Virus record (IMG/VR): IMGVR_UViG_3300006332_000940
Coordinates: 1 to 27,065 of that record
Direction: 5' to 3' (one strand)
Source of the DNA: a virus
DNA length: 27,065 nt
Below, one piece after another: positions 1 to 27,065 of this stretch. The translations under genes and the position numbers were made by a program. The notes beneath the pieces are model-generated. The model did no database searches, was not told the DNA's origin, and worked only from the letters and a program-made list of their open reading frames with translations. Within the stretch, counting starts at the first letter, position 1. Each line of letters begins with the position of its first letter.

Positions 1-2
1 CA

Positions 3-161
3 CCTGGCGGTCCCCCAGGGCCGACAGGGCCCACGGGTCCCACCGGGAGTACAGGTCCAGCGGGTCAAGCAGCGGGAACCGTAAAAGGTGGTGTTGCTGA
101 GTCAAATACAAATGGAGATTATGGAGGCGTCACACCTATTGACGCAGGAGGGCCAACGTAG
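3..161 (+). CDS. Collagen-like tail fibre protein, C-terminal fragment
   Basis: The 5' end lies outside the window. The visible 52 codons start with repeated Gly-X-Y triplets (PGGPPGPTGPTGPTGSTG), the signature of collagen-like triple-helical fibre segments in phage tail proteins. They end in a Gly-rich tail (GGVAESNTNGDYGGVTPIDAGGPT). The stop TAG overlaps the GTG start of the next gene (taGTG), so the two are probably translationally coupled. The next protein has the same Gly-X-Y block and a similar tail, so the two are paralogues from tandem duplication. The likely role is a fibre or fibre-tip subunit; the target is unknown. Confidence 0.7.
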   Translation, partial: PGGPPGPTGPTGPTGSTGPAGQAAGTVKGGVAESNTNGDYGGVTPIDAGGPT

Positions 162-463
162 TGCCTATTCAGATTCAATTCCGCCGAGGACCCCATGCCC
201 AGTGGACGGCTGCTGACCCCGTTTTAGCTGACGGCGAAATGGCATTCCAAACTGACGCTGGTGGCGGTCAACCAGCCATGACCTTAAAGATAGGTGATGG
301 TACTACGGCTTGGAGTTCGCTGGCTTACGGCGGACTTGTAGGCCCGACTGGACCGACAGGTCCTCACGGAACTTCCGTCAATAACCTTGACGGGGGCGAA
401 GCGGCAACTAACTATGGAGGCATCGGAGCTACGGCTACTGGTGGAAACGCACAAGGAATATAA
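161..463 (+). CDS. Fibre protein with tropism-determinant-like N-terminus and collagen-like repeat
   Basis: This 100-aa protein starts at a GTG overlapping the upstream stop. Residues 1-58 hold the pattern IQFRRG...W..ADPVLADGE...QTD...KIGDGTTAW.SL, typical of the small N-terminal domain of Bordetella phage Mtd and many phage fibre proteins, where it attaches or trimerises the fibre. Residues about 60-69 are a short Gly-X-Y stretch (GPTGPTGPHG). The C-terminus is Gly/Asn/Ala-rich and resembles that of the preceding partial gene. It is a small fibre or adaptor, much shorter than a full receptor-binding protein. The next gene begins directly after the stop. The family call is from pattern recognition only. 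Confidence 0.7.
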   Translation: MPIQIQFRRGPHAQWTAADPVLADGEMAFQTDAGGGQPAMTLKIGDGTTAWSSLAYGGLVGPTGPTGPHGTSVNNLDGGEAATNYGGIGATATGGNAQGI

Positions 464-943
464 ATGGCTGTACAAATACAACTTCGACGAGACACTGCTA
501 CCAACTGGAATAGCGCCAACCCGACTCTTGCTCTTGGCGAGTTCGGGTTGGAAACCGACACGATGCTCTACAAGATTGGTGATGGCGTTACTGCGTGGAC
601 CTCGTTATCTCATGCGACGTTAGCTGGCACTGACGTATTCACGATTAACGAGCAGACAGGTACCGCTTATACATTGGTTGCTGGGGACGCTGGCAAGCTC
701 ATTAAGATAACGAACGCTGCGGCAAACACCTTAACGGTGCCGCCTAACTCTAGTGTCGCTTTCGCTACTGGGACCACCATAACAGTTGCCCAATACGGTG
801 CAGGTCAAACAACTTTGACTGCTGGCGCTGGTGTAACCATTTATTCGTATGGTGCAGCTTTGGCTCTGTCTGGACAATATGCCCAAGCAGTTTTAACTAA
901 ATGTGACACCGATATTTGGATCGCAGCAGGGCTTTTGAGCTAA
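464..943 (+). CDS. Fibre/adaptor protein with tropism-determinant-like N-terminus
   Basis: This 159-aa protein starts at an ATG directly after the previous TAA. Residues 1-48 (VQIQLRRDTA..W..ANPTLALGEFGLETD...KIGDGVTAW) repeat the N-terminal domain of the preceding gene, so it is a paralogue with a different C-terminal half. Residues about 60-159 are Thr/Ala/Gly-rich and beta-like (TINEQTGTAYTLVAGDAGKLIKI.NAAANTLTVPPNSSVAF..GT), a pattern common in phage head- or tail-fibre decoration domains. The most likely role is a virion-attached fibre segment carrying the downstream tip proteins. Its stop TAA overlaps the next ATG (taATG), indicating coupled translation. Confidence 0.7.
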   Translation: MAVQIQLRRDTATNWNSANPTLALGEFGLETDTMLYKIGDGVTAWTSLSHATLAGTDVFTINEQTGTAYTLVAGDAGKLIKITNAAANTLTVPPNSSVAFATGTTITVAQYGAGQTTLTAGAGVTIYSYGAALALSGQYAQAVLTKCDTDIWIAAGLLS

Positions 944-1521
944 TGGCTGGTACAACTACCGCTGCCCGACTTGCCTACGGCTCTATTGTCGCTACTAAAT
1001 CCCTTGCTCCTGTGGACCGATTCGTACATATTTACTCTGCGTCTATTTCCACTAATAGCAACATAAATAATATTTCTACTCTGAACAGCGAGATGACTGA
1101 CCTACTAATTTTTGGGCAGTCATCGAACCAAAGCACTCAGAATGGTTGGGGATACGTTAATTTACGAGATTCGAGTTACGGTGAATACGGTCAAGGAAGA
1201 ATACGGTATTCAGGCAACAACATTGGGCAGTCCTGGGATAGCGACCAAGGATATACGTTTGCGATGTACCACAATGGGTATTCAAACTACCCAAATATGT
1301 ATGTGGCTCATGTAGCGAATGCTTTCAGAAATGATGTGCCAAAACTTTGTAACATGCAGTGGGCATCTCAAGTAGGAAACAACAGTTGGATCTGTCATGG
1401 GGGAAACAACAGTTTTTGGAACAGCACCAACAAAATAGACAATATTTATATCTACGATAACTACGGAAGTGGTTCGTCAAGTTATCAGCACTATAGCCTT
1501 TACGGGATTATAAGGAAGTAG
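943..1521 (+). CDS. Virion surface protein with C-terminal SLYGI-type beta domain
   Basis: This protein has 192 aa. An in-frame ATG at 916 exists, but the ATG at 943 overlaps the upstream stop (TAATG), the coupling pattern used by its neighbours, so 943 is chosen. The sequence is rich in Asn, Ser, Tyr and Gly and has low charge. It opens with a segment like DRFVHIYSASISTNSNINNIS and ends with a strand block and YSLYGIIRK. I recognise the C-terminal sLYGI ending and the preceding I-x-I-Y strands as a pattern of many phage virion proteins thought to be beta-sandwich fibre tips; the function is not established. The next two genes end similarly (AVHAYGA and TLYDYRR), suggesting three diverged paralogues. 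Confidence 0.6.
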   Translation: MAGTTTAARLAYGSIVATKSLAPVDRFVHIYSASISTNSNINNISTLNSEMTDLLIFGQSSNQSTQNGWGYVNLRDSSYGEYGQGRIRYSGNNIGQSWDSDQGYTFAMYHNGYSNYPNMYVAHVANAFRNDVPKLCNMQWASQVGNNSWICHGGNNSFWNSTNKIDNIYIYDNYGSGSSSYQHYSLYGIIRK

Positions 1522-1523
1522 TT

Positions 1524-2183
1524 ATGGCTGGGTATGTGAAAGAACTGGCTAGGACAACAATAAAGAACAACAATGGTCCTAACGCTGTTGAGCTTTCGTG
1601 GTCTATCCCAAGTGGGGCAACTTCTATTCAATTTGAAGCAACCTATGGTGTGGGACCTTATAACCAAGGTGGCCTAAACCAAATGCGTATTAAATGGAAT
1701 GGGGCGTGGACTGGGGGAAGTAACGCTTCAGCCAAAGATGCTTACCTTATTCAGCAAATAAGAGAATATTCAAGTTCTCAATGGTACGGAATGCACAACA
1801 ACAGGGACCCAAATAGTAACGGTGGTCGTGACGGGTTTGGAATGGAATTTTATTCTGAACCGTCGAATTATATTTGGTATGACACAAGTAACTCTAATGA
1901 GCCTTGGCCGAATAGAGGGGTTTACGGATATTGTTTAAGTCCAGCTACTACTGACAACATGAAACAGCTTGTTTGTCAGTCTTGGATGAACTCAACCAGC
2001 AACAACAGTAGCGTAGATGCTAGTTACACAAACTCTCAGCAGTTGAGTGCTGGGGTTATAGATCCTTACGATTACGAGTCAGTGTCCAAGGGAGCGTTTA
2101 CTAGCATCAGATTCAATGTAGCTGACAGCACAATGCGGTTTTCTAAACACTCTACTTTTGCGGTTCACGCATACGGGGCGTAA
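1524..2183 (+). CDS. Putative fibre-tip or receptor-binding protein (paralogue 2)
   Basis: This 219-aa protein starts two bases after the previous stop. It is rich in Asn, Ser, Gly, Trp and Tyr with few charged residues, as in extracellular beta-structured phage adhesins. The N-terminus contains VELSWSIPSGATSIQFEATYG, similar to the start of beta-sandwich virion proteins. The end (SIRFNVADSTMRFSKHSTFAVHAYG) matches the layout of the neighbouring SLYGI-type ending. No enzymatic motif is seen. Its position between two proteins of similar size and composition argues for a receptor-binding set. I do not recognise a specific named family; the role is inferred from composition and context. Confidence 0.55.
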   Translation: MAGYVKELARTTIKNNNGPNAVELSWSIPSGATSIQFEATYGVGPYNQGGLNQMRIKWNGAWTGGSNASAKDAYLIQQIREYSSSQWYGMHNNRDPNSNGGRDGFGMEFYSEPSNYIWYDTSNSNEPWPNRGVYGYCLSPATTDNMKQLVCQSWMNSTSNNSSVDASYTNSQQLSAGVIDPYDYESVSKGAFTSIRFNVADSTMRFSKHSTFAVHAYGA

Positions 2184-2185
2184 CA

Positions 2186-2842
2186 ATGGGGCAACCAGTT
2201 AATCAAATATTTTCCACAACAGTAACCGCAGCTACTGGCACCATTATTGTGGCTGGTCTTAACAATTCAGGGCAGAGATCTACCTCCAGCGGCCTGGAAG
2301 GTTGGGGCATCCGTATGGAGCTTATGATGCCTGCACAATTAACTGCTGGCGGTCTGTTTAGCGAATGCTTTTGGCAAGCAGGAGACAATGGCGGATCGTC
2401 TTGGCAGACCTCTGGTTACTATTCGAGGTGGTATTACAGGTACGCCCACTCGCAAGCAAATCAGTACTGGAATACTTATGACACTAGTAACTCGGGGAGT
2501 TACACCTATGGTTCTGGCATTATTGGACGGATAGGTGGTGCCCATACGCCTGTTGGGGACGTTAATGACGGCGTGTCGTCGTGGGTTACTGATTGGTGGT
2601 GTCCAACTGGAAACCTTCCCCAAATTTATACTTCTTATGGAGCGTATTGTTCTGTTGAGTCTGGGACGTATCACACGATGGCTGGGGAAGTTGGATGGTA
2701 TACGAGCGCAGGGGTAAACACGACGTATATGTATGGTTTCGGAAGTAACGGTGGAAGTTTCAGATTGCAAACCAGCGGTGGAAGTTTCCCAGTAGGGACA
2801 ACACTAACTTTGTACGATTATAGAAGAGCTAACGACCAGTAG
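2186..2842 (+). CDS. Putative fibre-tip or receptor-binding protein (paralogue 3)
   Basis: This 218-aa protein starts two bases after the previous stop. Like the two genes before it, it is dominated by Ser, Gly, Tyr, Trp, Thr and Asn (for example YYSRWYYRYAHSQANQYW) and has almost no Lys. The C-terminus (SFRLQTSGGSFPVGTTLTLYDYRR) has the same strand-Gly-strand pattern as its neighbours. No catalytic motif is visible, so a depolymerase role is not supported. The best reading is a beta-structured adhesin at the fibre tip, the last of three consecutive paralogue-like genes. Sequence identity among the three is low by eye and needs structural comparison. Confidence 0.55.
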   Translation: MGQPVNQIFSTTVTAATGTIIVAGLNNSGQRSTSSGLEGWGIRMELMMPAQLTAGGLFSECFWQAGDNGGSSWQTSGYYSRWYYRYAHSQANQYWNTYDTSNSGSYTYGSGIIGRIGGAHTPVGDVNDGVSSWVTDWWCPTGNLPQIYTSYGAYCSVESGTYHTMAGEVGWYTSAGVNTTYMYGFGSNGGSFRLQTSGGSFPVGTTLTLYDYRRANDQ

Positions 2843-2848
2843 GTAAAT

Positions 2849-3082
2849 ATGTCAGAAGAAATGCGACCCACAATTCTCATCATAAATGCAGCCACAGGAG
2901 AGGAAACTCTTCGGGATGTAACCGATGAAGAGTGGGAAGAAATGAAAGCTATGGATGCCAAGAATGCTGAAAGAATAGCTGAAGAAGAGGCTATTGAAGC
3001 TCAACGTGAGGCTGATAAAGCTTCTGGTGATGCGAAATTAAAAGCGCTTGGACTTACGGATGCCGAAATAGCTGCACGATGA
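2849..3082 (+). CDS. Small acidic coiled-coil protein, possible fibre chaperone
   Basis: This 77-aa protein is very acidic and probably helical (DEEWEEMKAMDAKNAERIAEEEAIEAQREADKA), ending in a short LGLTDAEIAAR segment. Small proteins with an N-terminal strand, a charged helix and a C-terminal LGLT(D/E)xE(I/A) motif are common directly after phage fibre genes, where they are proposed assembly chaperones. That role is inferred only from position and form. Its stop overlaps the start of the next small gene (ATGA), so the two are likely co-translated. Confidence 0.6.
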   Translation: MSEEMRPTILIINAATGEETLRDVTDEEWEEMKAMDAKNAERIAEEEAIEAQREADKASGDAKLKALGLTDAEIAAR

Positions 3083-3234
3083 GCGCAGACGTAGGTATCG
3101 AAGAAGTTTTAGATTCTTTAAGTGAGCGTGGGAAGATGGAATGGGAACTCGCTTTGATGCGAGTTCACATTGCCAATCTTGAAGCGGCTCAATGTTCGTG
3201 TGACTGCGATAAATGTGGGACGCCTGAAGATTAA
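3079..3234 (+). CDS. 51-aa protein with a Cys cluster
   Basis: This small gene begins at the ATG of an ATGA overlap with the previous stop and runs 51 codons to TAA. The protein starts MSADVGIEEVLDSLSERGKM and ends QCSCDCDKCGTPED. The first 35 residues look like an amphipathic helix. The C-terminal C-x-C-x-C-x2-C cluster could bind a metal or form disulfides. I do not recognise the family. Translation coupling and the fill of an otherwise empty gap support its reality. It lies between the fibre genes and the internal virion protein genes. Confidence 0.55.
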   Translation: MSADVGIEEVLDSLSERGKMEWELALMRVHIANLEAAQCSCDCDKCGTPED

Positions 3235-3248
3235 TTGTAGGAGTAGTT

Positions 3249-3929
3249 ATGGCGATTATTGAACCAACAAAGGGCTACAGTTATCGTCCTCCCTATGCAG
3301 GGATGAAGAAGAATCTTGCTCGTGGTCGTGCTTTGAACTTTGCTGAGGCAGAGTATGGTGCGCCACGGCCTAGTCGTGTGGCTGGGCGAACGAGTGTTGC
3401 CCCTAATTATGCTGATATTGATGCGGCTTCTTTTGGGGCGTTAGCTTCAGGCAACGCCCCTTCTCTTAATACTAATACTCTTCGTAAGGGTTCCCCCTAT
3501 GCAGGGGGTGTCATACATGACAGATCATTTGGTGATCCTAGAACCATGATGAACTCCGCTATTCAAAATGCAATGACGAAGATGCGGTTGGGTGTTCAGC
3601 GTTCAGATCTTACTGCTGATACGGCTATGACGTTGGGGGATATTAGTCGTTACGCTGCGAGAGACAGAGAAGGTCTTATTGACCGTTTGAACGCAAGAAA
3701 TGTTTTTAACAGTGGAATTAAAGAAAAGACTTTGGGTCGATCTGTAGGGGACGAGGTTCGCTACAAGGGTCGCACTATGAATCAGGCGCTGAGGGGTTTG
3801 AGGGATTTAAGTCTTGCTGGGGATGAAGCAGATTTTAGTGAGTTTCAAACGAACGTGAATTCGATGTTGTCTGACGCTGACCAAATTAGGGCGAATATGG
3901 CGTCCAAGATCAAGGAGTTCAGTGTCTAA
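3249..3929 (+). CDS. Putative internal virion protein (226 aa)
   Basis: The start ATG follows a good ribosome binding site (TAGGAG, then TAGTT). The protein is basic and Arg/Ala/Gly-rich, with an N-terminal tail of tyrosines and prolines (TKGYSYRPPYAGMKK) and no transmembrane segment or enzyme motif. It is followed without a gap by a 419-aa and a 2219-aa gene. This small-medium-very large order upstream of the lysis genes recalls the T7 internal core (gp14, gp15, gp16), so a DNA-ejection protein is a reasonable inference, although no homology is visible by eye. A minor capsid role is also possible. Confidence 0.5.
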   Translation: MAIIEPTKGYSYRPPYAGMKKNLARGRALNFAEAEYGAPRPSRVAGRTSVAPNYADIDAASFGALASGNAPSLNTNTLRKGSPYAGGVIHDRSFGDPRTMMNSAIQNAMTKMRLGVQRSDLTADTAMTLGDISRYAARDREGLIDRLNARNVFNSGIKEKTLGRSVGDEVRYKGRTMNQALRGLRDLSLAGDEADFSEFQTNVNSMLSDADQIRANMASKIKEFSV

Positions 3930-5188
3930 TGGCTATAGGTAGCGGTAGACCTACTAATAAGATTATTCGGGGTAACGAGCAATCTTATTCTCAAAAACCT
4001 GGAGATCCTTTAATAGATCTTCCTGATGTATCTGATAAAGATGCTTTAAAATTTGCTCAAAGTCTTACTAATCCTTTTTCGGCTCTTTGGAGTTTAGGTG
4101 GTTTGATTTCAAAGGGTGGAATTCCTGATGATGCCATAATAGGTGGGCGACACGGGCTTATTTCAGAGGATTTGCAAAGAGGAAATACTCAACCCCCTTC
4201 TGATTACAATTTTAATGAACCTGGAGGTCGTTATACGCCTGAGTGGGGACAGGCAATGATTGACGCTTATAAGAAAGAGCCTGCTGATTGGGAAACTATT
4301 GATGCTGCATCGCTAGGTAAAACAGGCGATGGGATGTCTGCTTTAGACCAGTACTATCAAGCGTTAGAACAAACAGCTAGAGATAACGCTGCTGCTGCTC
4401 AACAGTCGTTGAGAGATTATGCAGATTATGGGATGGCGCAGCTTGACGCTGACGTTTCAGCTTTTGGTGAGCAGCTTGATGAACAAGAAGCAGCGAAAAT
4501 AGGGTTGTTGCAGCAGTCTGCGGATCAACGTAAAGAAGATTACACTTTTATGGTTGAGTCTATGGGTGGCGAAGAAGCTGCTGCTCAAGCTTATTTAGCG
4601 GATATGGGTATTAGAGATCCTGCTGCTTTCACGCAAGAACCGTTAAACGAAACGCAAGCTCTTCTTGGGACAAGTTATCGTTCTGGTGCTGAAGCAGGCT
4701 TACAAATTCAAAGTGTTTTGAATTTTGCTGCGGATCAGATTCAGAATATCAACATGAGCAACATGACTACTAGTCGTGCGAACATGTTGGTTAATACTGC
4801 TTTGCAAGCTCAGTCTATTCAAAAATGGTTGAATGACTCTTTGCTTAGTATCGAGATGAAGAAACTTGAAGGAAAGATTGAGGACGAAGAGCAAGCGAAA
4901 CAGATGGAAGCTGTAGCTGGTTACGCAAGAGCTTTGGGTGGTCAATTAGGTTTGAATGCCGATCAAGTAATCGCTATGGATCAGTTTGATATTTTGGATG
5001 ATTGGGCTAATGAAATGTGGAAGCCTGATGAGACAAGCCCGATGATGGTAAATCCGTTGACTGGTATTGCTGCTCCCAATGATGAAGTGTTGGATCAGCT
5101 TAAAGCGTTTAAGTTGTGGCTTGAAGGGCAGGAGCAATACAAGTTAAATGAGGAACTGGGTGCGTTTATGGATATGACTGGGAAGTGA
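3929..5188 (+). CDS. Putative internal virion protein (419 aa, helical)
   Basis: The ATG overlaps the upstream TAA (TAATG). The protein has a polar N-terminus of about 100 residues. Its long central part, residues about 140-350, is rich in Ala, Gln, Glu and Asp and predicted helical (DNAAAAQQSLRDYADYGMAQ, then MKKLEGKIEDEEQAKQMEA), followed by an acidic C-terminus. No catalytic motif is seen. Size, helical content and position just before the giant 2219-aa gene fit an ejectosome or internal core protein comparable in position to T7 gp15. The functional call is inference from synteny. Confidence 0.5.
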   Translation: MAIGSGRPTNKIIRGNEQSYSQKPGDPLIDLPDVSDKDALKFAQSLTNPFSALWSLGGLISKGGIPDDAIIGGRHGLISEDLQRGNTQPPSDYNFNEPGGRYTPEWGQAMIDAYKKEPADWETIDAASLGKTGDGMSALDQYYQALEQTARDNAAAAQQSLRDYADYGMAQLDADVSAFGEQLDEQEAAKIGLLQQSADQRKEDYTFMVESMGGEEAAAQAYLADMGIRDPAAFTQEPLNETQALLGTSYRSGAEAGLQIQSVLNFAADQIQNINMSNMTTSRANMLVNTALQAQSIQKWLNDSLLSIEMKKLEGKIEDEEQAKQMEAVAGYARALGGQLGLNADQVIAMDQFDILDDWANEMWKPDETSPMMVNPLTGIAAPNDEVLDQLKAFKLWLEGQEQYKLNEELGAFMDMTGK

Positions 5189-5191
5189 TGT

Positions 5192-8100
5192 ATGGCTCTC
5201 CCAGAAAAATTCTCACATAACCAGGATCATCCTCAAGTTTATACTCCTCAACAAGCCAAAAAATATCATTACACTCCTCAGATAGCTAAACAACTTACTA
5301 GAGATGCCATGTATAAGGATCTCGGTTTAGGTGCTGACACGGAAGTCGCTAAGACTTCCCCTTTGTTTGATCCAAGACAATTTGCTCTTCCTTCGGCTCC
5401 GACGAAGGAAAGCAATCCTGTTTTTGATATCCCAATATTGGGTCCTGCGTTGGACTTGTTGGACACTCCGAGGGCTGGAATTGTTTCAGCTATTAAAGAG
5501 TTCGGAGATATTTTCGATGATGAAGAAAGTTTTTCTCTGGGGGATTGGTGGGAACAGACTGGTGACAACATCTTCATGGGAGAGGTGTTGCGTGATTGGG
5601 GAGTTGATCTTCCTGGGCCTTTGGATTTTGCTCTTGGGTTGACGTTAGATATTGCGTTTGATCCTTTGACGTATTTGTTGCCGTTGGGTGCGTGGGCACG
5701 AGTAGCTACGAAACCTCAGATGGTAAAACATTTGAAAGATGCCGCTAACGCAGCAAAATACGGAAAAGTTAAGGATGCAGCTAAAGCAACAAGAATGGAG
5801 GATGCTGCTGCACGAGTAGCTGAACGAGGCATCTTTGCTGCAGGTAAAGATGTCTTAGAAGAACTTGGATTGCCTACTGCAATAAAGTTCTCAGTTCCTC
5901 TTACTGGGCGCATAGGTCAAGGAATATTTGAACGACCACTAAGGAACATTCCTGGGGTTGGTCAAAGGTATGCTGCTTGGGCAAATGCGAAACGTGTAGG
6001 CCAACTTAAACCAATCAACACTGAAGTAGTTGATTTGGTTGATAAAGCTGGTCGTCCTCTTAAAGCATTAGATGATGCGGCCATACAGACAAGAGTTCTT
6101 AAAGCTGTTAATGAGTTAGACGCAGCTAAACGTGCTGGAACTACAAAACAAGTTGCAGAACGTATTGTTACTCGTGCTCCCAAAACAGGTGAACAGGTTG
6201 TTAGGTCTGCTCGGACAGCCCAAAGAATGCCGATTGAAGCACCGTTTAAGCTTCCTATTGGGTTTGGTGTTTTAGCTGTTGTTGCTGGGCTTCCTGGCAA
6301 GGCTATGGGGCAAGCCCAAAAATCGAAAATGGTAAACACCCTTAGCGAAGGTTTGTCTACTCGTTTTCATTTGAATCAAATGTATCGCTCTGGTGATATA
6401 AACCAGATCGAAAACGCATTGTGGCTAGAAGGCGCAGCTAACCGTGGTCTTATTAAAGACAATGTTTTTAGAACTAAACACACGCAGGAGCTTGGCAATA
6501 TAGCTAGGACTGCCCGAGAAGCTGATATCGACTTTGACGATATCTTTCGGGGCGCTAACGAAAAGATGGGTAGCGAAGCTGCAGGTCGTGTCAACGTGTT
6601 GTTGGGTCCTGTAGCTAAAGGTGGTAGCCAAGAAGTCCAAGACATAGTTGTGCGTTTGCAGAAATGGTTTGATGAAGTTCTGAGGACGTATAACGAGGCT
6701 TTGCCTTGGCAGGATGATCTTCCTGGGCTGTTATCTGAGATGTATGTCACTCGTCAGATCCATGGGAAAGACCTTGATCTTGTTTACAAGAACGCTAAAA
6801 GCGTTCGGGTGCAAGATTTAGAAGGGCTTTCAGGAAGTCCTTTTAAGAACCGTGAACTTGTTTTGCCTGACGAAATTAAAGCGCAAGCTGCTGATGGTTA
6901 TGTTCCTGCGGCGGAACAAACAAGGATTGCATCTCAATATGGGATGACTTTTGAAGAAGTCCTTGATGCAGGTTTGCCTGTGCAGGTAACAACGACGGAT
7001 GGAAGAGTCTTACGTTCTCATTTCATGGGAGAAGGTTTTCTTCCTTACGATCAAGGCGGCAGTGTTCTTACCCAGATGGATACGATAGGTACTCGTAATC
7101 TGGGTTCTGATTATCGCAAACTATTTACAGAAGACGCTAATTTGGCTCTAAGTAAATATTTGCAAATGATGGGCGAAAACATTCGTGCTCAGTCCATTGT
7201 TGGTGATCTGTCTCAAGCTGGGATCATTGTTAAAGCTAACGATGCAGGTTTAGCTTCACGTTATGTTGGTCGCAAAGTTGCTGCAGATATTCAGGATGCT
7301 AAAGGCGCAGTTAAGAAAACGCAGAGAGCAAAACAAAGGATAGAGAAGAGAGTTGCTGCTGCTGCGAGAGTTATTTCTAAATATGCGGAAGAGCCGATAG
7401 ATGAGCTTGTTGCTGCTCAACCTAGGAACCGTAAAGGTTCAGGGACGATGCGGCCTCGAACTGCCGCAGCGGTTGATGAGTTAGCAAACATTGAAGCTCA
7501 AATGGTTGACGTTGAGAGTGCGCTTACTGCTTTGATAGAAGGCACTGCAGATAATTTGACTGCAGGCGCTAGACGCTTGTTGGCTTCTGGAGATCCTGAG
7601 CAGATAAGAATTAAAGGACAGTTTGGTCCGAAGCTTCAACGTGCAGTACCTCCTGAGGGGACTGCTAAAGAACAGCGTGCTCTTAGGAAAGCTCAAATCG
7701 CTGAAGAAGATATTGCTAGTGCTACAGAAGAATTAGTTAAAATTCGCGAAGACATTCATCAGCTTATGAAAGCACATGGTGAGCTACAAATACGGATGAG
7801 CCGAGCAGGTGCTGGGACTAATCAAGAGTTTGTTGCTGAAGTTCAAGCGATGGGAGAATATCTACAGCTTTACGCTGAAGATATTGAAAGAATCGCTCAA
7901 AATTATGTAGCAAATGTTTTAGAGTTATCTGAGAATGTTCAAGCTGCTCGAATATTGAGCGAGCTAGGGGAAGGATTGTTTGGAGACATTCAAGTCTTTA
8001 AACGTAATCCTTCGGTGGCGTTAGAAGACAAGCTTGACGCTGCTAGAAACACTCTTAAGGAAACTGAAGCAGGTCTTACACCTTTGCAAACTGTTGATGT

Positions 8101-11100
8101 TCCTCTTGGTGGGGGGTCTGAAACTAAAGCGATTGTGAATGCTTACAAAGAAGCTAATCCTGATTGGGCTTCTAGTTCTTCTATGACCATCGTATCTTCT
8201 GGTGGTCAAGTGACCCTAAAGAATGTTGGCGAGTTGCAACTTGAACGCTTCCAAAGGTTTGTTGAAGATTATGTTGCTCAAAGATCTGGGACAGCGGTCC
8301 AAAGCGGTAAGCCTTTACAGAAAGCTGCTCAAGAGCCTTCGACATGGAGTGGGGCCAAATCCGCAGGAGCGGAGAATTGGCCTGCACAGTACGTTGACGA
8401 CGTTAATGGTTTGATCGCTGAAGAGTTAGCTGCTGGATCAACTGTAAAGTTTTCTACTGGTCCGTCAAAAGCTGTGGGGGTTACGGGAGGCAGGGTTCGT
8501 CCTACTGATGGTGGGTTGACTGAGTTTGGTGGAGAATCATTCACTATCAGTAAGCGTTCTGATGCTGAGTGGGTTGTGAATGTTGACGGTGACGAGATCC
8601 CTATTACGGGACCTCGGGCTTCTGCTACTACGGGAAAGAACAGCGGTGAGCAAGGGCTTGTTGTATGGCTTCCTCGTCAGCAGCGTTCTATTTATTTTAA
8701 TCCAACTCCTAAAGCTGGGACTTACGCTCAGAATGTTAAGAAGGGTTCTAAGCAGCAAGTTACTGCATCTCGAAATGTTGGCAAGAAGATTGAAGATGCT
8801 TTAGATCAGAGAGCCACAAATATAGAGAAACAAGAACAGCTTATTGCTAAAGAGCAACGACGAGTAGAAGAACTTAGACAGCAATTTGAAGGAACTATTT
8901 CTAGGAATGTGTACGAGCATTATCGTTTAGCCCAATTTGCTGGGTCAGAGGCTGTTAGCCCTGTTCCTGCAAAGTCGGTAGTTGAACGTGTTGCGGTAAG
9001 GATGCCTGCTAGGGAAGTTCCTGCTCCTCCTACTCCTAAGGTTCAAAGAAGAGATCGTCCTGTTAATAGTGGCGGTGTTCATCGTTTGGCTGATGGGGCG
9101 ATAGAAGTTGATGGGCCTAAGGGTTCGAGGGTTCGTTTGACTGGTCAGCAAGCAGAGCAGTATTTAGCTGATCGTGCTGCAAGGATGACTGCGAGAGGAG
9201 AGCCTGCTGCTCAAATGTCTCCTCGCATGGAGCCAGGTGGCGTTGTTGAGCGTGATGTGTTTGCTGTGAATGCTCATACTGACGAGTTGTGGGTTTATGC
9301 TGATTCTGGTGTTCCGACACCTAAAAGCTGGTATTACGGATTGGAAGAACCTCCTGTTGGGAGTGGGCCTAAAGCTGAAACGACGTTGGGGAATGTGGAT
9401 CGCCCTTTGTTTCAGGTTCGTCCAACGGACGAGTCTTACAGACTTGCAGATGGAACTGAAATTCGTGTTTATGAAGCTATTGAAATGCAACCTAAGTCAA
9501 CGAGCAGGTTTGATCTAGTAGATCAGGTCATAGACGAACCTATGTCAATAGGACTCCCAGGAGGCGGCTCTATTCCAGTTCCTCGCCCCGATGTGCCTGT
9601 CTACAAGAGGGCGAGGTCTGCTGATCGTCAGTTCCGTTCTCGGCAAGCTAAGAACGGTTGGGTTTACTTAGACGACTTTGATGCTGTCGATGCGTTGGAA
9701 GCAGGAACCTATGTTCCTCCTTCCCCGAAAATGCCGAAGCGTACTACTGCTGGTGAACAGAAAGTAATAGAACAAATATTTTCTTCTGAGCCTTATAGGG
9801 AGTGGATCAAGTTGGCTCAGGAAGTTCGTAGGCTTCAAACAGATTTGTTTGAGGCAGAGAAGTTCTTGTTGAGCAATATGAATGCTCCTCAAGCTGTGAT
9901 TGAAAATGCTACTCAAAGAAGCGTTCAAGCTGTTGAACAAATTCTTGATGCAAGAATTACAGCTTTAGAGGATCAGATTCGTGCTGGGGTTAAGGGTAAG
10001 GCTGGGGCTGTTAAGAACAGAGAGACTGTACGTCAGCTTCAAGCTCGGAAAGAATATTTGGAAGAACAGAAAGTTAAGGTTCTTCAAGAGGTAGATAATA
10101 TTCGTGAGTGGTTGGCTGAAGTTGTTCCTGAGCTACGGGATGCTTTGCAAACTACGAAGATTGATGAGGCGCAGCTAGCTGTTGTTGAGGCTGGCATTGC
10201 TTGGCAGCAACAATATATTCGTAATTTGTCTCTAGATCTTCAAAGAACTTTGGATGATGTGCAAGCTGGCACTGTTAAGCGGATGGACGCTGCACTCAAT
10301 CAAAAAGAAGCATTAAAAGTATTACGGAATGCTAGAGAACGAGCCAATCTTTCTGCAGCTTATGAAGAATATGTTGAAGATTATTTAATTACTGGTTCTA
10401 CTTTAGGTAAGAGTTCTGAGAGATCTAGTCGAACTCGTCAGCACTTAAAGGGCTATCAGCTTGTAGGGGCTACTGATGAAACAGTAGAGCTATTTGAAGC
10501 TGCGTTTGAGTCGATGGCTAGATTGCGTGATCCTATTCGTACTAAAGAATTTATGACTAAGTACGACAAAGTAATTAACTATTGGAAAGCTCAAGCTGTC
10601 GCAACTCCAGGTTTCGTTTTCCGTAACCTTCTTGGTGGTACTTGGATCAATAACCAAATTGCTGGTGTGCCTGTGAGCTATCAACTTCGCATAGACATTA
10701 TGCGAAGGAAAGCTTTGAAAGTTGCTGCTGAAGATGGACGGCAAGGCGATGTGGCTTACGGAGCGAGGAAAATAGCTGCGGAAGGCAAGTCAACTAAAGC
10801 TGGGTATGGCTTAATGAATGTTGAGCCTGCCGAGTGGGATGTCATGGCTGACTGGGCAGAAACTGGTATGGGTAATACTGGTATCACTTCGATGGAAGTC
10901 AACTCAGCTATTAACGACATGGGAATGAGTTGGCGAGAAGCAGGAACAATTAACCCAGTCAGTAGAGATTTCTATTTGTTTGCGGCTATTGGTCGTCTTA
11001 ACCAGCGAGCAGAGTTCACACTTCGTGGTTCTCTCGCTCATCACGTAATGATGAATGGTGGCAGCAGAGAAGAAGCTCTAAACGCTGTATACAAATATCA

Positions 11101-11851
11101 TTTCGATTACGGCAACCTCACTGCCTTAGACCAAAAAATTAAAAGAGTTATCCCATTCTGGACATGGCAGAAAAACATTCTGCCTGTCCTTCTTGAATCA
11201 TTCGGTAAACGACCTCAAGCTTGGGCAAGACTTGTTCAAGTCAAAGGTGAACTTGAACTGACTTCAGACAAAGAAGGATTAGTTCCTGACTACTTCGGAG
11301 AGAACATGGCAATTAGGTTGCCATTTACTGCAGGCGGCAATCGTGTGTATGCCATGCCTGATCTTCCTTTCAGGGACCTTGCCAGATATCTGAAGTCTCC
11401 CACTTCTCCTGCGAGAAGTTTGATTGAAGGTGCTCTTCCTCATTACAAGTTACCTATCGAGTTGTGGGCTAAGAAGCGTACGTTTGCTGACATACCGTTC
11501 ACTGGCAGATACCAGCAAGTACCTATAGCTATTGAAAAACTTCCTGGGGCTATGCAGTTGCTTGGTGCTTTTGGTAAAGCAGAGAAGAATAAAGCTGGTC
11601 AGTGGAAGATGCGAGATCAAGACATTTACATTATTGAACAGTTGATGCCTATTCTTGGTCGTGCCCGTCGTTTAGCTCCTAATGAGGAAGCTAAACAAAA
11701 AAGACTTATCACTACTTATCTTTCAACTTTCCTTGGTTTGGGTGTAAGGACAAACACTCCTCAGGAAAAACGAAACCAACTTATTAAAGATAGGATCAAG
11801 TATTCTCAAGATATGAGAGATGTTCGGGACCTTATGGGCAGAAGCGTATAA
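5192..11851 (+). CDS. Giant virion protein (2219 aa), putative DNA-ejection protein
   Basis: This gene occupies a quarter of the window. Residues about 75-180 are moderately hydrophobic (ILGPALDLLDTPRAG, LDFALGLTLDIAFDPLTYLL). A candidate membrane segment lies near residues 355-370 (FGVLAVVAGLPGKAMG). Charged, probably coiled-coil helices lie near 700-760, 1200-1240 and 1545-1700. A Pro-rich, low-order zone covers about 1260-1500. The C-terminal 450 residues look most conserved, with PGFVFRNLLGG.W.NNQ.AG near 1803 and RVIPFWTWQKNILPVLLES near 1984, motif types I recall from very large phage proteins of uncertain function. I see no lysozyme motif or RNA polymerase signature. Its length and the preceding pair of genes suggest a T7 gp16-like ejection role by analogy. 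Confidence 0.6.
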   Translation: MALPEKFSHNQDHPQVYTPQQAKKYHYTPQIAKQLTRDAMYKDLGLGADTEVAKTSPLFDPRQFALPSAPTKESNPVFDIPILGPALDLLDTPRAGIVSAIKEFGDIFDDEESFSLGDWWEQTGDNIFMGEVLRDWGVDLPGPLDFALGLTLDIAFDPLTYLLPLGAWARVATKPQMVKHLKDAANAAKYGKVKDAAKATRMEDAAARVAERGIFAAGKDVLEELGLPTAIKFSVPLTGRIGQGIFERPLRNIPGVGQRYAAWANAKRVGQLKPINTEVVDLVDKAGRPLKALDDAAIQTRVLKAVNELDAAKRAGTTKQVAERIVTRAPKTGEQVVRSARTAQRMPIEAPFKLPIGFGVLAVVAGLPGKAMGQAQKSKMVNTLSEGLSTRFHLNQMYRSGDINQIENALWLEGAANRGLIKDNVFRTKHTQELGNIARTAREADIDFDDIFRGANEKMGSEAAGRVNVLLGPVAKGGSQEVQDIVVRLQKWFDEVLRTYNEALPWQDDLPGLLSEMYVTRQIHGKDLDLVYKNAKSVRVQDLEGLSGSPFKNRELVLPDEIKAQAADGYVPAAEQTRIASQYGMTFEEVLDAGLPVQVTTTDGRVLRSHFMGEGFLPYDQGGSVLTQMDTIGTRNLGSDYRKLFTEDANLALSKYLQMMGENIRAQSIVGDLSQAGIIVKANDAGLASRYVGRKVAADIQDAKGAVKKTQRAKQRIEKRVAAAARVISKYAEEPIDELVAAQPRNRKGSGTMRPRTAAAVDELANIEAQMVDVESALTALIEGTADNLTAGARRLLASGDPEQIRIKGQFGPKLQRAVPPEGTAKEQRALRKAQIAEEDIASATEELVKIREDIHQLMKAHGELQIRMSRAGAGTNQEFVAEVQAMGEYLQLYAEDIERIAQNYVANVLELSENVQAARILSELGEGLFGDIQVFKRNPSVALEDKLDAARNTLKETEAGLTPLQTVDVPLGGGSETKAIVNAYKEANPDWASSSSMTIVSSGGQVTLKNVGELQLERFQRFVEDYVAQRSGTAVQSGKPLQKAAQEPSTWSGAKSAGAENWPAQYVDDVNGLIAEELAAGSTVKFSTGPSKAVGVTGGRVRPTDGGLTEFGGESFTISKRSDAEWVVNVDGDEIPITGPRASATTGKNSGEQGLVVWLPRQQRSIYFNPTPKAGTYAQNVKKGSKQQVTASRNVGKKIEDALDQRATNIEKQEQLIAKEQRRVEELRQQFEGTISRNVYEHYRLAQFAGSEAVSPVPAKSVVERVAVRMPAREVPAPPTPKVQRRDRPVNSGGVHRLADGAIEVDGPKGSRVRLTGQQAEQYLADRAARMTARGEPAAQMSPRMEPGGVVERDVFAVNAHTDELWVYADSGVPTPKSWYYGLEEPPVGSGPKAETTLGNVDRPLFQVRPTDESYRLADGTEIRVYEAIEMQPKSTSRFDLVDQVIDEPMSIGLPGGGSIPVPRPDVPVYKRARSADRQFRSRQAKNGWVYLDDFDAVDALEAGTYVPPSPKMPKRTTAGEQKVIEQIFSSEPYREWIKLAQEVRRLQTDLFEAEKFLLSNMNAPQAVIENATQRSVQAVEQILDARITALEDQIRAGVKGKAGAVKNRETVRQLQARKEYLEEQKVKVLQEVDNIREWLAEVVPELRDALQTTKIDEAQLAVVEAGIAWQQQYIRNLSLDLQRTLDDVQAGTVKRMDAALNQKEALKVLRNARERANLSAAYEEYVEDYLITGSTLGKSSERSSRTRQHLKGYQLVGATDETVELFEAAFESMARLRDPIRTKEFMTKYDKVINYWKAQAVATPGFVFRNLLGGTWINNQIAGVPVSYQLRIDIMRRKALKVAAEDGRQGDVAYGARKIAAEGKSTKAGYGLMNVEPAEWDVMADWAETGMGNTGITSMEVNSAINDMGMSWREAGTINPVSRDFYLFAAIGRLNQRAEFTLRGSLAHHVMMNGGSREEALNAVYKYHFDYGNLTALDQKIKRVIPFWTWQKNILPVLLESFGKRPQAWARLVQVKGELELTSDKEGLVPDYFGENMAIRLPFTAGGNRVYAMPDLPFRDLARYLKSPTSPARSLIEGALPHYKLPIELWAKKRTFADIPFTGRYQQVPIAIEKLPGAMQLLGAFGKAEKNKAGQWKMRDQDIYIIEQLMPILGRARRLAPNEEAKQKRLITTYLSTFLGLGVRTNTPQEKRNQLIKDRIKYSQDMRDVRDLMGRSV

Positions 11852-11859
11852 TTGTTGTT

Positions 11860-12651
11860 ATGCGTACCATTATTTCGCGACAGGGTTGGGAAGCACGCCC
11901 CCCAAAGAAACCTTTCACACAGTTAAAGAAGTGGCGTGTTCAGGGAATAGTTGTTCACCACAGTGGAGTGAAAGAAGCTCCTAAAGGGATTGCTGCGTTG
12001 AAAGCTTTCGAGCGTTTTCACATGGATTCTCGTGGTTGGAACGCTATTGCTTATAACTGGCTGGTTGACCCTGAAGGGGTCATTTATGCAGGAAGAGGAG
12101 CAGGAATTGTTTCAGGCGCTACGAAGGGCTGGAATAGTCGCACTGAGTCGATTTGTTATACGGGTTGGGGATTTGTCGAAATTCCACAGGCCGCAAGGGA
12201 CTCGATCCGATGGCTCATAGGTGATATTCAGAGCAGGTATGAGGATAAGTTGTGGGTGAAAGGTCATCGTGATCTTGGTAATTCGACGTGTCCTGGGAAT
12301 TGGTTGTATGACTGGGTGACTTCGGGCATGCCTATGCCCTTGGGTGATCCAAATAAGATTGAATGGGATGGAATCAAAGCTCACGTTGACAGGCTCAGAG
12401 AGAAGGTTTCTCATTCTCCGCTGTCTACTACCAAGAGAAGTCGTGGGGAAGCAGTACGGGCCGCTCAGGAGCGTCTGAGCGACCTTGGGTTTACGCCTGG
12501 ACCAGTAGACGGTATCTATGGCAGAAAAAGCGCTAAAGCCGTCAAAGATTTTCAAAAAAGTTTTGAAGCTTTTCTGAAACCTGACGGCGTTGTTGGCTTA
12601 CAAACTTGGGATGCTTTGTTCGGTGGTTGGGCCACCGCAGCTTTCATATAG
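11860..12651 (+). CDS. Endolysin: N-acetylmuramoyl-L-alanine amidase with PG-binding domain
   Basis: This 263-aa protein would cleave the MurNAc-L-Ala bond of peptidoglycan at the end of infection. Residues about 1-160 form an Amidase_2/PGRP-type domain. Likely zinc ligands are H33 (IVVHHSG), H136 (VKGHRDL) and C144 (STCPG), with the fold signatures FHMDSRGWNAIAYNWLVDPEG and GRG between them. Residues about 194-257 form a PG_binding_1 domain (AVRAAQERLSDLGFTPG.VDGIYG..SAKAVKDFQ), which docks the enzyme on the wall. No signal peptide is seen, so export probably needs the holin-like protein two genes downstream. The length is normal for two-domain phage amidases. Confidence 0.92.
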   Translation: MRTIISRQGWEARPPKKPFTQLKKWRVQGIVVHHSGVKEAPKGIAALKAFERFHMDSRGWNAIAYNWLVDPEGVIYAGRGAGIVSGATKGWNSRTESICYTGWGFVEIPQAARDSIRWLIGDIQSRYEDKLWVKGHRDLGNSTCPGNWLYDWVTSGMPMPLGDPNKIEWDGIKAHVDRLREKVSHSPLSTTKRSRGEAVRAAQERLSDLGFTPGPVDGIYGRKSAKAVKDFQKSFEAFLKPDGVVGLQTWDALFGGWATAAFI

Positions 12652-12659
12652 GAGGACTC

Positions 12660-12788
12660 ATGTCCGAGGAAAAACCCGACGAAAAACCTGATACTAACCA
12701 AGGGGCCAACACGAAAGAACAGGCTAAGTTCTTACGTGAAACTGGTCTTGGTAACCAGTATCACGGTGGTCGGCCTTTTGGAAAGTAG
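12660..12788 (+). CDS. 42-aa charged protein in the lysis cassette
   Basis: The ATG at 12660 is chosen because a near-perfect Shine-Dalgarno (GGAGG, 12651-12655) lies four bases upstream, directly after the endolysin stop; an in-frame upstream ATG at 12606 lies inside the endolysin gene and lacks this. The protein is hydrophilic (MSEEKPDEKPDTNQGANTKE) and ends GLGNQYHGGRPFGK, with no membrane segment. I do not recognise it. Its place between endolysin and holin-like gene suggests a lysis-related or packaging-late role, but nothing in the sequence shows this. Confidence 0.65.
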   Translation: MSEEKPDEKPDTNQGANTKEQAKFLRETGLGNQYHGGRPFGK

Positions 12789-12793
12789 GAAAT

Positions 12794-12985
12794 GTGACTG
12801 AAGTTTCTCAGAAGAATTTTGACTGGGCAGACTGGATCGAACGATCTGTTTGGACAGCAGTTGAAGCAGGTTTGGCTGTGTTCGTTATTACGGATGTGTC
12901 AACGTGGCAGGCTGCTGGTGCGGCTGCGGCGGCTGCTGGCATTGCTGCAGTTAAGACTCTCGCAAAGGCACGTTTGGGGCGTTGA
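12794..12985 (+). CDS. Holin-like small membrane protein
   Basis: This 63-aa protein starts at a GTG preceded by TAGGA. After an aromatic, acidic N-terminus (NFDWADWIERSVWTAVEAG) there are two hydrophobic helices, residues about 20-34 (AVEAGLAVFVITDV) and 38-56 (QAAGAAAAAAGIAAVKTL). A basic tail (AKARLGR) follows. Two short helices, a WER-x-(V/A)-(W/K)-T-x2-E/Q-A start and a basic C-terminus resemble the r1t-type holins common in actinophages. It would form the membrane lesion that releases or activates the amidase. The assignment is by topology and neighbourhood. Confidence 0.75.
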   Translation: MTEVSQKNFDWADWIERSVWTAVEAGLAVFVITDVSTWQAAGAAAAAAGIAAVKTLAKARLGR

Positions 12986-12989
12986 CCTT

Positions 12990-13307
12990 GTGGAAGAGGA
13001 ATTTGAGGATACTTGGGCCATTTGGATGGCCGAAGAAGGCTTAGAGCTTGAGGATCAAATACATCACGAACTCTTAGCTAACCGCCATTTGATGGACATT
13101 AATGATGGCACCCATGGAACTTGGGTGGACGGCACCTTAGGTGTGCTCATGGTGTTCGACGATGACGAGATCCGAGAATTTCTTGACGCTTGGCAGGATT
13201 CACGCAAGGGAAACTTAATGAGTTTGACTTCGATCATGCAATGGTTGGAGCATCTCAGTTCGTTTCTTCAGGATTGTGTGGATGCTCACGATAACCTGAA
13301 CGAATAA
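12990..13307 (+). CDS. Acidic 105-aa protein at the end of the late operon
   Basis: The frame is open further upstream, but that part lies inside the holin-like gene. The GTG at 12990, five bases after the holin-like stop, is therefore preferred; ATG 13026 is an alternative. The protein is strongly acidic and Trp-rich (EEEFEDTWAIWMAEEGLELEDQ, DDDEIREFLDAWQDSRKG). No known domain is recognised. It is the last rightward gene, and its final 53 bases overlap the 3' end of the leftward HTH gene. Position suggests a late role, but function is unknown. Confidence 0.55.
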   Translation: MEEEFEDTWAIWMAEEGLELEDQIHHELLANRHLMDINDGTHGTWVDGTLGVLMVFDDDEIREFLDAWQDSRKGNLMSLTSIMQWLEHLSSFLQDCVDAHDNLNE

Positions 13308-13902
13308 ACAGGTAGTCCCTCACCACCTCATGCTTGAGTAGCCCTTCTCTTAGTTTCTGAGCGAGTGAATCTCGCCTACGAGCTAACGTGCTTTTAGGTA
13401 TATTGAGCACTCGTGACAGGAAGCGTAAGGATAAGCCAACTTCAACAAGACAGTTGTACAACCATTCTTCGTCTTCACTGAGAGAGTCAAAGACCTCCTG
13501 CACAGCAGTGCGGAGGTCTTTGAGTTCTTTGTCTTTTGTTTCCCAATCAGGATGAGGTTCCTCAAAGGGTTTGGTTTCCATTAAGGCACCCAACTCAGTT
13601 TCATGCCATGGAGTAAAAGTTCTACGATTCTGGGGAGCGTGTTCATAAAGAATAGGTGCTCGTAAATTTTCTCTTGGAAGCAGATTAGGTGGTGGCTTAA
13701 GGGACGGAAGCTTCATTTGCTTCATGGCCTCTATGAACTCAGCCCCACCAACCTCGTCAAAACCTGTGCCTGCTTTTCTTACGACACCTGTGGTTTTTCT
13801 GCGTTCGTTACCAATCCGTCGTCGTCTACCTTCGTCATACGAATATTCTAATTCGTCTTCTTCAAAAGGATTGTCGTCTTCCCCCTCATCGGGGTCATGC
13901 AT
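13255..13902 (-). CDS. HTH protein with sigma-factor region-4-like C-terminus
   Basis: This 215-aa protein begins with a very acidic stretch (DPDEGEDDNPFEEDELEYSYDEG) and a basic patch (GRRRRIGNERRK). The middle is Pro-rich. Residues about 140-192 read LSEDEEWLYNCLVEVGLSLRFLSRVLNIPKSTLARRRDSLAQKL, which has the spacing of a sigma-70 region 4 or related helix-turn-helix (acidic LS..E......... GLS...... VLNIPKSTL.RR). It could be a phage transcription regulator or specialised sigma-like factor; region 2 is not evident, so a full sigma factor is not supported. It is the last leftward gene; its start overlaps the previous stop by 8 bases. Confidence 0.65.
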   Translation of the reverse strand: MHDPDEGEDDNPFEEDELEYSYDEGRRRRIGNERRKTTGVVRKAGTGFDEVGGAEFIEAMKQMKLPSLKPPPNLLPRENLRAPILYEHAPQNRRTFTPWHETELGALMETKPFEEPHPDWETKDKELKDLRTAVQEVFDSLSEDEEWLYNCLVEVGLSLRFLSRVLNIPKSTLARRRDSLAQKLREGLLKHEVVRDYLFIRSGYREHPHNPEETN

Positions 13903-14344
13903 CGTTCCAAGGCAGAAGCTTGGAACTCACACTGAAGTACGCTTTGCCTTCAGGGAACTTCCCTAAAGGTGCGTCTTCTTTGTTGATAATGTTTACCATG
14001 TCTCGATACTTCAGTTCCGCAAAGTTTTCTCTGGTTGAGGACCAGATCCAAAACCATACATCTATTTCAGATGCATCCCACCACTGTAACGCAGCGATCT
14101 TCTCAAGTTTAATCTTTAACGGAGTTTTACCCATACCCATAACTTCGACAAGGCGAACAGGGTTGCCTTGTAAATAGTCTGGGGTGTATCGAATGTGATG
14201 AGGAAGTCGATGCACTTGGAAGTCAGGACGGTTTAAACCGTACCTGACCCAAGCTGTGTTGTTCTTCTCGAAATGGCTTTCAGCTTCATCACCCATCTGC
14301 GTGTAACGCTGTTGGTATGAGCCTTGATGAAAGGGCTGGTTCAT
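13895..14344 (-). CDS. Possible PD-(D/E)XK-fold nuclease-like protein
   Basis: This 149-aa protein contains RYTPDYL, then VRLVEVMGMGKTPLKIKLEKIAALQWW. A Pro-Asp followed about 12 residues later by a strand ending in Glu, then a basic helix, is the usual arrangement in small PD-(D/E)XK nucleases. The expected Lys two residues after the Glu is Met here, with a Lys five residues further on, so activity is uncertain. It follows a RusA-like resolvase gene with a 4-base ATGA overlap, which fits a DNA-processing role. It may instead be an inactive relative. Confidence 0.5.
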   Translation of the reverse strand: MNQPFHQGSYQQRYTQMGDEAESHFEKNNTAWVRYGLNRPDFQVHRLPHHIRYTPDYLQGNPVRLVEVMGMGKTPLKIKLEKIAALQWWDASEIDVWFWIWSSTRENFAELKYRDMVNIINKEDAPLGKFPEGKAYFSVSSKLLPWNDA

Positions 14345-14685
14345 TTCTTTTCCCCGATGATTCGATAAATTTGTAAGTCGTCTTCATAAGCCACACCGTT
14401 AAGTGCGTCCTCAACAGCTTTCAAATAGTTTGTTGCGTCGCCACGCAACGGACATTTCTCTGCCTCAAAGGATGTAATCGTTACAACTGTCTCTGTTGCA
14501 GTTAATAAGCAGTGCAGTTCAACTGGCCCTTCAAACTTTGGGCCTTTGTAAAGACTCTTTATGTGTTCTTCTCTTTCCCTAGTGTTCTTAGGTGTATAGG
14601 TTCGACCGCTCTTGGTGAAGCGAGGTCGGCCTTTCACTTTGGGTTTCCCAGGAATTGTGAAGGTGTAAGAGTCAGGTCGTTTCAT
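14341..14685 (-). CDS. rusA: RusA-like Holliday junction resolvase
   Basis: This 114-aa protein has the typical length and layout. The N-terminal strand FTIPGKPKVKGRPRFTKSGRTYTPKNT is the RusA opening with its conserved GKP..K.RPR. The catalytic region is RGDATNYLKAVEDALNGVAYEDDLQI. RusA dimers cut four-way junctions in recombining or replicating phage DNA. D83, K89 and D102/D103 match the E. coli catalytic D70, K76 and D91 by pattern. The position of D72 is Thr (T85), which is unusual and could alter metal binding. It overlaps the primase gene upstream by 14 bases and shares ATGA with the gene downstream, so it is co-expressed with the replication set. Confidence 0.85.
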   Translation of the reverse strand: MKRPDSYTFTIPGKPKVKGRPRFTKSGRTYTPKNTREREEHIKSLYKGPKFEGPVELHCLLTATETVVTITSFEAEKCPLRGDATNYLKAVEDALNGVAYEDDLQIYRIIGEKK

Positions 14686-15586
14686 CAGCAGCTTTCTGCA
14701 CTAGGTTCCGTATCTGAGCTTCTTGATCGTTGCGTTCAGAGAACTTGCCAAGTCTCTGATCTAGTCGTCGCACCCAATCCACGGTAGCGTCAAATGAATA
14801 TCCTTGCCACAACAGACTGGAAGCAAAGGCATACATCGTTGCTGATCTGTCTTGTGTGTTGAGGTCTTCCCATATCTTCTTGGCTGTGCCTTTGAAGCCG
14901 TCCTTCGGGGAGAAGTCTTTGGAAGGTTGTTTCAGTTTGGGTTTAGTTGCTTCGTATAGAGGAAGGAGGGATCTGATTAGCGAGACAGGTGTTCTCTTCT
15001 CCCATGCTTGTTCGATGAACTTTGAAACATCCAGCATCCCTTCCCCGTCAGGGTCGAAGACTTCGTGTCTTCCTTTGTTCCGTTTATCTGGGTAGGGAAG
15101 CCGTAAACAGTTACCTATTCTGTTTGGTTCGAGTGAAACCTGTTTGGGGTAAACCTCACGAGTAGGAACTTGAACTATTCTGCAAGCCCCGATCATGGCG
15201 TTGCGCCCTATCGAAGCTGAGATTGGTTCTCTTAGGTATACCCATACGTGGTATCCCTTGCTCTTCGATGTTTCTTTCCATGCTTGAATGCCCTTGGCTT
15301 CCAGCAGGCGAATGAGATTGTCAGCGTGGACGCTGGAAGTTTCTCCTTCGTCTAGGTCTACTGCCAGCCAGTCCACCAGCCACACTCCGCTTTTCTTCCA
15401 AAGTGGGTAAACCCCGAGGGCTGGCCCTTCCCCTGTTAGGTGTTGAGAGATGTGTTCTTCTGTAACTGGTGCGTAGTCGCCGCTCTCCTCTAGGAGAGGG
15501 GTAACCCCGTTAGATACATTAGCGAGGTGCCCCCCTCCATGAAGAGTGGCGAATCTTTTCTGGTTTGTTTTAGTTATTCGACCCAT
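14672..15586 (-). CDS. DNA primase, archaeo-eukaryotic (AEP) type
   Basis: This 304-aa protein would synthesise primers for phage replication. Residues 70-81 (LVDWLAVDLDEG) carry the paired metal-binding Asp residues D77 and D79. Residues 106-118 (TSKSKGYHVWVYL) supply the S-x-x-G-x-H element with H113. Residues about 160-175 (GNCLRLPYPDKRNKGRH) match the third strand region of the same superfamily. These are motifs I-III of AEP primases of the TOTE/phage type. The C-terminal 100 residues are helical and may be a helicase-contact domain. It overlaps the helicase gene by 13 bases, so the two are probably made together. Confidence 0.85.
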   Translation of the reverse strand: MGRITKTNQKRFATLHGGGHLANVSNGVTPLLEESGDYAPVTEEHISQHLTGEGPALGVYPLWKKSGVWLVDWLAVDLDEGETSSVHADNLIRLLEAKGIQAWKETSKSKGYHVWVYLREPISASIGRNAMIGACRIVQVPTREVYPKQVSLEPNRIGNCLRLPYPDKRNKGRHEVFDPDGEGMLDVSKFIEQAWEKRTPVSLIRSLLPLYEATKPKLKQPSKDFSPKDGFKGTAKKIWEDLNTQDRSATMYAFASSLLWQGYSFDATVDWVRRLDQRLGKFSERNDQEAQIRNLVQKAADETT

Positions 15587-16551
15587 CTGTCATCACCTGG
15601 AATGTCACTCTCGTAATATTCTCGGACCAGTCCGCATTGGGGGTCCATGAAATAGTCGATGGGTGGGTTGGTTACATGGCATGGCGGCCTCTTGTTTTTG
15701 CAGAGATCTAACGACACTGATACGGAATGAATCCGTCGTTCAACGTCAGATAGTTTCGGATTGTCTCGTTGACGGAACACATTCAACTGCAGAATTGCGT
15801 ATTCATCTGCGTTGAATTTGCCGTCGTCCATTCCTCTTGACTGACCCCGAGTGGAACCTTTGCCTGACTGATGGATAAGCCCCACTGGAAGATTCTCTGT
15901 TTCAGCCCATTCCTTTAACCCTTTAAGAACAGTAGATACTCCTTCGTATCCTGCTGCGCCTGGAAGTTGTTCAAGGAAATCGACCATGACGAATCTGGGT
16001 TTAGCTTGCCAGTAGTCCTCGCATTCACGCATCGCTTCTGACATGTCAGAGAACGATAAAGCGTTTGGGAATATCTTAATCCTGTTTAAGAACCCATCTT
16101 TGGCTTCTCGGATCTCGTTGAGGACAACTTCGTCTTCTGTGCGTAAGGCTTCCTCTACTTCAGCTAAGTTCCGCTGATATAGCAGGGCATACAACTTAGA
16201 GACAACAAGAATTTCTGGTTCATCTGGCGTGTAGATGACACCATGAAAGTCTGGGTCTTCTAAGAGGTTGCGTGCCATGGACGAGAGGATGACTGCGGAC
16301 TTGCCGCTGTGTGCTCTGCCTGTGACAACGAGTACGTCGCTAGGCCAAACGCCTCGCATCTTCTGGTCTATGTCGTTAAGACCTAGATAGAAGCAGTCGT
16401 GGCTTCCTTTGGCGTATTCGACCCACCGCTCTACGGCGTCAGAGGTTGGTCTAAAAAATTTGTATTGGCTCTCTCCCTCGGGGAGATCGTGCCCTTCAAG
16501 AAGGGCGTCGATCTCCTCCGTGGTGAGGGCGACTGCTCCGCCCTCCTCCAT
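15574..16551 (-). CDS. DnaB-like replicative helicase (RecA-fold ATPase)
   Basis: This 325-aa protein carries Walker A at residues 78-85 (GRAHSGKS), preceded by DIDQKMRGVWPSDVLVVT, the usual DnaB-type entry. A Walker B-like strand follows (RFVMVDFLEQLPG), then a conserved GLIHQSGKGS segment and a C-terminal arginine-bearing strand. A domain like the DnaB N-terminal primase-binding domain is missing; only about 50 residues precede the core. It would unwind DNA for the adjacent AEP primase. The ATG sits in a TAATG overlap with the upstream gene, showing operon organisation. Confidence 0.82.
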   Translation of the reverse strand: MEEGGAVALTTEEIDALLEGHDLPEGESQYKFFRPTSDAVERWVEYAKGSHDCFYLGLNDIDQKMRGVWPSDVLVVTGRAHSGKSAVILSSMARNLLEDPDFHGVIYTPDEPEILVVSKLYALLYQRNLAEVEEALRTEDEVVLNEIREAKDGFLNRIKIFPNALSFSDMSEAMRECEDYWQAKPRFVMVDFLEQLPGAAGYEGVSTVLKGLKEWAETENLPVGLIHQSGKGSTRGQSRGMDDGKFNADEYAILQLNVFRQRDNPKLSDVERRIHSVSVSLDLCKNKRPPCHVTNPPIDYFMDPQCGLVREYYESDIPGDDRWVE

Positions 16552-17309
16552 TAGTTGCCCTTATAGGCGAACTCTTGGAGTTCTTCTCGTCGGGCGAGCC
16601 AGTCCCATTCGATGGCATCGTCTTGGGTTTGTCCAGAAGCTTGGTCCCAGACTTTGAGGGGGACATTGCTGTCTCCATCATTTACCCAGATGCCTACGTC
16701 ACGGGCAACTTGCATTCCCAGACGGGCGAGTGCATCTTTAGACACTGAGAAGTTCGGAAAGTTCTTCCCTGTCTTCGTTACGTCTGTAGTGCCATCTGCT
16801 TTTTCTTTCACTTCGTACACCTTGATTGTGCCGCCGTTCTCGTCGGCCCATTCGTTAGGTTGAAATGCCAGAAGGTTGAACGCTGTCTGGTTTTGTTCAG
16901 CGTTCTTACCCAAGCAGAAGTCAACTCGCTTGTATACACGCCCAGTCACCCTGCCTCCTGCTGGAGCAGCTTGCGCTGGTGCAGGAGCGGCAGCTACTGA
17001 TGTGGCTGTCGGGCCACTCGGAGCGGCCTGCGTGGGGGCGCTTGCTTGACTATCTGAAGACCTGGAAACGCCGCTTTTCAGGCGACGCATCACAACCCCA
17101 TCGGGAGACAGATCTATTTCCTGTCCCGATTGGCGAAGGACTTCCGTCTTCACAGTTTCAAACAAGGCGGTGGCTTCGGCAAGAATGCCTTCGTCACCCA
17201 TGGACTCAGGGACGCTGCGCTCTATGGAGAGCGTATAGTCCGCTGTTTCATATGGTGCTTCACTTACTTTTTGGGTGAAGCTGACTGTTAGCTTTGCTGT
17301 ATCAGTCAT
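16551..17309 (-). CDS. Two-domain protein, possible ssDNA-binding protein
   Basis: This 252-aa protein starts after a clear AAAGGA site. Residues 1-80 form a small acidic domain (KLTVSFTQKVSEAPYETADYTLSIE). A Pro/Ala/Thr-rich flexible linker covers about 85-118 (PTQAAPSGPTATSVAAAPAP). Residues 120-252 form a second, beta-rich domain with VYKRVDFCLGKNAEQNQTAFNLLAF and many Trp/Phe. A flexible linker between beta domains, placed between helicase and nuclease genes, would suit a single-stranded DNA-binding or scaffolding protein. No known motif proves this. Confidence 0.5.
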   Translation of the reverse strand: MTDTAKLTVSFTQKVSEAPYETADYTLSIERSVPESMGDEGILAEATALFETVKTEVLRQSGQEIDLSPDGVVMRRLKSGVSRSSDSQASAPTQAAPSGPTATSVAAAPAPAQAAPAGGRVTGRVYKRVDFCLGKNAEQNQTAFNLLAFQPNEWADENGGTIKVYEVKEKADGTTDVTKTGKNFPNFSVSKDALARLGMQVARDVGIWVNDGDSNVPLKVWDQASGQTQDDAIEWDWLARREELQEFAYKGN

Positions 17310-17327
17310 ATTTTCCTTTCTCCCTGA

Positions 17328-18095
17328 TTACCAAGGATTCTCTCCGAGGTGTTCGCCTCGGCATTTGCCTGCCTGCCAGACAGGACACCATTTAGGGGAG
17401 CAGTGCCAGCCTCCCCAGTTCATAGGCCATGGTGTTTGGTTCGACATAATCGTCGGCACCATTGACCAACACAATTCCGTAAATGCCATCTTATCCTTAT
17501 CGGTACGCACAATAGGGATCATTTGCACTTTGCCATTTACCAGTACACATAACACGAAGTCTTCTGTGTCAAACGCCAAACAGTAAGCGTGACTTTGTAT
17601 GTCCCAACGCTTCTTCTCCCAAGGTTCGTATTCTCGGTTGGGATTCTTCCAATCCCATATGGCTCCAGAAGCGTCAATCCAGTCAGCGGTACCAGTCAGT
17701 ATCAAGTTCACGTTGTTTCTTACCCCTAGGGATAACTCAAACGATTTCTCTATGCCAACAGGATTGAGGTCTGGCATCACTTCTCTGTGCCACACTTCGA
17801 CGTTCGCTAAAGCAACGTCTACGATTTTCTCGTAGCTGTGTCGCCAGACTTCTATCTTCGGTGCTTCTTCAGCTATATATGTTTCAGCAATGTCTAATAG
17901 TTCATCGACAGTTGGCAACGTGTCTTCGTTCATCATGTGTTCGCCATAGGTTTCTATGGCGTGATGAACTGCGTTGCCCCTCAGTAGATCTGAGGTTTCT
18001 TTTTGGCTTACAAGTTTGAATCGCTCTTGTCTTGCTTGCTCAGGGCATCGCAAGAAGGTGTTGATCCAACTTTGTCTTAATCTAATTTCAATCAT
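17328..18095 (-). CDS. Cas4/RecB-like PD-(D/E)XK exonuclease with Fe-S cysteines
   Basis: This 255-aa protein shows the PDDEXK_1 motifs in order: SWINTFLRCPEQA with C17, RGNAVHHAIE (H44/H45, E48), LTGTADWID with D138, AIWDWKN with D148 and K150, and QSHAYCLA (QxxxY). Three further cysteines near the C-terminus (HCSPKWCPVWQAGKC) can join C17 in a 4Fe-4S cluster, as in Cas4 and AddB. Members process DNA ends, usually in recombination or replication. In a phage with RusA and endonuclease VII-like genes, a recombination or DNA-maturation role is likely; a CRISPR link is not suggested because no cas genes or repeats are present. Start after GGGAG. Confidence 0.85.
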   Translation of the reverse strand: MIEIRLRQSWINTFLRCPEQARQERFKLVSQKETSDLLRGNAVHHAIETYGEHMMNEDTLPTVDELLDIAETYIAEEAPKIEVWRHSYEKIVDVALANVEVWHREVMPDLNPVGIEKSFELSLGVRNNVNLILTGTADWIDASGAIWDWKNPNREYEPWEKKRWDIQSHAYCLAFDTEDFVLCVLVNGKVQMIPIVRTDKDKMAFTELCWSMVPTIMSNQTPWPMNWGGWHCSPKWCPVWQAGKCRGEHLGENPW

Positions 18096-18124
18096 ATTTC
18101 TCCCATCTCCCTTTTACCCCTAAT

Positions 18125-18160
18125 GTGGGTGCCCAGCAGGGAGAGGAACTGGGCACCCAC
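18125..18160 (-). terminator. Perfect 12-bp inverted repeat, intergenic hairpin 1
   Basis: GTGGGTGCCCAG (18125-18136) pairs perfectly with CTGGGCACCCAC (18149-18160) around a 12-nt loop. It lies between the HNH gene and the nuclease gene, 30 bases before the latter's start. There is no T-run on either strand, so it is not a classic intrinsic terminator. It may be an attenuating or RNA-processing hairpin. Strand is assigned by the direction of the flanking genes. Confidence 0.6.
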
Positions 18161-18167
18161 AAGATTA

Positions 18168-18203
18168 AATGGGGGGTGACCCTTTGGGGGGTCACCCCCC
18201 ATT
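18168..18203 (-). terminator. Perfect 15-bp inverted repeat, intergenic hairpin 2
   Basis: AATGGGGGGTGACCC (18168-18182) pairs over all 15 bases with GGGTCACCCCCCATT (18189-18203) around a 6-nt loop. It sits 21 bases after the HNH stop in the direction of transcription and directly before hairpin 1. The stem is very GC-rich, but no T-run follows. It may separate the early genes from the nuclease-helicase-primase operon or be an RNase III-type processing site. Confidence 0.6.
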
Positions 18204-18224
18204 ATAAGACTTACAAGGTGCACG

Positions 18225-18656
18225 TCAAGCTTTCGCATTTTCTAAATACACGGCTGCGTTAAGAAGACGGTCTGTTTCTTCTCTCATCCAACCGATACCA
18301 CGGTTACAGGTATTGCAAAGTAGCCCTCTTACTTTTCCAGTGAGATGGCAATGATCCACTACTAGCAGTTCAGAAGTGGGATGCTCGCTGTCAGCAGACT
18401 GACAGATAGCACACTTACCTTCCTGTTCCTTAAACATGCGGTCATAGTCTTGGGGAGTTATCCCGTATCGGTGCAAAGTTTTCTTTCTGCGCCATTCAGG
18501 TCCCCGTTTGCGTTCGTAGTCACGCATGGCTTGATTGTGGCAGGTACGACAGCGTGAACGTACGCCGAGTTTGCCTGTTGATTGTTTATGGAAATTGGTG
18601 AGTGGCTGAGGGTTCTCCTCAGGACACTCTTCGTTGTAACAAGTTTTAGTATTCAT
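18225..18656 (-). CDS. HNH endonuclease, recombination endonuclease VII type
   Basis: This 143-aa protein has an N-terminal zinc-knuckle segment with C6, C11, C36 and C39. A basic helix follows (RDYERKRGPEWRRKK) and then the linker HRYGITPQDYDRMFKEQEGKC. The core has C82 and C85, the catalytic VVDHCHLTGKVRGLLCNTCN (D101, H102, H104) and C114 and C117. This is the Endonuclease_VII Pfam pattern; T4 gp49 of this family resolves branched DNA before packaging. The length is typical. Its start overlaps the upstream stop (ATGA). It may nick junctions along with RusA or act on host DNA. Confidence 0.88.
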   Translation of the reverse strand: MNTKTCYNEECPEENPQPLTNFHKQSTGKLGVRSRCRTCHNQAMRDYERKRGPEWRRKKTLHRYGITPQDYDRMFKEQEGKCAICQSADSEHPTSELLVVDHCHLTGKVRGLLCNTCNRGIGWMREETDRLLNAAVYLENAKA

Positions 18657-18991
18657 ATCCCGATGGTTTCAGAAGCTTGTATTTTCCGCAGACGTTCCTC
18701 CTTTGCTCGAACGATCATGTCGTGGCTACGTTGTTTCGACACACCGATACGCCTACCCGATGCAGCAGCGTTAGCTGTATGCAGACTTACATCCAGAAGT
18801 GCATGTCTACGCTCGTAGCTCAAGATGTCTCGCCACATGCTCGTCTTCTTGGATGCGATGTCATAGAACTGCAAGTCATCTTCAGATGAACTGCAAGCTA
18901 ACGCCACGTCCATTAAGTCTTGAAAATCTTCTGGTTCTAGCTCCAACATTTGGTTGAAAGCCGACGCCATTGAGAATGTTATATCGGTCAT
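18653..18991 (-). CDS. Hypothetical protein with possible HTH (112 aa)
   Basis: The first 45 residues are acidic and helical (MLELEPEDFQDLMDVALACSSSED). The C-terminal part contains SLHTANAAASGRRIGVSKQRSHDMIVRAKEERLRK, which resembles a helix-turn-helix (A-x3-G-x3-GVSKQRSHD) and the end of sigma region 4. A DNA-binding role is plausible but weakly supported. It lies in a chain of overlapping small genes, starting at a TAATG junction and ending in an ATGA overlap with the HNH gene. Confidence 0.5.
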   Translation of the reverse strand: MTDITFSMASAFNQMLELEPEDFQDLMDVALACSSSEDDLQFYDIASKKTSMWRDILSYERRHALLDVSLHTANAAASGRRIGVSKQRSHDMIVRAKEERLRKIQASETIGI

Positions 18992-19158
18992 TATCCTTGT
19001 TCTTCCTGATCTTTAAGTAGTTGTTCGTAACAATTATTTGCTGCTTCTTCATCTTGGAAGAAGTCTCTTGGCACTCCGTCTTGAAGAACGAACCATCCTC
19101 TGCAGTGACGGCCTCCTCCTGTCGGGAATGTGTATGGCTTTATTTCGTATTCAAACAC
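18991..19158 (-). CDS. 55-aa hypothetical protein
   Basis: The frame stays open upstream to an ATG at 19257, but that would overlap the preceding gene by 107 bases. The GTG at 19158 overlaps its stop by 8 bases (GTGTTTGA) and has AAGGAAA upstream, so it is preferred. The protein reads VFEYEIKPYTFPTGGGRHCR... and ends with an acidic Gln/Glu tail. It has a single Cys-His pair, and no family is recognised. Confidence 0.5.
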   Translation of the reverse strand: MFEYEIKPYTFPTGGGRHCRGWFVLQDGVPRDFFQDEEAANNCYEQLLKDQEEQG

Positions 19159-19417
19159 CAGCTTGTTTCCTTTCTTTCTCGGACCAATCCAAATGAGGAT
19201 TAGCTCGGATGATGTCAACTTTGGAATACGCATCGTTAAATACGACTGGGTTGTCACGCTTACCAGCAGGCTTCTTAGCTACTGCCTTGTTGGCTTGCTT
19301 GTTAGCTCGCTGTCTACGTTCTCGTTCATAAAGAGATTTCACAGACTTACAGAGGTCACATCGACACCCTCTCCCATAGTTGGTTAATGATGGGTTACCG
19401 TCGCAATCATGTTTCAT
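19151..19417 (-). CDS. Small basic Cys-cluster protein of a type frequent in actinophages
   Basis: The ATG at 19417 is chosen because AGGAAAG lies upstream and the overlap with the previous stop is only 11 bases. The 88-aa product has HDCDGNPSLTNYGRGCRCDLCKSVKSLYERERRQR: C5, C18, C20 and C23 followed by a basic helix. The pattern G-C-R-C-x2-C-(R/K)-x-A/S-x3-Y-x-R-(E)-R-R is one I recognise from many actinobacteriophage small proteins of unknown function. It probably binds zinc and nucleic acid. The C-terminal LDWSEKERKQAG resembles a short recognition segment. Confidence 0.6.
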   Translation of the reverse strand: MKHDCDGNPSLTNYGRGCRCDLCKSVKSLYERERRQRANKQANKAVAKKPAGKRDNPVVFNDAYSKVDIIRANPHLDWSEKERKQAGV

Positions 19418-19628
19418 TAAAAGTCTTTCCTGTGGGGAAATGAACCACATTCTCCATGTCTGGTGGATCAGGGTCAAGACACTTGAGTGCCTCTAACAAT
19501 GAATTCTCCACGTCAGCGTGAGCTTCGTACAAACCGTCTGCCATGCCTCTAATAAAGTGCAAGAGGTCATGTACGTTGTCGAATAGCTCAAGCATGATCT
19601 CATTCTGTTCCTGAGTCAGTTGGCTCAC
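19407..19628 (-). CDS. 73-aa acidic helical protein
   Basis: It starts at a GTG with AAGGAGC five bases upstream; this start lies inside the previous gene (29-base overlap). The product is helical and acidic (QEQNEIMLELFDNVHDLLHFIRGMADGLYEAHADVENSLLEALKCL) with a Pro/Asp turn near the end. No family is recognised. The tight overlaps with both neighbours support coupled translation. Confidence 0.5.
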   Translation of the reverse strand: MSQLTQEQNEIMLELFDNVHDLLHFIRGMADGLYEAHADVENSLLEALKCLDPDPPDMENVVHFPTGKTFNET

Positions 19629-20016
19629 TGGTAGCTCCTTCCGTTATCTGTAAGAACAAGGTTTCATTGACTACTTTCTGGACCATCTTCTCCATTACTT
19701 CCATGAACCATTCGTTGTCTTCGCTAATAACGATGTCGAACTGGTGGATGATGGCTTCCTCAAGGGCTGTCATCAAACGACCAGTCGTTGTCTGGTCTGG
19801 CTTCGTGTCCAGCGACATGTGTTGAGTGGTGAAGAAGTGGTAAAGCTTTGAGCCAGCAGATTGCCAGCCATCACTCACATCCCAACAACCAAGACCAACA
19901 CGCACTTCCTTATCGGTAAGGATGTCACAGCCAATAGGGATTTCTGCGCCACAACGATCACACCACATTTCAGCGTCACCGTTTTCGACTATTAAGTTTG
20001 ACGTAGCATCAGTCAT
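19600..20016 (-). CDS. Zinc-ribbon-containing hypothetical protein (138 aa)
   Basis: It starts at an ATG preceded by GGAGGAATACT. The N-terminus has MWCDRCGAEIPIGCD, a CxxC knuckle whose partner Cys residues are probably in GLGCWD. A stretch KLYHFFTTQHM could supply His ligands. The C-terminal half is acidic and helical (ALEEAIIHQFDIVISEDNEWFMEVMEKMVQKV). A metal-binding protein of unknown role is the safest call. The Shine-Dalgarno sequence of this gene also encodes the last residues of the preceding one. Confidence 0.5.
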   Translation of the reverse strand: MTDATSNLIVENGDAEMWCDRCGAEIPIGCDILTDKEVRVGLGCWDVSDGWQSAGSKLYHFFTTQHMSLDTKPDQTTTGRLMTALEEAIIHQFDIVISEDNEWFMEVMEKMVQKVVNETLFLQITEGATSEPTDSGTE

Positions 20017-20176
20017 AGTATTCCTCCCATTTTCCTTCGATGGGCAACGAACCTATTTTCTCGGTAAAAGTGTCCGCTGTTTCCAACGAACCCCAACCAT
20101 CTTCATTAGACCAAAAGAGTGGTTCTCCATCGAAAGGGTCGATGACCCCACTTATGACGTATGCCTTAATCTTCAT
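20009..20176 (-). CDS. 55-aa hypothetical protein
   Basis: An upstream ATG at 20194 exists, but ATG 20176 has GGAGGAATACT directly in front and is preferred. The product is MKIKAYVISGVIDPFDGEPLFWSNEDGWGS... ending KWEEYYD. The opening (KAYVISG.IDP.DGEP.FWSNEDGWG) looks like a small beta domain frequent in phage early proteins. No function is known. Its last codons form the ribosome binding site of the next gene. Confidence 0.55.
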   Translation of the reverse strand: MKIKAYVISGVIDPFDGEPLFWSNEDGWGSLETADTFTEKIGSLPIEGKWEEYYD

Positions 20177-20441
20177 AGTATTCCTCCATGTCATCCATGC
20201 TCTGATCCCAACAAGGTGGACACAGGTAGTACGGCCCAGGAAACGGTTTGCCTAATAGATCTATGAATTGAGAGTTCATAATGATCTCTCTCTCATCGGG
20301 ACTCTTGTCGGGCCATACGCTCTGAACCATGTCACCTCCCACCCATTGCTTGATCTCTTTGGTATTAACTTTGGTTGTTCTGATGACACGGCACTCTTTA
20401 CATTGTGCTCGCGCATCAACTTCCTGAGTTGTAACAATCAT
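20166..20441 (-). CDS. Small phage zinc protein with CKEC and CPPC knuckles
   Basis: A TTG at 20456 is possible, but ATG 20441 makes a 4-base ATGA overlap with the previous stop and has GGAG upstream, so the start is set there (91 aa). Two CxxC pairs (C14-C17 and CPPC near the C-terminus) flank WVGGDMVQSVWPDKSPDEREIIMNSQF. The segment (I/V)-x2-x-(F/W)-P-x-(K/L)-S-x-DEREI(L/I)-I/M is a motif I recognise in many short phage proteins, with unknown function. The acidic C-terminus reads MDDMEEYYED. Confidence 0.6.
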   Translation of the reverse strand: MIVTTQEVDARAQCKECRVIRTTKVNTKEIKQWVGGDMVQSVWPDKSPDEREIIMNSQFIDLLGKPFPGPYYLCPPCWDQSMDDMEEYYED

Positions 20442-20650
20442 CTCAGGCTGCTCCAATTCATTAGCTTGCGTTTAATAGGCCATGGCTCTTGTTGACCTAT
20501 GCCAGCAAAATCCAACATGGCTTCGTCTTCTCCACATGCAGAACACACATAGGTGCGGTTGTTCATGCGAGACAAAGCATTTATCTCTTCGGGGTGCATC
20601 ATGTCATTCACTCTGCACCGTGGACATTTGTTCCAATCGAGTAAATTCAT
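20438..20650 (-). CDS. Small phage zinc-ribbon protein
   Basis: This 70-aa protein has C9-C12 (CPRC) and C36-C39 (CSACGEDEAM) with ALSRMNNRTYVC before the second pair. The pattern ALSR-x-N/D-N-x-T-x2-C-x2-CG-x2-EA(M/L) is widespread in small phage zinc ribbons. It is expected to fold around one zinc and may bind nucleic acid or a host protein. The start follows the previous stop with no gap (TAAATG). Confidence 0.7.
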   Translation of the reverse strand: MNLLDWNKCPRCRVNDMMHPEEINALSRMNNRTYVCSACGEDEAMLDFAGIGQQEPWPIKRKLMNWSSLR

Positions 20651-20869
20651 TTACTTATCCTCCAGTTCGCTGAAGTCAACTTCAGGGTCTTCTACAAACA
20701 TCTGCAACTTGATCTTGTCTGCATATGTTTCTATATGGTTGAGGTCAGCCAGCAGTCGTTCGACCTTGGCTCCCTCTTGTGATTCCAACTGTGCTTTCAG
20801 CTTCTCTACCTTGCTTAAGGTAAAGACAATGAACGCATAGATGGTTCTCTCTAACTGGGAAAATGTCAT
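20651..20869 (-). CDS. 72-aa helical protein
   Basis: It starts 11 bases after the gp88-like stop, at an ATG preceded by GGGAGGGAG. The product begins MTFSQLERTIYAFIVFTLSKVEKL and continues as a charged helix (AQLESQEGAKVERLLADLNHIE). The first segment is only moderately hydrophobic, so membrane association is doubtful. A coiled-coil dimer is likely. No family is recognised. Confidence 0.5.
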   Translation of the reverse strand: MTFSQLERTIYAFIVFTLSKVEKLKAQLESQEGAKVERLLADLNHIETYADKIKLQMFVEDPEVDFSELEDK

Positions 20870-20879
20870 CTCCCTCCCT

Positions 20880-21635
20880 TCACTTAGAGGCTGAGAAACG
20901 CACGTTGTTGACGCCCGTTATGCACAGCCCACATTTGAGACAGGCTCCTCGGCCTGTCCGATCTTCATTCCATACAACCAACGGGATCTTGCCTGTCAGT
21001 TCGGGACAGCGTGGCCCTCGCCTCTGGTCAGGAAACGTCCGAGCTAAAGCATCGGTCGCTTCCCAACTCTCAGCGGTGAAAGCCAGCTTCACCCATGGAT
21101 ATGTCTTACTTGTATGGCGTGCCTGCTTCACGTTGTCTTTATCTACCGATAGGTAGACGACAAGGTTGTCAGCTTGCAGTCGCCTGATCGCATTGAATGT
21201 TCTGGTGTATAACCAGAACTTGACTTGCGGAAACCGTTGACAGACTCGCCTGATGGCAGTCGCAAACTCGGGTGTCGGGATGTCTCCATCCCAGAACCAC
21301 CTGAACACCCAGTCTTCTGGCTCACTCCATTTCTGCATGTACTTGAACGACTGTTCAACTACGGCATACAAGAGTTCTTCCAGCTTGTCTGGATCATGCA
21401 GGTGAGGCTTGACTAGCTGCCAGTTTCTTTCCAACGCATCTCTAGTCTGCTTAAAGACAACTTCCAGCTTGCGTGCATAACACATAGATTCGCAAGTTGG
21501 TGTCGATCCCCAGCATGACTTGATTGCTGGGAGTCCGAATGCGTTCGGGACTCTGACATAAGCCTCGTTGCCCTCCTCATATTTGCGCTGCATCATAGGT
21601 GCAGTCTTACGGTCAGTGCTTAGGTGTAGGTTCAA
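20880..21635 (-). CDS. gp88-like Cys-rich protein (possible Fe-S enzyme)
   Basis: This 251-aa protein carries C41, C48 and C52 in KSCWGSTPTCESMCYARKLE, and C210, C232, C235 and C238 near the C-terminus (GRGACLKCGLC). The N-terminal C..x6..C..x3..CYA pattern and the C-terminal C-x2-C-x2-C are those of the mycobacteriophage gene 88 product family. In between, FRWFWDGDIPTPEFATAIRRVCQRFPQVKFWLYTRT...LVVYLSVD looks like alternating strands and helices of a TIM-barrel, suggesting a radical-SAM-like or Fe-S enzyme; the biochemical role is unknown. The TTG start overlaps the upstream stop (TTGA) and follows GGGGGAGAAGG. Confidence 0.75.
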   Translation of the reverse strand: MNLHLSTDRKTAPMMQRKYEEGNEAYVRVPNAFGLPAIKSCWGSTPTCESMCYARKLEVVFKQTRDALERNWQLVKPHLHDPDKLEELLYAVVEQSFKYMQKWSEPEDWVFRWFWDGDIPTPEFATAIRRVCQRFPQVKFWLYTRTFNAIRRLQADNLVVYLSVDKDNVKQARHTSKTYPWVKLAFTAESWEATDALARTFPDQRRGPRCPELTGKIPLVVWNEDRTGRGACLKCGLCITGVNNVRFSASK

Positions 21636-22042
21636 CCTTCTCCCCCTATTTCTGGTTCTGGTGTGTAGCTATCTTCTTCTTTTGACCATTCGGTTAAGGC
21701 ACGAACCACGGCTTGCGCCATGAATCCTCGCCCTCCGAAACCACCCCACGTATTTTCTAACGTAGGATCAGCGGCCATAGCCATTTCTCCTACCCATAGG
21801 TGGAAGTCAAGAAGATAGACCGCTGTTAGCTGCTCTACTGGTTCACCGTTCTGGTACAAGGCATGTTTGCCTGTGCCAGCACGATGCACTCGTTCAAGCG
21901 AACGCACATTCCACTCTGGTACCACTTTCCCATCGAAGTAGTCTGGTGATACGAGTGTGTGTCCGTCACCGTCTAGTGCAGCGTAGTCCTGCCCCTCCTG
22001 TTTGGTTAGGGCAAAGCGTATGTCTGCTTTGATCTTGTCCAT
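21632..22042 (-). CDS. Hypothetical protein (136 aa)
   Basis: The ATG is preceded by GGGGGTGAG. The sequence has ALDGDGHTLVSPDYFDGKVVPEWNVRSLERVHRAG and a Gly-rich ENTWGGFGGRGFMAQAVVRAL, then an acidic tail. It is soluble, with no metal-binding cluster. I do not recognise it. It sits directly before the gp88-like gene with a 4-base TTGA overlap, so the two may work together. Confidence 0.5.
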   Translation of the reverse strand: MDKIKADIRFALTKQEGQDYAALDGDGHTLVSPDYFDGKVVPEWNVRSLERVHRAGTGKHALYQNGEPVEQLTAVYLLDFHLWVGEMAMAADPTLENTWGGFGGRGFMAQAVVRALTEWSKEEDSYTPEPEIGGEG

Positions 22043-22047
22043 TTATC

Positions 22048-22506
22048 TCACCCCCTCTCGTTATCAGTTTGAAAGTCAAGTCTGATGACTGCGTTCTTGA
22101 ACTGATTAGTAAGCTCCTGTCGCATGTCAGATTTCGACACGTTCGCTACCTTCTGGACTGCCTCGATAAAGGCATCGCCAGTGGAGCAAACATTCTCGAC
22201 TCGAACGAAGTCACGCAACAACTGTCTTACATTGTTGTTGATCTCTTCGCCAAGGTCATCGCCTCTAACAATGTCCATTTGGTCAACGACTTGATGTACT
22301 TCGTCGTGGACATCTAGGTCTTCGTGAACCATGTCTACGATCTCTCGTGAATGGTCACTTATGATGTCCAACCAGTCAACTCCCTCAAAATATGATTGAA
22401 CTTCGTCACGTATTGCATCTCCAAGAAGTTCGCGGAGTGCTTGCGAGTTCAGTTCCAGAGTTAGATATGGACTGTTGATTATTTGTACTTCGAGTTCCTC
22501 ACTCAT
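22048..22506 (-). CDS. Acidic helical hypothetical protein (152 aa)
   Basis: An upstream ATG at 22545 lacks a ribosome binding site. ATG 22506 is preceded by GGGAGAG at good spacing and is preferred. The product is acidic and His-bearing (FEGVDWLDIISDHSREIVDMVHEDLDVHDEVHQVVDQMDIV), mostly helical, with one Cys. No family is recognised. A palindrome copy inside a large hairpin lies in the 100-base leader upstream. Confidence 0.5.
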   Translation of the reverse strand: MSEELEVQIINSPYLTLELNSQALRELLGDAIRDEVQSYFEGVDWLDIISDHSREIVDMVHEDLDVHDEVHQVVDQMDIVRGDDLGEEINNNVRQLLRDFVRVENVCSTGDAFIEAVQKVANVSKSDMRQELTNQFKNAVIRLDFQTDNERG

Positions 22507-22560
22507 GGTGATTCTCTCCCTTAATTTGTGATGTTGGCTAGACATCTGAATAAGCCATGA

Positions 22561-22599
22561 GGAACACCAAACTTACTGTTCCAGTAAGTCTGGTGTTCC
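22561..22599 (-). repeat. Palindrome copy 1, nested in a long hairpin
   Basis: The 17-mer at 22572-22588 is CTTACTGTTCCAGTAAG on the + strand, inverted relative to the other six copies. It is enclosed by GGAACACCA (22561-22569) and TGGTGTTCC (22591-22599), giving 17 paired bases with one mismatch. A further TCTGAAT/ATTCAGA pair (22545-22551, 22608-22614) can extend it. It lies between the DUF932 gene and the next gene. It may be an operator, a processing hairpin or a terminator without a T-run. Confidence 0.75.
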
Positions 22600-22609
22600 C
22601 GAGTCTCAT

Positions 22610-23593
22610 TCAGACCTGAACGAGTTGGCGTGCAGCCCTATCAGTGAGTGGCATTGACCCGAATAGCAGACGGTCAAGGTGCCGTCCTTGTTTCGTGCCA
22701 CCACGCACCTGTTGGACGTGCTGCTCATATCCCTGTACAGCCATGAGCGCACCCCACTTGGTTTCCCTGATGCCGCCATCAAGGTCATCGTGGTAGTAAC
22801 GGGCAGTTATCTTGTCGAAGGTTTTATCCCAAGACGTTTGGCTCCTGCCCTCATCCTCTGGACGTTGACCCAACAGACTCCTAGTTAGGTCACCGAAATT
22901 GCCAGCGGTGTAGCTCTCGTTGATAAGCCGTTCTACTTGCTCATCGAGATGTTGTTGCAGCTTGGCTGCCTCAACGAACGAGTCGATAGCCCATTGCAGA
23001 TAGCTAGTGGCATGACGAGTGTGCTTGATAGACCATGAAGCCTGCACACCTAGCACGTAGGCAGCGAATGTGTTTGAACACACCACCACTCCGATGGTTG
23101 GACGGCCTGAAGCGGCAATCGTCCCATCATGTGCATCAGTCAGTGTGAAGTATTTATGGATATCGCTGTAGCCCTCAATCTTTAGAGGCGAACCCATCTC
23201 CAGTGTCACGTATGCCTTTCGACCGTGATTAAGGGTGCCCTTGGATGCAACTCCAGCGGAGAAACCGTGATCTAAAAGTTTCTCTACAGCGGCATCCATC
23301 TCATCATATTGAGTGATGCCTCTGCCCTCGGTTACTCCCACATTTAGTGGGAACCCATTGTCGTCACGACGAATGACGAAGCCATTATTTACGTCCCATT
23401 CGGAAACAGGTGTGTAGATAATCTCCCCGTCAATCATGTCTTGGACATACAGTTCTTGGCGGTTGGCTTGGAATTGCCATGGATTCTCTGCGTACTCCTC
23501 TGCGGAGAGCAGGTGACCATAGGTGATCCCTTTGCCATGCCAAGCTGTATTGGCGTAGACCGCTAGGTCATCGCCGTAGATTTCAGCAGACAT
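22610..23593 (-). CDS. DUF932 / TIGR03299-type phage protein
   Basis: This 327-aa protein opens with VYANTAWHGKG, the conserved start of the DUF932 phage/plasmid family. It continues with DVNNGFVIRRDDNGFPLNVGVTEG, GSPLKIEGYSDIHKYFTLTDAHDGT, PTIGVVVCSNTF and SIKHTRHATS, segments that recur in the family. The length is standard. Function is not known; it is common in actinophages and plasmids and is often an early gene. The ATG follows AAGGAG. It has its own strong promoter-like sequence and a palindrome copy in its leader, so it is probably an independently regulated transcription unit. Confidence 0.85.
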   Translation of the reverse strand: MSAEIYGDDLAVYANTAWHGKGITYGHLLSAEEYAENPWQFQANRQELYVQDMIDGEIIYTPVSEWDVNNGFVIRRDDNGFPLNVGVTEGRGITQYDEMDAAVEKLLDHGFSAGVASKGTLNHGRKAYVTLEMGSPLKIEGYSDIHKYFTLTDAHDGTIAASGRPTIGVVVCSNTFAAYVLGVQASWSIKHTRHATSYLQWAIDSFVEAAKLQQHLDEQVERLINESYTAGNFGDLTRSLLGQRPEDEGRSQTSWDKTFDKITARYYHDDLDGGIRETKWGALMAVQGYEQHVQQVRGGTKQGRHLDRLLFGSMPLTDRAARQLVQV

Positions 23594-23631
23594 GCTGACT
23601 CCTTACTTGGTTGTTTATGTTGTTAATGGGA

Positions 23632-23652
23632 GACTTACTGGAACAGTAAGTC
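23632..23652 (-). repeat. Palindrome copy 2 in the DUF932 leader
   Basis: GACTTACTG GAA CAGTAAGTC with 9-bp arms lies 39 bases upstream of the DUF932 ATG. It is about 47 bases downstream of the -10 element of the promoter at 23699, so it should be transcribed. It could act as a DNA operator/roadblock or as an RNA hairpin in the leader. Confidence 0.8.
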
Positions 23653-23660
23653 GCTCATCG

Positions 23661-23712
23661 TGGGATGAAGGGGCGTCGAACCCCTAACCACTAGAACCAT
23701 TCTATCATCCCA
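23661..23712 (-). other. tRNA-like element without anticodon arm (about 52 nt)
   Basis: On the - strand, TGGGATGA (from 23712) pairs perfectly with TCATCCCA (ending 23661), forming an acceptor-like stem of 7 bp plus an outer pair with a terminal A. Directly next to its 3' strand is a T-arm, AGGGG TTCGACG CCCCT, with the canonical G-TTCGA-..C features. After the 5' strand come T, A and G, as at tRNA positions 8-10. A stretch CTAGTGGTTAG reads like a D-loop. No anticodon arm fits. Alternatively the middle forms TAGAA-TGG-TTCTA. A promoter -10 overlaps it. It may be a tRNA remnant, an att relic or a functional tRNA-like RNA. Confidence 0.5.
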
Positions 23713-23727
23713 TACAGGTAATGTCAA
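23699..23727 (-). promoter_or_regulatory. Sigma70-like promoter for the DUF932 unit
   Basis: On the - strand TTGACA (23727-23722) and TAGAAT (23704-23699) are separated by exactly 17 bases, with TG one base before the -10 (extended -10). The match is 6/6 and 5/6 to consensus. The predicted start is near 23692, giving a leader of about 100 nt that holds the T-arm-like GC hairpin and a palindrome copy. A second TTGACA lies about 18 bases further upstream without a matching -10. Confidence 0.7.
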
Positions 23728-23766
23728 GTACCCGCGTACCCATTTTGTCAAGGTACACAGGACTCG

Positions 23767-24102
23767 TCACTTGTACCTGCCACAAGTCCACAAGTCCCAC
23801 CCCCCACGAGTGTTCTCATGTATGTAGTGAGCCATCCATGTTGACTGCACTACTTCGTATCGTTTCGGCCAGTGTTTTTCAAACACATGGCCCCAATAGT
23901 GTTCGTTTATCTGAAACAATCCATGATCTACCCCGTTGTAGGCACGAGGATTGTGCAGTGACTCGCACCACGCAACTCCCAGCGCCCTCACGCAGTCGTC
24001 TGCAAAATATTCGCAAACGACTTCAGGGATTTCGGCATTCGGTGGCTCATAGTTCACCGATGCGAAGTCAAGGATTGACCAGATAGCCAACCAAAGATTC
24101 AT
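23767..24102 (-). CDS. Lysozyme/transglycosylase-like protein (111 aa)
   Basis: After a hydrophobic start (MNLWLAIWSILDFASV) residues 38-105 read VRALGVAWCESLHNPRAYNGVDHGLFQIN...VVQSTWMAHYIHENTRGGWDLWTCG. This is the lysozyme-like SLT arrangement: catalytic E47 in A-x-C/x-E-S, the GLFQIN strand, and the late GGW..W..C. C30, C37, C46 and C107 could form disulfides, suggesting an extracytoplasmic location; the N-terminus may be a signal or anchor without the usual basic residues. It would cut glycan strands of peptidoglycan. It lies in the early operon, far from the main lysis genes. Start in ATGA overlap. Confidence 0.75.
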   Translation of the reverse strand: MNLWLAIWSILDFASVNYEPPNAEIPEVVCEYFADDCVRALGVAWCESLHNPRAYNGVDHGLFQINEHYWGHVFEKHWPKRYEVVQSTWMAHYIHENTRGGWDLWTCGRYK

Positions 24103-24332
24103 CCATCCCCCAGTAGCATTAGACCCAAACGAATATCCGACAGCCCTTGATACAGAGCCTCATCTGCCCGATTCAGGTCATTGTTCTCCCTCAGGTAGTC
24201 AAGAATCTCAAGTATGTGAAATAGCTGATGTTTGGTTATCTGCACCTTTCGAGTCTTGTCCTCGCAGTCGCCATCGGCGCAGTCACCGAAGCCACCACAG
24301 ATGTTGCATATTTCTTCGTCGAATTTCAACAT
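24099..24332 (-). CDS. 77-aa Cys-cluster protein
   Basis: ATG 24332 is chosen because it overlaps the previous stop by one base (TAATG); a longer reading to 24377 runs through the upstream gene. The N-terminus EEICNICGGFGDCADGDCED has four Cys (CxxC-x6-C-x4-C) that may bind a metal. The rest is helical (HQLFHILEILDYLRENNDLNRADEALYQGLSDIRLGLMLL). No family is recognised. Confidence 0.5.
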   Translation of the reverse strand: MLKFDEEICNICGGFGDCADGDCEDKTRKVQITKHQLFHILEILDYLRENNDLNRADEALYQGLSDIRLGLMLLGDG

Positions 24333-24610
24333 TATCGTAAAGGGTGATCCTCTCTGTCTGCCCCATACAACATCCACACTGCCTGAGGCAGCTTCAAGTC
24401 ATATGACAAGGCATGACACCAGCCGTCATACCCATAGTTGTTGAAGTCCTTGACAGCAACAACAAAGGGTGCATCAGGAAACGCACACATCTCAGGTGGG
24501 CGTTTCACCAGTATCCTGAACAACCCATCAGTAGGGTCGTCGGGATACATCTTGTCCATCTCAATGATTGGGTAACCATTGGATGTGATTGGTTTATCGT
24601 GTTCCAACAC
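24332..24610 (-). CDS. Hypothetical protein (92 aa)
   Basis: It starts at a GTG with GGGAGAGAGACT upstream, inside the preceding small gene. The product (PITSNGYPIIEMDKMYPDDPTDGLFRILVKRPPEM..., NNYGYDGWCHALSYDLKL) appears to be a small soluble alpha/beta protein. No motif is recognised. It belongs to the early leftward operon headed by the promoter at 25715. Confidence 0.5.
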   Translation of the reverse strand: MLEHDKPITSNGYPIIEMDKMYPDDPTDGLFRILVKRPPEMCAFPDAPFVVAVKDFNNYGYDGWCHALSYDLKLPQAVWMLYGADREDHPLR

Positions 24611-24755
24611 AGTCTCTCTCCCATTCTCCAGTGTTTGGATTCATTACATGCGTGATCCAACCAGTCTTGGTTCGATTGTCACGCTTGGTTTCTCGTTGCC
24701 ATTGGTTGCGGCGATGTTTCCGCAACTTCTTTCTATTCTGAGCAGTCTTAGACAT
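24594..24755 (-). CDS. 53-aa very basic protein
   Basis: The frame is open to 24959, but most of that lies inside the membrane-protein gene. ATG 24755 has GGGGAGAG upstream and overlaps the previous stop by 8 bases, so it is preferred. The product MSKTAQNRKKLRKHRRNQWQRETKRDNRT... is extremely Lys/Arg-rich and ends NPNTGEWERDCVGTR. It may bind nucleic acid. No family is recognised. Confidence 0.5.
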   Translation of the reverse strand: MSKTAQNRKKLRKHRRNQWQRETKRDNRTKTGWITHVMNPNTGEWERDCVGTR

Positions 24756-24990
24756 TGCTCTCCCCTTTCTTAATGAGGTCCTGTTCAGCTTCCTTAGACC
24801 AGTCGTACGGTTTCCCGAACTCTGTGCCCATGTACATGATGTCCAGCATCTCCTGAGTGCGCCGCACCCAGTACTCATGCTGCTCCATCTCTTTCTTGCG
24901 AGCGTTGTATGCCCATATCCCAACGAATACGCAAACACACAGAAGTATGAATGCTGCACCCATCGGTGTTATCCAAGGCCACGTAGTCAT
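24748..24990 (-). CDS. Single-pass membrane protein (80 aa)
   Basis: ATG 24990 is preceded by GGAGAGGAGAG; the longer reading from 25056 lacks this and overlaps the previous gene. Residues about 9-29 (PMGAAFILLCVCVFVGIWAY) form one transmembrane helix, followed by NARKKEMEQ and an acidic cytoplasmic-type tail (MLDIMYMGTEFGKPYDWSKEAEQDLIKKGE). Topology is likely N-out/C-in by the positive-inside rule. Possible roles are spanin-like, holin-like or superinfection exclusion. It is encoded three genes before the lysozyme-like protein in the same operon. Confidence 0.6.
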   Translation of the reverse strand: MTTWPWITPMGAAFILLCVCVFVGIWAYNARKKEMEQHEYWVRRTQEMLDIMYMGTEFGKPYDWSKEAEQDLIKKGESNV

Positions 24991-25006
24991 GGCTCTCCTC
25001 TCCTTG

Positions 25007-25252
25007 TTACCAGCCAGACATATGGCCGAACGCATCGTCCGACCATCGAATGGCATCGTTGAATGTTTCTATCTTCTGGTACTTCAATTCATCTACCAGA
25101 TCTTTATTCCTGACTGCTTCAATGCATGATCCATGACGAATCTTGATTGCAACAGTCAATGCGAGATAGAACGTCGTACGTTCGTTCTCGCTAGCGTTAG
25201 GGTTGTCCTTCAAGTCTTTCAACTTGAAGTGCCCATTCTCAATCCAGATCAC
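25007..25252 (-). CDS. Hypothetical protein (81 aa)
   Basis: An ATG at 25333 exists, but it would read through the palindrome copy and overlap the previous gene. The GTG at 25252 has AGGGAG upstream and leaves the palindrome (25275-25291) in the intergenic gap, so it is chosen. The product (VIWIENGHFKLKDLKDN...TTFYLALTVAIKIRHGSCIEAVRNKDLVDELKYQKIETFNDAIRWSDDAF) is a small soluble helical protein. No family is recognised. Confidence 0.5.
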   Translation of the reverse strand: MIWIENGHFKLKDLKDNPNASENERTTFYLALTVAIKIRHGSCIEAVRNKDLVDELKYQKIETFNDAIRWSDDAFGHMSGW

Positions 25253-25274
25253 TGTAAATATCTCCCTTTCTGTA

Positions 25275-25291
25275 CTTACTGGAACAGTAAG
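25275..25291 (-). repeat. Palindrome copy 3
   Basis: CTTACTGGAACAGTAAG with 7-bp arms fills the 40-base gap between the stop at 25293 and the GTG at 25252, 22 bases before the start codon. It has no 9-10 bp extension, unlike most copies. Its position supports the GTG start and a role at gene boundaries. Confidence 0.8.
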
Positions 25292-25292
25292 A

Positions 25293-25643
25293 TCATGTGC
25301 TGTATTGAAGCGCCTCTTGTCTGGCAGCTTCAAGTTCAGCGGTTGTAGGAGGATGACCTAAACAGTCAAGCTCCATGAACCCTTTGTCACTCGTCCACAA
25401 CGCCACATGATATGTGCGGTGTAGATCAACGAGTCCTTGTCGGGTAATGAACCTGTATGGTTCGTGATTACAAGATAGCAACGGATTAACCGATACGTCC
25501 GTGTCTGGGTGAACGACAAAGAACTGATCGTTCGTTTCAAACAGAGTCCGCACAATCTCCCAATCTCCAGTAGGCCAGCTAAAGGAGGCTAAGAGAAGTA
25601 CGTCGGAACCTCGGGTAGTCCGTGCGTTACTGCGTGGCAGCAT
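25293..25643 (-). CDS. Hypothetical protein (116 aa)
   Basis: The ATG follows GGGGAGAG. The product has LLLASFSWPTGDWEIVRTLFETNDQFFVVHPDTDVSVNPLL, then FITRQGLVDLHRTYHVALWTSDKGFMELD and an Ala/Glu helix at the end. It looks like a small alpha/beta domain; no motif is recognised. It is the first gene of the operon transcribed from the promoter at 25715 and has a palindrome copy in its leader, 14 bases before the start, so expression could be controlled there. Confidence 0.5.
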   Translation of the reverse strand: MLPRSNARTTRGSDVLLLASFSWPTGDWEIVRTLFETNDQFFVVHPDTDVSVNPLLSCNHEPYRFITRQGLVDLHRTYHVALWTSDKGFMELDCLGHPPTTAELEAARQEALQYST

Positions 25644-25657
25644 CGCTCTCCCCTCTG

Positions 25658-25680
25658 GAACTTACTGGAACAGTAAGTTC
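25658..25680 (-). repeat. Palindrome copy 4, longest arms
   Basis: GAACTTACTG GAA CAGTAAGTTC has perfect 10-bp arms, the longest of the family. It lies about 35 bases downstream of the -10 at 25715 and only 14 bases upstream of the ATG at 25643, so its RNA form would sit beside the ribosome binding site (GGGGAG). Confidence 0.85.
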
Positions 25681-25688
25681 GCTCCGCA

Positions 25689-25742
25689 GGTGGACTCTCC
25701 ACCCACCAACAACTATTTTACCATACCCACAAATAAAGTCAA
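25689..25742 (-). promoter_or_regulatory. Sigma70-like promoter with initial hairpin
   Basis: On the - strand TTGACT (25742-25737) and TAAAAT (25720-25715) are 16 bases apart, with TG at the extended -10 position (TATGGTAAAAT). Each hexamer matches 5/6 to consensus. Immediately downstream, GGTGGA...TCCACC (25689-25703) can form a 6-bp hairpin at the start of the transcript, followed by a palindrome copy. It should drive the operon from 25643 to 23767. Confidence 0.65.
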
Positions 25743-25862
25743 GTCATTCTTGACGCCAGTAGTCACTGCCCACGGCACCTCCCCATTCACTATCAGAACT
25801 ACAGAGCACACGGCACACGGCACTATTCATTCACTCATTCACTATCAGACATAAACACAAAC
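25743..25862. other. Gene-free spacer between terminators and early promoter
   Basis: The interval has no supported gene. It contains two similar segments, TTCACTATCAGA at about 25796 and 25841, and the near-repeat CACGGCAC. Short direct repeats such as CACGGCACACGGCAC and CATTCACTCATTCACT are visible. This could be protein-binding sequence upstream of the promoter at 25715, but no specific site is recognised. Confidence 0.35.
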
Positions 25863-25894
25863 AAAAAAAAGAGAATGAATCTTTCGATCCATTC
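25863..25894 (-). terminator. Intrinsic terminator T2
   Basis: On the - strand the stem GAATGGATC / GATTCATTC (8 of 9 pairs) with loop GAAA is followed by TCTTTTTTTT, a clear T-run. It lies downstream of palindrome copy 5 and of terminator T1. It has the same GATC-GAAA-GATC tip as T1. Confidence 0.8.
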
Positions 25895-25900
25895 TAAGTG

Positions 25901-25919
25901 ACTTACTGGAACAGTAAGT
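25901..25919 (-). repeat. Palindrome copy 5, between two terminators
   Basis: ACTTACTG GAA CAGTAAGT with 8-bp arms lies between terminators T1 and T2. It repeats the palindrome-then-terminator order that follows the 250-aa gene. No start codon is nearby, so its function here cannot be leader-specific. Confidence 0.8.
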
Positions 25920-25921
25920 AC

Positions 25922-25956
25922 AAAAAAAAGGGGAGGGATCTTTCGATCCCTCCCCC
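25922..25956 (-). terminator. Intrinsic terminator T1 of the 250-aa gene
   Basis: On the - strand a perfect 11-bp stem, GGGGAGGGATC / GATCCCTCCCC, with loop GAAA is followed by eight T residues (25922-25929). This is a strong rho-independent terminator for the gene ending at 25975. Confidence 0.9.
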
Positions 25957-25975
25957 ACTTACTGGAACAGTAAGT
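25957..25975 (-). repeat. Palindrome copy 6, at a stop codon
   Basis: ACTTACTG GAA CAGTAAGT ends at the stop codon of the 250-aa gene (stop 25977-25975) and is followed within a base by terminator T1. Its arms are 8 bp. Confidence 0.8.
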
Positions 25976-26727
25976 TAGGCCGTAGCCTTAGCAGCTTCCT
26001 GCTCTGCTACTGTCTCTTCGCAGTTGGCAACCATGGTTGCAGTATTCGCAAGGAAGTTGCGAATAGTGTCAGCATGCTTCACGCCGCCAGCAGCATCAGT
26101 TGCTAGACGCTTGTTCAGAGCTTCTAGCTGTTGTGCAGCAGCTTTCACCAGAGCATCAGTAGATACCTTAGGTGCGCGATTCCTACCGCCTCCATTCTTG
26201 GTATTACCTTTACCCTTACCCTTACCGCTACCGTTCTTATTACCCGAACGCTTAGACTCTTCAGGCTTGCTAGCGTTAAAGGCTTTACTGACTTTCTCTG
26301 CCAGATCACTAGTCAACCATTCAGCGTTACCCTTAGATTCTTTCCTAGCATCTCTCAGGGTTTGAATAGCAGCAGAACGGCCACCATGGGTATCAACTGG
26401 ATCAAGCGCAGGCTTAATCTTTGCCAGACAATCCATCGAACCAACTAGCTTTTTCTCTGCCATGGTTGCAGTGATGACTTTAGTCTCCACTAGCCAGTGC
26501 AGAGCAATGCCAGCAGCATTCCAACTAGACCAACGCCTATCGGTAAAGTCTGGGCCGATTGACTTCTGAAGTTGTGCTTTAACCTCTGACACCTCAGAGC
26601 GTCCTAGGTCTTTAGTTACTGCACCTAGGCTGTATGCCCAGTTCTGCATTGCTAGGCCAATAGTTACCTTTAACTCGCCGTAAGAAGTTGTCAGCTTCTT
26701 AACGGTATTACTTATCTTCGTAGCCAT
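25975..26727 (-). CDS. Leading early protein with Lys/Gly-rich linker (250 aa)
   Basis: The ATG follows GGGAGG. Residues 1-150 form a mixed helical domain (VKKLTTSYGELKVTIGLAMQNWAYSLGAVTKDLG..., RRWSSWNAAGIALHWLVETK). Residues about 155-190 are a low-complexity basic linker with GKGKGKGNTKNGGGRNR, encoded by a GGTAAG-type repeat. The C-terminus is an Ala-rich helix pair ending EETVAEQEAAKATA. It is the first leftward gene, alone between a palindrome leader and two terminators, which suggests high early expression of a small regulator or nucleic-acid-binding protein. I recognise no family. Confidence 0.6.
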   Translation of the reverse strand: MATKISNTVKKLTTSYGELKVTIGLAMQNWAYSLGAVTKDLGRSEVSEVKAQLQKSIGPDFTDRRWSSWNAAGIALHWLVETKVITATMAEKKLVGSMDCLAKIKPALDPVDTHGGRSAAIQTLRDARKESKGNAEWLTSDLAEKVSKAFNASKPEESKRSGNKNGSGKGKGKGNTKNGGGRNRAPKVSTDALVKAAAQQLEALNKRLATDAAGGVKHADTIRNFLANTATMVANCEETVAEQEAAKATA

Positions 26728-26751
26728 AGTGGCTACCTCCCTATTGTTAGC

Positions 26752-26772
26752 GACTTACTGGAGCAGTAAGTC
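26752..26772 (-). repeat. Palindrome copy 7, variant centre
   Basis: GACTTACTG GAG CAGTAAGTC has perfect 9-bp arms; the centre is GAG instead of GAA. It lies 24 bases upstream of the ATG of the 250-aa gene. A GC hairpin, CGGAGGG / CCCTCTG (26772-26790, one G-T pair), directly precedes it in the transcript. No convincing promoter is seen immediately upstream. Confidence 0.8.
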
Positions 26773-26790
26773 GGAGGGTCTGTCCCTCTG

Positions 26791-27065
26791 CTATCTAAGT
26801 TATGGATATGGGGACGGTACGCAAACGGTAGACCATATGCCTAGTTCATAGGGTTTGATAGCCCTAGTTCCTGGCCTATCCCTAACCCTTAGCCCCATTT
26901 ACTAGGCCAATATGGGTAGAACCTAGGCCGTTCCTGCGCTACTGGCACCCTAACGAACCACGGAGAAGGGGAGGGGGGTACCCTAGGGGGGGTCCTGATA
27001 GTGGTCCAGTGTATGTATAGATATCAATATCCAGTGCGTTCAGTTTTTGAAACTTGGACGGGGGA
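26791..27065. other. Non-coding G-rich, CTAG-rich region
   Basis: No gene is supported. The 5' part (26841-26986) has five CTAG sites, including two CCTAGTTC copies and two CTAGGCC copies. On the - strand 26875-26896 reads GGGG-CTAA-GGG-TTA-GGG-ATAGG, similar to telomere-type G-quadruplex repeats. On the + strand, G-runs of 4, 6 and 7 occur at 26968-26992. GATATCAATATC is at 27022-27033, and CCAGTG occurs twice near 27012 and 27038. It may hold the promoter of the 250-aa gene, a replication origin or a packaging site; none can be proved. Confidence 0.45.

Follow-up and report, generated by a model that had tools for sequence, protein, structure and literature searches.

Lineage-specific palindromes in the early region of marine phages co-vary with the first early gene

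We suggest that the 250-aa product of the first early gene of this phage may be a new, fast-diverging regulator that binds a family of short palindromes dispersed over the early region and thereby controls early transcription. From the comparison of related sequences we assign this reading a probability of about 0.5. The palindromes are multi-copy, intergenic and downstream of promoters, and they are private to a lineage and co-vary with the first gene. A pairing between the first-gene protein and the palindrome is highly probable, and the best explanation of the data is that each lineage has its own pair and that these pairs diverge far more quickly than other parts of the genome.

The window, i.e., the whole analysed stretch of 27,065 nucleotides, carries the palindrome CTTACTG-3-CAGTAAG (repeated unit CTTACTGGAACAGTAAG) in seven copies (Table 1). 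Six of them match exactly where a preliminary description had located them and the one at 26754 has a single loop change (GGAGC), while shuffled window sequence gives on average 0.05 matches. No further copy of CTTACTGGAACAGTAAG is found elsewhere in the 27 kb, and the closest partial match, with 2 mismatches, lies within a gene at 18328. The arms reach 8 bp (ACTTACTG...CAGTAAGT) in six of the seven copies. Our own independent gene calls place all seven between genes, as had been described, and the common orientation of six copies is likewise confirmed: the centre (TTC on the coding strand) reads one way in all except the copy at 22572, where it is reversed. Two copies had also been placed between a stop codon and terminators; this does not hold for the copy at 25902, which sits between the terminators at 25956-25929 and 25895-25872. 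The copy at 22572 is found 21 bp past a stop codon and, according to which start codon is used, 27-65 bp ahead of the following gene, and caps an 85-nt hairpin (-45.6 kcal/mol, z -8.2). The palindromes of the window are restricted to its leftward early region.

Table 1. Palindrome copies and associated features in the early region of the window
Feature	Position	Strand	Context
Palindrome copy 1	26754..26770		Leader of the 250-aa first early gene; start codon 26 bp on
First early gene, 250 aa	25975..26727	-	Candidate cognate recogniser
Palindrome copy 2	25958..25974		Abuts the stop codon of the 250-aa gene; ahead of terminator 1
Terminator 1	25929..25956	-	Intrinsic-terminator-like hairpin and T run
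Palindrome copy 3	25902..25918		Flanked by terminators 1 and 2
Terminator 2	25872..25895	-	Intrinsic-terminator-like hairpin and T run
Promoter	25715..25742	-	Sigma-70-type TTGACT-16-TAAAAT; -10 box end 37 bp upstream of copy 4
Palindrome copy 4	25661..25677		Leader of the 116-aa gene (25293-25643)
Palindrome copy 5	25275..25291		1 bp past the stop of the 116-aa gene; 81-aa gene starts 22 bp on
Promoter	23699..23727	-	Sigma-70-type TTGACA-17-TAGAAT (11/12); -10 box end 48 bp upstream of copy 6
Palindrome copy 6	23634..23650		Leader of the DUF932 gene; 40 bp to its start
Palindrome copy 7	22572..22588		Centre reversed; apex of a long hairpin (about 22543-22617) in the gap that separates the DUF932 and 152/165-aa genes

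Protein searches yielded about 100 related loci, and the relatives were scanned for repeated hairpins. Each of about 20 relatives from marine metagenomes has an early region with a multi-copy palindrome family of its own, and most relatives with this region in view hold a single family of 3 to 13 copies. The sites are perfect inverted repeats of 13-18 bp with arms of 6-8 bp; besides the window palindrome, the families include GACCTAG-4-CTAGGTC and those with GTTACTA, AAATATA, TTCTAAC, TCTAGAA, CGTCGCG-4, GGCGCGC, TGTGGAA and TTTAATT arms. The largest family arising by chance in Markov simulations has 1-2 copies, compared with 4-11 observed. The window palindrome recurs in seven copies only in the nearest relative, G002, at the same seven sites with nearly equal spacing; an exact search of other viral contigs returned single copies. 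Among 19 contigs, 105 of the 125 perfect copies are intergenic by our gene calls, against 18.7 expected; these totals are descriptive, as clade-mates among the contigs are not independent and the gene calls are our own. The exception is the TGTGGAA family (G023, G027), many copies of which lie within ORFs. In the fetched stretches of the DUF932 phages Jace and Sonali (cultured) and MW202803 (environmental) no multi-copy palindrome family is present.

At several sites the boundary is kept between phages while the letters of the palindrome are replaced. The preliminary description had made its proposal depend on copies recurring at non-random positions in relatives; the gene-boundary positions are indeed retained, but each relative has a sequence of its own there. 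Recurring sites are found 33-42 bp before the DUF932 gene, 53-65 bp before the gene that follows it and around the first early gene, as well as 69 bp before the exonuclease gene in the G008 clade. For 22 of 114 sites a strong sigma-70 promoter has the end of its -10 box 25-60 bp upstream, where randomly placed sites reach 1.8 on average and 7 at most, and at none of the 114 was an overlap of the palindrome with the -35 or -10 box of a strong promoter found. These promoter-downstream places are transcribed yet untranslated. Other palindromes occur at junctions of stop codons and terminators.

Three comparisons of near-identical phages show the replacement of the palindromes. Across most of 13.9-25.3 kb the relative G001 matches the window at 94-96% identity, with one stretch at 85%, yet at the homologous boundaries, within nearly identical flanks, it carries a different palindrome, ACCTAG-4-CTAGGT. 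At the junction of the DUF932 and 152-aa genes the flanks of the two phages are identical up to the hairpin of the palindrome, and the palindrome itself differs. The block at 25.27-26.84 kb, which contains the first gene (250 aa) along with the 116-aa gene, cannot be aligned between the two and has been replaced. The ACCTAG palindrome is common to G001 and the much more distant G006, and thus the palindrome code does not follow the relatedness of the genomes. Two further phages, G035 and G036, show 76 differences over 9.9 kb (99.2% identity). Five of these cluster in 18 bp: four change the palindrome itself (TTATAACACCGTTATAA vs TTCTAACAATGTTAGAA) and the fifth lies just beyond it. The next differences come only after about 920 bp and 290 bp. 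In G008 and G016 (about 96% identity) the palindrome is switched at all three shared sites. No insertion is seen next to the swapped sites in the clear cases. The contigs of G006, G016, G035 and G036 end before the first gene, and their switches are therefore comparisons of sites without first genes; a search of other contigs for the first gene of the ACCTAG family found it in G001 only.

Where first genes are in view, they go with the palindromes. Among the early genes of the window, the 250-aa gene is the only sizeable one whose BLAST relative is confined to G002. Exactly the same palindrome is present in first-gene pairs with 84, 77, 69 and 67% identity (L032/L030, window/G002, G008/L169 and G015/L174; the L169 and L174 cases turned up only after the pairing hypothesis existed), and related palindromes in pairs with 68, 36 and 29% identity. 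In contrast, in none of the 109 pairs whose first genes lack detectable similarity is a half-site shared. Similar first-gene pairs have on average 5.64 half-site matches versus 3.13 after label permutation, and none of 20,000 permutations was as high, although this test ignores shared ancestry. We used it instead of the rank Mantel test of first gene against palindrome, the rho of which is low (0.16; 249 of 5000 permutations) because most pairs sit at zero similarity. Part of the co-variation is shared ancestry, from which the contrast between the window and G001 is exempt.

The 250-aa protein consists of an N-terminal part of about 150 aa, a low-complexity linker rich in G, K and N, and a helical C-terminus. 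The N-terminal part is conserved only with relatives sharing the palindrome. The proteins of the window and G002, which have one palindrome, are 82-92% identical N-terminally and only 42% at the C-terminus, whereas those of L032 and L029, between which the palindrome changed, keep 95% identity at the C-terminus and fall to 39% in the middle. Hence, judging from these alignments, specificity appears to be carried by the N-terminal part. The protein has no relative in Pfam, PHROGs, NCBIfam or PDB and no recognisable DNA-binding domain, and two all-helical AlphaFold models of low confidence (pLDDT 60 and 66) gave no fold match in three fold searches. The earlier statement that no obvious repressor is present is thus true by homology, but the comparison points to the first early gene as the partner. 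The proposal of a new operator family, or of a leader hairpin, recognised by a phage protein holds up, with the first-gene co-variation suggesting which protein this may be.

We infer binding, roadblock, self-shut-off and exclusion to proceed as follows. Host RNA polymerase would initiate at the strong sigma-70 promoters, and the 250-aa protein, once made, would bind the palindromes in transcribed leaders, at gene boundaries and beside terminators. Bound there, it would control elongation across the early region, most likely as a dimer on duplex DNA that forms a roadblock, a mode of action to which we give even odds. The protein might damp its own gene and then the remaining early genes, and perhaps also the early genes of a second phage with the same code.

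Recognition of duplex DNA is favoured by half-sites that are invariant while the centres are free in several families. The main alternative is that the first-gene protein recognises the palindrome as an RNA hairpin in the nascent leader or at the junction, either for antitermination past the terminators downstream of the first gene, similar to that of lambda N and boxB, or as a specific site of processing or translation control; we consider it somewhat unlikely. It accounts well for sites that near promoters sit in the transcribed leader and never over the -35 and -10 boxes. Among families selected for a fixed asymmetric centre, 48 centres point with transcription and 2 against it, which counts against a symmetric DNA dimer, as such a dimer should be indifferent to orientation; families with a free centre show no bias. 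At individual sites complementarity extends beyond the arms into the flanks (290 vs 235 shuffled, z 6.2), so that these co-vary as base pairs, which fits a hairpin better than an operator. At the junction of the DUF932 and 152-aa genes all seven relatives examined keep a hairpin of -40 to -48 kcal/mol with the palindrome at its apex, the coding strand always being the more stable. The order promoter, hairpin, first gene, hairpin, terminator, hairpin, terminator also resembles lambda PL-nutL-N-tL1, and the two systems have in common the terminators after the first early gene, the hairpins between promoter and gene and beside terminators, and phage-specific pairs, which are putative in the present phages.

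However, boxB is read mainly via its loop on a 5-bp stem, and the sites described here are the opposite: the stems of 6-8 bp have a sequence invariant within a genome and the loops are variable in several families. They are present in 3 to 13 copies per genome and not once per operon, and the candidate protein is much larger than lambda N and mostly not arginine-rich. Mismatches in the arms have no strand bias (G-U 12, C-A 10, other 14), in keeping with recognition of duplex DNA. An RNA hairpin is not favoured by G-U lacking an excess over C-A in arms or flanks; as a discriminator between RNA and DNA, these counts were dropped as uninformative. Rfam returned only weak matches, far under the curated cut-offs. 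We lean towards arms that are read as DNA, with a directional effect on elongation analogous to that of stoperators.

It is improbable that the palindromes are bound by another phage protein or a host protein, the first gene being linked to them by position only. The 116-aa gene is also inside the block replaced between the window and G001, there are further fast-evolving genes (the HTH protein at 63% and the 111-aa protein at 58%), and the 250-aa protein has no visible DNA-binding domain. Yet the HTH, 111-aa and 152-aa proteins fail to track the palindrome between G001 and G006, a host factor leaves the differing palindromes of near-identical phages unexplained, and the palindrome is shared exactly in the four first-gene pairs of 67-84% identity. 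Co-variation speaks against the HTH/sigma-like protein at 13255, named in the preliminary description as a candidate binder, as the partner: it is 88% identical between the window and G006, which have different palindromes, and 61% between G001 and G006, which have the same one. We also rejected N4-like hairpin promoters with a virion RNA polymerase, as the 2219-aa protein gives no polymerase hit and no conserved polymerase motifs are visible across its relatives. The palindromes could also lack a regulatory role, being REP/MITE-like mobile or selfish repeats or the result of template-switch repair, with family identity arising from within-genome copying. This would fit the perfect symmetry without G-U bias (as in hairpin-templated correction) and the whole-site turnover between near-identical genomes, but is very improbable given that sequences are replaced while positions are kept, that the sites are far from randomly placed with respect to promoters and stop codons, that swapped sites show no flanking insertion in the clear cases and that the families follow the first gene.

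We found no description of this palindrome system in the open-access literature. The start-associated sequences of cluster K mycobacteriophages (PMC3203893) resemble the palindromes in being a repeated intergenic element ahead of gene starts in an actinophage, which the present phage is presumed to be. By description the two are set apart: SAS is asymmetric, 13 bp long and directly adjacent to the start codon, ESAS is an inverted repeat with imperfections, and to our knowledge neither is swapped wholesale between near-identical phages. The closer parallel is with cluster A mycobacteriophages, which are temperate and have 20-30 asymmetric 13-bp sites; their repressor, with an HTH and a Stoperator domain, binds as a monomer, blocks elongation and gives superinfection immunity, and repressor and site diverge broadly in step with the genome (PMC6550527, PMC9283540). 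As with the stoperators and the immunity repressor (Rep, gp71), there are many intergenic sites in short gaps, oriented with transcription where the centre is fixed and located beyond promoters too, the presumed regulator and site diverge jointly and differ among phages, and the early region is read from one genome end. The position of the sites at gene boundaries outside promoters (7/7 here; 105/125 over the 19 contigs) agrees as well. Unlike in cluster A, the sites are perfect inverted repeats of 13-18 bp, number 3-13 and are mostly confined to the early region, the code is replaced inside genomes of 94-99% identity, and the candidate partner is a first early gene product with no fold match and without the HTH and Stoperator domains. 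The stoperator analogy of the preliminary description thus stands for the dispersed boundary sites and fails for the asymmetric site and the repressor family. Because both of the latter are absent, we do not regard the palindromes as a member of the cluster A system, although by analogy they would work like stoperators. Neither a tyrosine nor a serine integrase turned up among 18 relatives, the contigs of which are possibly incomplete, and thus the function that stoperators serve in the lysogen may not apply.

Tentatively, a new family of palindrome-switching early regulators may divide co-occurring marine phages, which are possibly strictly lytic, into recognition classes, with sites that would act in transcribed leaders and 3' junctions, possibly as RNA hairpins. 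On this reading the N-terminal part and all dispersed palindromes might, equally tentatively, switch together in phages of 94-99% identity. It has long been asked how a regulator and many dispersed sites change specificity jointly, since intermediates would be expected to fail. The question becomes testable with near-identical phage pairs that have already switched and a small candidate protein for several codes. If the code gives exclusion, it would be an immunity-like compatibility system in uncultured marine phages in which no integrase was found.

As for the phage itself, a near-DNA search among known phages gave no match to the window. Its genes include a DnaB-like helicase, a primase, an exonuclease, a DUF932 protein (TIGR03299), GP88 and an amidase endolysin. 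Relatives of this helicase occur on a contig binned with an Acidimicrobiaceae MAG (85%) and in an Actinomycetota MAG (78%), which makes a marine actinobacterial host likely.

The motif GATAGTGA, which is paired beyond the terminators of the first early gene, is found as such pairs at the equivalent location in most of the clade of related marine phages, and a single copy often lies upstream of this gene on the other strand. In contrast to the palindromes, it is not private to one lineage. At the site before the exonuclease gene, where the clade of the marine contig G008 has a palindrome, the window has none, and two strong hairpins are present instead. In the related loci G031 and L032 a palindrome copy falls within what looks like an N-terminal extension of the first-gene product (L032 2644-2733 and relatives), suggesting that the true translation start lies about 30 codons downstream.

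Additional features of the window
Feature	Position	Strand	Context
Mtd_N (major tropism determinant N-terminal) domain genes, two	161-463; 464-943
2219-aa virion-side protein	5192-11851
Two strong hairpins, GGGGGGTGACCCCCC and TGTGGGTGCCCAG...CTGGGCACCCACA	18129-18201	minus	downstream of promoter TTGACG-16-TATAAT
tRNA-like element	23655-23713	minus	overlaps DUF932 promoter
Paired motif GATAGTGA	25787-25794 + 25839-25846	minus	3' of first gene's terminators

The tRNA-like element has the acceptor stem GGGATGA/TCATCCC, the T-arm GGGGTTCGACGCCCC and a small extra arm, and its shape is preserved in some relatives via compensating changes. ARAGORN calls no tRNA there, and folding gives a z-score of only -1.6; the element might be what is left of an old attachment site, or a decoy.

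Most relatives retain the 2219-aa protein (23-58% identity), relatives of which are absent from Pfam, PHROGs and PDB. The genes downstream of the two Mtd_N genes differ strongly among relatives, which suggests a receptor-binding variable region.
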